DNA of 64,000 nucleotides from Bacteroidota bacterium. Lineage in GTDB: Bacteria; Bacteroidota; Bacteroidia; NS11-12g; UBA955. Below the pieces are notes generated by a model. It did not search any database. It was given only the letters and a program-made list of their open reading frames with translations, and was not told the DNA's origin. Of the stretch, positions 1-64,000 are shown piece by piece (position 1 is the stretch's first letter; each line of letters opens with the position of its first letter). The stretch spans positions 558,001-622,000 of the forward strand of contig JAIYAW010000009.1 in the NCBI GenBank assembly GCA_027488835.1. The letters are read 5' to 3'. The position numbers and the translations under genes were made by a program.

Positions 1-600
1 GATTCCGTTTCCATCGTCACCTACCCTATTTACACCCAACACATAACATTGGTTTTCTATGGCCCTTGCCAAAAGCAATGTATTCCAAGCCTTCATTCGG
101 GCAGCAGGCCAATTTGCAACAAATAACATTAAATCGGCATCCGCTGATTTTCTTATCCATTCAGGAAACCGTAAGTCGTAACAAATAAACGGAGCAATTT
201 TCCAACCGTTAAATTCAAATGTTCCACATTCATTTCCTGCCGTGTAGTGGTCATTTTCATGTCCATAAGAAAACAAATGCTTCTTGTTGTATTGAAAAAC
301 AATTTCTCCATTGTAAACCGCCAAAAAGCGGTTGTAAAATTGACGGTTTTCAGAAATTGCCAAACTACCACAAATCATCTTGTTTGCACTGGCTAATTTC
401 ATCCAATCAAGCGCTTCGCCATCCATTGTTTGGGCATGTTCCTCAGGGTTCATGGTAAATCCTGTGGCGAACATTTCTGGCAAGACCACCAAGCTACCTT
501 CGTGCGCCTGTTGAATCAACCAATTCAATCGATTCAAGTTGGCATTAGAACTTTCCCAAATTAAATTGGTTTGTAAAAAATAGATATCTAAAGATTGCAT
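1..600 (-). CDS. Nitrilase-family amidohydrolase (omega-amidase, YafV-like), 3' end beyond window
   Basis: Partial gene: 200 codons are visible from an ATG at 600 and the frame runs open off the left edge. The nitrilase triad can be read: Glu42 in LPEMF, Lys106/107 in YNKKHLF and Cys140 in FICYDLRFPEW. These match the carbon-nitrogen hydrolase superfamily, and the CYDLRFPEW signature is close to YafV/NIT2 omega-amidases, which hydrolyse alpha-ketoglutaramate or alpha-ketosuccinamate to the keto acid and ammonia. The start lies 13 bp inside the end of the upstream aminotransferase, so the two are probably translated as a coupled pair. Specific substrate is inferred from that pairing; the superfamily assignment is secure. 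Confidence 0.88.
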   Translation of the reverse strand, partial: MQSLDIYFLQTNLIWESSNANLNRLNWLIQQAHEGSLVVLPEMFATGFTMNPEEHAQTMDGEALDWMKLASANKMICGSLAISENRQFYNRFLAVYNGEIVFQYNKKHLFSYGHENDHYTAGNECGTFEFNGWKIAPFICYDLRFPEWIRKSADADLMLFVANWPAARMKAWNTLLLARAIENQCYVLGVNRVGDDGNGI

Positions 601-1736
601 AAGATATTGGCAGCTTGAATAATGGTATCGTCGTTTTTCGCAAAACAAAACCTCAACAAATTGGTTTTTTCGCGATTATTGCAAAAAGCACTGATGGGAA
701 TACTTGCAATTTTCGACAATTTAGTTAATTGAACTGCATAATCCATATCGTTTAAGGCCGTATGTCCCTCAAAACTCAATACTTGAAAATAGGAACCATT
801 GCATGGCAACATTTTCCAAATTGAACCTTGTAAATGCGATCTGAATAAATTTCTTTTTTGCTCGTAAAATTTAGAAAGTTCAACTTCCCAATTATTGTCA
901 ATTTTCATGAAAGACTCTATTCCCGCTTGGGCAGCACTATTACACGCAAATGCAAGAAATTGATATACCTTTCTGAGTTCAGCTGTTATTTCGGCATTTG
1001 CCGATAAATATCCCATTTTCCAGCCGGTACAATGGTATGTCTTTCCAAAAGAAGATACTTTGATGGAGCGGTCCTTTAGTCCCTCAATATTCAAAACAGA
1101 AATATGGTTATTGCCATCAAAAACCATGTGTTCGTATACTTCATCGGAAATCACAAATGCATTTGATTGTTGCACAATATTGTTCAGGTTTTGCCAATCG
1201 TCATGTGTAAATACCGTTCCCAAAGGATTGTGAGGGGTATTCACGATGATGAGTTTGGTTTTTGAATTCACTTTTGATTTAAGCTCATCCCATGGAATTT
1301 GGAAGGTATTCAAGTCCATTGAAACACGAATTGTTTTACCCCCAGCAAGGGTAATTGCGGGTTCATAACAATCGTAAGCAGGTTCTATGATAATCACTTC
1401 ATCGCCAAGATTCACTAATGTTTGAATAGCTACAAACAATCCAACGGTTGCACCTGGCACAACGGTAATTTCGGTTTCAGGATTAAGTGATAATTGATGT
1501 AAATCGCGTTCTTTTAAAGCAATTTGCTCTCTAAACGACAGATAACCAGGCATTGGGGCATATTGATTCTTATTATTCAGCATGGCCGAATGAACTGCTT
1601 CTATCAATGCTGAAGGTGGATTAAATTCAGGGAAGCCTTGTGCCAAATTTAGTGCATTTTCTGTGGCTGCCATTTGCGACATAACAGAAAAAATGGACTG
1701 ATTCACTTTTGGAAGTTTAGATTGAAATGAAATCAT
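588..1736 (-). CDS. Class I/II PLP aminotransferase, methionine/kynurenine (YbdL-like) type
   Basis: A 382-residue fold-type I aminotransferase. Visible landmarks are the N-terminal LAQGFPEF and QYAPMPGYLSFRE segments, NTPHNPLG, SDEVYEHMVFDG, and SSFGKTYHCTGWKMGY with the Schiff-base Lys232. This set is typical of glutamine transaminase K/kynurenine aminotransferases and E. coli YbdL, which favours methionine and uses glutamine or keto acids. Length is normal. The stop overlaps the start of the omega-amidase by 13 bp; in known transaminase/omega-amidase pathways the second enzyme removes the glutamine-derived keto acid and pulls the reaction forward. Likely role: methionine salvage or keto-methiobutyrate re-amination (inference). 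Confidence 0.85.
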   Translation of the reverse strand: MISFQSKLPKVNQSIFSVMSQMAATENALNLAQGFPEFNPPSALIEAVHSAMLNNKNQYAPMPGYLSFREQIALKERDLHQLSLNPETEITVVPGATVGLFVAIQTLVNLGDEVIIIEPAYDCYEPAITLAGGKTIRVSMDLNTFQIPWDELKSKVNSKTKLIIVNTPHNPLGTVFTHDDWQNLNNIVQQSNAFVISDEVYEHMVFDGNNHISVLNIEGLKDRSIKVSSFGKTYHCTGWKMGYLSANAEITAELRKVYQFLAFACNSAAQAGIESFMKIDNNWEVELSKFYEQKRNLFRSHLQGSIWKMLPCNGSYFQVLSFEGHTALNDMDYAVQLTKLSKIASIPISAFCNNREKTNLLRFCFAKNDDTIIQAANILCNL

Positions 1737-1885
1737 TGCTTTTGCGAAGTTAATAATTTTAGGGAATTTAGGTCAATCTAATTCATTTTGCTTTTTACCA
1801 ATATTGTAAAATTCACAATAACCTCGCTGCGTAATTTTGAGTTTCACATAAATTTACTTTTATTTGTTAATTATTAAAACCAACA

Positions 1886-3673
1886 ATGAGTAACAATATC
1901 AAACCTACCAATTACGGAGCACTTTCAACATTAACCACAGTATTTTTCTTTTGGGGATTTATTGCAGCAGGCAACAGTGTTTTCATTCCATTTTGTAAAC
2001 ATTATTTCCATTTAGACCAGTTTCAAAGTCAATTGATTGACTTCGCATTTTACATGGCTTATTTTCTTGGCGCATTGATATTATTTGTTTTGGGATCTAT
2101 ATCAAACAAAGATATTGTGGGCTCTTGGGGTTATAAACGAAGCATCGTTTATGGTTTGGGATTTTCGGCCTTGGGTGCAGCCATTATGATTGTTTCGGTT
2201 TATATGAATGTTTTTGGGGGAATGTTAATGGGACTTTTTGTGGTTGCATTGGGATTTTCATTACAACAAACATCAGCCAATCCTTTCATGATTTCATTGG
2301 GGGATGAATCTACCGGTAGCAATAGAATTAGCCTTGGAGGTGGCATTAATAGCCTTGGAACCTCTATTGGTCCATTGATTGTGGCATTGAGTTTATTTGG
2401 AAAAGCGTCAGCGATTAAGGATGAAGAAATTGCAGCTTTGAGCCTCGATAAGGTAATCATTTTATATGCGGCTGTTGGATTGTTATTTATAGGTATTGCA
2501 GCGTTGTTTGGATTCTCAAAAAAAGTACCTGCAGGTATTTTCGAGGAAAAACCAGAAAAAGCAAACAAAGCAATGCGTTTACTTTTGGTAGTTACTACGT
2601 TTTTAATTGTATGTTTTATTCCTGTTTTCAGCAGTTATAAAAGCCAAGAAGCCATTGAAATTGCCAAGTATGAAAAATCTCAATCTGAAATTAAAACCAA
2701 CGTTACTGCTGCAATGCAGGCGACTGCAACTGAAAAAGAAATCACAGCAACATTAAATAAAAACACAGAATACAAATCGCTTTCAAGCAGCATAGAAGGA
2801 TTAAAACATCCTCTTGAAAAATACAGATTAAACTGGTTATTGATTGGCTTGGTGATTGTTGTGGGTGGATTGTTATTTGCATTTAGATCGAGTAAGAAAT
2901 CATCTGAAGGATGGGGAGCCATGCAATATCCTCAATTAAGTTTGGGTATGTTGGCCATCTTTATTTATGTGGGTGTTGAAGTTGCAATTGGAAGTAACCT
3001 TGGTGAATTGTTGAAGCAACCGAACTTTGGTGGATTTACATCGAGCGAAATTGCTCCGTTCATTGCAATGTATTGGGGAAGTTTGATGATTGGAAGATGG
3101 ACAGGTGCTGTGAGTGCTTTGAATTTATCTGACAACGCTAAAAAATGGTTGCGTTTATTCATGCCTTTGATTGCTTTTGCTGTGGTATTGACATTTACAG
3201 CTATTGCAGGATATAACATTCAACCTTTAAAATGGTATTTCTTATGCATATTGGTGCAAATTGCAGCCTTTTATATTACCAATGACAAACCTGCATTTAC
3301 ATTGATGATATTTGGCATTTTAGGAACATTGGCCACCATAATTGGTTTGTCAACAACTGGAATGATGAGCATTTATGCATTTTTGTCAGCGGGTTTATTT
3401 TTATCTATCATGTGGCCTTGTATTTTCTCTTTGTCAGTTGCGGGACTTGGAAAGTACCAGTCACAAGGAGCCGGATTCTTGGTAATGATGATTTTGGGTG
3501 GTGCTATTTTGCCTCCAATTCAAGGCAAACTTGCCGATATCATTGGAATTCACAACTCTTTCTTCATTGGAACAATTTGCTTTGCTTATTTGACCTATTA
3601 TGCAATTTTCGTAAAGAAATCTTTGAAAAATCAAGGAATTGAGTTTGACGATAAAATGTCAGGTGCACATTAA
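1886..3673 (+). CDS. Sugar MFS transporter, FucP/GluP-like, with enlarged central loop
   Basis: A 595-residue integral membrane protein. The start region (FFFWGFIAAGNSVFIPF) and the LQQTSANPF segment near residue 130 are hallmarks of the fucose/glucose:H+ symporter branch of the major facilitator superfamily. About twelve hydrophobic stretches can be counted. Residues about 245-310 form a long hydrophilic insertion rich in Lys, Glu, Ser and Thr between two hydrophobic segments (one beginning LLLVVTTFLIV, the next LNWLLIGLVIVV), making the protein much longer than the roughly 430 residues usual in FucP. The substrate cannot be read from sequence. Followed by a strong terminator. Confidence 0.85.
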   Translation: MSNNIKPTNYGALSTLTTVFFFWGFIAAGNSVFIPFCKHYFHLDQFQSQLIDFAFYMAYFLGALILFVLGSISNKDIVGSWGYKRSIVYGLGFSALGAAIMIVSVYMNVFGGMLMGLFVVALGFSLQQTSANPFMISLGDESTGSNRISLGGGINSLGTSIGPLIVALSLFGKASAIKDEEIAALSLDKVIILYAAVGLLFIGIAALFGFSKKVPAGIFEEKPEKANKAMRLLLVVTTFLIVCFIPVFSSYKSQEAIEIAKYEKSQSEIKTNVTAAMQATATEKEITATLNKNTEYKSLSSSIEGLKHPLEKYRLNWLLIGLVIVVGGLLFAFRSSKKSSEGWGAMQYPQLSLGMLAIFIYVGVEVAIGSNLGELLKQPNFGGFTSSEIAPFIAMYWGSLMIGRWTGAVSALNLSDNAKKWLRLFMPLIAFAVVLTFTAIAGYNIQPLKWYFLCILVQIAAFYITNDKPAFTLMIFGILGTLATIIGLSTTGMMSIYAFLSAGLFLSIMWPCIFSLSVAGLGKYQSQGAGFLVMMILGGAILPPIQGKLADIIGIHNSFFIGTICFAYLTYYAIFVKKSLKNQGIEFDDKMSGAH

Positions 3674-3699
3674 ATCTTAAAATAGACATACAATTTAGA

Positions 3700-3726
3700 A
3701 GGCTGTGCAAAACACAGCCTTTTTTT
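3700..3726 (+). terminator. Rho-independent terminator after the FucP-like gene
   Basis: Perfect 8-bp stem AGGCTGTG (3700-3707) with CACAGCCT (3713-3720), loop CAAAA, then a run of seven T. It ends exactly where an in-frame upstream ATG (3727) of the following glycosyltransferase would begin, which argues against using that ATG. Confidence 0.92.
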
Positions 3727-3779
3727 ATGCCCCCTGAATTTCAGAATTCATTTTCAACGAATATTATCTTTAAAAACTA

Positions 3780-3808
3780 TTTGAAGCAATATAAAAGTTT
3801 TAAATTTG
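3780..3808 (+). promoter_or_regulatory. Bacteroidota-type promoter of the glycosyltransferase gene
   Basis: TTTG at 3780-3783 and TAAATTTG at 3801-3808, 17 bp apart, match the -33/-7 consensus (TTTG ... TAnnTTTG). Transcription should start at about 3813-3815, coincident with a GTG codon at 3814. Confidence 0.65.
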
Positions 3809-3813
3809 TTACC

Positions 3814-4608
3814 GTGCAAACAAACAAGATTTCAGTTGTGATCATTGCTTTCAATGAAGAAGCCAACATTGGCAACTGTATACAGTCTGTTGCACCCATT
3901 GCCGATGAAGTAATTATTGTAGACAGTTTTTCAACCGACAGAACCGCGGAAATTGCCGAAAATATGGGAGCAACGGTACTTCAGCATACTTTTGAGGGAC
4001 ATATTCAGCAAAAAAATTGGGCTAGGAAGCAAGCCAATTACGAATGGGTTCTGAGCCTAGACGCCGATGAATGCCTAAGTTCTGAATTGTTAACCCAAAT
4101 TACGGCCATTAAAAACAGCAACTTTTCCGAAAAAGACAAAAATGGAAAACCTATTTTTGGATATTCAATGAATCGATTGAATCATTTGAGTGACAAACCA
4201 ATTAAAGGCTGCGGTTGGTATCCAGACAGAAAACTGCGGTTATGGAATAACCGTTTCGGACAATGGACAGGCACCAACCCCCACGATCGATTTGAACTTC
4301 AAAGTGAGTTGGCAGAAAAACACATTCTTGGAGATTTGCTACACTACACCTATTCCGATCGAAAAGCTGTTTATAATCAGGCTATTAAATTTGGAAATAT
4401 TGGAGCAAAAAATCTAGAAAATTCATTTTTACTCACCATTTTATTGAAATGGCTCAGTAGTCCTACCATCAAATTTTCGAAAAACTATTTTCTAAAAGGT
4501 GGATATAAATATGGATTTGATGGATTTTATATATGTGGTTGCCAATGGATTGAATCCTTTATCAAATATGGCAAAGGGTTATTGATTAATATTTATAAAT
4601 TATTTTAA
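3814..4608 (+). CDS. Family 2 glycosyltransferase (WaaE/KdtX-like)
   Basis: GT-A glycosyltransferase of about 264 residues. The N-terminus [14 protein letters not shown], the segment [16 protein letters not shown] and the metal-binding [10 protein letters not shown] (DAD) place it with the beta-1,4-glucosyltransferase/WaaE group that decorates LPS core or surface glycans. The frame is open from an ATG at 3727, but that ATG directly follows a terminator hairpin and a consensus promoter lies inside the extension, so I start at the GTG at 3814, which would give a leaderless or near-leaderless message. The 3' end overlaps the convergent RNase HII gene by 4 bp. Acceptor sugar unknown. Confidence 0.85.
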
Positions 4609-5207
4609 ATATCAATTTTCAATTGCGCGGGCAACAATTGAAATGTCATTCTATGGTGTGGCGTTACACCAAATTCTTTGATTGCCTTTCTATGAGCGAT
4701 TGTTGGATAGCCCATATTTGAATTCCATCCATATACTGGATATTCTTGGTGAAGATTGCACATAATTTCATCTCTAAAGGTTTTAGCCAAAATGCTGGCT
4801 GCTGCGATATTCAAAAAGCGTCCGTCGCCTTTTACTTGAGTTGCATGAGATATGTTTTTGTATGCTTTGAATCGATTTCCATCTACAGCAATGAATTCTG
4901 GCTGTATAACGAGTTGATCTAACGCTTTGTGCATTGCCAAAATACTGGCATTTAAAATATTAATTTTATCGATTTCCTGAGGGGAACAAATACCAACAGC
5001 CCAAGCCAAAGCATGCTCCATGATAATGGGCTTTAAAATTTCTCTATTTTTTTCAGACACTTGTTTGCTATCGTTCAATAGCTCATGCTGGAAATCCAAA
5101 GGCAAAATTACAGCTGCAGCAACAACCGGACCGGCCAAACAACCTCTACCCGCTTCATCACATCCAGCTTCTAACTCGAATTCAGAACATCTAAGCAGTA
5201 GCGACAT
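4605..5207 (-). CDS. rnhB: Ribonuclease HII
   Basis: A 200-residue type 2 RNase H that nicks the RNA strand of RNA:DNA hybrids and single ribonucleotides in DNA. The diagnostic [14 protein letters not shown] at residues 15-28 supplies Asp17 and Glu18; Asp109 lies in AVDGNRF and Asp146 in KTFRDEIM, completing the DEDD site. The length is typical. It starts 14 bp after the stop of the flavin reductase at 5222 on the same strand, so it is probably the last gene of the photolyase-like operon. Confidence 0.95.
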
Positions 5208-5221
5208 CAGTTAAGTGTATT

Positions 5222-5881
5222 TTATTCCTCTTCAGGACTATTTGTAACCAAAGAAAACTTCTTAGGCCAAGTATTTGGTTTTGCATATGTTAACCTACCC
5301 ACTTCTTCAGTTCTGTGGTAACCATCAAGGCCATTCCCTGCCAATGAACCTGCAATTTCCAAATCAATATATCCATCTTCCATGAGTGCTTCCTTTGGAT
5401 ATTCAATAGAAACGATTTTGGCAATAATCATGGATGTGCCATTGATTTCAATATCAATTTTCTGCTGAAACTCGCAACCAAATTTCAAATATGACTCTTC
5501 TACAAAGGGCGCAGAAAATCCCTCAATAAACTGCCTCGTTAGCTTTGCCTCGTCAAATTCTGAAATTGATGCGTCATAGCGTGCTGCAGTTTGATGGGCA
5601 TTTTCATAAATACCCTCGTTGATATGATTCACTGTAAAATATTTTGTTTCCAAAATATTTTGCATGGTATGCCTTGGACTAACGTCTGGTCGCACAATAA
5701 ATCCGCACAACGGTGGATTTGCACCCAAATGGAACAACGAGTTAAAAATAGCCAAATTTGTATTTCCCGTGGCACTGTTAGTTCCTATCAATACAACGCT
5801 TTTAAATCCTCCCAACGAATTAATCAAATTCGCGCGGTAACGTGTTTCTAATTGTTCAATTTGTTCGGATGTTATCTGCAT
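5222..5881 (-). CDS. Flavin reductase-like (DIM6/NTAB) FMN-binding protein, second copy of the operon
   Basis: A 219-residue protein of the split-barrel flavin reductase family. The N-terminal third GGFKSVVLIGTNSATGNTNL, then FNSLFHLGANPPLCGFIVRP and TKYFTVNHI follow the family pattern (FMN phosphate and isoalloxazine loops). Such proteins reduce FMN or FAD with NAD(P)H or hold FMN for other reactions. It overlaps the upstream FAD-domain gene by one base (TAATG), implying coupled translation. It is longer at the C-terminus than the other copy at 7264 and clearly not a recent duplicate of it. The exact electron donor and acceptor cannot be told. Confidence 0.82.
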   Translation of the reverse strand: MQITSEQIEQLETRYRANLINSLGGFKSVVLIGTNSATGNTNLAIFNSLFHLGANPPLCGFIVRPDVSPRHTMQNILETKYFTVNHINEGIYENAHQTAARYDASISEFDEAKLTRQFIEGFSAPFVEESYLKFGCEFQQKIDIEINGTSMIIAKIVSIEYPKEALMEDGYIDLEIAGSLAGNGLDGYHRTEEVGRLTYAKPNTWPKKFSLVTNSPEEE

Positions 5882-6990
5882 TATTTCAATTTTATTTTCT
5901 TATAGGTTTGCGTTTTTTGTACTTTATCCCAATATTTAAAGAAACTCGGTTGCATTTTATCCACTTCTGGAAACATCCAATCTCTTTCATCTTTTGTTCC
6001 TGGAATGTGCGAAAACAATGGATGCTCTTTGGAAATAAATTCTTTTGAGGGACATTCTTTTTTCAATTCATCGAATTCACCAACAAACACTTGGATGTTA
6101 TGAATGTTTTTAGAAAGCTCAATAAAGAAATCCATATTGACTTTGCTAATTGGGAACTTATTAAAGTGTGATGGCTCAATGAGCAATACCCTATTCGCTT
6201 CTTCATCCTTTCTCCAAACTGGATCTAGGTTGTAGTAGTTATAAATAATGGTAGGAAGTTTTTTATCAAGCGTTACTTGTGTTTTTTCAGGTAAAAATGT
6301 CACTAATTCCACAGCTGATTTTTCCGCTAATTCTTGAGGAATCACCATGTCGTTAAATTTACGGTAGTCAGAATCTAAAAAGGTTCCTACGTCTTCCGTT
6401 CCAGAATATTTGTTGATGTTCTCTTGGTTTGCAAAATACAATTTTGAACTAAACGCACCACATATCCACTGCCAGCTACAAAAATTACTTGCGATATCCG
6501 CATCTAACAAGTGATAATACATCCATTTTCCACCATTTTTCCATCCAGATTGACCTAAATTACACACAATAGAAGCCACATACATTCGCATGTGGTTATG
6601 CATTGTTCCGTATTGGTAAAGATTGTTGATAGACATATCGACTGCTGTAATGCCTGTATTCGCATCTAAAACAGCGGTTGGTATCATTTCATCAACTACA
6701 AATTCTTGCGCTTTTGTTATTTCCGTTTGCCACAATTCAGTATGCGTTTGCGCTACCCTTTGAAAATAATCGCGCCAAGCCAATTGTTGAAGAATTCTTT
6801 CAAGTTGCGCCACGCGATAACCTTTGGCAATAAGCACTTCCATTACTTGTTTTGTAGAAATTACTCCCCTTGAAATAAATGGTGAAAGTTGTGTTACCGC
6901 ACCATCTAAATTATTCCTAGTTTTTGCGTAATTAATTGGATTGATTTTTTGGATTTTCGCTAAAATTTCCGTATATTGGGTAGTTGGCAT
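5881..6990 (-). CDS. Photolyase/cryptochrome-like FAD-binding domain protein, unusual domain order
   Basis: A 369-residue protein that starts directly with the helical FAD-binding half of photolyases: YAKTRNNLDG and QLSPFISRG (residues 21-41), HNHMRMYVAS (131-140) and LLDADIASNFCSWQWICG (161-178) correspond to the FAD-phosphate, adenine-side and isoalloxazine motifs. The usual N-terminal alpha/beta antenna domain is missing. After about residue 245 there is instead an alpha/beta-looking segment (NRVLLIEPSHF, NIQVFVGEFDELKK) at the C-terminus. The protein sits between a flavin reductase and a TIGR03643 protein in a tightly packed operon. Whether it repairs DNA, senses light or does redox chemistry is unknown. 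Confidence 0.82.
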   Translation of the reverse strand: MPTTQYTEILAKIQKINPINYAKTRNNLDGAVTQLSPFISRGVISTKQVMEVLIAKGYRVAQLERILQQLAWRDYFQRVAQTHTELWQTEITKAQEFVVDEMIPTAVLDANTGITAVDMSINNLYQYGTMHNHMRMYVASIVCNLGQSGWKNGGKWMYYHLLDADIASNFCSWQWICGAFSSKLYFANQENINKYSGTEDVGTFLDSDYRKFNDMVIPQELAEKSAVELVTFLPEKTQVTLDKKLPTIIYNYYNLDPVWRKDEEANRVLLIEPSHFNKFPISKVNMDFFIELSKNIHNIQVFVGEFDELKKECPSKEFISKEHPLFSHIPGTKDERDWMFPEVDKMQPSFFKYWDKVQKTQTYKKIKLK

Positions 6991-6991
6991 A

Positions 6992-7267
6992 TTATCGTTT
7001 ACTTATTTTATTATTTGATATTTGATTTTGCATTTTGCATTTAAATCGTTGGATTTGATCATTTCGTTTGTGTTTGTGTTTTTGACTCACACCACTATTT
7101 ACTCTCTTTCTCCATAAATTAAAGCTACTACGCTTAAGCGTTTTCCTCATCAATTGAATGACCATTGATTCGGTATATCCAAATTGCACTTCAATGGCTT
7201 CAAAAGGAGTTCTATCTTCCCAAGCCATTTCAATGATTCTATCTATATCTTCGTCTATAAGTATCAT
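6992..7267 (-). CDS. TIGR03643/DUF2805 family protein
   Basis: A 91-residue protein. Residues 1-62 (EDIDRIIEMAWEDRTPFEAI, then FGYTESMVIQLMRK and FNLWRKRV) match TIGR03643, a short helix-turn-helix-like family found in cyanobacteria and Bacteroidota, often beside photolyase-type genes. The C-terminus is an extra basic tail rich in Lys, Asn and Gln. It overlaps the upstream flavin reductase by 4 bp (ATGA) and ends one base before the FAD-domain gene. Molecular function is not known; nucleic-acid binding is plausible from the basic helices. Confidence 0.85.
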   Translation of the reverse strand: MILIDEDIDRIIEMAWEDRTPFEAIEVQFGYTESMVIQLMRKTLKRSSFNLWRKRVNSGVSQKHKHKRNDQIQRFKCKMQNQISNNKISKR

Positions 7268-7773
7268 ATTCTTATTAACTTTTTTTGTCGTAAAACATCC
7301 AAGGTTAAAATTGGCGAATCGTTTAAATTCTCAAACGTAACTACATCGCACAAATACATATCATGGTCTCCCGCAGGAATGATTTGTATGGGTTTGAGAA
7401 GTATCAATGACACAGCATTTGAAAGAACTTCAAAGTTATTCCAAAAAACAATGGCATATGGATTTTCTTTTTCTGCAATTTTATTTTGATTTTTCCGATT
7501 CAAAAAACCTTGTTTATCAAACATTTTCCCACTTTTTTGACCAAAATTCCTCACCAATCCAAACTGAGATTCTGCCAATAATTGAAGCACAAACTCGTTT
7601 TTATTTTGAATATTTTCAATGGTTTGGGTATTGTGATATACCGCAACCATATAACGCTTCGGTTCCATACTCACCGCCGAAACATAGGTGCAAATATTCA
7701 TATTGGTCATCCCATTTTTCCTGCTCGAAACACTGTAAACAGGAACATTGATCAAATTCCAGGGGCGTTTCAT
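7264..7773 (-). CDS. Flavin reductase-like (DIM6/NTAB) protein, first copy of the operon
   Basis: A 169-residue split-barrel flavin reductase-like protein. It opens with RPWNLINVPVYSVSS and continues with MNICTYVSAVSMEPKRYMVA, KNEFVLQLLAESQ and a C-terminal CDVVTFENL, all in the positions expected for NAD(P)H:flavin oxidoreductases or FMN-binding partners. The start overlaps the SDR stop by one base and its stop overlaps the TIGR03643 start by four, so the operon is translationally coupled here. The two reductases share only fold-level similarity, suggesting separate partners. Confidence 0.85.
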   Translation of the reverse strand: MKRPWNLINVPVYSVSSRKNGMTNMNICTYVSAVSMEPKRYMVAVYHNTQTIENIQNKNEFVLQLLAESQFGLVRNFGQKSGKMFDKQGFLNRKNQNKIAEKENPYAIVFWNNFEVLSNAVSLILLKPIQIIPAGDHDMYLCDVVTFENLNDSPILTLDVLRQKKLIRI

Positions 7774-8465
7774 TATACCTTAAGGGTTGACATTCCCCCA
7801 TCTACATGGAAGATTTGCCCAGTAATCCATTTCGATTTTTCTGTCAATAAAAACTCTGCCATATTTGCAAGATCGTTTGCTTCTCCCACTTGTTTTAATG
7901 GATGACGCTGTGCATTTGCCAGCTTTTTTTCTTCGGTATTCAACAACGCTGCAGCCAAAGGAGTGTCTGTGATTGAAGGAGCAATACAATTCACCCTAAT
8001 TTTCGGTGCAAGCTCCGCTGCCAACGCTTTTGTTAGTCCCTCAATAGCCCCTTTTGAACTCGCCACCAAGGTATGAAATGGAAATCCTGTTTGTACCGCA
8101 ATGGTAGAAAACAAAACAATGCTCGCTTGTTCTGCTATTTTGAGCTTAGGCAACAAAGCCTGTATGATGCGAATGGCACCACCGACTTGCTTTTTGTAGT
8201 CATTGATAAAATCATCTTCTGAAATTCTAGCAAATGGTTTTAATGAAATTGCACCAACACAATAGGCAATTCCATCAATTGCTTCAGGCAAAAAGCTCAA
8301 ATCCAAATAACCATCAAGAACATTCAAAGAATGAAAAGTTGCATTGTTAAAATTATCAGTTGGGTGCTGATTATACGTTGCAAAAACACGATTATTTTCG
8401 CTGATATTTTTAACCAATTGTAATCCTATACCCGATGATCCACCAATTACCAAAATATTCTTCAT
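7773..8465 (-). CDS. Short-chain dehydrogenase/reductase lacking the catalytic tyrosine
   Basis: A 230-residue classical-length SDR. The Rossmann motif VIGGSSGIG is at residues 6-14, and VLFSTIAVQTG supplies the serine strand. At the YxxxK site the sequence is TLVASSKGAIEGL: the lysine is present but the tyrosine four residues upstream is valine. NCIAPSITDTP and the C-terminal GQIFHVDGG are normal. Without the tyrosine it may be a non-canonical reductase or a cofactor-binding sensor. It is the first gene of the photolyase-like operon and starts 52 bp after the Fic gene on the same strand. Confidence 0.87.
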   Translation of the reverse strand: MKNILVIGGSSGIGLQLVKNISENNRVFATYNQHPTDNFNNATFHSLNVLDGYLDLSFLPEAIDGIAYCVGAISLKPFARISEDDFINDYKKQVGGAIRIIQALLPKLKIAEQASIVLFSTIAVQTGFPFHTLVASSKGAIEGLTKALAAELAPKIRVNCIAPSITDTPLAAALLNTEEKKLANAQRHPLKQVGEANDLANMAEFLLTEKSKWITGQIFHVDGGMSTLKV

Positions 8466-8517
8466 GGTAAATGAACAAGTTAAGAAGTTAAAAGTTTAAA
8501 CTTCGATACTCAGATTT

Positions 8518-9573
8518 TCAAATTCCACTCAACAGGGCCGATAATTTCTTTGCATCGTTGAGCACGGTTTTTACAATAAAGGCTTCAAAATCTTCGCTTT
8601 TGTTTTGCGTATGATATAATTCTAGCACTTTGTAATATTCTTGTCTGTTATCCATATCAGAATGAATCACCGAAAGTGGATACCCTTTTTGCAAGAGATA
8701 CATGTTCATGATTAACCGAGAGGTCCTGCCGTTTCCATCGACAAATGGATGGATATGCACCAATTTCAGATGCAATAACGCTGCCATAATTACCGGGTGT
8801 ATAAGTCCCTCATTATTTTGAAACCAATTCATGAATTCTTCCATTTTTACTGGAATTAAATACGGTTGCACAGGCAACAAACTTGAACCACTAATAAACA
8901 CCGGCACATTGCGATATTTTCCTGCATTTTCTCTATCAATACCTTGCAGTACCAATTGGTGAATTTGCAAAACAACCCGCTCTGTTATGTCAACTTTCTT
9001 TTGTATCAACTCTTTTACAAATGCAATTGCCTCAACATGATTGTTTGCCTCCAAATGTTCGCGCAACGATTTACCAGAAATGGTTAATCCGTGATTGACA
9101 ACCAAATCTGTTTCTTGCAGGGTAAGTGTATTTCCTTCAATGCGATTGCTGTGATAGGTATATTCAATTTCTAGGGCTTCTTCTATTCTAAAGTTGTTTT
9201 GAGCCCTATTTGCTTGAATAATTTGACAATTATGGTCAATTTCGTCGAGTTTTTCTTTGAGGGACTTTCCATACTCAGGAATGCTTTCCTGCATTTGCTG
9301 AATCATTTCATGAGCAACCGTTAATGAATTCAACGCTGCGTTAGAATATCCAATTTCATTTACAATTTTACTTGCGTACCATTGGGTTAACAATGTTGCC
9401 TCAGAACAATCCAAAGCAACTGCAAACTTTTTCACTTGAGATGCTGTTGCTTGACGTTTATCTAATTCAATTCTGCTAATGAGGGATGAATCTATACCAG
9501 ATTTACTCGCCATTTCATTCAGCTTATACCCTTTCTGAATTCTTGATTGCTTTAAATAATTCCCGAAACCCAT
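8518..9573 (-). CDS. HTH-Fic protein (XRE-type DNA-binding domain plus Fic AMPylation domain)
   Basis: About 351 residues from the ATG at 9573; the frame extends to a TTG at 9597 but the -7 box lies there, so the ATG is preferred. An N-terminal XRE helix-turn-helix (NYLKQSRIQKGYKLNEMASK, then SSLISRIELDKR) is followed by a Fic module with SNRIEGNTL, which fits the inhibitory (S/T)xxxE(G/N) motif located before the core (class II), and the catalytic loop HPFVDGNGRTSR. Fic enzymes transfer AMP or other nucleotides to protein hydroxyls. The gene has a nearly perfect 36-bp palindrome over its promoter and probably represses itself. Divergent from dinB. Confidence 0.9.
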   Translation of the reverse strand: MGFGNYLKQSRIQKGYKLNEMASKSGIDSSLISRIELDKRQATASQVKKFAVALDCSEATLLTQWYASKIVNEIGYSNAALNSLTVAHEMIQQMQESIPEYGKSLKEKLDEIDHNCQIIQANRAQNNFRIEEALEIEYTYHSNRIEGNTLTLQETDLVVNHGLTISGKSLREHLEANNHVEAIAFVKELIQKKVDITERVVLQIHQLVLQGIDRENAGKYRNVPVFISGSSLLPVQPYLIPVKMEEFMNWFQNNEGLIHPVIMAALLHLKLVHIHPFVDGNGRTSRLIMNMYLLQKGYPLSVIHSDMDNRQEYYKVLELYHTQNKSEDFEAFIVKTVLNDAKKLSALLSGI

Positions 9574-9609
9574 AATTGACAAATTTTGTACATACAAAAA
9601 TAGTCAATT
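9574..9609 (-). promoter_or_regulatory. Concentric palindromic operator over the Fic promoter
   Basis: AATTGAC (9574-9580) pairs with GTCAATT (9603-9609) and TTTTGTA (9584-9590) pairs with TACAAAA (9593-9599); both inverted repeats share the same centre (9591.5). The minus-strand -7 box TATTTTTG is 9595-9602, so a dimeric repressor bound here would block transcription of the HTH-Fic gene. The HTH of that protein is the obvious candidate. Confidence 0.75.
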
Positions 9610-9686
9610 TAATTAAATAATAAAAATCCACACTTCATTATTTTTTGATTAAATTACAGACTTAAAATTGTTAATATTTTTAACAA

Positions 9687-10904
9687 ATGGAAAAGAAATT
9701 TATATCACACATGGATTTAGACTCATTTTTTGTGAGTGTAGAGCGGCTCAGAAATTCGTCGTTTGTAGGAAAGCCTTTGATTATTGGGGGACAAAGCGAC
9801 CGTGGCGTGGTAGCGAGTTGTAGTTACGAAGCCCGAAAATTCGGGGTACACAGCGCCATGCCCATGAAACAAGCCAGAATTCTTTGTCCCGACGCCCTTA
9901 TCATTCGCGGTGATTCACAGCTTTACAGCGACTATTCGCACATGGTTACAGAAGTTATTGCAGAAAGCGTTCCGCTCTATGAGAAAAGCAGCATCGACGA
10001 ATTTTACATTGACTTAACTGGAATGGATAAGTTTTTTGGATGTTGGAAAATGTCTTTAGAATTGCGCGACAAGATATTGAGGGAAACAGGCCTTCCCATT
10101 AGTTTTGGGTTATCGGCAAACAAAACGGTAAGTAAAATTGCTACGGGAACGGCAAAACCTGCAGGACAAGCATTTGTAGAACACGGAACAGAGATTCCAT
10201 TTTTGGCACCATTATCGGTAAAAAAAATACCTGGCGTTGGCAATGAAACATACAAAACATTGAGAAACTTAGGCATTCAATATATCAAAACGATACAAGA
10301 AATTCCGAGGGAGCTGATGTTTAAAACCCTCCAAAAAACGGGGATTGAAATATGGAAAAAAGCGCAAGGCATTGACGACAGACCCATAGAGCAATACCAA
10401 GAAAGGAAAAGCATTAGCACCGAAAGAACGTTTGAAAAAGACACCATAGATGTGGTGATGCTCAAAAACCTGATGAGTGCAATGGCCGAAAACTTAGCGT
10501 ATCAACTGAGAAAAGGCAACAAACTTTGTGCTTGTGTTACCGTAAAAATCAGATACAGCGATTTTAACACACACAGCATACAAGCCAAAATACCGTATAC
10601 CAGCGCCGATCATGTTTTGATTAAACGAACCTTAGAATTATTTGATAAGTTGTTTCAAAAAAGATTGCTCATTCGGTTGGTTGGGGTGCGCTTTAGCGAT
10701 TTGGTAAGTGGTGGATTTCAAATAAACCTTTTTGAAGAAACCGAAGAGTTGGTAAATTTATATCAAGCAATGGATAGCATTCGCAATCGTTTTGGCGACA
10801 GTGCAGTACGAAGAGCCAATGGCATGGACGCGAGAAGTTTGGGTAGAAAAGGCAATCCTTTTGATGGCTCCGCCCCCATTTTGCTTGCCAACAGGCGACA
10901 GTAA
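9687..10904 (+). CDS. dinB: DNA polymerase IV (Y-family translesion polymerase)
   Basis: A 405-residue Y-family polymerase. HMDLDSFFVSVERL at the N-terminus and SSIDEFYIDLTGM near residue 100 carry the metal-binding acidic residues; ISFGLSANKTVSKIAT and the helix-hairpin-helix segment KKIPGVGNETYKTL follow in order, then the little-finger domain. QINLFEE near the end may be a clamp-binding motif (QxxLF). It is divergent from the Fic gene with an 85-bp or so shared region. No LexA-type site was recognised. Confidence 0.95.
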   Translation: MEKKFISHMDLDSFFVSVERLRNSSFVGKPLIIGGQSDRGVVASCSYEARKFGVHSAMPMKQARILCPDALIIRGDSQLYSDYSHMVTEVIAESVPLYEKSSIDEFYIDLTGMDKFFGCWKMSLELRDKILRETGLPISFGLSANKTVSKIATGTAKPAGQAFVEHGTEIPFLAPLSVKKIPGVGNETYKTLRNLGIQYIKTIQEIPRELMFKTLQKTGIEIWKKAQGIDDRPIEQYQERKSISTERTFEKDTIDVVMLKNLMSAMAENLAYQLRKGNKLCACVTVKIRYSDFNTHSIQAKIPYTSADHVLIKRTLELFDKLFQKRLLIRLVGVRFSDLVSGGFQINLFEETEELVNLYQAMDSIRNRFGDSAVRRANGMDARSLGRKGNPFDGSAPILLANRRQ

Positions 10905-10938
10905 TTTATTTATAGATAACAATGTAAGTCAAAATAAC

Positions 10939-10946
10939 TATTTTTG
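10939..10946 (+). promoter_or_regulatory. -7 box of the DUF3179 gene
   Basis: TATTTTTG matches TAnnTTTG 17 bp upstream of the ATG at 10964. Confidence 0.6.
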
Positions 10947-10963
10947 AATATAAAATAAACAAC

Positions 10964-12151
10964 ATGAAAACGAGCAAAGCATTTCTCATTGCCATTATTA
11001 CGTTAATTCTATTTGAAATTGCTCGGGTTTATTTCATTATGCCAATGCCAGGCAGCCAAAGAATGAATAGCATTGATTTGGCGTATTTCTTACATAGTTA
11101 TCGTTGGATTTTCCGTTTATTATTGGCAATTGTGATAGGAATGTCCCTCAAAAACATGATGAAACAATACCTCAAAACAGGACTTTTGATGCTGTTGCTT
11201 CTTGGGGGAATTGCATACGCAACGAACTTCCCAATGAGCGCCGATACTATGTTTAGAACAATGAATCATGAAAACTTTGCACAAAAAAAAGGCAATTTCA
11301 TTGATACGAACAGATTGATAATTGGTGTAGTTATTGGAAATGAGGCCAGGGCTTATCCTATAAATATCATTGCCCATCACCACCAAGTGAAAGACAAAAT
11401 TGCAGGAAAAGACATATTGGTAACCTATTGTTCGGTATGCAGAACTGGTAGGGTTTACGAACCCATTATTGATGGCAAAATAGTTGATTTTAGATTGGTA
11501 GGGATGGATCATTTCAATGCTATGTTTGAAGATCCGGAAACAAAAAGTTGGTGGCGTCAAGTGAATGGCACTTGCATTGCTGGGAGTCAAAAAGGCAAAC
11601 AACTTGCAGACATTCCATGTTATCAAACAACGTTAAAAACATGGCTCGCATTATATCCAAACAGCCTTATTTTGCAACAAGATTCAGATTTTATAAAAGA
11701 TTATAAGGACTTAGAAAAATTTGATGACGGCACCGTAAAAAGCAAACTTATTGGCAGGAATTTAAAACCAAATAAATTCAAAAGTTGGGTTGTTTGGGTA
11801 AAGAACAATAATCAGATTAAATCTGTAGATTGGTCTATTATTGAAAAGAACGGATATGTATTGAAAGAATTTGGAAACACAACGGGTTTAATTATCAGTA
11901 ACGACAAACAAAGTGTATTTGCATTTGAGTTGAATTCATTGATCAAAACCATCGCTCCAAGTAAGATATCTTCTGTAAAAGTTCAATCTACTAATTTTGA
12001 AATTATCTCAAATTTGGGAGAAATTTATCGCTATGATTACAAAGGAATTGTGCAAAATTTCAAAGATTCTACAATTCATTTAAAACAAATTCCATGCACA
12101 CAAGAATTCAAACACAGCTTTGAAGATTTCCAGTTGTTAAACAACCATTAA
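10964..12151 (+). CDS. DUF3179 domain membrane protein
   Basis: A 395-residue protein with three N-terminal hydrophobic helices (about residues 5-23, 47-63 and 69-87) followed by a DUF3179 domain. The family signature is clear: VVIGNEARAYPINIIAHHHQ, then ILVTYCSVCRTGRVYEP with paired cysteines, VDFRLVGMDHFNAMFEDPET and SWWRQVNGTCIAG. The domain is expected outside the cytoplasm. Family members occur widely in bacteria and archaea and have no established biochemical role; a conserved His/Cys set suggests metal or redox chemistry. It stands alone between dinB and a secreted protein, with its own promoter. Confidence 0.88.
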   Translation: MKTSKAFLIAIITLILFEIARVYFIMPMPGSQRMNSIDLAYFLHSYRWIFRLLLAIVIGMSLKNMMKQYLKTGLLMLLLLGGIAYATNFPMSADTMFRTMNHENFAQKKGNFIDTNRLIIGVVIGNEARAYPINIIAHHHQVKDKIAGKDILVTYCSVCRTGRVYEPIIDGKIVDFRLVGMDHFNAMFEDPETKSWWRQVNGTCIAGSQKGKQLADIPCYQTTLKTWLALYPNSLILQQDSDFIKDYKDLEKFDDGTVKSKLIGRNLKPNKFKSWVVWVKNNNQIKSVDWSIIEKNGYVLKEFGNTTGLIISNDKQSVFAFELNSLIKTIAPSKISSVKVQSTNFEIISNLGEIYRYDYKGIVQNFKDSTIHLKQIPCTQEFKHSFEDFQLLNNH

Positions 12152-12210
12152 TTTTACATAACTTTGATAGTATTGGCACTAAGGAATACAATCAATTGTT
12201 CAATTTATTG

Positions 12211-12218
12211 TATATTTG
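12211..12218 (+). promoter_or_regulatory. -7 box of the secreted protein at 12241
   Basis: TATATTTG matches TAnnTTTG exactly and lies 22 bp before the ATG. Confidence 0.65.
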
Positions 12219-12240
12219 TAATAATCAAATTGGCTAAAAA

Positions 12241-13278
12241 ATGAAACGAAAACTGCACATTCTTTTTGGGATATTTATCTTACTAGGATTTAATCATTTA
12301 AAAGGCCAAACTCCAAGTATAACCTTGTGCAAAGGAAGCAGTATCAATTACTCACAAACCGATTCATCTTCTTCCCTACCGAGTGTTTCTTGGTTTTGGA
12401 CATTCCAAGGAGGTGATATTGCCGCTTCTACCCAACGATATCCAAAGGTTACTTATCCAGCCATTGGCTTATTTAAAACCACTTGCACAAGTACGTTTGC
12501 AGATAGTTCTAAAAATGTAAAAACTATTTATGTTCTAATCGTTGATGGCACATTTACAAATATCCCAATTCGCGATACTACAATTTGTAGCAACACAATC
12601 AGCTTAACACTTGATGCAGGAAATAATTTACCATTGAATCATTTTGTTTGGAGCAGTCCTGATGCACCCGTAACTTCAAAAGACACATTTAATCAATTGG
12701 CAATCAACCAAGCTGGAACATACTCTGTCAAAATAACCAATATTTGTGGTACTTCAACCAAAACCATTGTCGTAAAGAAAGGCACAATGCCTTCTGTAAA
12801 TTTGGGCGGTGACTTATTTGTTTGCCGAAATATTTCTTTGATACTTGACGCTGGTTTTATTGCTGGGTATACTTACAGTTGGACACCAACCTTAGAAACC
12901 ACATCGCAAATTACAGCAAGTTTGGCCGGAAATTATACAGTGAAAGTGACTAGCGCCGATGGTTGCTCTAAAACCGACGATATTAATTTGATTGATAGTT
13001 GTCCTCCAGTTGTCTGGCTACCAAATGCATTTACACCAAATGACGCCGATCCAAATAATATTTACAAGCCTTACAAAGAAGGATTTAAAAGCTTGAGAAT
13101 GTTCATTTACAATAGATGGGGCCAAAAAATGTTTGAAACAACCGATTTAGATGGAGGTTGGGACGGTTTTTACATGGGAGACCCAGCAGTTGAAGGCGTT
13201 TACATCTGTTTATTAGAATTGGTAGGCAATGATAGCTACCGTAAAATTTTAAAAACCAACTTTCACCTAATTCGTTAA
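12241..13278 (+). CDS. Secreted protein with PKD-like modules and type B T9SS sorting domain
   Basis: A 345-residue exported protein. A signal peptide (hydrophobic core ILFGIFILLGF, cleavage after about residue 22) is followed by immunoglobulin/PKD-like beta modules (SVSWFWTFQGGD, HFVWSSPDAPVTS, YSWTPTLETTSQI). The C-terminus is a gliding-motility-associated CHU_C domain: VWLPNAFTPNDADPNN, then RMFIYNRWGQKMFET, GGWDG and GVYICLLE. That domain sends proteins through the type IX secretion system. Cargo function is probably adhesion or surface structure; there is no catalytic motif. Confidence 0.9.
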   Translation: MKRKLHILFGIFILLGFNHLKGQTPSITLCKGSSINYSQTDSSSSLPSVSWFWTFQGGDIAASTQRYPKVTYPAIGLFKTTCTSTFADSSKNVKTIYVLIVDGTFTNIPIRDTTICSNTISLTLDAGNNLPLNHFVWSSPDAPVTSKDTFNQLAINQAGTYSVKITNICGTSTKTIVVKKGTMPSVNLGGDLFVCRNISLILDAGFIAGYTYSWTPTLETTSQITASLAGNYTVKVTSADGCSKTDDINLIDSCPPVVWLPNAFTPNDADPNNIYKPYKEGFKSLRMFIYNRWGQKMFETTDLDGGWDGFYMGDPAVEGVYICLLELVGNDSYRKILKTNFHLIR

Positions 13279-13355
13279 CTTTTACACCCCTTTTTCACAA
13301 CCGTCAAATTCTTTGTTGGAAATGTATTAATTTGTAAAAATTAATCTATCCCTCA

Positions 13356-15656
13356 ATGAAAACAATCATCCCATTTTTCTTGGCTTTATTTTGTGTTGCA
13401 TTTTTGAAAGCGCAATCGGTAAGCCTAATCAAAGCTGAGAAAGCTTTAGATGAGAAAAAATATGAAAAATGCATAAAAATTTGCGAAAAAGGCATTCAGA
13501 AAGACAAAACCAATGTGGAGCTTCTTTTTGTAAAAACAAAAGCACAATATGAATTATCGCTAATTACCCCTCAAACAGATGGAGAAACAAATTACGCAAA
13601 AGAAAGCATCAAGTCTGCCATAAAAGCCAAATCAAAAGACAAAGAGCATGAATTCACTCTAAAATACAAGGATTTATTCAACAACATTGCAAAGCAAAAT
13701 AACAAATCTGCCCTTGAAATTTTTAATCAAGAAAAATATGCAAAAGCACTTCCTTATTATACCAAAAGTTATGAATTAACCTACGATACTGTTGCTTATG
13801 GAATGATGGGTATTTGCTACTGGTTTACAAAAAACGAGAAAGAAGCTTTGAAAATCATGCAAAAAGTTGCGCAATGGAACTTTGATGCTAACGAAGATCA
13901 TCTTCACAAAAGCACTTATTTGGTGCAAGCATTTGAAATTTTGGCCAGTTACTACAACAAGCGAAACCAAATAGACAGTGCATTGAGGTTTACAGAAATG
14001 GGATTAACACTATTTCCCATTAATCTTGCATTAATTCGATGCGAAAAACGTTTGATTCACGAAAGAATCAATTACTTCAAAGGGAACTACGGATTAAATT
14101 CTGAAGCCAATCTTTGGATAGAGAGGGGCTTAACCTATCTCAAAAATGATACCTTTTTACTTCAAAACCAAAATACATTTTATTTAACAAAAATTGGTTA
14201 CAGTTGCGAAAAGCGCGATTTCGTTGAAGCCGCCAAATACCATTCCGAATTTTATAACGCCAAAATCAATACCATCAACAAAAAAGTTAAAAACAAACTG
14301 GATGAATATTTAATTGCTGACAGTATGGAGTTTTCTGCCAAGTGTTTATCCTATTTTTTGTCTAGAAATGCAGAAAAATCAACCGTTTACTTCTTCTATG
14401 ATTGGTATCCACAATTCTTCAAAAGTCCTCAGATTGATGAAAAAGGCTTAGAAACAATTTTAAGTAATCCACCGGCATATGTAACCAAACGATTAATTCT
14501 GGCTTTAATGAATCATGGAGGAAGAACATATCCTAAAAACAAGAATTTAAAGACATTTAGACTAAATACTTTTAACATTTGGAAATCTCAACCTGTTTTC
14601 CCGGTGGAATGGCACGGATTATTGGCTACTGCGGATTCCGTAATGAAAGATTTCCCTTCTATGATTGAATTAAAAAAAGAAAAAGAAAAATTAATTTTAA
14701 GGGCAATTGATAGTTTCTACCAATACAAGCAAGTGGATATTTGTTGGGGTTATTTAAGAAAATTGAAAGATGAGTTTCCCGCAAATCCCATCGCGCCTAA
14801 AATCAATTATGCATTGTCGCGTTTAGATTTTGAAGTGCGTTACAAAGGATCAAAAATAGCCAACAGGAAAACAGTTTCAAACACCATTGTTGCTGAAACT
14901 GGATGGAATGGATTATCTAAACGCTGCGATTACGGCGAAATGCCTGATTCTACATTGAACAAGTTAGAAAATAGAATTAATTATTTCCGTCAAAATGCGG
15001 GAGTGAGAGATATTTTGGCAATTGACAAAGAGCGCAGCGCCAAATGCCAAGAGGCATCTGTAATGTTTGCTCCAATTGGTGTTTTCAGCAGAGAACCAGG
15101 TCCAGAAACACATACATGCTATACAAAAGACGCCGGACAAGCGGCCATGTTTGGCCAAATGGTAAAAGACCCTAATCCAGCTATCGCACTAACCGTGCTA
15201 ATGAGTGATGAAAAAAGTGAAGAACTTTACAACCGTCAATTTGTATTGGCCCCCAACAGCAGAAAGTTAGGCATAGGCGCAAGTGAAAATAATACAATTG
15301 CATGGGTAACTACCCCAACTGATAAATTGATTGATACCGCTTATTACAATACCCATTTTATAGCATGGCCCCCGGCTTATTGCCCTAAAATGTTCTTGTT
15401 TAGCAAATGGTCGTTCTCTATGTACGGTGACTTTAGCAAAGCGAAAGTGACTATATTGTCTAAAAGTAGAGGAAATATTGGCTGCACTACAAAAGTAGAA
15501 AAGGCACCAATGATGCCTTTTTCAACTTTGGTTATTACTCCAACAATTTCTGAGCAACAAAAAAACAACATTCAAGACGGTGAAACTTTCACAATCTCCG
15601 TTGAATTAAGCCCTAAAAAGAAATTTACATATACTTCTACCATTTGGCTAAATTAA
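13356..15656 (+). CDS. Secreted TPR-CAP protein
   Basis: A 766-residue exported protein with signal peptide MKTIIPFFLALFCVAFLKAQ. Residues about 23-300 contain tetratricopeptide-like helical repeats (KALDEKKYEKCIKICEKGIQ, QEKYAKALPYYTKSYELTYD). Residues about 530-690 form a CAP/SCP-PR1 domain: LENRINYFRQNAGVRDIL, then KCQEASVMFAP, ETHTCYTKDAGQA and a late segment RKLGIGASENNTIAWV. A CAP domain beside TPR repeats suggests an extracellular or periplasmic binding protein. A second CAP protein is encoded at 35172. Not in an obvious operon. Confidence 0.83.
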   Translation: MKTIIPFFLALFCVAFLKAQSVSLIKAEKALDEKKYEKCIKICEKGIQKDKTNVELLFVKTKAQYELSLITPQTDGETNYAKESIKSAIKAKSKDKEHEFTLKYKDLFNNIAKQNNKSALEIFNQEKYAKALPYYTKSYELTYDTVAYGMMGICYWFTKNEKEALKIMQKVAQWNFDANEDHLHKSTYLVQAFEILASYYNKRNQIDSALRFTEMGLTLFPINLALIRCEKRLIHERINYFKGNYGLNSEANLWIERGLTYLKNDTFLLQNQNTFYLTKIGYSCEKRDFVEAAKYHSEFYNAKINTINKKVKNKLDEYLIADSMEFSAKCLSYFLSRNAEKSTVYFFYDWYPQFFKSPQIDEKGLETILSNPPAYVTKRLILALMNHGGRTYPKNKNLKTFRLNTFNIWKSQPVFPVEWHGLLATADSVMKDFPSMIELKKEKEKLILRAIDSFYQYKQVDICWGYLRKLKDEFPANPIAPKINYALSRLDFEVRYKGSKIANRKTVSNTIVAETGWNGLSKRCDYGEMPDSTLNKLENRINYFRQNAGVRDILAIDKERSAKCQEASVMFAPIGVFSREPGPETHTCYTKDAGQAAMFGQMVKDPNPAIALTVLMSDEKSEELYNRQFVLAPNSRKLGIGASENNTIAWVTTPTDKLIDTAYYNTHFIAWPPAYCPKMFLFSKWSFSMYGDFSKAKVTILSKSRGNIGCTTKVEKAPMMPFSTLVITPTISEQQKNNIQDGETFTISVELSPKKKFTYTSTIWLN

Positions 15657-15669
15657 TTTCCTTGATTCA

Positions 15670-15699
15670 TTGAAAAGTGAAAAATTATTGTTAATTTTG
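15670..15699 (+). promoter_or_regulatory. Promoter of tRNA-Leu
   Basis: TTG at 15670-15672 and TAATTTTG at 15692-15699, 19 bp apart, fit the Bacteroidota consensus. The mature tRNA starts 25 bp further on. Confidence 0.7.
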
Positions 15700-15723
15700 C
15701 ACCCTCATTCGAGAATCCTAACT

Positions 15724-15805
15724 GCACGCGTGGCGTAATTGGTAGCCGCACCAGACTTAGGATCTGGCGCCGCAAGGTGTGTGGGTTCGAGTCCCTCCGC
15801 GTGCA
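15724..15805 (+). tRNA. tRNA-Leu (anticodon UAG)
   Basis: The acceptor arm GCACGCG pairs with CGCGTGC, followed by discriminator A. The anticodon arm is CAGA-CTTAGGA-TCTG with TAG as anticodon. A short variable arm and the T arm with GGTTCGAGTCC complete the cloverleaf. CCA is not encoded. Confidence 0.96.
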
Positions 15806-15814
15806 CTAACATAG

Positions 15815-15842
15815 AAAATGGAACATCGAGTTCCATTTTTTG
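15815..15842 (+). terminator. Terminator after tRNA-Leu
   Basis: Stem ATGGAAC (15818-15824) with GTTCCAT (15830-15836) flanked by A and T runs. It separates the tRNA from trigger factor. Confidence 0.85.
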
Positions 15843-15875
15843 TTTGTAATTGATTGACAGAAAAAAACATAAACC

Positions 15876-17261
15876 GTGAATATCAGTATCCAAAAACAAG
15901 ACGATTTACAAGCTACAGTAATCATTGACCTTGTAAAAGCAGATTATCAAGAAAAAGTTGATAGCCAAATCAAGAAAATTCAGAAAACTTCGAACATCAA
16001 AGGTTTTCGTGCAGGAAAAGCTCCGTTGGGAATGGTTCAAAAACTTTATGGAAAATCAGTAGTTGCTGAAGAAATTCAAAACATTGCTTCTGACGCCATC
16101 AACCAATATATACAAGATGAAAAGCTTGATATTTTAGGCTACCCTATTACCAGTGTAAATGTTGAAAGCGATTTGGACATTGACAATAAAGAAGATTTTA
16201 GATTTGCATTCGATTTGGGATTAGCTCCTACTTTTGAATTGGCAATTTCTACAAAAGATAAATTAGATTTGTTTGAAGTTGAAGTTACCGAAAAAGAAGT
16301 AAATGAAGATATTGATTATGCGAGAAAACGTCATGCAAAATTAGAAGATGCTGAGGTTTCTGATGCCGAATCAATCATATACGCCACTGTATCCGAATTG
16401 GGTGAAAATGGTGAAATTTTAGAAGGTGGTGTTTCTGAAAAACCTGTAAGTTTTGTTCCTTCAATGATTGAAGACAAAAAATTACAGAAAGCCTTCGTTG
16501 GTATTGGTAAGGACTTTGTTACAAATGCTGATGTTCGTAAATTGTTTAACGACAATGAAACAGTTATTTCCAGTTCTTTAGGAATCGCAAAAGAAGGCAT
16601 TGCCGATTTGAATAATTCTTTTTCTATCAATGTAACTGAAATCAAATCGCGTGTTATGCCTGAATTGGGTGAAGACTATTATAAAGAAGTTTTCCCAGGT
16701 GAAGCAGCTCCTACTTCTGAAGAAGATTACAAAAACCGTGTTATGACTAACCTAATTGCGTATTACAAAAATGAAGCAGATTTGTGGTTAGATCATGAAA
16801 TTGGCCATTTGTTAATGAGCAAACACAACATTAACCTACCTGATGAGTTCTTAAAAAGATGGTTGATTGCTACCAAAGAAAACGACTATAACTTCGAAAA
16901 TATTGAAGAGAAATATGCACAGGAAAAAAGTGCATTACAGCGCCGTTTGATCATTGATAAAATCGCTGCTGAAAACAACTTAGAAGCAACCGAAGAAGAT
17001 GTAAAAATGGAAGCTAGGGTTTATTTTGTTGGCATGTACCGTCAGTATGGTTTGAATATTTCTCCTAACGATAGTTTCTTAGACGAAACTGTAAACAAAA
17101 GAATGACCGACAGAGATTTCGTTTCTCAAATGGCTGATAGGGTAATTTACAGAAAAGCCTACGACAAGGTAAAAGAATTGATTTCCATCAAAACAAAAAA
17201 GATGACTGTCGAAAATTACTTCAAACACGTTAACGAACATAAAGCCGAACACGGAGAATAA
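15876..17261 (+). CDS. tig: Trigger factor (ribosome-associated chaperone)
   Basis: A 461-residue chaperone. The ribosome-docking loop GFRAGKAP is at residues 43-50, inside a typical N-terminal domain that starts MNISIQKQDDLQATV. The middle part corresponds to the peptidyl-prolyl isomerase domain but is diverged from the FKBP pattern, as usual in Bacteroidota. The C-terminal helical arm (ENNLEATEEDVKMEARVYFV) is complete. The start codon is GTG at 15876; no ATG fits the family N-terminus. Followed after 33 bp by clpP and clpX, the common tig-clpP-clpX order. Confidence 0.95.
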   Translation: MNISIQKQDDLQATVIIDLVKADYQEKVDSQIKKIQKTSNIKGFRAGKAPLGMVQKLYGKSVVAEEIQNIASDAINQYIQDEKLDILGYPITSVNVESDLDIDNKEDFRFAFDLGLAPTFELAISTKDKLDLFEVEVTEKEVNEDIDYARKRHAKLEDAEVSDAESIIYATVSELGENGEILEGGVSEKPVSFVPSMIEDKKLQKAFVGIGKDFVTNADVRKLFNDNETVISSSLGIAKEGIADLNNSFSINVTEIKSRVMPELGEDYYKEVFPGEAAPTSEEDYKNRVMTNLIAYYKNEADLWLDHEIGHLLMSKHNINLPDEFLKRWLIATKENDYNFENIEEKYAQEKSALQRRLIIDKIAAENNLEATEEDVKMEARVYFVGMYRQYGLNISPNDSFLDETVNKRMTDRDFVSQMADRVIYRKAYDKVKELISIKTKKMTVENYFKHVNEHKAEHGE

Positions 17262-17294
17262 ACTTTTATTGCTTATTTTTGTTTATCACACACA

Positions 17295-17984
17295 ATGGAC
17301 TACGGAAAAGAATTTAAAAATTACGCAACCAAACACCTAGGAATTAGTAGTTTGCGCGTTGATGAATACACCAAAATGGTGGCTCAAGCACCAGGTATTT
17401 ATGGTCTTACTCCAAATATTATTGAAGAAAGGCAAATGAATGCCGTATCAATGGATATTTTCTCAAGATTAATGATGGATAGAATTATCTTCTTGGGAGT
17501 TCCAATTTATGAAGATGTTGCCAATATCATCATGGGCCAATTGCTCTTTTTAGAAAGCGCAAGTCCTAATCGCGATATCCAAATCTATATCAATAGTCCC
17601 GGTGGAAGTGTGTATGCCGGTTTGGCCATCTACGACACCATGCAGTACATTGGAAGCGACGTTGCTACCATTTGCACAGGCATGGCGGCTAGTATGGGTG
17701 CTGTATTAATGGCAGCTGGTCAGAAAGGCAAAAGAACTGCCCTTCCCCACTCTCGAATTATGATTCACCAACCTTTGGGTGGTGCCCAAGGTCAAGCGAG
17801 CGACATTGAAATTACCTACAAAGAAATTTCTAAGTTAAAAAAAGAACTATACGATATTCTTGCCAACCATTCTGGTCAAACCTATGAAAAAATTGAAGCC
17901 GATGGCGACCGAGATTTCTGGATGACAGCTGAGGAAGCAAAAGCGTATGGTATGATTGACGAAGTTCTAGGAAGAAGAAAATAA
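17295..17984 (+). CDS. clpP: ATP-dependent Clp protease proteolytic subunit
   Basis: A 229-residue serine peptidase. The nucleophile is Ser133 in [14 protein letters not shown] and the histidine is His158 in [10 protein letters not shown]; the aspartate lies in the [12 protein letters not shown] segment. [19 protein letters not shown] forms the oxyanion-side strand. The N-terminal 50 residues include a propeptide-like extension. It forms the tetradecameric chamber that works with the ClpX encoded 3 bp downstream. Confidence 0.97.
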
Positions 17985-17987
17985 AAA

Positions 17988-19247
17988 ATGAAATCCAAAG
18001 GCCAAACCTGTTCCTTTTGCGGAAGAAAAAAGGAAGAAGCAATTATGCTCATTTCTGGTCTTGAGGGACATATTTGTGACCAATGTGCTGAACAAGCGCA
18101 CCAAATAGTTTCGAAAGAACTTGGCCTTGAAGATAAAGCTATAGCGCCAGATAAGAAGAAATCGAAAGAAACTTCTATTGGCGCTATTACTAATTTGCCG
18201 ACCCCGGCAGAAATAAAAGAACACCTTGATCAATATGTAATTGGACAAGATGAAGCAAAGAAAACACTTTCAATTGCTGTTTACAATCACTACAAACGTA
18301 TTCAACACAAAAACGACCACCACGAAGTGGAGCTTGAAAAAAGCAATGTGTTGATTTTGGGAGAAACAGGCACAGGTAAAACCTTGCTTGCAAAAACCCT
18401 AGCCAAACTATTAAATGTTCCTTTCTGCATTGCCGATGCAACCGTTTTAACTGAAGCTGGTTATGTGGGTGAAGATGTAGAGAGTATTTTATCTCGTTTG
18501 TTGCAAGTTGCCAACTATAAGCCTGAATTGGCGGAAAGAGGTATCGTGTATGTAGACGAAGTTGATAAAATTAGCCGCAAAAGCGACAATCCATCCATTA
18601 CCCGCGATGTGAGTGGCGAAGGTGTTCAACAAGGTTTATTGAAAATCCTTGAAGGCACTGTTGCCAATGTTGCCCCTGAAGGTGGTAGAAAACACCCAGA
18701 TCAAAAATACGTAAAAATTGACACCACCAATATCTTGTTTATTTGCGGTGGCGCATTTGATGGTATAGAGAAAATAATTGGTCGTAGGTTACAAAACCAT
18801 GCTGTTGGTTTTAAACGCAGCGATTCTAGAGAAATCAATACAAAAAACTTATTGAGTCAAATTTCTCCTGCAGATTTGAAATCGTTTGGTTTGATTCCTG
18901 AAATTATTGGCCGTTTGCCAATCATTGCGTCTCTGCAACCTCTTGATAAAGAGGCATTAAAAAATATCCTTACAAAACCAAAAAACGCCCTTTTAAAGCA
19001 ATATCAATATTTGTTTGAATTGGAAGACGTGGCTTTGACATTTGATGACGAAACCATCGATTTTATTGTTGATTTGTCTTTTGAAAACAAGTTAGGTGCA
19101 CGTGGATTGCGTGGTATTTGCGAAGCAGTGCTTAAGAAATACATGTTTGAAATTCCTTCAAACGACAAAAAGAAGAAATCTTTGCGCATTACCCGAAAAA
19201 TGGCAGAAGATGAATGGAATGCCATTCAAGATCTTAAATACGCTTAA
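17988..19247 (+). CDS. clpX: ATP-dependent Clp protease ATP-binding subunit ClpX
   Basis: A 419-residue AAA+ unfoldase. An N-terminal zinc-binding domain has Cys8, Cys11, Cys30 and Cys33. Walker A is [11 protein letters not shown], Walker B is [10 protein letters not shown], and the family signature [14 protein letters not shown] and C-terminal [12 protein letters not shown] sensor region are present. It starts 3 bp after clpP, so both are on one message and translated together. ClpXP degrades tagged and regulatory proteins. Confidence 0.97.
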
Positions 19248-19258
19248 CCCCAAATATC

Positions 19259-20560
19259 TTAATTACTTGCTTTAATTTTATCAGATTTCAGAAATGAAAT
19301 GATAATAATTCCGGCAATAAAAAACACCATGAGCATTACAATGCTGTTTCTCATGCTGCCTGTTAAATCATCGATTAATCCCCAAGCAAATGTTCCGATA
19401 ACAATTGCCAACTTCTCTGTAACCTCGTAGAATGAGAAAAAAGAGGCATTGTCTTTGTCGCCAGGTATGAGCTTTGCATAAGTTGCCCTAGAAAGACTTT
19501 GTATTCCTCCCATAACTGTACCTATTAAACACGCCAATCCAAAGAATTGATTGGGATGTTTTGGTTCAAGGAAATAAGCCAGTACGCAACTAATCGCCCA
19601 AATACTGAGCGCCACAATAATTCCCTTTTTATTGCCTTGTTTGTCGGCCAACCAAGCAAAGAAATAGGCTCCTGCTATACCAATTAATTGAATCAATAAA
19701 ATAGTTTTTATGAGATCGCTCGATTCCAATTGCAATTCATTTTTACCAAATAAGGCAGCAACATAAATTACAGTTTGAACTCCCATGGTATACATAAAAA
19801 ATGAACCTAAAAAGATAAGCACTGGTTTCATGGTAAGTACTTCTTTGAAAACCAATTTCAGTTCTTTATACCCTTGCCAAATTTTAGATGGTGCTCCTAC
19901 TTTGGTTTTGCCCGGCAATTTTAACAATGGCCAAATAGACCATCCAAACCACCAAATGCCAACTGTTAAAAACCCAACCCTAAATGCCAATGAATTTTCG
20001 CCAGTGGGCTCAGGTAATCCGAACCAACTCGACTTTTGAATAAACAATAGATTCAGCACAAGAAGAATGATACTCCCAATATAACCCATGGTAAATCCCC
20101 TTGCTGATAATTTATCAAATCTATCTGGTGTTGCTATCTCTGGCAAATATGCATTGTAAAATACCAAACTTCCTGAGAATCCTACCGTGGCTGTTAGAAA
20201 ACACATCAATCCAAACACATAATTATCGCCATTGAACCAAAACAAGCTGCTACAGCCTATACTTCCCAAAAGAATAAAGAAACGCATGAATGATTTTTTA
20301 TTCCCTCTTGAATCTGCAATGCCCGAAAGAAAGGGTATCAATATCACATTCAGTAAAAATGCAAACGATAAGGTGTAACTATAAACAGCTGTATTCTTGA
20401 ATGAATATCCGAAAATTTGCATGGTTTCATGATTGTAATGCTTTGTGTAAATTTCATAGAACAATGGAAATATGGCAGAAGATATTGACAATGAATAAAC
20501 GCTGTTGGCCCAATCATACATAGCCCAAGCGGTTAATACGCTTTTATCGTTTTTTTGCAT
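19259..20560 (-). CDS. UMF1/Atg22-like MFS transporter
   Basis: About 433 residues from the ATG at 20560 (the frame opens at a TTG three codons earlier). The N-terminus SVLTAWAMYDWANSVYSL is the hallmark of the UMF1 family, related to yeast vacuolar Atg22. About eleven to twelve hydrophobic helices are visible (for example AFLLNVILIPFLSGIAD, and GLACLIGTVMGGIQSLSR). In eukaryotes Atg22 exports amino acids from the vacuole; bacterial substrates are not known. It runs toward clpX, ending 12 bp from it, with no clear terminator between. Confidence 0.87.
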   Translation of the reverse strand: MQKNDKSVLTAWAMYDWANSVYSLSISSAIFPLFYEIYTKHYNHETMQIFGYSFKNTAVYSYTLSFAFLLNVILIPFLSGIADSRGNKKSFMRFFILLGSIGCSSLFWFNGDNYVFGLMCFLTATVGFSGSLVFYNAYLPEIATPDRFDKLSARGFTMGYIGSIILLVLNLLFIQKSSWFGLPEPTGENSLAFRVGFLTVGIWWFGWSIWPLLKLPGKTKVGAPSKIWQGYKELKLVFKEVLTMKPVLIFLGSFFMYTMGVQTVIYVAALFGKNELQLESSDLIKTILLIQLIGIAGAYFFAWLADKQGNKKGIIVALSIWAISCVLAYFLEPKHPNQFFGLACLIGTVMGGIQSLSRATYAKLIPGDKDNASFFSFYEVTEKLAIVIGTFAWGLIDDLTGSMRNSIVMLMVFFIAGIIIISFLKSDKIKASN

Positions 20561-20586
20561 AGCCCGCAAGATAAAGTGTTTATTTA

Positions 20587-20624
20587 AAAAAAGAAAGGCC
20601 CATAATTACTTGTGGGCCTTTACA
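20587..20624 (-). terminator. Terminator of the large secreted protein gene
   Basis: On the minus strand AAAGGCCCA and TGGGCCTTT flank a short loop and are followed by an interrupted T run. It separates the 4.7-kb gene from the UMF1 gene downstream on the same strand. Confidence 0.88.
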
Positions 20625-20652
20625 GAAATATATTTTTATTAAAAAATAATTA

Positions 20653-23600
20653 TCAACGCAGCAGCGTTAAGGTTCCATCGTAATAATATTCTTTATCTTC
20701 AAATGAAGTAACTACAATATGGTATACATAAACATCTTGGGCGCATGGTTCATTTTTAGATTTGCCATTCCATCCTTTGGTTATATCAGAGGTTTCGTAT
20801 ATTTTTTCTCCCCAACGGTTATAAATCATCATTTGAATGGATTTAAAATTGGTAGCAACAGGAGCAAAAGTTTCATTTGTGCCGGGACCTTCCTCATTAG
20901 GTGTAAATACATCTGGAACAAATACAATGATGTCTGGCCCAATATGAATCCATTGGCTTGCTGTATCAAAACAACCGTGATTGGTTTTTACCAACAATCG
21001 AATCAGGTAATTACCAGTATCTCTTGAGTATGCAAAACGAGGACTCTGCATCATTGAAGTATCTGGCTTTGAAGTTCCAAAATCCCACATATAACTCAAA
21101 GTTGGATTAAATGGATTTTGCACTACTGAACTTTGGTTATACATGATAAACTTAGGCAATGCAACGGTAGTATGATATTTCGGATCTGTATAGAACTTAG
21201 CATCCGGAATTGGGTAAGCCTCTACTGAGCCAACAGCAGTGTCTTTACAATTTCCTTTTACATTTGTTACAATTACAGATACTGGGTATTGATTTTGAAT
21301 TATGTATGGAATATTGGTTGGGTTTGATAATTTACTTGAATCGCCATTTCCAAAAACCCATTGATATGCCAGATCAGTTGGATTGATTCCTTTGTTTTCA
21401 GTAACATTCCAGTTTGTAAGCAGTGGAACGCATCCTTTGAAATTATCTAGTGGACTTAAATTCGGGAATAAGTAATAAATCAGTTTGATAGAGTCAGAAA
21501 CTGGAGGACAAACATCATTTGCCAAAGGAACAGTAGTTACCAATAAATTGGCTTCCTTTTTTATGGCGTCATTAGAACCATTTGCATATTTGATATTTTC
21601 AGCATTTATATTATCGATGATACCATCTGAACCAGATAATTTTGTCCAGAAAACCTTATTGTAACTAAATTTACTTAATGCCGAAATATTCAGCGGAGCA
21701 CCTTCGCATGCATCGAGTGGCTTTTGAGGGATAATGATTTCAGGTTGGGTTCTTATAAACACATTGTAAGTTTCTGTATCAGCGCAGCCGTTGTTATCGG
21801 TATAGGCCAATATGAATTTCTGTGGACCTTCAATATTTGCTGACTTGGTAGTTACAGGTGTCAACATGGATCCTACCAAATTGGGACCCGACCATGTTTG
21901 AGTTGCTGATGCCGGTTTTGATTTATTTACGTCTAAACGGGTTGTTAAATCAAGTTTGGGTCCACTGCTGCATAAAGTAAGCGTAGACAACATAACCGCA
22001 TCTGGCGTATCATTCACTGTGATATAAAAACTATCTACTTTGATGCAACCAGTTCCGTTGTTTGAATATAAAATTTTATAACTCCCTTTTCCAAATGATG
22101 GCGGGAATAAATGTCCCAAAGGCAGAGCTTTGCCAATCATAGGACCTGTTTTGGCAAAATCAAATTCCACAATTTTGAAATTTCCACCATCTCCATCTTG
22201 GGCCTTAACCCCATTCACTATTACATTGTCGTATAAATCAATAGTATCCCAATTGATACAAAGTGGATTTGGGCTAATTATTTTAATACTGGGCTCACCA
22301 ATAACTTGAATTTTGGTGGTATCACAACTCTTACACTTTGTTAAAATATCTTCAATACAGAGTTTGAATTTATAATCGCCCATGTAATAATCTTCAGTTA
22401 CATCTCCAAATAGGAAATGCCAATCAGGAGTTCCCAAAGGATTATTATTAATCAAAACTTTAGCAGAATCAACCCCATTAGGCACAATCATTGATGTCCA
22501 TTGGAAATTAACTCCTGCTTTTGTTTTTGGTTTCACAATACTTGAATCCATAAACGCATCGCCCTTATCTTGGCAATAAATTTTATTCGTTAATTCCAAT
22601 ATTGGATTGCCGTTGATACGCTGAGTTACAGAATCTACGTTGATACAACCATTTGTATCTTTGAACCAACCATAAATATTTGCATTGTAACTCTTGCCAT
22701 TTTGTAACTGTGTATTATTTAATTTGGAGGTCTTAAACATATGTCGCACAGGAGTTACACTGTCTACATAGATATCTGGTTGCAAACGTTTACCACTCCA
22801 AATTCTAACACCAGAAACCTTCCCTCTATTGAAAAAAGAATTCAATTCTAAATCACCATAGGCAAAACATTGCGATTTCAATGGTTTTGGATCCCATTTA
22901 ACAAAAGGCAAAGTATTTACTTTAATTACCATAGTATCGTAATCTTCACAGGTATGATTTGATTGTTTTACTGAAACATACAAACTATAGGTAAATAACT
23001 GCGCTGAACCTCCGGCGGCATTTGTATTTTTAGGGGATACAGTATACCCCATATTTGATCCTAAAACTGTACTTTTGGTGACATCCTTCCAAATGTAACT
23101 TCCCGTTTGGGCAACGGGTTTATGCTGAGCTGTAAGCAAAGATGAAGAAAGGTTACAAAGGGTTAAATCTGGTCCAGATATGGCGATAACCGTATCGTTT
23201 ACAAACAAAGTAACAGTATCTAGCAACTCGCATTTGAATTTTTTTTCTGTTACTCTAACAATATAATCGCCTTTTACATTTTTGGTTATTTTCTGAGTTG
23301 TATCTCCAGAATTCCAAAGATATTTCACTGTATCGTTATTCTGTGCATCGAAAGTTGCAGTCTCATAAGTGCAAATTCGTTTATCAGGTCCCAATCCAAT
23401 TACGGGAAGTGGCTTCACATAAATTGTCATGGTATCATAAAAAACACAACCATCACCATCAGTTACTTTTATTCGAATGGCACTATCGCGGTTAATATTT
23501 GGTATACTTAATTTATCAAGTGTATCTTGAACAAAACTAGTTTCATTTTTGAATTTTTTGGTTGCTGTGTCGAACATTAAACGCGACCAAGAAAATTTAT

Positions 23601-25353
23601 ATGTTGGTTTTGCATTTGATACTTTTGGAAGGATATTCAAGGTTGTTCCCATACAAGCAAACGTGTCTAAGTTTGCCATTACAACGGTTGGTGGATTGGG
23701 AACAATAATGGTATCTCTGTAAATTGTAGGACAGTTAAACGAGTTGTTTACCGTAAACACAATAATATACTTACCACCCTTTTTAAATGTCATAGTATCT
23801 GATTTCTTCGCGCTAAAAAACAACTCCTTTTTTGCAACACTATCACGAACGCTCCATTGATATGACAGTGCTCCTTTGAAGGAAGCTGGAGGTGTGGCAG
23901 TCATTGCAAATCTTCCGCATTTCATGAAATTGGGCGACAAAGTTGCGCCCTTATATCCTTTTAAAGCACTGTACTGAACCGCAGTATATCTTCTATCAGC
24001 AGATGCCTTCGGGTTAACTTTAATTCTAAATCCTTTAATAGATTGAGATGGTGTTGGGCAATGATCATCGGTAGCAGTTACGGTAAATGAATATGCAACA
24101 TCTGAGGCTTGTCCGATTTGTGTTTTCCAACAAAATTCAGCTTGTTTTTCTCGCTTCTTTTTATCTTTAATTTTAAATGTGGCACCTGATATACCTCCAT
24201 TCCATGTCATTTGAACAGTATCTGGAACCGTTTGATTCGGTGAGAATGTTTCATCTGTTCCATCAATGGTAAAACAAATTTCATTCCCTTCACAAACTTT
24301 ACTGTTTGCAGGACCTGATATCTTAGGTGGATGATTATAACCACAATTATCTTTTACAACAATTTGTAAATCTCGATGTGTTTTTCCAACCCACCGCCAA
24401 ACACCGGCAGTATCTTTTCGCCAATCTGTCATCCTTTCCACTAAAACCGCTACTTCATCACATTTAACCGGCGTAAATACCAAGTCACCGTTCGCTGTAT
24501 CTAAGAAAAACCCCCTTGGTGGATTTGAGTTGGGGTTTGGTGTACATTTAATGGTGGTTGGCGGAACACAAAACGGTGTAATTGGATACAAATAAGTAAA
24601 AGGAGAAGTGTATGGAACTGAAGAATTTGGAACTCCTTTCAAGGCTGGGGCCATTTTATATGACAATGAATCAAAATCTAAGGTATCTAATGCTCCGTTA
24701 TTAAAGTAATAGGGTTCATTACAGCATGCATAAGCAATTGGAACATTTGTTAGCGTAGGAGAATTGTTACATTTGTTTGACATTTTGCGCAAATTGCAAA
24801 TATTCAAAGTAGCGGTGGTCCAAAAATCGGCCCAAGTAGCACCTGTGGTAATTGCCGCATTTCTACAGCATTGGTTGTATGCAAAAGTTAATTCACAATT
24901 TGTTGAACCTAAACCTATTGTGGAGTTACTAAATGGCGCTTTTGACAAATCTACTGTAGTTTCATAAGTATGTTCTTCAACTCCTTCACCGGTATAACTT
25001 GTATTTGTTGGCTTACAAGGGCTATTGGCAGTTGAACAACGCGGGGTAATGTCTTTAATACTTACAAATGTTAATCCAAGGGAATAAGTTGAAGTACTGA
25101 TTCCTCCGTTATTTCCGGCATACCAATACAATGAACTCCAACTGGCAGGGGCACCAGCACCACGACAATCTCTGTAGAATTTTACAATAATTTTATATTT
25201 ATCATTTCCCAAACACCGATAAGTCATGTCGGCACCCATTACGTGATCGGCTTTTGCTTGATTAAAAAAGCCTATAAAAATAATCATCAATACCCCTAAT
25301 GACGATGTTTTTATTAACTTTTGTTGAACCCAAATTTTTATTTGATTAATCAT
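20653..25353 (-). CDS. Giant secreted multi-PKD/Ig-like protein with type B T9SS sorting domain
   Basis: About 1566 residues from the ATG at 25353. A signal peptide (core SLGVLMIIFIGFFNQAKA) is followed by the opening ADHVMGADMTYRCLGNDKYK and YRDCRG, a pattern shared by many large Bacteroidota surface proteins. Many beta-sandwich modules follow, several PKD-like (YQWVFGNGDSSKL, SYMWDFGTS), with repeated links such as LPVIGLGPDKRIC. The C-terminus is a CHU_C sorting domain: FVPDVFTPNEEGPG, MMIYNRWGEKIYET, GWNGKSKNEP and DVYVYHIVV. A likely surface adhesin or filament component. The frame could begin at a GTG at 25392, but the ATG sits better before the signal peptide. Confidence 0.9.
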   Translation of the reverse strand: MINQIKIWVQQKLIKTSSLGVLMIIFIGFFNQAKADHVMGADMTYRCLGNDKYKIIVKFYRDCRGAGAPASWSSLYWYAGNNGGISTSTYSLGLTFVSIKDITPRCSTANSPCKPTNTSYTGEGVEEHTYETTVDLSKAPFSNSTIGLGSTNCELTFAYNQCCRNAAITTGATWADFWTTATLNICNLRKMSNKCNNSPTLTNVPIAYACCNEPYYFNNGALDTLDFDSLSYKMAPALKGVPNSSVPYTSPFTYLYPITPFCVPPTTIKCTPNPNSNPPRGFFLDTANGDLVFTPVKCDEVAVLVERMTDWRKDTAGVWRWVGKTHRDLQIVVKDNCGYNHPPKISGPANSKVCEGNEICFTIDGTDETFSPNQTVPDTVQMTWNGGISGATFKIKDKKKREKQAEFCWKTQIGQASDVAYSFTVTATDDHCPTPSQSIKGFRIKVNPKASADRRYTAVQYSALKGYKGATLSPNFMKCGRFAMTATPPASFKGALSYQWSVRDSVAKKELFFSAKKSDTMTFKKGGKYIIVFTVNNSFNCPTIYRDTIIVPNPPTVVMANLDTFACMGTTLNILPKVSNAKPTYKFSWSRLMFDTATKKFKNETSFVQDTLDKLSIPNINRDSAIRIKVTDGDGCVFYDTMTIYVKPLPVIGLGPDKRICTYETATFDAQNNDTVKYLWNSGDTTQKITKNVKGDYIVRVTEKKFKCELLDTVTLFVNDTVIAISGPDLTLCNLSSSLLTAQHKPVAQTGSYIWKDVTKSTVLGSNMGYTVSPKNTNAAGGSAQLFTYSLYVSVKQSNHTCEDYDTMVIKVNTLPFVKWDPKPLKSQCFAYGDLELNSFFNRGKVSGVRIWSGKRLQPDIYVDSVTPVRHMFKTSKLNNTQLQNGKSYNANIYGWFKDTNGCINVDSVTQRINGNPILELTNKIYCQDKGDAFMDSSIVKPKTKAGVNFQWTSMIVPNGVDSAKVLINNNPLGTPDWHFLFGDVTEDYYMGDYKFKLCIEDILTKCKSCDTTKIQVIGEPSIKIISPNPLCINWDTIDLYDNVIVNGVKAQDGDGGNFKIVEFDFAKTGPMIGKALPLGHLFPPSFGKGSYKILYSNNGTGCIKVDSFYITVNDTPDAVMLSTLTLCSSGPKLDLTTRLDVNKSKPASATQTWSGPNLVGSMLTPVTTKSANIEGPQKFILAYTDNNGCADTETYNVFIRTQPEIIIPQKPLDACEGAPLNISALSKFSYNKVFWTKLSGSDGIIDNINAENIKYANGSNDAIKKEANLLVTTVPLANDVCPPVSDSIKLIYYLFPNLSPLDNFKGCVPLLTNWNVTENKGINPTDLAYQWVFGNGDSSKLSNPTNIPYIIQNQYPVSVIVTNVKGNCKDTAVGSVEAYPIPDAKFYTDPKYHTTVALPKFIMYNQSSVVQNPFNPTLSYMWDFGTSKPDTSMMQSPRFAYSRDTGNYLIRLLVKTNHGCFDTASQWIHIGPDIIVFVPDVFTPNEEGPGTNETFAPVATNFKSIQMMIYNRWGEKIYETSDITKGWNGKSKNEPCAQDVYVYHIVVTSFEDKEYYYDGTLTLLR

Positions 25354-25423
25354 TTTTTGTATGAAGTTGGAAATATACAACAATATAGACACTTTTTCAA
25401 ATGAAAACGTGTGCCGTAAATGA

Positions 25424-26017
25424 TTACATCTTAAAGAATTTCTTCATTGAAATCCAAGCTTCCATTTTAGATTCGTTGTTTGACATTACGTCTAACACAT
25501 CTTTCAACCATAAAACTTGTTTATTTGCCAGTAAGTATTCTGAATTTATTGTTTGAAACGCCTCAGTTTTGAGGTTAGTAGACCAAATTAAAACCCTATG
25601 GGAATTGAGTTCAGAAATGAATTTTGTAATATCTGTTACCTCTGGAAACAATGTCAAATTATACACTGCAAAATCAGCCAAAGCAAGTGGTTTCCCATCG
25701 ATACGAATTGCACCCATCATCTTGGTTAAGGGCTCATTCAATTTTTCAGGCCAATGGGCTAATTCTGCATCAATAATTATATTTACAACTGTTGATACCG
25801 GCAATTCTATTTTTTTTATTTCAACTATATTTGGTGCAAATTCTTCGTCAATTTCACCATCTTCTGTTGCATTGTTTAAAACATCAACTTGTTGATATTC
25901 TGAATTTACAACATCGTCAGCTTCCCTATTTTTTTCTGTTGGAATGTAAAAAATTCCCCCTGAAAATAAGGAAGTTAAAAGCAATGGATTATCCACAATT
26001 TGTATTTTTTCATTCAT
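25424..26017 (-). CDS. Hypothetical protein, 197 residues
   Basis: I do not recognise a family. The protein has an acidic, low-complexity segment around residues 35-65 (rich in Glu and Asp) and ends with a helical stretch containing WISMKKFFKM. No signal peptide or membrane helix. It contains LAHWPEKLNEPLTKMMGAIR and VYNLTLFPEVTDI, which could form a small alpha/beta domain. It is divergently transcribed from ilvE with a 33-bp gap and lies just upstream of the giant secreted protein on the same strand. Codon use looks like its neighbours, so it is probably a real gene. Confidence 0.7.
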   Translation of the reverse strand: MNEKIQIVDNPLLLTSLFSGGIFYIPTEKNREADDVVNSEYQQVDVLNNATEDGEIDEEFAPNIVEIKKIELPVSTVVNIIIDAELAHWPEKLNEPLTKMMGAIRIDGKPLALADFAVYNLTLFPEVTDITKFISELNSHRVLIWSTNLKTEAFQTINSEYLLANKQVLWLKDVLDVMSNNESKMEAWISMKKFFKM

Positions 26018-26037
26018 AGCTTACAAGATTTCTTCTA

Positions 26038-26045
26038 TTTTTGAA
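26038..26045 (+). promoter_or_regulatory. -7 box of ilvE
   Basis: TATTTTTG matches TAnnTTTG and ends 5 bp before the ATG at 26051, implying a leaderless or very short-leader transcript. Confidence 0.6.
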
Positions 26046-26050
26046 ATTAG

Positions 26051-27115
26051 ATGGACTTCGAAATTAGTATTGAAAAAGTAAAAAACAGCAGAATTCTTGA
26101 ATTTGACACCGAAAATATTGGTTTTGGTAAAATTTTTAGCGATCACATGTTTGTTTCCGATTGGAATGGTGAAGAATGGACAAATCATAGAATTATTCCT
26201 TATGGTCCTTTTACTTTAAGTCCTGCAACCAGTGCAATCCATTATGGGCAATCTATTTTTGAAGGAATGAAAGCTTTTGGAAGTACAAAAAACGACCATG
26301 ATGTATTGATGTTCAGACCTGAAGAAAATGCAAAACGTTTAAACAGATCTGCAAAAAGGATGGCAATGCCTGAAATTCCTGAAGATTTATTTTTGGCAGG
26401 ACTAAGCAAGTTACTCGATATCGACCGCAATTGGGTTCCTAGAACCGAAGGTGGTTCACTTTATATTCGTCCATTTATGTTTGCCACTGATGATTTCATT
26501 GGCGTTAAACCCTCAAATCATTACACTTTTGCTATTTTTTGCTGTCCTGTTGGACCCTATTACAACAAGCCTCTACGCGTAAAAGTGGAAGAAGAATACA
26601 GCCGTGCTGCGCCAGGTGGCGTTGGCTTTACAAAATCGGCAGGGAATTATGCTGCTTCGATGTATCCAACTGCATTGGCACAAGCGGAAGGATATGATCA
26701 GGTTTTGTGGACAGATTCGACTACGCATAAATTGGTGGAAGAAACCGGTACTACAAATTTCTTTGCAGTTTTTGGAAATACCGTTGCGACTCCAGAATTA
26801 ACCGATACCCTATTGGCGGGAACTACACGCGAAAGTGTAATTTTAAGTTTGCGTTCTATGGGATATAATGTAGAAGAGCGAAAACTTTCTGTTCAAGAAT
26901 TAAAAGATAGCTTAGCAGAAGGAACCCTCACAGAATTGTTTATTACTGGTACTGCAGCTACATTAATTAATATCGATGGATTTGGCCATAATGGCGAATA
27001 CTTCTCTGTGATTACACAAGGAAATCAAAATCTATCTACGAAGGTAAAAACCTATTTAGACGATATTAAACTGGAGCGATCTGCCGATACACAAGGTTGG
27101 ATTATTCGTATTTAA
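26051..27115 (+). CDS. ilvE: Branched-chain amino acid aminotransferase
   Basis: A 354-residue fold-type IV PLP enzyme that makes or breaks down Leu, Ile and Val. HYGQSIFEGMKAF (residues 65-76), PFMFATDDFIGVKPS, and the PLP lysine Lys195 in GFTKSAGNYAASM are present, as is EETGTTNFF and the cofactor-phosphate loop TLLAGTTRESV. The length fits the longer mitochondrial-like branch of the family. It has its own promoter and no close partners in biosynthesis here. Confidence 0.94.
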   Translation: MDFEISIEKVKNSRILEFDTENIGFGKIFSDHMFVSDWNGEEWTNHRIIPYGPFTLSPATSAIHYGQSIFEGMKAFGSTKNDHDVLMFRPEENAKRLNRSAKRMAMPEIPEDLFLAGLSKLLDIDRNWVPRTEGGSLYIRPFMFATDDFIGVKPSNHYTFAIFCCPVGPYYNKPLRVKVEEEYSRAAPGGVGFTKSAGNYAASMYPTALAQAEGYDQVLWTDSTTHKLVEETGTTNFFAVFGNTVATPELTDTLLAGTTRESVILSLRSMGYNVEERKLSVQELKDSLAEGTLTELFITGTAATLINIDGFGHNGEYFSVITQGNQNLSTKVKTYLDDIKLERSADTQGWIIRI

Positions 27116-27169
27116 ATCTTTGTTGAAAACTAACTAATTAATTTCTTTCGGGGAACAAAAACTCTATCG

Positions 27170-27177
27170 TAATTTTG
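27170..27177 (+). promoter_or_regulatory. -7 box of pyrG
   Basis: TAATTTTG matches TAnnTTTG, 20 bp before the ATG chosen for CTP synthase. Confidence 0.6.
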
Positions 27178-27197
27178 TTTCCCGTAACATGCATTTC

Positions 27198-28805
27198 ATG
27201 AATAAATCTAAATACATCTTTGTTACGGGGGGCGTAACATCTTCTTTAGGGAAGGGAATCATCGCTGCTTCATTAGCTAAGTTATTACAAGCAAGGGGAT
27301 ACAAAGCAACTATCCAAAAATTCGATCCGTATATTAACGTAGATCCAGGTACCTTAAATCCCTACGAACATGGTGAATGCTATGTAACCGAGGATGGTGC
27401 AGAAACGGATTTAGATTTAGGTCATTACGAACGTTTTTTAAATGTTCCAACAAGTCAAGCAAACAATGTAACTACAGGTAGGGTTTACCAAACTGTAATT
27501 AACAACGAACGCAAAGGGGTTTATTTGGGTAAAACAGTACAAGTTATCCCTCATATTACCGATGAAATCAAACGAAGAATGAAAATTCTTGGCGAGTCAG
27601 GTAATTATGACATTATTATCACGGAAATTGGTGGTACAGTGGGAGATATTGAATCGCTGCCGTATATAGAAAGTATGCGTCAATTGATTTGGGAAGAAGG
27701 TGAAAGCAATTCAATGGTTATTCACTTAACCTTAATTCCTTACCTTGCTGCAGCTGGTGAATTAAAAACGAAACCTACACAACATTCCGTTAAAAGTTTA
27801 CTTGAATTGGGTGTTCAACCCGATGTTTTGGTTTGTAGAACTGAACACCACTTGAATGCTGAAATTAAACGCAAATTGGCCCTATTCTGTAATGTTCAGA
27901 ACAATGCAGTCATAGAAGCCCGCGATATGTCAACCATTTATGAGGTTCCAATGGCAATGCTGAAAGAAAAGTTGGACAAAGTTGTTTTGTCTAAACTAAA
28001 ACTCAAGAGTACAACGGAACCGAATTTAGAAATTTGGGAGAAATTCCTATTTAAACTAGAACATCCAAAGGCGGAAATTTCGATTGCCTTGGTTGGCAAA
28101 TATGTTGAATTGCCAGATGCATATAAATCAATAAATGAATCATTTATTCATGCTGGAGCAAGCAACGAGTGTGAGGTAAAAGTAAAATATATTAATTCTG
28201 AATTGCTTACCACTGAAAATGTTGCTCAAAAACTGAGTGGTTTCCAAGGTATTTTGGTTGCCCCAGGTTTTGGAAACAGGGGTATAGAAGGCAAATTGGT
28301 TGCTGTGAAGTTTGCCCGAGAGAACAAAATTCCTTTCTTTGGTATTTGTTTGGGAATGCAATGTTCAGTCATAGAATTTGCACGCAATGTGGTATGGTTA
28401 ACCGATGCACATAGCATCGAAATGGATGCAAACACAAATAATGCTGTTATTGATCTGATGGAAGACCAAAAGAAAATCAGCAATATGGGAGGCACAATGC
28501 GTTTGGGTTCTTATCAATGTACTTTAATCAAAGGCAGCCATGCAGCGAAAGCATATGGCAAAACACATATTACCGAGCGTCACAGACACCGTTATGAATT
28601 CAATAACACATACAAAGAGCAAATCCAACAAGCAGGAATGACAATTACGGGAACAAATCCAGATACTGGGTTAGCCGAAATTGTTGAAATTGCGAATCAT
28701 CCCTGGTTTGTTGGCGTGCAATTTCACCCAGAATTAAAAAGCACTGTTGAAAATCCACATCCATTATTTGTAGCCTTTATTAGTGCTGCAATGAAAATGA
28801 ACTAA
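27198..28805 (+). CDS. pyrG: CTP synthase
   Basis: A 535-residue glutamine-dependent enzyme that converts UTP to CTP. The synthetase half starts [17 protein letters not shown] with the P-loop and continues with [16 protein letters not shown] and [20 protein letters not shown]. The C-terminal glutamine amidotransferase has the nucleophile elbow FFGICLGMQ and the His-Glu pair in [10 protein letters not shown]. The start at 27198 (second of two in-frame ATGs, MNKSKYIF) matches the family better than 27189. Strong terminator follows. Confidence 0.97.
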
Positions 28806-28823
28806 TTTTATATTTTTAAATAA

Positions 28824-28857
28824 AAAAAAGACGCAGTTTCATTGCGTCTTTTTTTTA
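28824..28857 (+). terminator. Terminator of pyrG
   Basis: A-run, stem GACGCA with TGCGTC, loop GTTTCAT, then a run of T. Confidence 0.92.
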
Positions 28858-29052
28858 TAACATAAACACCTAATAAAATGCAAATCAAATTCCAGGTTGA
28901 CGTTTACACTTTGCCTACCCCTAAAACAGATTTACATTTTGGAATTTCACAATTGCTAATTTTAAACAACTAAAACTAAACTACATTTGTGTTACTTCTT
29001 GATGCAAATCTATTGTAAGATTATTATTTGAATATTGACACAATATTACGAA
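28858..29052. other. Intergenic region between pyrG and guaB terminators
   Basis: About 195 bp between two convergent terminators. A 31-codon frame from 28878 is present but has no promoter or family likeness. I see no other structure. Confidence 0.5.
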
Positions 29053-29084
29053 ACAAAAAAGCCTTCTACGATGAGAAGGCTTTG
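29053..29084 (-). terminator. Terminator of guaB
   Basis: On the minus strand AAAGCCTTCT pairs with AGAAGGCTTT around a short loop, followed by T-run. Position is 20-50 bp after the guaB stop. Confidence 0.9.
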
Positions 29085-29102
29085 AATATTTTGGCATAAA
29101 AA

Positions 29103-30590
<1,488 letters not shown>

Positions 30591-30618
30591 TTAAAAAGTA
30601 TGGTGGTTATTTGCCGTG

Positions 30619-30626
30619 CAAAGATA
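30619..30626 (-). promoter_or_regulatory. -7 box of guaB
   Basis: Minus-strand TATCTTTG matches TAnnTTTG about 40 bp upstream of the guaB ATG. Confidence 0.55.
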
Positions 30627-30647
30627 GGAATAAATTCGTAAATCCCA

Positions 30648-30655
30648 TAAATTTG
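30648..30655 (+). promoter_or_regulatory. -7 box of the OsmC-family gene
   Basis: TAAATTTG matches TAnnTTTG 26 bp upstream of the ATG at 30682. Confidence 0.6.
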
Positions 30656-30681
30656 TTGCACAAATATATAATCGAAAAAAA

Positions 30682-31092
30682 ATGGGAAACTTTAGCACCA
30701 AATATCTAGGCAATTTACGTTGTGAAAACACACATATTCAGAGTGGCACAATTATTCACACAGATGCACCAACCGACAATTTTGGCAAAGGCGAAGCATT
30801 CTCTCCTACCGATTTGTGTGCATTGAGTTTAACCACCTGTATCATAACAACCATGGGCGTATACGCTCAATTAAAAGAAATTGAAGTGCTTTCTATTTCG
30901 GCAGACACAAATAAAATCATGGGCACGGAACCACGCAGAATTGCGCGCATTGAAGCCACTATCCGCATTCAATTAGGCGAAAACGGAACAGATCGCCAGC
31001 GCGAAGGATTAGAACGCGTAATTAGAAGCTGCCCTGTTTCAAAAAGCTTGCACCCAGAAATTGAGCAAGACGTAATAATCGAATGGATCTAA
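30682..31092 (+). CDS. OsmC/Ohr-family protein
   Basis: A 136-residue OsmC-like protein. FSPTDLCALSLTTCIITTMG places a conserved cysteine at the start of the central helix and SCPVSKSLHP carries the second conserved cysteine, the thiol pair used by OsmC/Ohr enzymes to reduce organic hydroperoxides. The segment ELKEIEVLSI-like strand before it and the final EIEQDVIIEWI strand complete the fold. Cytoplasmic. A subgroup (YhfA-like) has unknown substrate, so peroxidase function is likely but not certain. Confidence 0.85.
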   Translation: MGNFSTKYLGNLRCENTHIQSGTIIHTDAPTDNFGKGEAFSPTDLCALSLTTCIITTMGVYAQLKEIEVLSISADTNKIMGTEPRRIARIEATIRIQLGENGTDRQREGLERVIRSCPVSKSLHPEIEQDVIIEWI

Positions 31093-31172
31093 TCTGTTTT
31101 GTGGAATATTTCTGCATAAATCCTATGCAAAAATCCCAACCTAAGAACTGAACTTTGTGTCACTTTTAGCAC

Positions 31173-31955
31173 ATGGAAAACCCACAAATTCAAAATATTC
31201 AAAATTCTATTCAGTCTTTACGCAACGAAATAATCCATCATAAACTTTATTCCGTGATTGAAGATATTGAAGACCTCAAAATCTTCATGAAGCATCACAT
31301 TTTTGCAGTTTGGGATTTTATGTCGCTGCTTAAGTCCCTCCAAAACAACCTTACTTGCACCACAATTCCATGGATACCCACAGGCAATGCCAATACTAGG
31401 TATTTAATAAACGAAATTGTTGTTGGCGAAGAATCTGATGTGGATCAGTTCGGCAACAGAATGAGTCATTTTGAGTTGTATTTACAATCAATGAAACAAT
31501 GTGGCGCAGAATCAAACCAAATTGAAACCTTTTTAATTACTTTAATTCGTAACAATAATTTCCAAGATGCTTTTGAAGAGTCCAAAGCGCCGAAAAGTGT
31601 TGTAGATTTTGTTAATTTTACTTTTTCTGTAATTCACAGTAATAAGCCGCATTTAATGGCTGCAGTATTTACTTTTGGAAGAGAAGATTTGATTCCAGGA
31701 ATGTTTATTTCAATGATTGAAGACATTTACAAACGCATTCCTGATAGCATTTCAATATTTAAATATTATTTGGAAAGACATATTGAAGTTGATGGTGACC
31801 ACCACAGCCATTTGGCATTAGAAATGACACGCGACTTATGTGGCACCGATGAATCATTGTGGGAAGAAGCTAGCGAATACACGAAATTATCTTTGCAACA
31901 CCGAATTGGATTGTGGAATGGCGCCTACGACGAAATAATGCTCAGAAAGTCATAA
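31173..31955 (+). CDS. DUF3050 protein (haem-oxygenase-like fold)
   Basis: A 260-residue protein matching DUF3050: LRNEIIHHKLYSVIEDIEDL, FMKHHIFAVWDFMSLLKSLQ, IPWIPTGNANTRYLINEIV and EVDGDHHSHLALEM. The spaced histidines and acidic residues fit a haem-oxygenase-like diiron fold as in related oxygenases. Enzymatic role has not been established that I know of. It stands alone, 80 bp after the OsmC gene on the same strand. Confidence 0.85.
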   Translation: MENPQIQNIQNSIQSLRNEIIHHKLYSVIEDIEDLKIFMKHHIFAVWDFMSLLKSLQNNLTCTTIPWIPTGNANTRYLINEIVVGEESDVDQFGNRMSHFELYLQSMKQCGAESNQIETFLITLIRNNNFQDAFEESKAPKSVVDFVNFTFSVIHSNKPHLMAAVFTFGREDLIPGMFISMIEDIYKRIPDSISIFKYYLERHIEVDGDHHSHLALEMTRDLCGTDESLWEEASEYTKLSLQHRIGLWNGAYDEIMLRKS

Positions 31956-32122
31956 CAAGTGATTATTATCAAAATTCGTTTCAATACCCAAATTTGAGAG
32001 CGGAATTTGATGCAATCAATTAAATCCCATTGATTTTTAGTAAGATAGGTCATATTCTATTTGTAAAAGAAAATTATGACATTCTTACAACAAAACATAT
32101 TGTTTTATTTACAATATCCTTA

Positions 32123-32130
32123 TACATTTG
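32123..32130 (+). promoter_or_regulatory. -7 box of the secreted duplicated-module protein
   Basis: TACATTTG matches TAnnTTTG, 28 bp before the ATG. Confidence 0.6.
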
Positions 32131-32158
32131 TAAATACTATAACAAAAATTAAACAACT

Positions 32159-33460
32159 ATGAAAAAAACTACTTTAACATTACTCATGAAAAATGGAGTT
32201 ATGGCAATGGGTATCCTTGCCGTGTCTTCTTTGAGTGCACAATTCCAAGGAAATTGGAAATTAACACCTAAAGCTGGTGCTATTGGTGTAGGACCTTCTA
32301 AAGGCGACATTAGCTGGTGGTCGAACCCTATCGGAGAAGTTACAAAAGAGAGAGCGTGTCAATTTGATGACGTATTCCAATTCAATGCAGATGGAACTTT
32401 CAAAAATGTATTGGGAACCGAAACCTTTCTTGAAAACTGGCAGGCTGGAACAACCGGTTGTGGCAGCCCAGTTGCTCCTCACGATGGTTCAAACACAGGT
32501 AAATGGATCTATAACGAAACAAACAAAACTTTAACAATTATTGGTAAAGGTAATTTTATTGGTATTCCTAAAGCATTCAATGGTGGAGAATTAGGAAGCC
32601 CAGCAGACGCAAAAGATACACTTGTATACGATGTTACCACAATGACTTCAAACAGCTTAGTTTTAGATATTGCAATTAATGGATCTGGCGCTCATTACAG
32701 ATTTGAATTAAGCAAAGAAGTAGCTGCAATTAATCCAATAGGTTGTTGGATTTTGGCTCCTAAAGCGGGTGCTATTGGTGTTGGACCAGGTAAAGGCGAC
32801 ATTAGCTGGTGGTCAAATCCTCTTTCAGAAGTAACTGGCGACAGAGCTTGTCAATTCGATGATATTTTCCAATTCAATGCGGATGGATCATACAACAATA
32901 TTTTTGGTACACAAACTTACATTGAAGGATGGCAAGGTACTGCAGGTTGTGGAACACCAGTTGCTCCTCATGATGGTAGCAAAGAAGGAAAATGGATGGT
33001 TGACCAAAAAACAAACACAATTATGATTGTTGGAAAAGGTTCCTTCATTGGTTTGCCAAAACCTTTTAATGGTGGTGAATTGAGCAAACCTTCTGATGCA
33101 AAAGATACTATCACTTATATGGCGTCTATCAACGTAGACACAATGATGGTTGATATTGCAATTAATGGTGCTGGTCACTGGCACTATGAATTGGTTAGAA
33201 GTGCATCTCTTGTAGGTAGTGTTGCTAAATTTAACAACGGTGTTAAGGTTTATCCTAACCCAACTTCTGGCACTATCAATATTGAAATGACGAATAGTGC
33301 TGCTATTAAAAATGTAGAAATTTTCAACACAATTGGAATGCGCGTTATGCAAGTTTCAAATGCTGGAAATATCAACGTTGCTGCATTGCAAGCTGGAACA
33401 TACTTCTTGAATGTTACAACTGCCAACGGCGTTAGCGCTTCTAGATTCATCAAACAATAA
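32159..33460 (+). CDS. Secreted protein with two tandem homologous modules and type A T9SS sorting domain
   Basis: A 433-residue exported protein. After a signal peptide ending near SLSAQ (residue 28), module 1 (about 31-184) and module 2 (about 195-345) are clear repeats: both contain PKAGAIGVGP, KGDISWWSNP, ACQFDD.FQFNADG, CG.PVAPHDGS and FNGGEL. The C-terminus (about 361-433) is a type A sorting domain, starting VKVYPNPTSGTINIEM and ending in a basic residue cluster near RFIKQ. I do not recognise the module; its conserved Trp, Cys and Asp residues suggest a ligand-binding beta-sandwich. Strong promoter and terminator suggest a well-expressed gene. Confidence 0.85.
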   Translation: MKKTTLTLLMKNGVMAMGILAVSSLSAQFQGNWKLTPKAGAIGVGPSKGDISWWSNPIGEVTKERACQFDDVFQFNADGTFKNVLGTETFLENWQAGTTGCGSPVAPHDGSNTGKWIYNETNKTLTIIGKGNFIGIPKAFNGGELGSPADAKDTLVYDVTTMTSNSLVLDIAINGSGAHYRFELSKEVAAINPIGCWILAPKAGAIGVGPGKGDISWWSNPLSEVTGDRACQFDDIFQFNADGSYNNIFGTQTYIEGWQGTAGCGTPVAPHDGSKEGKWMVDQKTNTIMIVGKGSFIGLPKPFNGGELSKPSDAKDTITYMASINVDTMMVDIAINGAGHWHYELVRSASLVGSVAKFNNGVKVYPNPTSGTINIEMTNSAAIKNVEIFNTIGMRVMQVSNAGNINVAALQAGTYFLNVTTANGVSASRFIKQ

Positions 33461-33508
33461 TTATTGTAATACATAAATTCTAAGATTATTTTTTTTAGGA
33501 TTTAATAT

Positions 33509-33545
33509 AAAGCCCCCGAGCGTTTAATGCCGGGGGCTTTTTTTA
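33509..33545 (+). terminator. Terminator after the duplicated-module gene
   Basis: Ten-bp stem AAAGCCCCCG (33509-33518) with CGGGGGCTTT (33531-33540) and T-run. Confidence 0.93.
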
Positions 33546-33640
33546 ATATGGGCATCAGTTTAAAAAAGTATATCTTGATCCTTCGGATACTGAAATTTCT
33601 CAATTGGTTGCGAGTGATTTGGATAAAATTGTTGTTTAAA

Positions 33641-34990
33641 TTATAATAAATTATTCGCCAAATTAGCAAGGTTGCTTCTTTCTCCTTTTTCAAGAGTTAT
33701 GTGGGCGTACGGCAATTGATTTTTGAATCTATCTATCAAAAAAGAAAGTCCATTTGATTGCGAATCTAAGTAAGGAGTATCAATTTGATAAATATCGCCA
33801 GTGAATACAATTTTAGTGCCCTCACCTGCTCTGGTAATGATGGTTTTTACTTCTAAAGGAGTGAGATTTTGAGCTTCATCAATGATAAACATGATATTAG
33901 ATAAACTTCTCCCACGGATATAAGCCAAAGGCGTAACCACTAATTTTTCGCTAGAAATCATTTCATTTATTCTTTGCGCATCTTTAGATGTTTCTTTAAA
34001 TTGATTTTGAATCAACTTTAAATTATCCCAAAGTGGTTCCATATAGGGATTAACTTTTTGTTGTGCATCTCCAGGTAAAAAACCAATATCCTTATTACTC
34101 AGCGGAACAATTGGTCTTGCTAAATAGATTTGTCTGAATTGTGCGCGCTGTTCAATTGCACTCGCTAAGGCCAATAAGGTCTTGCCCGTGCCCGCAACAC
34201 CTTGAATTGTAACCAATTGTATTTCGGGATTAAACAAAGCATGCAATGCGAAAGTTTGTTCCGCATTTTTGGGTTTTATTCCATACGCATTTAACTTTTC
34301 TATTTTCTCTAAATTACCCGACGGTTTATGGTAATAGGCGAGTGCTGAATTCTTTTGGTTTTTAAACAAAAAAAAGTGATTGCAAGCGGGTTCTTGTGTT
34401 AAAATTTCAGCATAATTCACCTTTTGGATTGAGTGAAATTTTTCAATTACTTCAGTATCACTCCATTCTAATTGTGTAATTCCCTTATATAAACCTTCAA
34501 CGTCTTTTATTTTGCCCGTTTCGTAATCTTCACTTAACAAACCCAATGACCTTGCCTTCAATCTTAGATTCACATCTTTTGAAACCAAAATAACTTGCCT
34601 GTTCGGAAATGAATTTTTTGTAGACAATGTAGCGTTTAAAATCAAATGATCATTTTTTCTATCCCCAAATATCTTAGTTGCGTCAATTATAAGTGGATCA
34701 GTCACATCCATAAAAACTTTGAGCAAAGAATTTTTATCATCAGATATTTTCACCCAGTTGTTTAAATTCTGACCTAGTGAAATACTGTCAATGAATCTTA
34801 TGAATTGGCGCGCTTCAAAGTTTACAGTATCATTCCCCTTTTTAAATTGATCCAACTCTTCAAGCACTGTGATAGGAATAACAATATCATGTTCTTGAAA
34901 ATTTTTAATTGCTAGATGATCAAATAAAATCACAGACGTATCTAATACAAAGATCTTAGATGTTTGTTCACTTTTTTTTCGCTTATCCAT
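33641..34990 (-). CDS. PhoH2-type PIN-PhoH ATPase (RNA helicase/RNase)
   Basis: A 449-residue fusion. Residues about 10-140 form a PIN nuclease domain (IFVLDTSVILFDH with Asp17, then LEELDQF, and further acidic residues in LKVFMDVTDPLIIDA). The C-terminal half is a PhoH ATPase with Walker [15 protein letters not shown], Walker B FIIDEAQNLTP and IVFTGDIYQID. In mycobacteria and others such PhoH2 proteins unwind and cleave RNA. It is monocistronic here, convergent with the gene at 32159. Confidence 0.92.
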   Translation of the reverse strand: MDKRKKSEQTSKIFVLDTSVILFDHLAIKNFQEHDIVIPITVLEELDQFKKGNDTVNFEARQFIRFIDSISLGQNLNNWVKISDDKNSLLKVFMDVTDPLIIDATKIFGDRKNDHLILNATLSTKNSFPNRQVILVSKDVNLRLKARSLGLLSEDYETGKIKDVEGLYKGITQLEWSDTEVIEKFHSIQKVNYAEILTQEPACNHFFLFKNQKNSALAYYHKPSGNLEKIEKLNAYGIKPKNAEQTFALHALFNPEIQLVTIQGVAGTGKTLLALASAIEQRAQFRQIYLARPIVPLSNKDIGFLPGDAQQKVNPYMEPLWDNLKLIQNQFKETSKDAQRINEMISSEKLVVTPLAYIRGRSLSNIMFIIDEAQNLTPLEVKTIITRAGEGTKIVFTGDIYQIDTPYLDSQSNGLSFLIDRFKNQLPYAHITLEKGERSNLANLANNLL

Positions 34991-35171
34991 TTAAGCAAAT
35001 AGACGAAAGTAACACCAAACTATCATTAATAAAAAGTTAGAATACTGTTGTTAAATCATTTACAAAAAGTCTAAAATGTGAATTTTAGCATTAAATCAAG
35101 AAAATACTGATCATGCTCTTGAAATTTTTAGTCGCAAAGAATTGACTGAGATTTAAATCTGTGTAAATGAA

Positions 35172-35714
35172 TTAATCAGCCATAAAGGTGATCACGCAGA
35201 AATAACGGATTTTCACCCCTTTTCCAATTGCTTTGCGGTCGGTCATAATACATAAACCCATTTTAGTTGGTTTGCGAGAAACCAGTGCCTCATGATGGCG
35301 TGGACTGTTTTTAAATCCCTCCACAATGCGCTGCTCAATATTGATCAAGTAATCTTCGAGTCTAACCCGGCGTAAAAAAATGCTATCGATATATCTGCTT
35401 CCCCCAGCCGTGATTTCATTTCCATATGCCGGATTGGTGTTTTTAGTGAATAATTTAATTCGATGTCCCGGATTTGGCATATAACTGCCGTGAAAGGAAT
35501 CAAACTCTATATGCGTAACGGTATCGAAAAATGCTTCAAACTGAACATGAAACCGAGATGCGCGGGTTAATCCTGAGTCGATTACCAAGGTTTTCAAACC
35601 CATACTCTGCCGATAATCATTGATTAGTTTGGCGGTTCTTTTTTCCATGAGGGACTGAGCCCCGCAAGGAAAGATAGCCAAAAGAAGGAATGCTAAAATG
35701 AGTTTGGTTTTCAT
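35172..35714 (-). CDS. Secreted CAP (SCP/PR1-like) domain protein
   Basis: About 180 residues from the ATG at 35714, which gives a good signal peptide (MKTKLILAFLLLAIFPCGAQ); longer in-frame starts would put a polar stretch ahead of it. The rest is a CAP domain: KLINDYRQSMGLKTLVIDSG, SRFHVQFEAFF, YGNEITAGG, FKNSPRHHEALVSRKPTKMG and FCVITFMAD. Histidines in the expected places could form the CAP cavity. Extracellular or periplasmic; a second CAP domain occurs in the TPR protein at 13356. Confidence 0.82.
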   Translation of the reverse strand: MKTKLILAFLLLAIFPCGAQSLMEKRTAKLINDYRQSMGLKTLVIDSGLTRASRFHVQFEAFFDTVTHIEFDSFHGSYMPNPGHRIKLFTKNTNPAYGNEITAGGSRYIDSIFLRRVRLEDYLINIEQRIVEGFKNSPRHHEALVSRKPTKMGLCIMTDRKAIGKGVKIRYFCVITFMAD

Positions 35715-35846
35715 TAAAGCATCAAAATTACGGGAAAATAATAATTTCATAATTTTCATTTGCAATTTTTCGTAAAGAATCTAAGTATAAATTGATTCTA
35801 ATTATAAATTATTCACGAATTTGCAAAAATATTTATATTTATAAAA

Positions 35847-36518
35847 ATGAATAAAAAGATACATTATTTTGGTTTTATAATCATCATATTCATGATGAAT
35901 GCATGCACTGTTTTTCAAGAGCGCAACGATCATGGTTTTGAAGGAGGAAGTTCATCTAGTTGGAATGCAAAACGGTGTGATGAAGCAAAAGCCCCAGTAA
36001 CCAATCATGAAAGCAAATTACGTCTGGTTTTACCTGAGTGTGAATCAACCAATTGTTTAAATACGGAATCATTATCCGTCAACCAAACTAAAGTAAAAGT
36101 TCTATTTCAAAAGATAAAACATTCAAATACAAAACGGAATAATTTGGTATTGGTTCCACATGAATTCAAACTGAAAGAAAGTTTGAAAGAACTAAAATCA
36201 AATAAGAAGAAGACATCAGACTGGTCAATATTTAGGACCATTTTAATGACAATAGGAACTTTAATTTTAATTGCCGGCCAATCTTTGGCAATTATTGGCG
36301 GAGGTAGTGGAAATTACTATGAAATAGCCATGATAGGCGGTTTGTTGTTAATATTGTCAATTACGATATTATTAATTACGATTGGTAAATCATACCGTAA
36401 TTTGGGATTTTGGGGTAAACTAGGTTTTTGGTTGATTCCGTGTGGTATTTTTACCATAGGTATTGCTACACTTCTCGGTATCCCGCTTTGGATTTATGGG
36501 TTCAAAACTGGAAAATAA
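35847..36518 (+). CDS. Putative lipoprotein/membrane protein with three C-terminal helices
   Basis: A 223-residue protein, family not recognised. It starts with a lipoprotein-type signal (FIIIIFMMNAC, lipobox cysteine at residue 20), then a polar region of about 110 residues rich in Lys, Ser and Asn, then three hydrophobic segments (TILMTIGTLILIAGQSLAII, IAMIGGLLLILSITILLITI, LIPCGIFTIGIATLLGI). This layout, a short lipidated or anchored polar domain plus a membrane unit, recurs in many uncharacterised Bacteroidota proteins. No catalytic motif. Confidence 0.7.
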   Translation: MNKKIHYFGFIIIIFMMNACTVFQERNDHGFEGGSSSSWNAKRCDEAKAPVTNHESKLRLVLPECESTNCLNTESLSVNQTKVKVLFQKIKHSNTKRNNLVLVPHEFKLKESLKELKSNKKKTSDWSIFRTILMTIGTLILIAGQSLAIIGGGSGNYYEIAMIGGLLLILSITILLITIGKSYRNLGFWGKLGFWLIPCGIFTIGIATLLGIPLWIYGFKTGK

Positions 36519-36588
36519 TTTCAATACCCCCTAAAACCTATCTTGGAACTCACGACGTAGGTTGATTCGCGATTTTTGCAATTCAAAA

Positions 36589-36606
36589 GTTTCTATATAT
36601 AGAAAC
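36589..36606 (+). promoter_or_regulatory. Perfect 18-bp palindromic operator of the HigBA locus
   Basis: GTTTCTATATATAGAAAC is its own reverse complement and ends 7 bp before the -7 box TATATTTG (36614-36621). Likely autorepressor site for the XRE antitoxin at 36985. Confidence 0.75.
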
Positions 36607-36613
36607 ATTGTGT

Positions 36614-36621
36614 TATATTTG
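36614..36621 (+). promoter_or_regulatory. -7 box of higBA
   Basis: TATATTTG matches TAnnTTTG exactly. It lies inside a longer open frame from a TTG at 36608 and so places the real toxin start downstream, at 36644. Confidence 0.7.
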
Positions 36622-36643
36622 TATTTGTGTAAGCGATTTAGTG

Positions 36644-36988
36644 ATGAGATTCTTTGAAACACTTTTTTTAGATGAAGTATCTAATTTATTTTCAAAATTA
36701 GACTTCAAAACCGTAAGGAAAATACTTTACAATATAGACCTTGCAGAACAAACAAATGACCCGAGACTTTTTAAAAAACTAAATTCGGATATTTGGGAGT
36801 TCCGCACAAAATACAATGGAAATCAATACAGACTTTTAGCCTTTTGGGATAAAACGTCTGAGATTAGAACACTTGTAATTGCCACTCATGGCTTTATGAA
36901 AAAAGTTGATAAAATACCCAACAAAGAAATCGAAAAAGCAATAAACTTACGCAACAAATATTTCAATAATAATCCCCAAATCAAATGA
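36644..36988 (+). CDS. HigB-type toxin (RelE superfamily, phage Gp49-like)
   Basis: A 114-residue RelE/HigB-like mRNA interferase from the ATG at 36644. Conserved elements are LFKKLNSDIWEFRTKYNGNQ, YRLLAFWDK and LVIATHGFMKKVDKIP, which match the Gp49-like/DUF891 group. Such toxins cut mRNA on the ribosome. The gene precedes its antitoxin, the toxin-first order typical of higBA, with a 4-bp overlap (ATGA). Confidence 0.88.
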   Translation: MRFFETLFLDEVSNLFSKLDFKTVRKILYNIDLAEQTNDPRLFKKLNSDIWEFRTKYNGNQYRLLAFWDKTSEIRTLVIATHGFMKKVDKIPNKEIEKAINLRNKYFNNNPQIK

Positions 36989-37287
36989 CTAATAACTTAA
37001 AAACCAGTTCACTGAATGAAATGAAAGACAAATTCATTGGCTCCGTTGGAACAACTGAACGCGATGCTTTTGAACATGAATTACGCATGGATGTTTTGGG
37101 GAAAATGATCAAAAAAGTGCGGATTGAACGACAACTAACCCAAGAAGAACTTGGAAAACTCATTGGTGTTCAAAAAGCCCAAATTTCTAAAATTGAAAAT
37201 AGTACAAATAGTGCGACAATCGATACAATTGTAAAAGTAATGGATGCACTAAAAGCTGAAATTAGCTTTATTGTGAAATTAACCTAA
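36985..37287 (+). CDS. HigA-type XRE antitoxin
   Basis: A 100-residue DNA-binding antitoxin. The C-terminal two thirds are an XRE helix-turn-helix: LGKMIKKVRIERQLTQEELG, QKAQISKIENS and TIVKVMDALKAEISF. The N-terminal 40 residues would wrap the toxin. It overlaps the toxin by 4 bp and the convergent gene at 37284 by 4 bp. It should repress its own promoter through the 18-bp palindrome at 36589. Confidence 0.88.
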   Translation: MTNNLKTSSLNEMKDKFIGSVGTTERDAFEHELRMDVLGKMIKKVRIERQLTQEELGKLIGVQKAQISKIENSTNSATIDTIVKVMDALKAEISFIVKLT

Positions 37288-38504
37288 CCAACGGCAACCG
37301 TGATTTTTTTGGCTTCGCCACGAACGCCCAATATTTGATATGGCATGCAATAGTTTTCGCCAAGTAGGTTCTTGAATGCTTTGTTGATGGTTGAAATCTT
37401 TTCATTAATGCTGTTATCCAATGGATTGCACAACAACTTCACCCGAGAAATAATGGTTTCAGAATCGGTATGCGTGGCAATATTGCGGTAAATGTTATGC
37501 AATTCTTCGTGGTAATTGCCCATGTTTCTCAATTCTATTCCCTCAGGGTGATTCAAAAACAACCGGTAAACCGACCTACAAATGGGGGTCATTTGAACCT
37601 TCTTATCTCCGAGGAATAATTGTCCCTCAAAATTAAAACGGATCGATTCAATGGGATCACCTATTCTCCTGAATTGGCCATAGGTTATTTGCAACCCAGT
37701 TTGTTCATTGGTAAGCTGCAATTCCTTGGCATAATTCTTCAAAATAATCCCTATCAAATCGTTCAAGCCCCGCTCCAACTTCAACAACTTCACTGTATCT
37801 AACAACCGTTGGATTTCTGGGGTAATGATTGCATCATCAATCAGAACATCGTGGTTCTCAATAATATCCTCGTCTATTTCATGCTTTTCTTGAGGGATGC
37901 TCCACTTTTCTAATCCATATAAATCTAAATTGTCATCTTTAACCGATTTTTGGCTTTTGTTAATGTATTTAACAGACTCAATTCGTTCATTTAAAAATGA
38001 AATAGGGTCCTCACTGCTTTCAATTTCATGAGATACGCGGTTTATCCCTCGAAAATCATCTGTAGGTGGAATTGAATATGAAACCGTCTTTTCATCGAAA
38101 AGATATTTTGAAATTCCATCTTCAGGGGGCACATCACCGGGTAATTTTTCAATGCGAGAGCTCTTCTCGTTGAGGTAGCACAAATAAGCTCCCTCATCCA
38201 ATTTAAAGCCAAACATATCTTGGATACGCGCATACACCGATTGCTCACCAGACGTTGACGAAATGATGTACAACACCTGAATTTGTTGTTCGGCCGACAA
38301 CAATCGGTACCCTGGATAATAAATTTCCAAATATTGCTGCAACTGATCGCCGAATGCCGCACTGTGTTTTTCGCGCAATGCAGGCAAAAACACAAATTGG
38401 GAATTCTTTCTTTGAAACCCTGCTTGAATTTCATTCAAATTCTCTTGAATGTATTGTCGGTAAGGCGTTTCGCCAATTTGCATGTAAAGGACTAAGTCAG
38501 ACAT
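37284..38504 (-). CDS. Hypothetical protein, 406 residues, possible winged-helix C-terminus
   Basis: Not recognised. It starts MSDLVLYMQIGETPYRQYIQ and has a mixed alpha/beta N-terminal 120 residues, a polar acidic linker (about 170-220: SQKSVKDDNLDLYGLEKW and following), a helical middle, and a C-terminal part (about 310-406) where FNFEGQLFLGDKKVQMTPIC and RLFLNHPEGIELRNM resemble a winged-helix regulator fold. Divergent from the VWA gene and convergent with HigA. It contains four TGAGGGA words. Confidence 0.72.
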   Translation of the reverse strand: MSDLVLYMQIGETPYRQYIQENLNEIQAGFQRKNSQFVFLPALREKHSAAFGDQLQQYLEIYYPGYRLLSAEQQIQVLYIISSTSGEQSVYARIQDMFGFKLDEGAYLCYLNEKSSRIEKLPGDVPPEDGISKYLFDEKTVSYSIPPTDDFRGINRVSHEIESSEDPISFLNERIESVKYINKSQKSVKDDNLDLYGLEKWSIPQEKHEIDEDIIENHDVLIDDAIITPEIQRLLDTVKLLKLERGLNDLIGIILKNYAKELQLTNEQTGLQITYGQFRRIGDPIESIRFNFEGQLFLGDKKVQMTPICRSVYRLFLNHPEGIELRNMGNYHEELHNIYRNIATHTDSETIISRVKLLCNPLDNSINEKISTINKAFKNLLGENYCMPYQILGVRGEAKKITVAVG

Positions 38505-38627
38505 TTGGATTTATATGATGAAACAAATTTAGTCTTTTATGGGAGAATAAAAATAGATTTACAAGGTTGTAAAAATCGGGGGTCGGGTTAAAATGGGTTC
38601 AACTTTGCATCAACAAATTCAAAAACT

Positions 38628-39290
38628 ATGACACAGCAAAACACAAGTCCCTCAAAAGAAAAAGCCGTATCGGTAACCCTCATGATTATCGACGAAAGTG
38701 GCAGCATGGCCTCATTAAAGAAAGCAACCGAAGAAAGCCATTTGGGCATTTTACAAAGCATTCAGCAGGAACGCGAAAGCATGCCAAACCTCATTCAGTA
38801 TGTAAATACGTGGACATTTTGTCAAAATTCAGTGAGGGAAAAACAATTGCTCACAAAAATTGAAAACGGTGAAGAATTGCAGTCGCTGGCATTGAAACCA
38901 AACGGCTCTACCCCATTGTTTGATGCCATTGGCACCGCTTGCACGAAATTAGAAAACCAATTGACTCATTTGAAGTTATTGAATAGCAACACCATGGTTA
39001 CCGTTGCCTTATTTACCGATGGTTATGAAAATTCGAGCAGAGAGTTTTCATTGAAGGAAACTAAACGTTTGATAGAACGATTGAAAGGCCAAGGTTGGTC
39101 GTTCAACTATTATGGGTCAGACCAATCGGTTGAAGAAATGAGTGAAAAATTGAGTTTTGATCACTCCATGAAGGTGGAATATTCTTCTGAGGGATTTAGG
39201 GAAGGAATGCGCTCGTATTCAATAAAGAGCAGCCATGACAAGGTGGAATATTTGAAAAAAATGGGCCTCAATCACGACGATATTTTATAA
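38628..39290 (+). CDS. von Willebrand factor type A domain protein
   Basis: A 220-residue VWA protein. The MIDAS motif is complete: Asp22-Glu-Ser24-Gly-Ser26 in LMIIDESGSM, the TPLFDA threonine, and the late aspartate in VTVALFTDGYENSS. It is short, with no membrane anchor or signal, so cytoplasmic. It starts divergently 124 bp from the unknown gene and is followed after 8 bp by a DUF6717 gene on the same message. VWA proteins of this kind often work with an AAA ATPase in protein remodelling; the DUF4143 ATPase at 39650 is not of that MoxR type. Confidence 0.88.
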   Translation: MTQQNTSPSKEKAVSVTLMIIDESGSMASLKKATEESHLGILQSIQQERESMPNLIQYVNTWTFCQNSVREKQLLTKIENGEELQSLALKPNGSTPLFDAIGTACTKLENQLTHLKLLNSNTMVTVALFTDGYENSSREFSLKETKRLIERLKGQGWSFNYYGSDQSVEEMSEKLSFDHSMKVEYSSEGFREGMRSYSIKSSHDKVEYLKKMGLNHDDIL

Positions 39291-39298
39291 TTAAAATC

Positions 39299-39637
39299 AT
39301 GAAGCAATATACATATTCGTTTTACAAAGAAAATCAAAAGTGGTACATCGACTTCCCTGCATACATGGAGCACGGGGGTGCGAAGGCCGATTTGCAAATG
39401 GTGGCTGGTGCCGATAAAATGCTCGACAAATTATCGAACGGCAAGGAAGTTACGTTAAACTTTTCCGATGCACCCTTGGCGGGCGCCAGCATCAAATTGA
39501 AAAAGCTTTTTGGCGATCCCTGGGGCGCCACCTATTTAAGCAACAAACCGCGCATGGTGAAATTGGTTTGGCTATGCAACGTTACCCAGGTTGTGATGGG
39601 CAACCATCCCGATGAAATTTATATTCGGGTGGTTTGA
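39299..39637 (+). CDS. DUF6717-family small protein
   Basis: A 112-residue cytoplasmic protein. YSFYKENQKWYIDFPAYMEH, LQMVAGADKMLDKL and VWLCNVTQVVMGNHPDEIYI match DUF6717, a Bacteroidota-enriched family without known function. It follows the VWA gene by 8 bp and is probably co-transcribed. The 3' end meets the DUF4143 ATPase convergently with a 12-bp gap. Confidence 0.8.
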   Translation: MKQYTYSFYKENQKWYIDFPAYMEHGGAKADLQMVAGADKMLDKLSNGKEVTLNFSDAPLAGASIKLKKLFGDPWGATYLSNKPRMVKLVWLCNVTQVVMGNHPDEIYIRVV

Positions 39638-39649
39638 TTTTGAGGGATG

Positions 39650-40903
39650 TTATACCCCTAATGATGATAACGAAATCACGTTCACACCATCGTTTCGGGT
39701 ATAACTGATTCCTGTTCCTGTGATAATATTTAATGATTTTGGTGCTTTCACTTTGCTTAAATCGAGTTGATTTACGAATTTGGATAGATTGGCAGCCGCC
39801 TCATCAATTTGACCGGTACCCAGTTTGATTTCAAATGCACTCCAATCGCCATTATGTTTTTGCACGATACTATCTACTTCTAATCCAGTTGAATCGCGGT
39901 AATGGTATACTTTGGCATCTATTGCCTGTGCATAAACCCTCAAATCATGCACAACCATAGATTCGAAAAGGAATCCTGTAAAATTCAAATCATTGAATAA
40001 CGCATTTTGATCAGCCCCAATTGCAGCAACAGCCAATGAAACATCGGTAAAATGACGTTTCGGACTATTTCTTAAGGAATAAGTTGAACGGATATGGGTA
40101 TTCCATGCAGGTTGATCTTCAATAATCATGAGTCGATTTAAGGTATCCAAATAATCATGAATTGTTGGTCTAGACAAACCTACATTATCAAATTGGCGAA
40201 TATCTTTTTCCAAAACAGTATTTTCAACCAACGTAGCTGTATTTCTGGCGAGTGACCTTAATAGACTATTTATTTTCATAGGGTCACGGCGAACATTCGA
40301 CACTTTACTCATGTCTACTTCTGCCAACAATGCAATGTAGGCCCTGTTTAAATCGATGGCTTGATCAACAGAATTATTCATTGAAGCTGGAAAACCACCT
40401 TTAATTATTTGTTGAATAATTAACTCTAACTCTGTTGGTTCATCATAAATCTCAATCTTTTTTCCTTCAAACAATTCTGCCAAACTCACTTTTCCAGTTG
40501 ATAAACCTAACTCTTGCCACGACATGGTTCGCATATCCACTATTGTAAATCGACCTGCACCAGAGTGCATTTTTGCATCTTCATTGGGATTGGCTGAACC
40601 AGTTAAAATAAATTGTCCATTTAACTTGCGGTCATCTACTTCATGTCGAATATAATCCCACAATTTCGGTAATACCTGCCATTCATCAATAAGTCGTGGA
40701 GTACCGCCGAGCAACAATCGCTGTGGCGCCATGTCAAAAATCATTGAAATATTTGGATCGCGATCTACTTGTAGTACACTGTTTGCCAACTGCTTTGCAG
40801 ATTCGGTTTTACCACAAGCCTTTGCGCCTCTAATTAAGACTGCACCGGAAGCCATCAATTTGCGACTTAACTCATTGTCTGATATTCGTTTTTGGTAATT
40901 CAT
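39650..40903 (-). CDS. AAA ATPase with DUF4143 domain
   Basis: A 417-residue ATPase. Walker A is GAKACGKT at residues 26-33; the sensor-like segment is FILTGSANPNEDAKMHSGAG. The C-terminal DUF4143 region (about 200-400) includes DIRQFDNVGLSRPTIHDYLD and ends with YHYRDSTGLEVDSIVQ, a PD-(D/E)XK-like core (E-V-D then EIKLG). This is a large family spread by horizontal transfer in Bacteroidota and archaea; function is uncertain. It is driven by a promoter with a 23-bp tandem repeat array upstream. Confidence 0.88.
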   Translation of the reverse strand: MNYQKRISDNELSRKLMASGAVLIRGAKACGKTESAKQLANSVLQVDRDPNISMIFDMAPQRLLLGGTPRLIDEWQVLPKLWDYIRHEVDDRKLNGQFILTGSANPNEDAKMHSGAGRFTIVDMRTMSWQELGLSTGKVSLAELFEGKKIEIYDEPTELELIIQQIIKGGFPASMNNSVDQAIDLNRAYIALLAEVDMSKVSNVRRDPMKINSLLRSLARNTATLVENTVLEKDIRQFDNVGLSRPTIHDYLDTLNRLMIIEDQPAWNTHIRSTYSLRNSPKRHFTDVSLAVAAIGADQNALFNDLNFTGFLFESMVVHDLRVYAQAIDAKVYHYRDSTGLEVDSIVQKHNGDWSAFEIKLGTGQIDEAAANLSKFVNQLDLSKVKAPKSLNIITGTGISYTRNDGVNVISLSSLGV

Positions 40904-40920
40904 GATTTCGAATTCGTCAA

Positions 40921-40928
40921 CAAATATA
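40921..40928 (-). promoter_or_regulatory. -7 box of the DUF4143 ATPase
   Basis: Minus-strand TATATTTG at 40921-40928, 18 bp before the ATG at 40903. Confidence 0.65.
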
Positions 40929-40935
40929 CAATCAT

Positions 40936-41042
40936 TTTACATATTTATAGCATTTCACTTTACATATTTATAGTATTTCATTTTACATATTTATAGCATT
41001 TCACTTTACATATTTATAGCATTTTATTTTACATATTGTAAG
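40936..41042. repeat. Tandem array of a 23-bp unit
   Basis: Units begin at 40936, 40959, 40982, 41005 and 41028 (the last partial). The shared core is TTTACATATTTATAG followed by CATTTCAC or a close variant. The spacing of 23 bp is about two helical turns, so bound proteins would face the same way. The array lies directly upstream of the ATPase -7 box. Confidence 0.92.
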
Positions 41043-41064
41043 AAAGCAAGGTTTTGAAATTGAA

Positions 41065-41090
41065 ATATCGCATATCGCGATACGCGATAT
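41065..41090. repeat. Nested palindrome between the repeat array and the next gene
   Basis: ATATCGC (41065-41071) and GCGATAT (41084-41090) flank the perfect palindrome TATCGCGATA (41073-41082). Located 19 bp after the stop of the gene at 41109, so it may be a terminator stem or an operator. Confidence 0.6.
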
Positions 41091-41108
41091 GAAATTAGAA
41101 TCCTAACC

Positions 41109-41828
41109 TCAAAACGTATAGCCAACCGATAAGCTCACGGCTGTAAAGCTACCGAGCCAGCCATTGGAGTTGACAATTGGTTTGTTTAGTGGCAACGCAT
41201 AGCGAAAAACAAGATGAAACTGCTTGAATTTTGCACCCAATGACATTTCCATGGCTTGGTAAAATGGAGTACGCAGATTTAATTTTCCGTTTTTCACAAT
41301 ATCTGGGGTAAATGGCATTTTGTCTGTATTTTCTCCCCTACTGCAATAGCCAAACCGGTATTTTGCTCCCGCAATCACATATTTGCTGTCGACCTCGAAT
41401 CCCAGTCCCACAGTGGTAAAACTCAATTTCCGAAACCAACTTTCATTGATTTGAACACCCGAATCATTGAATTGGTACAAGGCAAAATTCATCAAAGAAT
41501 AGGATGCATCAGCCACAAACGACACTGGTATGTACTTTACATTGTAAATGATTTCGGCGGAAACCATCCCTCCGTATGAATTTCTAAAAAGGCCGCCATT
41601 GTTGTCACCAAAAAAATCATACCTATACCCATTGCAATAGATTGGACGCACATCGGGTTCAATAATTGCAGCTCCTGCCGACACCCTGTATTTGATAGCG
41701 GTTACAGAATCGGCATTTTGATAGGTACTTTTTACGGTTGCTGAATCTACAGGCGATTGTGCCATGAGCGTTTGCGCAAGCAGTGCCATTGACAGTAAAA
41801 TCCATTTAAAATGATGTTGTTTTTCCAT
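41109..41828 (-). CDS. Outer-membrane beta-barrel-like protein, hypothetical
   Basis: A 239-residue exported protein. Signal peptide core ILLSMALLAQTLMAQ. The rest alternates aromatic and polar residues as in small beta-barrels: FFGDNNGGLFRNSYGGMVSA, YVIAGAKYRFGYCS, FHLVFRYALPLNK and the final FTAVSLSVGYTF, whose terminal Phe fits outer-membrane insertion. No family recognised. It contains no T9SS domain. Confidence 0.75.
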   Translation of the reverse strand: MEKQHHFKWILLSMALLAQTLMAQSPVDSATVKSTYQNADSVTAIKYRVSAGAAIIEPDVRPIYCNGYRYDFFGDNNGGLFRNSYGGMVSAEIIYNVKYIPVSFVADASYSLMNFALYQFNDSGVQINESWFRKLSFTTVGLGFEVDSKYVIAGAKYRFGYCSRGENTDKMPFTPDIVKNGKLNLRTPFYQAMEMSLGAKFKQFHLVFRYALPLNKPIVNSNGWLGSFTAVSLSVGYTF

Positions 41829-42034
41829 AATTATAACACAATGTTTAGGAATAACGAATTTGCTATCAAACTATTGCCCACCCTCTCAAATTTTCTCACA
41901 GGAATGAGTAGGCCTTTATTTTTGAGGGATGAATGATCGTTGGTGTCTTATATGGGTGTTAAGAATGTGATTGGAAGTTAAGGATTTGAGGGATTTATTT
42001 TAAACGGATTGAGAATTAAATAATAATTATTTAC
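41829..42034. other. Intergenic region upstream of rhuM-like gene
   Basis: AT-rich, with two TGAGGGAT words at 41923 and 41987 outside genes. No RNA or repeat seen otherwise. Confidence 0.5.
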
Positions 42035-42042
42035 TAATTTTG
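42035..42042 (+). promoter_or_regulatory. -7 box of the RhuM-like gene
   Basis: TAATTTTG matches TAnnTTTG about 70 bp upstream of the ATG. Confidence 0.5.
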
Positions 42043-42111
42043 ATAATTCCCAAAATTCAAAGTTTTATTTATTAAATATTTGAATTTCAATAAATTAAAT
42101 TTTAAAGAAGC

Positions 42112-43110
42112 ATGCAGAACAGCGACATCATCATTTATCAAAACGAAGAAGGGAATATCAAAATTGATGTCCGTTTGGAGGAAGAAACCGTATGGCTTAC
42201 GCAGGCACAGTTATGTGAGCTTTTTCAAAAATCCAAAGCCACTGTTAGTGAACACATCATAAATGTATTTGAAGAAGGAGAACTACATGAAAATTCAGTT
42301 GTTCGGAATTTCCGAACAACTGCCGCAGATGGTAAAAACTACAACACAAATCACTACAACCTCGATGTTATTATTTCGGTTGGATATCGGGTTAAATCTA
42401 TTCAAGGTACACAGTTCCGCATATGGGCTACCCAACGACTTAAAGAATACATCATAAAAGGATTTACACTCAATGATGACCGATTTAAGTCGGGCACTTC
42501 GATGAACTATTTCAATGAATTGCAGGAGCGCATTCGAGAAATACGTTTATCGGAACGTTTCTTTTATCAGAAAATAAAGGATATTTATACAACGAGTATT
42601 GATTATGACCCCAAAGGAGAAAAAACAATTGAGTTTTTCAAGGTAGTTCAAAACAAATTACTCTGGGCTATCAGTGAGCAAACAGCAGCGGAATTGGTCT
42701 ACCGAAGAGTCGATGCAAATCTACCTTTGTTGGGAATGCAGTCGCTCGATAAGAAAAACGCTGTTTCAATAAAAAAAGCAGATGTAAGTGTAGCCAAAAA
42801 CTACCTAAACGAGGATGAAATGAAACTACTTGGCTTGTTGGTAGAGCAATATTTAGCATTTGCCGAAACAATGGCACAACAACAAACGCCAATGTATATG
42901 ACAGACTGGATTCAACGCTTAGACAGCATTTTACAACTGAATGGCCGAGAATTACTGACCTATGCAGGCAACATAAGTCATGAAATTGCCCTGAAGAAAT
43001 CTGGCGAAGAATTTGAAAAATATAAAGACGTTCAAAAAGCCATTGAAAAAACATCAAGTATTCTTGAACTTGAAAATGACATTCAAAATTTGAAAAGAAA
43101 AACAAAATAA
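42112..43110 (+). CDS. RhuM-family protein
   Basis: A 332-residue protein. The N-terminal domain is the RhuM (virulence) family: EETVWLTQAQLCELFQKSKA, TVSEHIINVFEEGEL, VRNFRTTAADGKNYNTNHYN and IISVGYRVKSIQGTQFRIWA. This resembles a phage Bro/KilA-like winged helix. The C-terminal half is helical. RhuM proteins are common in islands and beside phage-defence genes, with no settled biochemical role. It sits at the left of a small island including a NUDIX-helicase pair. Confidence 0.88.
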   Translation: MQNSDIIIYQNEEGNIKIDVRLEEETVWLTQAQLCELFQKSKATVSEHIINVFEEGELHENSVVRNFRTTAADGKNYNTNHYNLDVIISVGYRVKSIQGTQFRIWATQRLKEYIIKGFTLNDDRFKSGTSMNYFNELQERIREIRLSERFFYQKIKDIYTTSIDYDPKGEKTIEFFKVVQNKLLWAISEQTAAELVYRRVDANLPLLGMQSLDKKNAVSIKKADVSVAKNYLNEDEMKLLGLLVEQYLAFAETMAQQQTPMYMTDWIQRLDSILQLNGRELLTYAGNISHEIALKKSGEEFEKYKDVQKAIEKTSSILELENDIQNLKRKTK

Positions 43111-43252
43111 ACGATAGCGAAGAAAATAACTGAGCTATACTTTATTCAGCACTACCAAGAAATTTAGGGAGTTTAGTTGGGAGTGAGAAATGCCGTGAAG
43201 TGGGTTGAGGGAATATGTCGATTTATTCGGTTTGTATTTTTCAAGATTACTG

Positions 43253-43260
43253 TATATTTG
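43253..43260 (+). promoter_or_regulatory. -7 box of the NUDIX-helicase operon
   Basis: TATATTTG is exact; it lies about 80 bp before the ATG at 43341. Confidence 0.55.
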
Positions 43261-43340
43261 AAAAGATCAATAAATATTAATATTAGTAATTATTAATCAT
43301 CAATGATTTGATAAATTACAATATTATTAAAATTAAAAAC

Positions 43341-43736
43341 ATGAAAAAAATTGAAGTAGTTGCAGGGATAATATTTCATGAGAATGAAATATTATGCGTT
43401 CAAAGAGCAACGAATAAACTTCCATATATTTCGGAAAAATTTGAATTCCCAGGTGGAAAAATTGAAATTAATGAATCACAAATTGATGCGCTACACAGAG
43501 AGTTAAAAGAAGAATTAGATATTTCAGTTGATATTAAATCCTTTTTTCTGACAGTAGAACATCAATACCCTGATTTTGAACTCATTATGCATAGTTACCT
43601 ATGCGAAGTAGATTCGAAAACCATCCATCTCAAAGAACACATAGATCAAAAATGGTTAAAAGCTGATGAACTTGAACAACTTGATTGGGCAGCCGCAGAT
43701 ATTCCAATTGTAAATAAACTTTTAATAAATGAATAG
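43341..43736 (+). CDS. NUDIX hydrolase (MutT-like)
   Basis: A 131-residue NTP pyrophosphohydrolase. The Nudix box reads GKIEINESQIDALHREL then KEELDI (residues 39-61), with Gly39, Glu45, Arg53, Glu54, Glu57 and Glu58 in place; the usual glycine near the end is aspartate. A TTG at 43308 extends the frame, but the ATG at 43341 gives the normal MKKIEVVAGI start. It overlaps the PLD-helicase by 8 bp and forms a two-gene unit that is frequent in bacterial genomes. MutT-like enzymes hydrolyse oxidised or modified nucleotides. Confidence 0.87.
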   Translation: MKKIEVVAGIIFHENEILCVQRATNKLPYISEKFEFPGGKIEINESQIDALHRELKEELDISVDIKSFFLTVEHQYPDFELIMHSYLCEVDSKTIHLKEHIDQKWLKADELEQLDWAAADIPIVNKLLINE

Positions 43737-46700
43737 TTTATATCAGATTTTCTCAGATAGTTTACAAACAGGTTTTGTAAATAAATCAATATTATCAAGA
43801 ACTGAATACCATCCTGAATTACTTGTAAACCAGAAACTACCACCTAAGAAAGTACTTTCAACTATTTTACAGGAACTTGAAAACTGCCAAGAGTTTTATA
43901 TTTCAGTAGCCTTTGTTACAACAGGTGGAATTGCAACTATTATCAATACCCTGGAAACTCTTGAAAAGAAAAATATAAAAGGTGAATTTTTAGTTTCACA
44001 ATATTTAAACTTCACACAACCAGAAGCGTTAAAAAGGCTTTCGCAGTTTAAAAATATTACATTAAAAATTGCAACATCTGGCAATGCACATGCCAAAGGT
44101 TATATTTTCAAACATAAAAACCATTATAATTTGATTGTGGGAAGCAGTAATTTAACTGCTCAGGCATTATCAATTAATAAAGAATGGAATTTAAAGGTTT
44201 CAGCATTATCGGAAAGCAGCATTGTTGAAAAAGTTTTAAGTGAATTCAAGCATGATTTTAAAAATGCAACTCATGTTACACCAAATTACATTGTAAATTA
44301 TGAAGTACTTTATAGAAATCAATTCATTTTAAATCAAAGGATTAATACCGAAAATCCAAATCCCGAAAAATTAACCATTGTACCCAATTCAATGCAAATT
44401 GATGCATTAGATAATCTTGCCAAATTAAGAGCCGAGAATAAAAACAAAGCTTTAATTATTTCAGCCACGGGAACCGGTAAAACTTATTTATCTGCATTCG
44501 ACGCAAAAGCATTCAATGCAAAAAAATTATTATTCATTGTTCATAGATTCAACATTGTAAAAAGCTCTTTAAAAACATTTAAGAATGTCTTTGGAGAGGA
44601 ACGAACTATGGGAATCTATTCTGGAGAATTGAGAGAATTAGAATGCGATTTTGTTTTTTCAACGATACAAACGATTTCAAAAACTTCTCACTTAGAAAAT
44701 TTCGCTAAAGATCATTTTGATTATATCATAATTGATGAAACTCATCGTTCAGGTGCCGATTCTTATTTACGTTTAATCAATTATTTTGAACCAAAATTCC
44801 TATTGGGAATGACTGCTACTCCTGAAAGAACTGATGGAACTGATATTTTCAAGTTATTTGACCATAACATTGCTTATGAAATACGTTTAAATCGAGCAAT
44901 GGAAGAAGATATGTTGAGTTCATTTCATTATTACGGGATTACAGATTTAATTATTGACAAAAAAGAGATTGAGAAGAAATCAGATTTTAATTTATTAGTT
45001 TCAAATGAACGAGTAGACCGAATACTTGAAAAAGCTAATTTCTATGGCACTGACAATGGAACTACGAGAGGCCTTATTTTCTGTTCAAGAAAAGAGGAAG
45101 CTACAGAACTTTCTATATTGTTTAAAGCCCGTGGCTACAGAACGATTGCACTTACAGGAGACAATTCAGAAACAGAAAGAGCAAAAGCAATTGAATTATT
45201 AGAATCTGATAATTTAAGTGAAAAAATAGATTACATTTTTACTGTTGACATTTTTAATGAAGGTATTGATATTCCAAAAATCAATCAAATTATCATGTTG
45301 CGTCCAACAGAGTCTGCAATTATTTTTATTCAACAGTTAGGTCGTGGATTAAGAAAAGTAGATGGAAAAAGTTATTTAACAGTCATTGATTTCATTGGCA
45401 ATTATGATAATAATTATTTAATCCCAGTAGCACTATACGGCGATACTTCCTACAATAAAGATACATTAAGAAAGTTAGTTACTGAAGGAAGTCGAATGAT
45501 TCCTGGTTCATCCACAATAAATTTCGATGAGATAACACATAAACGCATTTTCGATTCTATAGACAAGGCAAATATGCGCACAAAAAGGGATTTGGTAAAT
45601 GATTATAATTTATTAAAATTCAAATTAGGTAGAATTCCAATGATGATGGATTTTATTGAACATGGATCACGAGACCCTCAGCTTTATGTAAATTATTCTA
45701 AATCATACTTTAATTTTGTTCAAGAACAAGAAGATTTATATTCAGGCAAATTAAATACGGAAGAAAAGAAGTTACTAGAATTGTTTTCAAATGAAATAAA
45801 CAACTCAAAAAGAGTTGAAGAAAGCATCATTCTTGATGAATTAATTAAAAGTGAAACTATTAAAATACAAAAAGTTAAAGATTTAATCTTTGAAAAATAT
45901 AGCTATACAATTAATGATTCTACAATTCAATCATGCGTTTTAAATCTAAATTTCGCATATATTACTGAGAGAATTGAAGATAAATTAATCTCGGCTAATG
46001 AAATATATGGAATTGAAAATATTAGATTAATTGATGGGGAAATTGAAATGACGCAAAGTTTTAAAAATCAATTAATGAATCCCATTTTTAAAAAATTCTT
46101 AATTGACAATATTAATTATTCGATTGAAACTTACAACAAAAAATTCAATCCAAATAATTTCAAAGACGGTTTTATCTTATATCAAAAGTATTCCAGAAAA
46201 GATACCTTTAGAATTTTGAATTGGAACAAAAATCCATTAGCTCAAAGCGTTGGTGGTTACATGATTAGTTCAGATAAGAAAAACTGCCCAATTTTTGTGA
46301 ATTATCATAAAGAAGATAATATTTCGAGTACTACAAAATATCTCGATAAATTCATCAGCGATCATGAATTTGAATGGATGTCAAAATCGAAACGCACAAT
46401 TAATAGCCCTGATGTTCAGGCAATAATTAATGCTCAAAATCAAATGCGTTTGCCATTATTTGTTAAAAAACATAATGGAGAAGGTACTGATTATTATTAC
46501 ATGGGCGATGTAAATCCCGTAGAGAACTTTTATGAAGAAACCTTTATTAAAGACGATAACAATAAAGATGTATCTGTTGTTAAGTTAATATTTAAATTAT
46601 CAACTCCGGTTGAAAGCCGGTTGTTTAATTATTTGACTTACGTAGAAAAGCAAACTGATTTTTCGGCGGATTCTAAAGATTCAGGAATTAGTAAACCCTA

Positions 46701-46752
46701 CCAAATTGATCCATCAGATATTTCAATTGCTGCAGAAGATCTTATTGAATAA
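43729..46752 (+). CDS. PLD-nuclease/DEAD-like helicase with DUF3427
   Basis: A 1007-residue multidomain protein. Residues about 30-180 form a phospholipase D-type nuclease (HAKGYIFKHK, HxK at 121-123, with GSSNLT following). A superfamily 2 helicase follows with Walker A ATGTGKT (246-252), DETH at 336-339, then FCSRKEEATEL, DIFNEGIDIPK and QQLGRGLRK. The rest matches DUF3427. This architecture, coupled to the NUDIX gene, occurs widely near defence genes; nuclease plus helicase suggests attack on foreign DNA or repair. Direct evidence for defence is lacking. Confidence 0.9.
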   Translation: MNSLYQIFSDSLQTGFVNKSILSRTEYHPELLVNQKLPPKKVLSTILQELENCQEFYISVAFVTTGGIATIINTLETLEKKNIKGEFLVSQYLNFTQPEALKRLSQFKNITLKIATSGNAHAKGYIFKHKNHYNLIVGSSNLTAQALSINKEWNLKVSALSESSIVEKVLSEFKHDFKNATHVTPNYIVNYEVLYRNQFILNQRINTENPNPEKLTIVPNSMQIDALDNLAKLRAENKNKALIISATGTGKTYLSAFDAKAFNAKKLLFIVHRFNIVKSSLKTFKNVFGEERTMGIYSGELRELECDFVFSTIQTISKTSHLENFAKDHFDYIIIDETHRSGADSYLRLINYFEPKFLLGMTATPERTDGTDIFKLFDHNIAYEIRLNRAMEEDMLSSFHYYGITDLIIDKKEIEKKSDFNLLVSNERVDRILEKANFYGTDNGTTRGLIFCSRKEEATELSILFKARGYRTIALTGDNSETERAKAIELLESDNLSEKIDYIFTVDIFNEGIDIPKINQIIMLRPTESAIIFIQQLGRGLRKVDGKSYLTVIDFIGNYDNNYLIPVALYGDTSYNKDTLRKLVTEGSRMIPGSSTINFDEITHKRIFDSIDKANMRTKRDLVNDYNLLKFKLGRIPMMMDFIEHGSRDPQLYVNYSKSYFNFVQEQEDLYSGKLNTEEKKLLELFSNEINNSKRVEESIILDELIKSETIKIQKVKDLIFEKYSYTINDSTIQSCVLNLNFAYITERIEDKLISANEIYGIENIRLIDGEIEMTQSFKNQLMNPIFKKFLIDNINYSIETYNKKFNPNNFKDGFILYQKYSRKDTFRILNWNKNPLAQSVGGYMISSDKKNCPIFVNYHKEDNISSTTKYLDKFISDHEFEWMSKSKRTINSPDVQAIINAQNQMRLPLFVKKHNGEGTDYYYMGDVNPVENFYEETFIKDDNNKDVSVVKLIFKLSTPVESRLFNYLTYVEKQTDFSADSKDSGISKPYQIDPSDISIAAEDLIE

Positions 46753-46816
46753 AATTTAGTAGGAAATTTTAACTAAAATCCATCTAAATCAACTTGCTTT
46801 TTATTAACCTATAGCT

Positions 46817-46824
46817 TAATTTTG
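46817..46824 (+). promoter_or_regulatory. -7 box of the XRE regulator
   Basis: TAATTTTG lies 28 bp before the ATG at 46852. Confidence 0.5.
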
Positions 46825-46851
46825 GAATTGAAAAAGTAGCAAAATACAGTT

Positions 46852-47241
46852 ATGAAATTTAAAGAAAAATTCAATATTAACGCTGAGTTTGAAGGTCTTT
46901 TTACCGAAAAAAGCAAAGAGGAAGAACTTGAACATGAAGCCAAAATGATTATGTTTCGCTTTTTAAATGAGTTAGAAAAGATGAATTCAGAAAAACCTAT
47001 CAAAAAAAAGGATTTAGCCATAGCACTCAATACATCCGCTAGCTTTATTACACAATTGTATAGAGGCGATAAATTAATCAACCTGCTTACCCTTGCCAAA
47101 ATCCAAGATGCCTATAACATTACATTCGAAATTAAAGCCAAATTGAATACAGAAATAATTAAAGTTGAAAATGTACAAAAGGTCAATGAAACTAAAATAA
47201 TAGAAAAACAACCATTGAAAAAAGCAAGAAATTCTCAGTAA
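46852..47241 (+). CDS. XRE-family transcriptional regulator
   Basis: A 129-residue DNA-binding protein. The central helix-turn-helix is KKDLAIALNTSASFITQLYR then GDKLINLLTLAKIQDAYNI. The N-terminus is helical and acidic (EEELEHEAKMIMFRFLNELE), as in HigA-type antitoxins, and the C-terminus is a Lys/Glu/Ile tail. No cognate toxin is seen directly beside it; the DUF2442 gene 57 bp downstream may be a partner. It could be a lone antitoxin or regulator. Confidence 0.8.
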   Translation: MKFKEKFNINAEFEGLFTEKSKEEELEHEAKMIMFRFLNELEKMNSEKPIKKKDLAIALNTSASFITQLYRGDKLINLLTLAKIQDAYNITFEIKAKLNTEIIKVENVQKVNETKIIEKQPLKKARNSQ

Positions 47242-47298
47242 TTTTACCTTAGACAAAATTATAGGTTTAAGATTTAAATAATATTAAAATAAATCACC

Positions 47299-47553
47299 AT
47301 GACATTTGAAAACACCAAAATAGCGATCGAAAAAATCAATTTCGATATTGCAGGAAAAATATCCCTCAAACTTGAAGATGGTCGTGTGATTATTGTTCCA
47401 TTAAAGTATTTCCCTGAGATACAAAAGATGTCAGTTGAAAAGAGAAAGAAGTATACAATTGTGGATGACCGCACTGTTCTCTTTGCTCATTCAGACAATG
47501 TTTATCATTTGGAAGATTTTATGGGGTTAGAAAGTAAGTGGCGCGAAAGATAA
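47299..47553 (+). CDS. DUF2442 protein
   Basis: An 84-residue protein of the DUF2442 family: ISLKLEDGRVIIVPLKYFPE, YTIVDDRTVLFAHSD and VYHLEDFMGL. These short beta-rich proteins are often paired with DUF4160 proteins in possible toxin-antitoxin modules. Here the partner is missing and the preceding gene is an XRE regulator. It runs toward crtD. Confidence 0.82.
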   Translation: MTFENTKIAIEKINFDIAGKISLKLEDGRVIIVPLKYFPEIQKMSVEKRKKYTIVDDRTVLFAHSDNVYHLEDFMGLESKWRER

Positions 47554-47580
47554 ATGAATCCTAGAAGGGAATTGAAGCAC

Positions 47581-49077
47581 CTAACTAAAATCCTCTTCTA
47601 TCAGGTGCGATACAATCTTTGCGCTGTTTAAACACAAAGGAATGCCACCACCAGGGTGTACGCTTCCTCCACAGAAATAAAGGCCGTTGATGGAACTGGA
47701 AAAGTTTTTGTGTCTGAGGAAAGCAGCAAAACGATTGTTGCTCGATGTGCCGTAAAGCGAACCACCGTGCGACGATGTGCGCTGCTCGATTTTCACAGGA
47801 TCTAGCACATCTTCAAATTCAATCAGTGGCTCAATGTCTTTCTTTAGAATTCGCTTCAGTTTTTGTAGAATATTCACTTTGGCTTTGGCCGCTATTTCGC
47901 TCCAATTTTGACCGGAATTGCTTGGTACATTGATCATCACAAACCAATTCTCACATCCTTCAGGGGCATCAGATGCCTCGCACTTGGAACTGATATTGAT
48001 GTAAATGGTTGGATCGTTTGTTGGCTCTCCCGGTTGAAAAAGTTGTTGAAACTCCGATTTATAATCCTCCGAAAATAGGATATTATGCAGCCCCAATTCA
48101 GGAAAACGGTCCTTTATCCCCCAATAAAAAACAAGGGCCGATGTAGATCTTTCTTGAGATAGAATTTTTTCGGGGGACTTGTGTTTTGGGAGTAAAAATT
48201 TGTAGGTATTGTAAACGTCGGCATTGCACACCACAATGTTGCTTCTTCGCTCGAAAGCTTCATGGGTATTGAGGTTTCTAACCCGCACTGAAGCGATGTT
48301 GTTTCCCTCCGTAACAATTTCTTCAACAGTGTGTTGGAAGTGAAATTGCACTCCCATTGAGCAGGCCAATTGATATAGTGATTTGGGAATGTTATACATA
48401 CCTCCTTTGGGGAAATACGACCCCAAATTTTGCTCCAAATGGGGAATCATGTTCAGCAAAGCTGGCGCCCGATATGGATCGCTGCCATTGTAAGTGGCAA
48501 AACGGTTCATGTATTGAACCAAATGTGGATTGCCAATTTGTTTGCGATTTTCCTGGTCCATTGACTCAAACACATTCAGTTTTCCGGAATTCAATATGCC
48601 TTTAAGTGTTTTCCAATTAAGGTAATTTTTAAACCGATGTAGACTTTGATCTAGAAAAACAGGTGCGGTAATGTTGTAACGAAATGCCGCCTTTTCAAGT
48701 TGTTTTTTGAGGGACGCAATCTCGTTTTTGCTGGCAATTCCTGTAAGGGAATCGCTAAATTTATCCCAGGATTTGTATGCTACAAATTGCTTTCCATCTT
48801 CATAAAAGTAATGGCAAATATCTTCAAGTGTTTGGTATTGAAAGTGGTCTTGGGAATTTTTGTTACACAGTGTAAAAAGCTCATCTACCAAGTTTGGCAA
48901 GGTAAATAGCGAGGGACCGGCATCGAAACGATAGCCCTTCTCCTCTATTTGACGAAGTTTGCCACCGGGATGGGTTGAAGCTTCGAACACTTGCACTTTG
49001 TGTCCCGACTTAGCCAACCGAATTGCCGATGCAATTCCCGCAATACCGGCCCCAACGATTGTCACTTCTTTTGTCAT
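47581..49077 (-). CDS. crtD: Carotenoid desaturase, CrtD-type
   Basis: About 498 residues from the ATG at 49077 (longer frame has no promoter). An FAD-binding amine-oxidase-type desaturase: VTIVGAGIAGIASAIRLAKS, FEASTHPGGKLRQ, RFDAGPSLFTLP and the C-terminal FCGGSVHPGGGIPLCLNSAK. The late GGSVHPGGGIPL motif is typical of Bacteroidota 1-hydroxycarotenoid 3,4-desaturases (CrtD) rather than phytoene desaturase CrtI. No crtB or crtI is visible; the ketolase-like crtA lies 7 kb away at 56090. CrtD assignment over CrtI is probable, not certain. Confidence 0.8.
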   Translation of the reverse strand: MTKEVTIVGAGIAGIASAIRLAKSGHKVQVFEASTHPGGKLRQIEEKGYRFDAGPSLFTLPNLVDELFTLCNKNSQDHFQYQTLEDICHYFYEDGKQFVAYKSWDKFSDSLTGIASKNEIASLKKQLEKAAFRYNITAPVFLDQSLHRFKNYLNWKTLKGILNSGKLNVFESMDQENRKQIGNPHLVQYMNRFATYNGSDPYRAPALLNMIPHLEQNLGSYFPKGGMYNIPKSLYQLACSMGVQFHFQHTVEEIVTEGNNIASVRVRNLNTHEAFERRSNIVVCNADVYNTYKFLLPKHKSPEKILSQERSTSALVFYWGIKDRFPELGLHNILFSEDYKSEFQQLFQPGEPTNDPTIYINISSKCEASDAPEGCENWFVMINVPSNSGQNWSEIAAKAKVNILQKLKRILKKDIEPLIEFEDVLDPVKIEQRTSSHGGSLYGTSSNNRFAAFLRHKNFSSSINGLYFCGGSVHPGGGIPLCLNSAKIVSHLIEEDFS

Positions 49078-49135
49078 TGAAAGTATAACAAATAGGTGGT
49101 AGATTGGTTTGTGTGGGAAAAGGATTATTCGTTTT

Positions 49136-49227
49136 TTTCGCGAAAAACGCAAAACTTCGCGCCTCGATTTTTGATTGAAATATAACTGAACAATTCAGCG
49201 GGAATTAACTTTGTAAAAGTGAGAAAA
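49136..49227. repeat. 92-bp direct repeat, left copy flanking the Abi locus
   Basis: Identical to 50375-50466 except one base (GTAAAAG here, GTATAAG there). It begins TTTCGCGAAAAACGC and ends GTGAGAAAA. It contains the -7-like word TAACTTTG at 49206-49213. The two copies are 1239 bp apart and enclose exactly one gene and its predicted RNA. Confidence 0.95.
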
Positions 49228-49253
49228 ATAGAAATTAAATAATTTTGAAATCA

Positions 49254-49284
49254 TTGATAGAAATCAAGAAAAGTATTAAATTTG
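49254..49284 (+). promoter_or_regulatory. Promoter of a predicted small RNA upstream of the Abi gene
   Basis: TTG at 49254-49256 and TAAATTTG at 49277-49284, 20 bp apart, match the Bacteroidota consensus. Start site expected near 49290. Confidence 0.65.
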
Positions 49285-49289
49285 TAGTA

Positions 49290-49340
49290 ACAGTACCCTT
49301 GTTGCTTCCCGTTAGATCAGCTCAAGGGTCTTTCTTTTTT
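49290..49340 (+). ncRNA. Predicted short RNA with terminator hairpin upstream of the Abi gene
   Basis: From the expected start near 49290 a transcript would fold ACCCTTG (49295-49301) with CAAGGGT (49323-49329) around a 21-nt loop and end in CTTTCTTTTTT (49330-49340). The hairpin with T-run stops transcription 88 bp before the Abi start, so this is not the Abi leader. AbiF-like HEPN proteins are reported to be paired with a small antitoxin RNA; this fits that arrangement. The RNA is predicted from sequence only. Confidence 0.6.
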
Positions 49341-49428
49341 ATAAGGGTTTACCATAGAATTAAGAGGCCCCTTTTTACTGTCTATTTTATTCACTGAAAA
49401 GTTTTTTTCATTTACAAAACTTTGAAAT

Positions 49429-50322
49429 ATGGCTAAGCTTTCAAAGAGTATTTCTGAACAAATTACTATTCTCCAAGACCGAGATTTGCAATTTCGAAAC
49501 ATCAGTAATGCGTCACATATTTTAAATAATATTAGTTATTACCGACTAAAGGGATATTGGTGGGAATTGCAAGATAATAAAGAAAATCACCATTTTGCTC
49601 CAAATAGCTATTTTGAAGATGTAATTGATTTATATAATTTTGACAGACATTTTAGATTGATACTATTTAATGCAATTGAAAGTATTGAAATATCATTGCG
49701 AACAAAGATGATTTACCACTTATCATTAAGTTATGGTGCACATTGGTATATTATTCCGTCTATTTTTCAAGACCCGAAAAGACATATCGCATCTTTAGAA
49801 AAAATAAAGACAGACATAATTAATAGTAGAGAAGAATTTATTATAAAACATTTTGAAAATCATCCAAACGAAATGCCCGAAAGCTGGAAAGCCTTGGAAA
49901 TACTTACATTTGGTACAATATCAAAATTATATAGTAATTTAAAACATCAATTACCTGAAAAAAACAAAATATCATCAGAATTTGGATTAAATAATCAAAA
50001 GTATCTTGTAAGTTGGTTATTAACAATCACGGTTTTAAGAAATATAATTGCTCATCATGGTAGATTATGGAATAGGGTTATTATTAATAAATATGATTGG
50101 CCAACATCTTCTCGCAAACCTATTTTATCATATTGCCCAAACAACTATCAACGACGGAAAATTTTCCCTATTCTTTCGGCAATTATTTATATGAATAATG
50201 AAATAAATCCCGGACATCACATTAAAAAAGATCTAGTTGAATTATTTGCAAAATTCCCTAATTCCCAATTAAGCAAAATGGGATTTCCCAGAAATTGGCA
50301 ATCAGAACCCATATGGAAATAA
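49429..50322 (+). CDS. Abi-family (Abi_2/AbiF-like) HEPN protein
   Basis: A 297-residue protein of the Abi_2 group. The N-terminal part KLSKSISEQITILQDR, ISYYRLKGYWW and DLYNFDRHFRLIL follows the family, then IEISLRTKMIYHLS (Arg91...His97) and the HEPN core LRNIIAHHGRLWNR with Arg204 and His209, an RxxxxH active site for RNA cleavage. Members cause abortive infection in lactococci; AbiF-type ones are thought related to Cas13 and use an RNA antitoxin. Here an RNA gene is predicted upstream and both are bracketed by 92-bp direct repeats. Base use is more AT-rich than the flanking crtD. Confidence 0.87.
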   Translation: MAKLSKSISEQITILQDRDLQFRNISNASHILNNISYYRLKGYWWELQDNKENHHFAPNSYFEDVIDLYNFDRHFRLILFNAIESIEISLRTKMIYHLSLSYGAHWYIIPSIFQDPKRHIASLEKIKTDIINSREEFIIKHFENHPNEMPESWKALEILTFGTISKLYSNLKHQLPEKNKISSEFGLNNQKYLVSWLLTITVLRNIIAHHGRLWNRVIINKYDWPTSSRKPILSYCPNNYQRRKIFPILSAIIYMNNEINPGHHIKKDLVELFAKFPNSQLSKMGFPRNWQSEPIWK

Positions 50323-50374
50323 CAGTGTTGTTAAAATTTTACAATCTAGTATTAAAGTTGAAAATACCGTTTTA

Positions 50375-50466
50375 TTTCGCGAAAAACGCAAAACTTCGCG
50401 CCTCGATTTTTGATTGAAATATAACTGAACAATTCAGCGGGAATTAACTTTGTATAAGTGAGAAAA
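50375..50466. repeat. 92-bp direct repeat, right copy flanking the Abi locus
   Basis: Second copy of the repeat at 49136-49227, same orientation, one mismatch. It starts 52 bp after the Abi stop. Inside is the same TAACTTTG word. To its right lies another symmetric stretch: GAAAATC (50462-50468) and GATTTTC (50499-50505) around TCGCAAATTGCGA. Confidence 0.95.
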
Positions 50467-50540
50467 TCTCTAAAATGACGTGATCGCAAATTGCGACCGA
50501 TTTTCTTTCAAATGAGGTTTTTTTCTTTGGAAATAATACT

Positions 50541-50548
50541 TATTTTTG
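50541..50548 (+). promoter_or_regulatory. -7 box of the small antitoxin-like gene
   Basis: TATTTTTG lies 23 bp before the ATG at 50572. Confidence 0.55.
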
Positions 50549-50571
50549 AGATAGTCTAAATTCCTAAATCA

Positions 50572-50739
50572 ATGAGCAAAATTGAAATATCAAAAGAATC
50601 TGTTGATGATCACAACAAAATCATTGCATCAAAGCGAGATCAGGAGATCTTCTTTAATGAATTAACAAATCCTTCAAAACCGAATAAAGCATTATCAGAT
50701 GCCGTAAAACGGTATAATAAAATTGTCGATTCTTTGTGA
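50572..50739 (+). CDS. Small TacA/DUF1778 antitoxin-like protein, possibly truncated
   Basis: A 55-residue protein. Its C-terminal part FFNELTNPSKPNKALSDAVK then RYNKIV closely resembles the toxin-wrapping tail of DUF1778 (TacA) antitoxins (F..L..P..PN..L..A...Y). The ribbon-helix-helix region normally about 40-45 residues long is replaced by only about 25 residues (MSKIEISKESVDDHNKIIAS), and no GNAT toxin follows. It has a consensus -7 box. Either a shortened antitoxin remnant or a minimal stand-alone version. Confidence 0.6.
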   Translation: MSKIEISKESVDDHNKIIASKRDQEIFFNELTNPSKPNKALSDAVKRYNKIVDSL

Positions 50740-50845
50740 TTAATTATCTCTCAATAGATATTCGATTAATTGATAATTACACACTTAAGTAAATTAGGAT
50801 TAATTTTACGGTGCAATCCGAAATAGGGTTGAATAATCAAAAAAC

Positions 50846-51340
50846 ATGAGTTTACATCAATTAATTAATTCGAATTTGGCATACAATGCCTGGGCCAATG
50901 AGCGAATCGCAAAGTGGTTAAGTACCCTAGATGAATCTATTTTGTATGCGAAAGCAGATTCGAGTTTCAGCAGCATAGATTTGACCGTTCAACACATTCA
51001 TTGCGTTGAACGATATTGGTCGGCCTTCATTCATGAAGAAGACATTGCCAATTTTGATTGGTCTGTTTTTGAAAATCAAGCAGCTCAAAATCTTAATGAT
51101 TTGGTTAACCAATCGCTTCGAATGCAGGAATCTATGGGGCATTTCGATGAAAGCCAATTGAATAAAACCTTGCTCTTAGATACGCCTTGGTCGAAAAATA
51201 ATCAAGCCCGATTTCATTACATTTTCCACATGCTAAACCACAGTACTTACCACCGGGGACAAATTGTAAGCATAGCCCGACAGCTTGGTATTACAGAAGG
51301 AATTCCAGGAACGGATTATAATGGATTTACTATGATGTGA
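50846..51340 (+). CDS. DinB/YfiT-family metalloenzyme-like protein
   Basis: A 164-residue four-helix-bundle protein of the DinB superfamily (not polymerase IV). Metal-binding histidines appear as in the family: TVQHIHCVERYWSAFI in helix 2 and FHMLNHSTYHRGQI in helix 4, where two histidines lie three to four residues apart. Such proteins act as thiol transferases or have unknown roles. It starts 107 bp after the small antitoxin-like gene and is convergent with the mobile mystery protein B gene. Confidence 0.85.
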   Translation: MSLHQLINSNLAYNAWANERIAKWLSTLDESILYAKADSSFSSIDLTVQHIHCVERYWSAFIHEEDIANFDWSVFENQAAQNLNDLVNQSLRMQESMGHFDESQLNKTLLLDTPWSKNNQARFHYIFHMLNHSTYHRGQIVSIARQLGITEGIPGTDYNGFTMM

Positions 51341-51363
51341 TTGTGAGGATGTAACATAAGAAA

Positions 51364-51957
51364 TTAACTTCTCGCAAATTTCATTAATTCGGAGAAATTA
51401 CCATTGTCCGCTTGTTTCAAAGCATAAAGATACAATTTTCTCTGTTCTGAGTTTTCTACCAAACTATATTGTCCCCAACTGAATTTATTTAATCCAAATA
51501 CTTGTAAGACAATTAAATCGGCCATTATCCTAGAATGACGACCGTTTCCATTTGGAAAGCAATGAATGGAAACCAAACGATGTTTAAATCGAATAGCAAT
51601 TTCTTCGGGCATATAACTTTGATGCTCAACCCAAAAATTAGTATCGTCAACAAGTAACTTAAGTTCAATTGCAATTTTTGTCCAATCTATTCCTATGTTT
51701 GTCTCAACTCGTCGGAATTGACCAGCCCATTTCCAAACCATCCCAAACATTCTTTTGTGCAATTGAATGATGAATTCTTCGGATATAACGATTTTGAGTT
51801 TACTTTTGGCATTTAACCACTTTAAAGCTTCATTGATATTTGTTTGTTCAAACTCATTTAATTGCTGCTGTGAATGAATTGTTTTAATTTTCAATCCGTT
51901 TAATTGTTCAGGATCTAAAGGTGTTTGACCATCCATATAAGTCAATTTCAATCCCAT
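51364..51957 (-). CDS. Mobile mystery protein B (Fic domain)
   Basis: A 197-residue Fic-fold protein matching TIGR02613. The catalytic loop is HCFPNGNGRHSR and the N-terminal region KTIHSQQQLNEFEQTNI precedes TNINEAL, a near match to the inhibitory (S/T)xxxE(G/N) motif with Ala at the last position. It overlaps mobile mystery protein A by 10 bp; the pair is a known scattered two-gene module, probably toxin-antitoxin-like AMPylation. Named from the pair's erratic distribution. Confidence 0.9.
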   Translation of the reverse strand: MGLKLTYMDGQTPLDPEQLNGLKIKTIHSQQQLNEFEQTNINEALKWLNAKSKLKIVISEEFIIQLHKRMFGMVWKWAGQFRRVETNIGIDWTKIAIELKLLVDDTNFWVEHQSYMPEEIAIRFKHRLVSIHCFPNGNGRHSRIMADLIVLQVFGLNKFSWGQYSLVENSEQRKLYLYALKQADNGNFSELMKFARS

Positions 51958-52412
51958 AGATTTGCAGGTATTTTATTCGCAATTTCATTTGTAAGTCTCT
52001 CCAATTCAATTTCTTGACTTGCAATACTTGTTTCTTGATTTTCTAATTTCATTGTTTGATTAGATTGTTCAAGTATTTCCAATGCCTTTAATCTAGCTTG
52101 TTTTTTAATTGTATGATAAATAGAACCTTGTTTTGGTTTTAAATAATATACCAATTCCATATCCATTGCATTTGCTACTTTTTTTAGCGATGCAAGCGAT
52201 ATTGCTTCCGTTTGTTCTCTCTTCTCAAAATTGTTGAGTGCACTAGGCGAAACCCCTATCCTTTCAGACAATTGTCGCAATGACATTCCAAGGGCCAAAC
52301 GAATTGTTTGTATCCATCCTGAATGAAGTTGTGACCTTTGTTCTCCTATAGCAACCAACTGAATTAAATCATCTATTTGCTTTTGAATCAGTAATTTTTT
52401 TATTGAAGACAT
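51948..52412 (-). CDS. Mobile mystery protein A (HTH)
   Basis: A 154-residue protein matching TIGR02612. The helix-turn-helix is LGMSLRQLSERIGVSPSALN then FEKREQTEAISLASLKKVA; YYLKPKQGSIYHTIKKQA follows. It is encoded just upstream of the Fic-domain partner B with an overlap. Two AACCTTTAAGTT boxes, spaced 33 bp, lie at its promoter and start and are likely its own binding sites. Confidence 0.9.
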   Translation of the reverse strand: MSSIKKLLIQKQIDDLIQLVAIGEQRSQLHSGWIQTIRLALGMSLRQLSERIGVSPSALNNFEKREQTEAISLASLKKVANAMDMELVYYLKPKQGSIYHTIKKQARLKALEILEQSNQTMKLENQETSIASQEIELERLTNEIANKIPANLWD

Positions 52413-52457
52413 AACCTTTAAGTTTAAAAATTTATTACAAATATAAACCTTTAAGTT
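52413..52457 (-). promoter_or_regulatory. Promoter and paired operator of mobile mystery A/B
   Basis: AACCTTTAAGTT occurs at 52413-52424 and 52446-52457, 33 bp apart (three helical turns). The minus-strand -7 box TATATTTG is 52438-52445, directly next to the upstream operator; the downstream operator touches the start codon. The arrangement suggests tight autoregulation. Confidence 0.75.
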
Positions 52458-52539
52458 AAAAAATAAAAATAATTTATAAATCTATAGGTTAAAAATTATC
52501 GATTTCGGAGCTTCACTCTTTATCAACCAACTCAATTAA

Positions 52540-54198
52540 TCAATTAAAACCTACTGTTTTGCCACTTTGAAGGCGTTGGGTAACGATGCGTTCGTTTTTA
52601 CAGAGCGATTGAATCAAGGCAGTGCGGCTGAGTTTGCTTCCAAGGATTTTTTCAATGTCGTATTTGCGTTTGATATTGGAGATTTCGCCAGGGCTAAAAT
52701 CGTAATCTTTACTTAAACGCGTTGCTTCGGCTTTGGGAAGTCCTTGAAAATACAAATTCCATATTTTGGCAGCGGTTTCAGGTGCTGGCTTCGCCAAACA
52801 TACTTTATAGAGAAATCGTCGTTCGAAGGCAGGATCTAAATTGTCGGTTAAATTGGATGTAGCCAATACAATTCCCTCAAATTCTTCCAATTGCTCTAAA
52901 AAAATATTTTTCAGGGCATTCGACATTTCATCAACGCTGGTATTCACTGTTACCCTTTTGCTGAGCAAAGCGTCGCATTCGTTTATCAGGAGAATACATT
53001 CTCGTTTGCTTTGTTTTCTCAACTTTTGGTATTGGCGGAAGGCTTTCACCGCATTCTTTTCGCTTTCTCCCACCCATTTACTTTGGATTTCTGCCACATT
53101 TATTTGCATCACAGGCATGTTGAATTTTTTAGCCAACTGCAAACAATATTCGGTTTTGCCGGTTCCTGGTGCTCCATAAAGCAGCATGGAAATTCCTTTG
53201 TTTCGGCCTCCCACTTGTTCTCGAATTTTCTCACGAATTTCGGGTTCCATCAATCGCATCATTGGTTTCAGCTGCTTTTGAGTTGGGGCATCGAATAGCA
53301 ATTTTACATCTTCTATTTTTGAGGGATCTTTATGAGGGACTGTGATCTTGGTTGCATTCAATAGTGCTTCCAATTTTTCAGGTTCAAGTTCAGGAACCAA
53401 TTCTGAGATACCCAAATCGGTGAATTCCAATTCGATATTGTCTTTCATGTAATGGTGTCCCACCACTTCAAAATAACCTTTTTCAATGGGGTCCCAAGTT
53501 TGGTTAATTAAATATTTCTGTTTAAATTCATCCACTTCAAACTTGTTGTACTTTCCTAAAAACATATCTATTTCGGCGCTATCGCCATTGAGTACTTTTT
53601 TGGCAATTACACCAAAGTACACATAGCTAATTATTTCGGGGAAATCATGATTAATTAAGTAATTGTGAAAATATTTCACCAAGGTTAAATCTTGGTTTAA
53701 TTGAATGAATAAGTTTTCATTATGTGCAGAATCAAGGGGATGCCAATCTCTCCCAAACATTGATGATGAATTTTCCAATACCGTCATGAAGTTTTTCAAA
53801 AATGGAATTAATCCAACGGGTCTCAAATTTTTGATGGCATTCCAATCGCCTGTATTGATCATTTTATTGTATTTTCTCGATACCCGAATATTTTGCTCAG
53901 GCTCTGGGTAAATGGTTAAAATACCCATTTCGTTCATAGACGTTAAGGTAGCTTGAATGCTAGACCTTTTTCCTCTTGTAAACTTCTTTAAACGATTGAT
54001 CATGAACGCTTCATCAATGGTTCCCCACAAAGGATCAGAGGCTACAGCCAAAGACAAAATTGCCATTTCCATGTGGCCGATTTGGAACTTTTGAGCAGTT
54101 TCATCAAGTCCCTCAATATTTTCAAATGCCACATTATTGAGTGGAATATTAATAATAGCATCGGCCAATGTTTCGAGTTTATCAAGTATAACGTTCAT
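52540..54198 (-). CDS. AAA family ATPase with large N-terminal domain
   Basis: A 552-residue ATPase. Residues 1-300 are an unrecognised helical domain with MAILSLAVASDPLWGTIDEA and a winged-helix-like MNRLKKF/TLTSMNEMGILTIY section. The AAA core has Walker A GAPGTGKT (342-349), KWVGESEKN, and Walker B LLINECDALL in which the usual Asp is Asn406 followed by Glu407; this NE variant is seen in related bacterial AAA proteins. An arginine finger candidate is in PAFERRFLYKV. Carries four TGAGGGA words. It is likely a remodelling ATPase; partner not identified. Confidence 0.85.
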   Translation of the reverse strand: MNVILDKLETLADAIINIPLNNVAFENIEGLDETAQKFQIGHMEMAILSLAVASDPLWGTIDEAFMINRLKKFTRGKRSSIQATLTSMNEMGILTIYPEPEQNIRVSRKYNKMINTGDWNAIKNLRPVGLIPFLKNFMTVLENSSSMFGRDWHPLDSAHNENLFIQLNQDLTLVKYFHNYLINHDFPEIISYVYFGVIAKKVLNGDSAEIDMFLGKYNKFEVDEFKQKYLINQTWDPIEKGYFEVVGHHYMKDNIELEFTDLGISELVPELEPEKLEALLNATKITVPHKDPSKIEDVKLLFDAPTQKQLKPMMRLMEPEIREKIREQVGGRNKGISMLLYGAPGTGKTEYCLQLAKKFNMPVMQINVAEIQSKWVGESEKNAVKAFRQYQKLRKQSKRECILLINECDALLSKRVTVNTSVDEMSNALKNIFLEQLEEFEGIVLATSNLTDNLDPAFERRFLYKVCLAKPAPETAAKIWNLYFQGLPKAEATRLSKDYDFSPGEISNIKRKYDIEKILGSKLSRTALIQSLCKNERIVTQRLQSGKTVGFN

Positions 54199-54375
54199 CT
54201 TTCTACTGTTTTAAATAATTGTATGTGTTAAAAAAAAGGGCATACAAGATACAACCAAAAAAATGATTTCTGAGTTGTGTGAATAAATTTTCTCCCTAAT
54301 TATTTTGAAGAAATCACTTTCAAAGTTGTTAAAAGTTGGTGGTGAGAAAATTCCATTATTCAAAGGAATTTAATC

Positions 54376-54383
54376 TATTTTTG
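54376..54383 (+). promoter_or_regulatory. -7 box of the Fic gene at 54411
   Basis: TATTTTTG is exact. It lies inside an upstream-extended frame (from 54336), showing that the real start is the ATG at 54411. Confidence 0.65.
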
Positions 54384-54410
54384 TATGGCCTTTTTCGAAG
54401 ATGCAACCTT

Positions 54411-54962
54411 ATGAAAAACATTGATAAAAATAGTTTAGCGAATGCATACCGATTATTCGAATCGGATGATATCAATAAAATAGAAATTGGCACTACCAAA
54501 GGACTCCAAGAAATACATCGTTATTTATTTGAAGGGTTGTACGATGTTGCAGGTAAAATCCGAACCGTTAATATTTCTAAAGGTGGTTTTAGATTTGCAA
54601 CTGCACTTTACCTGAAAGAAATTCTCATGACAATTGAGAAAATGCCAGAAACCAATTTCGAGGAAATCGTTGCAAAATATGTTGAAATGAACATTGCACA
54701 TCCTTTTTTAGAAGGAAATGGCAGATCCATGCGAATTTGGCTCGACATGATCTTAAAAAAACAGCTCATGAAAGTTGTAAACTGGCAATTCGTTGATAAA
54801 ACGCTTTACTTACAGTCCATGGAAAGAAGTCCAATCAACGATTTGGAATTAAGAACATTGCTCATGGGCAACCTAACAGACGACGTTGACAATAGAGAAA
54901 TTATTTTCAAAGGAATTGATCAGTCTTATTATTATGAGGGATATGAGAAAGACAATGAATAA
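54411..54962 (+). CDS. Class III-like Fic protein
   Basis: A 183-residue compact Fic protein. [20 protein letters not shown] and [16 protein letters not shown] precede the catalytic loop [12 protein letters not shown]. The very C-terminus contains SYYYEG, which fits the inhibitory (S/T)xxxE(G/N) motif at the end of the protein, the class III layout (as in NmFic), where AMPylation is held off until oligomer change. No N-terminal antitoxin gene is present. It overlaps the lipoprotein frame's start by a base (TAATG). Confidence 0.88.
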
Positions 54963-54976
54963 TGCTGGCAACCAAT

Positions 54977-55309
54977 ATGAAGAAAGTAACATACCCATTG
55001 ATAATTTTATCGTTTATTGCTTTTTTCACAACATCTTGTTCAAAGCCAACAGAATCTTGTTTCACCTGTTCGAAAAAAACGATAACAAGAGATTCGATTG
55101 TAACCTTTGATGCGTCGTGTTCTGGCAATGCATCGTACTTTGCCTGGAATTTCGGTGATAGCACCAAAGATACCATTACAACGTCCCTCAAAATAAAACA
55201 CAAGTTTACCAAAATTGGCCAATTCATTGTAACACTCACAGCCAAAAGAAAAGATGGTGTTACTATGGGCAAAGACACCAAAGCAAGTGAAATGATCACT
55301 GTTTATTAG
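54977..55309 (+). CDS. Small lipoprotein with a PKD domain
   Basis: About 110 residues from the ATG at 54977 (MKKVTYPLII). Lipoprotein signal peptide ends FTTSC. The rest is a single PKD-like domain: DSIVTFDASCSGNASYFAWN, FGDSTKD and FTKIGQFIVTLTAK. Anchored in a membrane, possibly at the surface. Probably co-transcribed with the Fic gene. Confidence 0.78.
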   Translation: MKKVTYPLIILSFIAFFTTSCSKPTESCFTCSKKTITRDSIVTFDASCSGNASYFAWNFGDSTKDTITTSLKIKHKFTKIGQFIVTLTAKRKDGVTMGKDTKASEMITVY

Positions 55310-55453
55310 ATTTGGCAAACATTGAATACGCTATTCACCGTTGGAAATAGCTCTGTAAAAATTAATGCTTGGTATTTGGCAAATCGATTAGAAACTTGAC
55401 AAACGAAAATTTGCATGACAAAATTCCTTTGTAAATGAAAGAATTTGAGAACT

Positions 55454-55750
55454 TTAGAGTAACTCTTTTTTTCTCTTTTCTAACTCCTTCTTTATTTCAT
55501 CTGGAAAGTAAACACCGCTTCCTTCCATGTCGGCAATGTTTGATGAAACTTTTTCATAGAGCGCTTTTCTATCAAGCGGATCCATTTTATCCAAAGGCTT
55601 TTCATTTGCAAAATACTTCTGAACGAATTGATTAAAATTGATATCAGGATTTCCTTTTTTTGCAATGGAGAATTCTTGAAACAAAATTGGACCAAATGCA
55701 AAAACTATGAACAACAATGAAATTATAGCTGATAAGACAATGATATCCAT
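55454..55750 (-). CDS. Small single-pass membrane protein
   Basis: A 98-residue protein with one N-terminal hydrophobic helix (IIVLSAIISLLFIVFAFGPI), then a polar region with KMDPLDRKALYEKV and a charged tail (KKELEKRKKELL). Not recognised. It follows a 57-residue membrane protein by 2 bp on the same strand. Confidence 0.6.
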   Translation of the reverse strand: MDIIVLSAIISLLFIVFAFGPILFQEFSIAKKGNPDINFNQFVQKYFANEKPLDKMDPLDRKALYEKVSSNIADMEGSGVYFPDEIKKELEKRKKELL

Positions 55751-55752
55751 TT

Positions 55753-55926
55753 TTATTTTGTTTTGCTATTAATGAAGTTTAATAATCCTAGCATAGTAGG
55801 CGGCCATAATCCTATGAATACGGCTTTCATGTAATCTTTTTGATATACAAACAAATATTCACTGTAAAAAATACAGATCACTACAGAAAGTAAGATCAAA
55901 AATTCGATTGGTGTGATTTTTTTCAT
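55753..55926 (-). CDS. Very small membrane protein
   Basis: A 57-residue protein from the ATG at 55926 with two hydrophobic stretches (EFLILLSVVICIFYSEYLFV and AVFIGLWPPTMLGLLNFI). Not recognised. Immediately upstream of the 98-residue membrane protein, probably one transcript. Confidence 0.6.
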   Translation of the reverse strand: MKKITPIEFLILLSVVICIFYSEYLFVYQKDYMKAVFIGLWPPTMLGLLNFINSKTK

Positions 55927-56089
55927 GTTTTTTGGGGGATTGAATGTTATCAACTATAAACCTGTAAGAACTTTATGCTCTCCGGAGTTGAAAATCTATT
56001 TTAAGACATTTCGAAGTTACGCCTTTTAATAAGATTAACGTGTTTTTGAAGGAACTATTTCTGCTTAAATCAAGCAATTCTGCTCAGGC

Positions 56090-56770
56090 CTACAATTGGT
56101 GATTTACTGAAGACACAAGAACAAACCGAGCAAAGAGTTCTTCGCTGTACCATTTGTATTTTTGGGTAAGCTTGATCACGTTTTTGTGCGTTTCATCAAC
56201 ATAAGCGTAGCGTTTCATGGCATCATAATTCTTCCAAATACTGATTGTTGCTTGCTGAATAAAAGGCAATTCGCCAATGCCAATGGCATATTCCAATTCG
56301 TCGAATTTATATAGTTCGTTGGCTGTTCTTCCCACCTTATTCCAAAATTGCCATAACCTCAGAAACTTGATTCTAGCCCGAGTTAGCACAACAATTTTAC
56401 TTGTATCATCCATGATTGCACCCTGTTGAAATGGGCTCACTCCCGACCATTTGCCATGAGATACAATGTTCTTTAAATATAAAGTTTGTACCGATAAGCA
56501 CTTTTTCTGGTAAGTGTGAAAATAGGCATTCGTTGCATAAAAGTCATCAGCAAACTGTTGATTTTCCCAAACGAGCAACCAAGCGTAGGTGCTGAAACTT
56601 GGCATGAAATCGAAGCCCTTTCCTCCCCCAGAACCCATTGATTTAAAAAAAGTTAAACCTGGCACCTTTTTCAATTTGAAAACAGCCATAGGAACTTGTT
56701 GGAATGCCCAAAAATTAGATGAACGCGACTTCAATTTAAAAATGGTAACGGTTGTAATTTGATCGACCAT
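56090..56770 (-). CDS. crtA: Spheroidene monooxygenase-like carotenoid oxygenase
   Basis: A 226-residue protein resembling CrtA. NFWAFQQVPMAVFKLKKVPG, KSMGSGGGKGFDFMPSFSTY, HGKWSGVSPFQQGA, IVVLTRARIKFLRLWQFWNK, then IGIGELPFIQQATISIWKNY and YSEELFARFVLVSS follow the CrtA family closely. CrtA ketolates acyclic carotenoids at C-2. Only the desaturase crtD is present at 47581. It sits 4 bp before the methyltransferase gene on the same strand. Confidence 0.85.
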   Translation of the reverse strand: MVDQITTVTIFKLKSRSSNFWAFQQVPMAVFKLKKVPGLTFFKSMGSGGGKGFDFMPSFSTYAWLLVWENQQFADDFYATNAYFHTYQKKCLSVQTLYLKNIVSHGKWSGVSPFQQGAIMDDTSKIVVLTRARIKFLRLWQFWNKVGRTANELYKFDELEYAIGIGELPFIQQATISIWKNYDAMKRYAYVDETHKNVIKLTQKYKWYSEELFARFVLVSSVNHQL

Positions 56771-56774
56771 AAAA

Positions 56775-57779
56775 CTATTTTTTTCTAATTACTATGGTTT
56801 GGATACCCATTGGAATGATGCGTTCTAAAACGAAAAAAGGCATGAGCACAACCTTCCAGAAAACCAAATTCCAAAAATGACTGTCCATAGAAGCGGTCCA
56901 ATCAATATTTTTCTTCTCTTGATGACCCAACCACCACAAAGTAAAGGCCGACATGGTGCCATATTTGCGGTGTTTCACGATTTCCCAATCTTTAGTCGGA
57001 AAGATCATTTTCCAACTTTTGAAACCAAACAAGCTGATATGTCTTGGCGAGTGCCAACCCTGCCAATAATTTTTTTGAATTTTTTGTAAAATACCTTCAT
57101 ACATAGGAACCTCAATCATGAGGATTCCATTGGGTTTCAAAAGTTGATGACACTTTTGTATTGTTTGATTTAAATCATAATCATGTTCAAAATAGTGCCA
57201 AGCAGTAATGAGATCAAACTGTTTGTTTAATTCAATATTTCGCCAATCGCCCTCGATGAGTGTGAGATTTTTATATTTTGGATCTTCCCATTGTGCCGAA
57301 GTAAAATCAATCCCCATTGTCTTGATATTTTCATTTTCTGCCAATTGCGCAAGAAAATCGGGCTTTCCACAGCCAATATCGAGCACATTGATTTCTGATT
57401 TCGATTGCAAATGCTGCAACGCCATTTTAACCCTGCGTTCGTTTAACTTTAGATCATCCCAAACTACAAAATTGGAATATTTCCCCCAAGCTTTTTCTCC
57501 TCGGTAAGGCAAATAGGCATCGGTATAATATTGGTCTAGTTGATTTTCGGTGACTGGATTTGTTAGAAATACAGATTCGCAGTTTTGGCAAAAATTAAAT
57601 ATGTAGGATTCCGACTTTTGGTTGTGCATCATCGCATTGGTTTGAATGTAGAAACGATGATTGGCGCTGTTGCAAATACTACAATTTGCCTTGGATGTTG
57701 AGGGATTAATCAATGGTCTAAATATTAAATTAAAATGGTTGTCGTTTCCAGTCAACGCTAATGTCTGAACCTTCAGCAA
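56775..57779 (-). CDS. SAM-dependent class I methyltransferase
   Basis: About 334 residues. The N-terminus has paired cysteines as in a zinc knuckle (CSICNSANHRF, then CQNCESVFL), followed by Rossmann motif I VLDIGCGKPDFLAQ, then LIEGDWRNI, AWHYFEHDYDLN and LMIEVPMYEGI. This architecture is common in glycan or lipid-modifying methyltransferases. The start is unclear: the frame opens at a TTG overlapping the upstream DUF2071 gene by about 50 bp. The gene is followed by crtA with a 4-bp gap, so a carotenoid-glycoside or related methylation is possible. Confidence 0.82.
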   Translation of the reverse strand: MLKVQTLALTGNDNHFNLIFRPLINPSTSKANCSICNSANHRFYIQTNAMMHNQKSESYIFNFCQNCESVFLTNPVTENQLDQYYTDAYLPYRGEKAWGKYSNFVVWDDLKLNERRVKMALQHLQSKSEINVLDIGCGKPDFLAQLAENENIKTMGIDFTSAQWEDPKYKNLTLIEGDWRNIELNKQFDLITAWHYFEHDYDLNQTIQKCHQLLKPNGILMIEVPMYEGILQKIQKNYWQGWHSPRHISLFGFKSWKMIFPTKDWEIVKHRKYGTMSAFTLWWLGHQEKKNIDWTASMDSHFWNLVFWKVVLMPFFVLERIIPMGIQTIVIRKK

Positions 57780-58446
57780 TAATGACAGAATCGGGGTTTT
57801 TGTTACTTAAATTCCCAAATGGAAGTCCGTACATTTGTGAAAAATTACAATTTATAGAATTTTCAATTACATCGTTTACCAACCACCTTGGGTGATTAAT
57901 TTTGTATTCTTGTGATAAATTGTCAGAAATTTTGGTATACCCATAATAATGTTCAAAAATGAACTCTTCTAAGCTCCCACGTTCCATTTCACGCGAATCT
58001 GTGGATGCCTCAACTTTGATATGATTCCAACTTGATTCAACTTTCCATTCATATTGGATGGACTTTACCAATTGATTCAAAGCAATGTGATGCTTTGTAG
58101 GTACGGTGATATAATGTTCTTTGTATAGTTTATTCGCCAACCAGGCCACTGGTTTGTACGGAACAGTTTCATTGATGAAAACTACGCCTCTTCGATAAGT
58201 ATCGCCAACCTTTCGCTTGACGTAGAAACGCAAATTTATTTCTTCAAATGTACCCATTAGCGGTATTGGAATATTGAATATCCTACTGCGCTTAAAAATG
58301 AATCCCACTAAACTTAAATATGCTTTGCCATCGTAAAGGTCCAATTCCACCCCTTTTGGCAGAAATGGTTTGAGTATTTCAGGATCGATACTATAATTTG
58401 CCATGATGAGGTTTTCCCACCGCGCCTTCAAGAAAGTCTTAACCAT
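57730..58446 (-). CDS. DUF2071 (YqjF-like) protein
   Basis: A 238-residue protein matching DUF2071: FLKARWENLIMANYSIDPE, LKPFLPKGVELDLYDG, AYLSLVGFIF and MGTFEEINLRFYV, then RRGVVFINE. The family binds acetoacetate-like ligands in one member, but general function is unknown. The 3' end overlaps the methyltransferase start by about 50 bp. Monocistronic promoter not identified. Confidence 0.85.
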   Translation of the reverse strand: MVKTFLKARWENLIMANYSIDPEILKPFLPKGVELDLYDGKAYLSLVGFIFKRSRIFNIPIPLMGTFEEINLRFYVKRKVGDTYRRGVVFINETVPYKPVAWLANKLYKEHYITVPTKHHIALNQLVKSIQYEWKVESSWNHIKVEASTDSREMERGSLEEFIFEHYYGYTKISDNLSQEYKINHPRWLVNDVIENSINCNFSQMYGLPFGNLSNKNPDSVIIAEGSDISVDWKRQPF

Positions 58447-58621
58447 ACTATGTGAATTATACCAAAGCCTGCCAATGTCCGATTCAAATGAAGAGGTTTG
58501 ACAATAAAATATTCACCCGTTCAAAAGAAATTAGTCGCTAAGGTTATGTTTTGATATTTTAACCTACTAACCAAACAAATCAATTGAGAAAATGTTTGAT
58601 TTCAGCCAATATTTAGAATGT

Positions 58622-59077
58622 TCATTTTGATAGATTATCTGCAGCGCTTACTGCGGGTAATATATCGGGTTTAATCCTTGCTTTGATACCCATTGACTCA
58701 ACATACCCTTTGGCGGCGCTGACCAATTTGTTTGAGGCATGTTGTTCGTCATGGTTTAAATCTAAGTCAATGGTATAAATGTTTACACCTTGTTCGCGTA
58801 AATATTTTGCAAGACCAACCGACTTTTCAACCTCATTCCAAAGTCTCGTCCACAGATCTTTAATTTTCGCCAATTTTTCTCTCTGATAAAGTATATGGCA
58901 CCCTGCTATTCCTTTATGCACCACAACAGTAGTTACATAGGTTGTACATTCTCCTTTACTCTGTGAATCACATCCAATATAAATTCTTAAATTTTCAAAG
59001 TGGTGTTCTGCAATATACTTTTTCAAATAATCTGCTATTTCTACACTGGTGTTATCCGTTAATCGCGTAAATATCAT
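58622..59077 (-). CDS. DUF458 (YkuK-like) RNase H-like protein
   Basis: A 151-residue protein. LRIYIGCDSQSKGECTTYVT, KIKDLWTRLWNEVEKSVGLA, YTIDLDLNHDEQHASNKLV and AAKGYVESMGI match the DUF458/YkuK family with an RNase H-like fold and acidic residues at expected places. Function unknown. It is followed by a 150-bp region without a gene. Confidence 0.85.
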   Translation of the reverse strand: MIFTRLTDNTSVEIADYLKKYIAEHHFENLRIYIGCDSQSKGECTTYVTTVVVHKGIAGCHILYQREKLAKIKDLWTRLWNEVEKSVGLAKYLREQGVNIYTIDLDLNHDEQHASNKLVSAAKGYVESMGIKARIKPDILPAVSAADNLSK

Positions 59078-59226
59078 AATTATACCTAAATTATTGATTT
59101 ATAATTTAATATTAAGCTGTCTCCAAGACAAAATGATCAAGGCGACGGATCCTGATTATGGGATTTCATCAGTTAATTTTGACTTCTATAATCTGTATTG
59201 ATTATTTCGGACTAATTCACTCAAGT

Positions 59227-59481
59227 TTAATTGATAGAACCGATTACGCGCTTCATAAACGCATTCAGTGCATCCTTTTTCTCTGCTCCCTTTTGGATGT
59301 CTTTATACACCTCTAATGCGCCGGAATAATTGGACAATAATTCGCCGATTACATCCAATTCTTCGTCTTTGATTCCTGGAGCCTCAATTAAATTCTCGAG
59401 TGTTTCCATGGTTTCAATCACGTAGTCTTCATCGTTCTTCTCAATAAATTCGACAATGTGTTTAATTACTGGTAACCGCAT
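59227..59481 (-). CDS. DUF6952-family small protein
   Basis: An 84-residue acidic helical protein (IVEFIEKNDEDYVIETMETL and EDLNVIGELLSNYSGAL-like helix, ending FMKRVIGSIN). It matches a Bacteroidota family (DUF6952) found next to thioredoxin and peroxiredoxin genes. It overlaps the thioredoxin gene by 20 bp, the last gene of the operon. Confidence 0.78.
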   Translation of the reverse strand: MRLPVIKHIVEFIEKNDEDYVIETMETLENLIEAPGIKDEELDVIGELLSNYSGALEVYKDIQKGAEKKDALNAFMKRVIGSIN

Positions 59482-59776
59482 TTAAAACTTCTTGAATGGT
59501 TTCTAATTTATTCCCTTGTAATTCTTTCACTAAAGACCCATTTACGAATCCCGCAAAAGTTGGCAAGTTACTTACATTCGCAAATTGACGAGAATTTGGA
59601 AGTTTTTCGGCATCGATGTAATAAAACTCAACACCTTCATTCTCTTCAGCCATGCGTTTAAATTTCGGCTTGGTGATTTTACAATTGCCACACCACGTTG
59701 CGCCATATTGTACCATTACTTTTGGATTCTTAGCCAAAAGTTGATCCAAGTGATCTTCAGTTAATTCAGTAAACAT
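59462..59776 (-). CDS. Thioredoxin-like protein (CGNC)
   Basis: A 104-residue thioredoxin-fold protein. The active site is WCGNC with Cys29 and Cys32 (YGATWCGNCKITKP), and cis-Pro is in VSNLPTFAGF. The CGNC centre differs from the classical CGPC. It lies directly downstream of a 2-Cys peroxiredoxin and probably reduces it. Cytoplasmic. Confidence 0.9.
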   Translation of the reverse strand: MFTELTEDHLDQLLAKNPKVMVQYGATWCGNCKITKPKFKRMAEENEGVEFYYIDAEKLPNSRQFANVSNLPTFAGFVNGSLVKELQGNKLETIQEVLNAVTSN

Positions 59777-59782
59777 AATTGA

Positions 59783-60403
59783 CTAGTGTTTGCTTAGATA
59801 ATCTGAAACTCCGTTGCGTGTTGCATTCATCGCATCTTTTCCTTCTTCCCAATTTGCTGGACAAACTTCACCATGTTGTTGAACATGTGTAAATGCATCA
59901 ATCAAACGAATGTATTCTTGAACGTTACGTCCAACAGGAAAATGATTAACAGATTCGTGGAATACCATCCCCGTTTCGTCTAACAAGTATGTTGCACGGT
60001 AAGTAACATTATCTCCTAACGAATCTTCATCATACATATCATAATCCAAGATGCCCAACTCCATTGCTAGTATACGTGTTGAATCTGCGATAATTGGAAA
60101 CTTTACTCCTTCGATTCCACCGTTCTCTTTTGCAGTATTCAACCACGCGAAATGAACTTCAGCGGTATCACAAGATGCACCAATAACAATTGTATTTCTT
60201 TTGGCGAACTCTGCGGATGCTTCTTGAAAAGCATGAATCTCCGTTGGACAAACAAAAGTAAAATCCTTTGGGTACCAAAATAAAACAACTTTTTTCTTGT
60301 TGTCGATTGCTTGTTGAAGGACATTGATTTGAAATGCATCACCCATTTCATCGATTGCTTTGACGTTTAAGTCAGGGAATTGCTTCCCTACAAATGTTGA
60401 CAT
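59783..60403 (-). CDS. 2-Cys peroxiredoxin (AhpC/Prx1)
   Basis: A 206-residue peroxiredoxin. Peroxidatic Cys52 is in FTFVCPTEIHAF and resolving Cys181 in HGEVCPANWEEG; the GASCDTAEVHFAWLNT and ATYLLDETGMVFHESVN strands are normal. It reduces hydrogen peroxide and organic peroxides using the thioredoxin encoded 6 bp downstream. Head of a three-gene operon with the CGNC thioredoxin and DUF6952 protein. Confidence 0.95.
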   Translation of the reverse strand: MSTFVGKQFPDLNVKAIDEMGDAFQINVLQQAIDNKKKVVLFWYPKDFTFVCPTEIHAFQEASAEFAKRNTIVIGASCDTAEVHFAWLNTAKENGGIEGVKFPIIADSTRILAMELGILDYDMYDEDSLGDNVTYRATYLLDETGMVFHESVNHFPVGRNVQEYIRLIDAFTHVQQHGEVCPANWEEGKDAMNATRNGVSDYLSKH

Positions 60404-60466
60404 ATATTTTAGTTAGTTAGTTATTACTAATATTACAAATTTGCGGCGTAAAAGTTTGCATTGGAC

Positions 60467-60577
60467 ATGAAAAATATCCTAAAATTTGCTATTGCACTAA
60501 TTTTTTTGCTTTGGTTGTTAATTTGGATTAATTTGACAAACCAAACCCTCTTCGTCGGACTGAAATTGATTTTCTAA
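60467..60577 (+). CDS. Possible 36-residue membrane microprotein
   Basis: An ATG at 60467 opens a 36-codon frame whose product is mostly one hydrophobic helix (KFAIALIFLLWLLIWINLTN) flanked by a basic N-terminus. There is no recognised promoter; it lies divergently 63 bp from the peroxiredoxin gene. Weak support; a small membrane peptide or chance frame. Confidence 0.35.
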   Translation: MKNILKFAIALIFLLWLLIWINLTNQTLFVGLKLIF

Positions 60578-60825
60578 AAATGTTTAGCAGTTAGCTAATT
60601 TGATCTCAGAACTTAAAAAAAACCTGGTTTTTACAAGTTATTACATTTTAACAACTTGAAAAAATAGGGTTCTAAATTTTGTTACTGAAACAGACTTTTG
60701 TGAAATTGAAACGGTTAAGACGCTTTTTATGGTATTTGTAGAAACAAGTGAATACCATTTAGAACAAAGGACCAAAATTAAAAAACGACTCCCGTATTGC
60801 ACGCCGGATGCTGCTAAACCAATCT
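60578..60825. other. Gene-free stretch after the microprotein frame
   Basis: About 250 bp of AT-rich sequence. I see no gene, tRNA or promoter match to support. Confidence 0.4.
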
Positions 60826-60843
60826 TCCCGATAGCTATCGGGA
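60826..60843. repeat. 18-bp perfect palindrome
   Basis: TCCCGATAGCTATCGGGA is self-complementary. It is a word I associate with dispersed palindromes in Bacteroidota genomes, but no second copy was found in this window. Confidence 0.7.
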
Positions 60844-60874
60844 TAACCAGTCTAACCTGTCTAATCTATCTAGA

Positions 60875-61008
60875 GATTACTCGCTCCGCTCGTGATTCCT
60901 TGGGGGATGAGCTGCTAACCAATGTAAAAGCCCAGCGGCTAAGGGAGGTTTTGGATTACTCGCTCCGCTCGTGATCTCTGGGGGGGTGAGCTGCTAACCA
61001 AATGAAAA
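60875..61008. repeat. Pair of direct repeats, 79 bp apart
   Basis: The copies at 60875-60929 and 60954-61008 share GATTACTCGCTCCGCTCGTG and then GAGCTGCTAACCA plus A-rich ends, with differences in between. The spacer holds GTAAAAGCCCAGCGG. They lie between the palindrome at 60826 and the hairpin at 61012. Confidence 0.75.
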
Positions 61009-61011
61009 ACC

Positions 61012-61038
61012 AAACCGCTAGCGCGGTTTTTGTTTTTT
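61012..61038 (+). terminator. Rho-independent terminator (plus strand)
   Basis: Stem AAACCGC (61012-61018) with GCGGTTT (61023-61029) and a T-run. No known gene reads into it other than the possible microprotein 435 bp upstream. Confidence 0.75.
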
Positions 61039-61083
61039 TATTTCCACGCCTGTGCTCAAGCGGAGCTTGGCTTGGCCTATAAA

Positions 61084-61112
61084 TAAAAAAACCCAGCAAG
61101 CTGGGCTTTTCA
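61084..61112 (-). terminator. Terminator of tRNA-Ser
   Basis: On the minus strand AAGCCCAGC and GCTGGGTT form a stem with a T-run (forward strand A-run 61085-61091), 10 bp after the tRNA 3' end. Confidence 0.8.
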
Positions 61113-61120
61113 TTTGGTTG

Positions 61121-61205
61121 CGGAGAGTTAGGGATTCGAACCCCAGGACCTGTTACAGTCAACAGTTTTCAAGACTGCCGCATTCGACCGCTCTGCCAAC
61201 TCTCC
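61121..61205 (-). tRNA. tRNA-Ser (anticodon UGA)
   Basis: Class II tRNA of 85 nt on the minus strand. Acceptor GGAGAGT pairs with ACTCTCC; discriminator G. Anticodon arm CAGTC-TTGAAAA-type loop with TGA. A long variable arm TGTTGACTGTAACAGG and T arm GGGTTCGAATCCC are present. CCA is not encoded. Confidence 0.94.
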
Positions 61206-61361
61206 TTTTCCGTAAAGGACTGCAAAAATAAGGGTATTTTTTATTGTTTGCAAATCAAATTTGTATTTTTTTGAAGTTTTGAAACAATCGACAATTTGCG
61301 ATTGCTTCAATGTTATATAAAAGTTTGTTATTGTTTGCGATAGCAACAATAAACCAACCAA

Positions 61362-61943
61362 TTACTCCGTATCTTTAAACAGAATATCGTACTTTGCCAA
61401 CAAGCCTGCAGCCCCATCGATAGAGAATGTTGCCTTCTTCATTCGGTTGCGGTCGGGATCAATCATGTAATAGTACGCTTTACTGAAATCTGCCTTCTCC
61501 AAATTGGTGTCACTAAAAACTGCACCCGCCAAATCACATCCCTCAAAACTCGATTGGCTTAAATCGGCAAGGGTAAAGTCTACTTCGCGCAAAATGCAGT
61601 TGTTGAACTTCATTTTCTTGAGTAACACTTTGTAAAACGATGCCAATTGCAAATTACAGGTGTCGAAACTCACCGAAAATAAGAAATCGTTTGAGTTTTT
61701 AAACTGCAATCCCACCATTTTACAATGCACAAAGTGCACATCTTGAAATGACACCTGAGAAACTTTGGCAGTGGTAATATTGCATGCACTGAAATGACAG
61801 TCAATGAACTTAGCGTCTTCAAAATCGACATTCATCAGATTGCAATTATTGAAGCTACATCCCTCATACTCCCCAATTTCAAAAGGTTCTACTGTAAAAT
61901 CAACCCGATCGAATGTAACGTCAAAAAATTCTTTTCCTGCCAT
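61362..61943 (-). CDS. Pentapeptide-repeat protein
   Basis: A 193-residue protein made largely of pentapeptide-like quadrilateral-helix repeats (NFDNCNLMNVDFEDAKFID-type, CDLAGAVFSDTNLEKADFS). Such proteins mimic DNA shape in some cases (Qnr) but most have no known role. Located next to tRNA-Ser, divergent from the LURP-one-like gene, with no signal peptide. Confidence 0.87.
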   Translation of the reverse strand: MAGKEFFDVTFDRVDFTVEPFEIGEYEGCSFNNCNLMNVDFEDAKFIDCHFSACNITTAKVSQVSFQDVHFVHCKMVGLQFKNSNDFLFSVSFDTCNLQLASFYKVLLKKMKFNNCILREVDFTLADLSQSSFEGCDLAGAVFSDTNLEKADFSKAYYYMIDPDRNRMKKATFSIDGAAGLLAKYDILFKDTE

Positions 61944-62061
61944 AAAACAAAGATAATTGTTAATTGATGAAGCAGCTTAACCTTGTTGAAAAAATAATAT
62001 CGATCCAATTTTTTTGAATTATTTGCTTTCAAAATTCGATTTTCTGTTGTAGCATTGAAAT

Positions 62062-62655
62062 ATGAATTCTACCTTCTTCAATTCCAATGTTTACTTGATC
62101 GATGAAAAAGTAAACTTCTTCAAATTCGAAAATCAGTACAACGTTTACAATGAATCAGGCGAATCAATTGGTAAAATCGCGCAGAAGCTAAGTTTTGGCG
62201 ATAAAATTTTGCGTATGCTCTTAAACAAAGCCATGTTGCCCTTTTCCTTGGAAATCAAAAATGCAAACGACGAAGTAGAAGCTTCTATTCACCGCGGATG
62301 GACGTTTTTCATGTCTAAAATTGCCATTCACAATGCACAAGGCATTGCCATTGGTTCTATTACCCAAAAATTTAAATTATTCAAACCTACTTTCAAAATC
62401 CAAGATGCCTTGGGAAATGAAATTGCCGAAATCTCTGGCGATTGGAAGGCTTGGAACTTCAACATCCAAGACAATACCCAAGCTCAAATTGGTACCATTT
62501 CTAAAAAATGGAACGGTGCAATGAAAGAGGTATTTACATCTGCCGACAAATATATTGTTGAGTTGTTTCCGATTTACAATTCAAATCCTGAAAACAAAAT
62601 GGCAATTTTAGCAACGGCCATTACCATCGATATGGTGTTGAAGGAAAGAAAATAA
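62062..62655 (+). CDS. LURP-one-related/scramblase-like protein
   Basis: A 197-residue protein. NVYLIDEKVNFFKFENQYNV, IGKIAQKLSFGDKI, IGSITQKFKLFKPTFKIQDA and GTISKKWNGAMKEVFTSADK resemble LURP-one-related (tubby-like) folds. Cytoplasmic or membrane-associated; biochemical role unknown. It is followed after 6 bp by a DoxX gene on the same strand. Confidence 0.78.
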   Translation: MNSTFFNSNVYLIDEKVNFFKFENQYNVYNESGESIGKIAQKLSFGDKILRMLLNKAMLPFSLEIKNANDEVEASIHRGWTFFMSKIAIHNAQGIAIGSITQKFKLFKPTFKIQDALGNEIAEISGDWKAWNFNIQDNTQAQIGTISKKWNGAMKEVFTSADKYIVELFPIYNSNPENKMAILATAITIDMVLKERK

Positions 62656-62661
62656 ACATAC

Positions 62662-63033
62662 ATGAACTTTAAAAAAATAGTTACTTGGTCGCTAACCGGA
62701 TTGGTTGGTTTGCTTTTCATTGCAAGTGCATTAGGGAAATTCACAGCATTAGAAAAATCTGATATGGCTTTAAAAATGGGTATGATGGGAATCAGTTTTG
62801 GCACAATCACCTATCTCGCAGCAGTGGAAATTCTTGCTGCCGTTTTGTTTTTGATTCCTAGAACTGGAATTCTTGGCTTCTCCTTGTTAACCGCTTATAT
62901 GGGCGGTGCCATTGCTGTGCATTTAACCAATCATCTAGGTATTGCTTGGCCATGTGTTATTTTGGCTTTTGTTTGGATTGTAGGATTAATCAGATTCCCT
63001 GAAATCGGACAAAGATTATTTAGCAAAGTTTAA
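62662..63033 (+). CDS. DoxX-family membrane protein
   Basis: A 123-residue protein with four hydrophobic helices (VTWSLTGLVGLLFIASALGK, ITYLAAVEILAAVLFLI, GFSLLTAYMGGAIAVHL and WPCVILAFVWIVGLI), typical of DoxX-like small membrane proteins. Function is not assigned. It is translationally close to the LURP-one-like gene. It converges with the SRPBCC gene. Confidence 0.85.
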   Translation: MNFKKIVTWSLTGLVGLLFIASALGKFTALEKSDMALKMGMMGISFGTITYLAAVEILAAVLFLIPRTGILGFSLLTAYMGGAIAVHLTNHLGIAWPCVILAFVWIVGLIRFPEIGQRLFSKV

Positions 63034-63052
63034 TAAACTTTACTTCTACCTT

Positions 63053-63562
63053 TTAATACTTTTCAAGCGCAGCTTGAAGTTGATTGAAGGTACCACCAAA
63101 CCCTTGGGTTAGTCCATCAAATGCCGATTCAAAAAGAGCAATCTCTTCTGCATTGGCATTGATTGGATATCCTGCAAACGTTACTGTACAACCGTTTTCG
63201 GTTTCAGCAAAGCTGATGATTGTTTTTGTTTCTAACGGCCAAGTTGGTGCCAATGGGTGGCGCACCCAAGCTTGATTTTCATCAGAAAATCCACTGATAA
63301 TTTCGATGCTTTCATCGGCAACAATGTCGCCATATTTCAAAATGCCATACATTTTACCACCGTCGGGAAGTTCGCTATAGTAATGAAAAACGCCGCCAGG
63401 AATAATATTTCCTTCGGCAACTTTCAAGGGCATTCCTGGTGAACCCCAAAACGAAGCAAATAAGTCTTCATTGGTAAAATGATCAAAAACAGTACTCAAA
63501 GGAAACTGAAACTCTCTAGAAGTGGTAAACACTTTGCCTGGGTAAGTTGAATTGGATTGCAT
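63053..63562 (-). CDS. SRPBCC/AHSA1-family protein
   Basis: A 169-residue protein of the START/SRPBCC hydrophobic-pocket superfamily. TSREFQFPLSTVFDHFTNED, FASFWGSPGMPLKV, GVFHYYSELPDGGKMYGILK and ENGCTVTFAGYPINA fit the AHSA1-like branch (Activator of Hsp90 ATPase homologue). It binds small hydrophobic ligands or partners; no more can be said. It converges with the DoxX gene. Confidence 0.85.
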   Translation of the reverse strand: MQSNSTYPGKVFTTSREFQFPLSTVFDHFTNEDLFASFWGSPGMPLKVAEGNIIPGGVFHYYSELPDGGKMYGILKYGDIVADESIEIISGFSDENQAWVRHPLAPTWPLETKTIISFAETENGCTVTFAGYPINANAEEIALFESAFDGLTQGFGGTFNQLQAALEKY

Positions 63563-63774
63563 AAGGATTGAGGCACAAAGGTAAGTTAGAATTGAAAAGG
63601 TTTATAAATGTATATGAGGGTTTATGAGGGTTTAGTTTTGAAAAAACAGGCGTAGCCGTCAACAATTTAAGGTTAAACGGATTAGACAGATTGGTTTAGA
63701 TGCCTAAACAGAATTCCCCCTTGTTAGTAATGCCGAAATTCTGTACCTTGCATATAAGTTAAAACCCTTGCCCT

Positions 63775-64000
63775 ATGTCGCGCTTTCACAGAATTACATC
63801 CCTAGAAGATTATAAAAACACCTTCCAAAAAAGCATAGAAAATCCTGAAGCATTTTGGGATGAAATTGCCAAAACCTTTACTTGGAAAAAACCTTATACC
63901 AAAGTATTGGATTGGAATTTCAAAGAACCCAACATTCAATGGTTTGCTGATGGTGAATTAAACATTACCGAGAACTGCTTAGACAGACATTTGGCAACCA
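63775..64000 (+). CDS. acs: Acetyl-CoA synthetase (AMP-forming), N-terminal part
   Basis: The first 75 codons of a gene cut by the right edge. The N-terminus RITSLEDYKNTFQKSIENPE, AFWDEIAKTFTWKKPY and LDWNFKEPNIQWFADGELNI, then NCLDRHL are the start of acetate-CoA ligase. It activates acetate to acetyl-CoA. A weaker -7-like box TACCTTG lies about 30 bp upstream. Confidence 0.9.
   Translation, partial: MSRFHRITSLEDYKNTFQKSIENPEAFWDEIAKTFTWKKPYTKVLDWNFKEPNIQWFADGELNITENCLDRHLAT

Follow-up and report, generated by a model that had tools for sequence, protein, structure and literature searches.

The abiF locus and its product

The window, by which we mean the whole 64,000-nt stretch analysed here, belongs to a 2.49-Mb assembly of nine contigs (G000), and the locus under study lies on its contig C5. 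All of its features read on the plus strand. Two direct copies of a 96-nt element, W1 (49132-49227) and W2 (50371-50466), enclose a -7 box TAAATTTG (49277-49284), followed by a hairpin with a U-run (49289-49340) and then by the 297-codon gene abiF (49429-50322); a segment between hairpin and gene (49362-49408) is probably a decayed second RNA unit, as discussed below. Behind W2 come 43 nt with a short hairpin (50467-50509) and an orphan 55-aa fragment of a TacA1-like antitoxin (50572-50739; PF08681, E=6e-6). The stretch around abiF is rich in defence genes, with RhuM, HTH_26, DUF2442 and the TacA fragment all lying between 42112 and 54198, together with a NUDIX plus PLD-helicase-DUF3427 combination (PADLOC mREase_IV, E=2e-224) and a Fic and HTH pair corresponding to mobile mystery proteins B and A. 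Near this island, four ORFs (220-406 aa) lack any Pfam match at E<=0.001 (37287-38504, minus strand; 38628-39287, plus; 41112-41828, minus; 56093-56770, minus).

The gene product is an AbiF protein by family, fold and motif. It matches Pfam Abi_2 across the whole profile (E=7.3e-55, 186.6 bits against a cut-off of 25.6), PADLOC AbiD with E=3e-71 and, by sequence, the solved relative PbAbiF (PDB 8vz6) with E=2.9e-45. An AlphaFold2 model built from a 36-sequence alignment (pLDDT 95.3) superimposes on 8vz6 with a TM score of 0.91 and a Z score of 29.5 over 292 residues, at 31% identity. The preliminary description of this DNA, made from the sequence alone, had recognised an Abi_2/AbiF-like protein with a HEPN RxxxxH site at Arg204 and His209, and both assignments were borne out: the site (R204-N-I-I-A-H209, codons at 50038-50055) has both residues invariant in 36 homologues, and these align with the catalytic pair R210/H215 of PbAbiF, whose double mutant is reported to be inactive (PMC12373285). 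A second motif proposed there, Arg91-x5-His97, did not survive as a HEPN motif. Although R91 never varies, homologues have E or T at the position of H97, and the two residues are not spaced as in RxxxxH. Kinship with Cas13 by fold was also set aside, the Z score of 5.4 to Cas13d being weak and not interpreted.

A consensus promoter had likewise been claimed, and here only the promoter itself stands, in another form. Matches to a sigma-70-like promoter in the region are no better than those in shuffled sequence (11 against 10.5 expected) and are attributable to chance; the relevant signal is the Bacteroidota -7 box TAnnTTTG, present as TAAATTTG, and the same box precedes the leader RNA in other AbiF loci. 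Since both this consensus and the promoter spacing are described for F. psychrophilum (PMC9723704), we place the +1 at about 49289, which is where the hairpin begins. W1 holds another possible -7 box, TAACTTTG (49206-49213), to which a promoter role may be assigned from its sequence.

The leader RNA as a putative antitoxin

The hairpin upstream of abiF, an RNA of about 50 nt with a poly-T end in the preliminary description, holds up well. It spans about 52 nt, folds with a z score of -3.15, and none of 200 shuffled sequences was equally stable. It was also found independently by a covariance model, R2, which we built on 24 other AbiF leaders with the window and its congener G011 left out: R2 detects it at 49285-49337 with 59 bits (E=6.8e-14), and it is the sole credible match in the 64 kb, the next-best having E=0.15. 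In the 24 leaders, 6 of 12 base pairs have both sides changed, and pairing holds in 91.3% of the cells, against at most 39% when the pairing is slid. In 57 other loci R2 has a further 46 matches; 11 of the 12 pairs covary there, in an alignment that was fitted to R2 and hence leans towards the model. We had taken eighty AbiF loci from bacterial genomes, 79 of which, from Bacteroidota, were examined for a leader RNA, and nearly all of these have one of this kind. A simple motif test places it upstream of the gene in 63 of these and downstream in 2; most of the remaining loci have the same or an RF03085-like hairpin, as judged by eye. The fetched loci have nearly the same arrangement, running from TAnnTTTG through four bases to AACAGTACCC..GCATACCRTAAGAWCTGC..GGGTC, a U-run and then the start codon.

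The RNA differs from the abiF RNA known to Rfam. A scan of the window with Rfam for this RNA gave chance matches only, and RF03085 has no match at E<=10 either in 49100-50520 or in L053. Since the genes nearest PbAbiF instead carry RF03085 RNAs (54-60 bits), we regard the window RNA as a distinct subtype, represented by R2; as RF03085 does not match it, this is an AbiF-RNA subtype not modelled in Rfam. The two types share their position, their link to abiF and a hairpin with a C-rich 5' arm and a G-rich 3' arm, but the window RNA has another loop sequence and lacks the 3' internal bulge. The segment at 49362-49408 aligns with the intact second units of three other leaders (L042, L105 and L050) although its fold is lost, and it is probably a decayed second unit of the RF03085-like type. 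In the G011 leader (contig G011:C49; L042 3456-3491) an RF03085 unit stands behind a leader of the window type, with 34.7 bits and E=7e-5, which is below the gathering score of 37. Two hairpins are also found in the AbiF leaders of Aequorivita (L105 2335-2450) and of a Cyclobacteriaceae MAG (L140 2348-2483). AbiF genes with two leader-RNA units possibly have dual RNA antitoxins.

Every feature of an AbiF type III system that is visible in sequence is present, namely a toxin of the family and a structured, conserved RNA directly upstream. The locus is very probably a type III toxin-antitoxin/abortive-infection module, in which an RNA encoded in cis would act as the antitoxin of AbiF. The AbiFCd protein of Clostridioides difficile prophages is a toxin, and direct binding of its leader RNA, RCd22, neutralises this toxin both in cis and in trans (PMC12373285); PbAbiF with its own RNA (PDB 8vz6) provides a second analogue of the mechanism (PMC12737573). 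For the window we infer from these analogues the toxicity of AbiF, its inhibition by the RNA, control by read-through and the trigger. RNA polymerase would start behind the TAAATTTG box and mostly stop at the U-run after the hairpin, so that the short RNA would be abundant and abiF mRNA would arise from read-through only. The short RNA would then bind the AbiF dimer and block its RxxxxH site; a shortage of the RNA, for example upon phage infection, would leave free AbiF to cut RNA, and growth would stop. The start of abiF lies about 90 nt past the leader RNA, farther than in most relatives, which counts against the antitoxin reading, as does the missing match to RF03085.

The hairpin might instead be an intrinsic terminator or attenuator of the abiF leader with no antitoxin role. 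It does end in a U-run within the 5' leader, and the C. difficile leader RNA also lowers abiF transcription through early termination (PMC12373285). However, conservation of the unpaired loop and of the AACAG beside it equals that of the stem, which a plain terminator would not need, and the leader RNA of a homologue has been shown to bind AbiF and to act in trans (PMC12373285), so we consider this alternative very unlikely.

With the antitoxin reading, the locus is of an already known kind since it would work like the known AbiF-RNA pairs. It resembles PbAbiF (PDB 8vz6; Zilberzwige-Tal et al. 2025) in fold, in the RxxxxH pair and in having one short hairpin RNA immediately ahead of the gene (PMC12737573, PMC12373285), but its RNA is of another subtype than those of the genes nearest to PbAbiF. 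With AbiFCd/RCd22 it shares an Abi_2 HEPN toxin and a leader RNA that lies in cis and has a terminator at its end (PMC12373285). RCd22, however, contains two RF03085 motifs in an RNA of about 100-130 nt, whereas the window has one R2-type unit and the probable decayed second one, and AbiFCd is encoded within a prophage lysis module, whereas the window gene is chromosomal and lies beside other defence genes. What makes this a variant worth reporting is an RNA subtype outside the Rfam model, combined with an element that heads unrelated toxin-antitoxin (TA) cassettes. The leader RNA of Bacteroidota AbiF genes is widespread, covaries and is missed by the current Rfam abiF model; many AbiF systems may therefore lack an annotated antitoxin. 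The RNA subtypes can now be compared along the path that has been proposed to lead from AbiF to Cas13. The locus itself was considered as CRISPR-Cas13 and rejected: no CRISPR family scores above its gathering score in the window, and the repeats around the gene comprise just the 96-nt family, in two copies, and short ones due to chance.

The flanking repeats and the same site in a congener

W1 and W2 are direct repeats, 98% identical over 96 nt and 1,239 bp apart, with a 92-nt core (49136-49227 and 50375-50466) that differs by one mismatch, just as first described; a DNA search of the own genome returns only these two as close copies (E=1e-42 and 4e-41). In G011, abiF (96% identity) and its RNA (100%) occupy the same site, between crtD and dinB, with the upstream repeat only. 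The downstream repeat is missing there, along with the 43 nt behind it, as part of a 140-nt block with AAAT at both edges, as would be expected if the block had been deleted from G011 or inserted in the window. In the segment that starts just past the upstream repeat and ends with abiF, the two genomes are 92-100% identical, as against 83-86% in flanking coding sequence and 59% in the core of the upstream repeat. At fourfold-degenerate sites abiF differs in 8 of 72 (11%) and three flanking genes in 153 of 405 (38%), a contrast that is significant (Fisher p=3e-6) and makes abiF about one third as divergent as its flanks. Because this divergence is so far below that of the flanks, the gene or cassette was probably exchanged after the lineages split, even though it sits at the same site. 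The difference of about 2% between W1 and W2 is likewise far below the divergence of the flanks between the species, which suggests that the repeats were copied or converted recently.

In the preliminary description, the gene and its RNA, enclosed by the repeats, looked like a compact member that moves as a unit. The silent-site divergence supports exchange, indirectly. The repeat pair as the boundary of the unit is not supported, however: G011 has gene and RNA with the upstream repeat only, and the repeat heads unrelated cassettes elsewhere (see below). The same reasons favour taking the second copy either for the header of a following cassette, of which the tacA fragment would be the remnant, or for a recent duplication. 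In keeping with the preliminary description, the ORFs tested in the window within about 10 kb include neither an integrase nor a transposase, nor any other recombinase, and no circular form was found. No empty site was found either; crtD and dinB are side by side only in G011, the contig of another genome (G013) ending inside dinB. A transposon or insertion sequence was rejected, the edge repeats being direct rather than inverted and the ORFs tested within about 10 kb including no transposase.

Both repeats might be a passive by-product, left by a one-off duplication or a single-crossover insertion in one lineage, with the other copies being old relatives of the same intergenic sequence. The absence of the downstream copy from G011 and the AAAT at both edges of the missing block are in its favour, and so are the unrelated direct repeats that flank other AbiF genes, in 4 of 51 cases against 0 of 102 control intervals (p=0.011). 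It does not account for an element that heads unrelated cassettes in several genomes, nor for W1 and W2 being recently alike while W1 is far from its G011 counterpart, and we consider it unlikely. The repeats around other AbiF genes measure 39-330 bp, and in two loci (L122, 2328-2359 and 3609-3640; L129, 2329-2353 and 3860-3884) duplicated terminator-like sequences bound the gene. As these sequences are unrelated to W1 and W2, the repeat pair was dismissed as a general AbiF feature.

The element ahead of other defence cassettes

We then describe the element through a profile, R1, whose strong matches score 61-90 bits (W1, 90 bits). These lie at ten places: three in the own genome, including a third, diverged copy found by the profile, five in G011, and one each in G013 and G030; G012 has a weak match of 30.6 bits. 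Nothing was found in the rest of the 108 genomes of the order, and on plasmids, phages and viral contigs there was nothing beyond a 23-nt match in one phage record. An element dispersed genome-wide was ruled out, because scores in the own genome drop from 61 to 18 bits after the three strong copies, and the short weak matches inspected have little in common beyond the 5' block. Every copy is upstream of, and codirectional with, a TA or defence gene or a remnant of one. The strong copies head AbiF, the TacA antitoxin fragment, AbiEi/ii (twice), HigBA, a NYN protein (PADLOC HEC-09) and a DUF4062 ATPase, and the weak G012 copy heads DUF2442. The link between element and defence draws on the ten strong matches plus the weak one in G012, and some of these are not independent of one another.

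Since this genus-specific element heads unrelated defence and toxin genes in one freshwater bacterial group, it hints that these genes are exchanged as cassettes. A unit of element, HigBA and SOUL is common to G000 and G011 in different surroundings, and its homology begins at the element and ends at the SOUL stop codon. G011:C49 carries what looks like debris of earlier cassettes: behind one element there is an AbiF start (MRKAYNKVPLSFQDQISLLKSRG), and another element is preceded by an NYN leader with 98% identity. We read the copies flanking abiF as headers of neighbouring cassettes, first abiF and then the decayed tacA, whose sequences were recently made alike.

The element might instead be a shared regulatory region for defence and TA operons, made up of a terminator and a TAnnTTTG promoter and possibly an operator, with no mobility and with the copies around abiF arising by local duplication. 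Each copy does stand upstream of its gene and in the same direction, a terminator-like hairpin precedes several of the G011 and G013 copies, an invariant TTA-CTTTG block ends all nine aligned copies, and the element in G011:C44 ends about 75 nt before abiEi. However, other TAnnTTTG boxes are closer to the abiF RNA, and to abiEi in L042, and both the limits of the HigBA-SOUL homology and the step in divergence at the repeat are left unexplained. We regard this reading as possible but doubtful as a full account. Because the TTA-CTTTG block ends every aligned copy, a shared promoter role is a possible rival, and one that is compatible with recombination.

As for the route of exchange, we tentatively favour homologous recombination at or near the elements as the likeliest, with RecA-type recombination as our preferred guess. 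A bolder proposal, which we put forward with considerable doubt, is that the genus might keep a system of defence-gene cassettes (AbiF, AbiE, HigBA, NYN and DUF4062 units), in which the element of about 96 nt would mark the 5' end and serve as a handle for recombination and expression, through which cassettes that encode no integrase themselves would be swapped in and out. Integron gene cassettes and pdif-flanked TA modules are comparable: in these, too, copies of one element stand between unrelated TA or defence cassettes, and the cassettes occur at various places. The present element differs from these in lying at the cassette 5' end, in its length of about 96 nt and in that no integrase turned up nearby; no attC or dif pattern was recognised in it by eye. 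An element that heads unrelated TA cassettes offers a sequence-defined way to test how modules are gained and lost in defence islands that have no integrase or transposase.

Two further observations concern G011:C49. A contig binned to another genus (L099, G030:C138, 4070-6934) is 99% identical to it over 2.9 kb, and this contig could be either a recent transfer or misbinned. The element-headed AbiE and HigBA cassettes directly adjoin a CRISPR array at L042 47-2594, which has over 30 repeats (Rfam RF01363, CRISPR-DR50).
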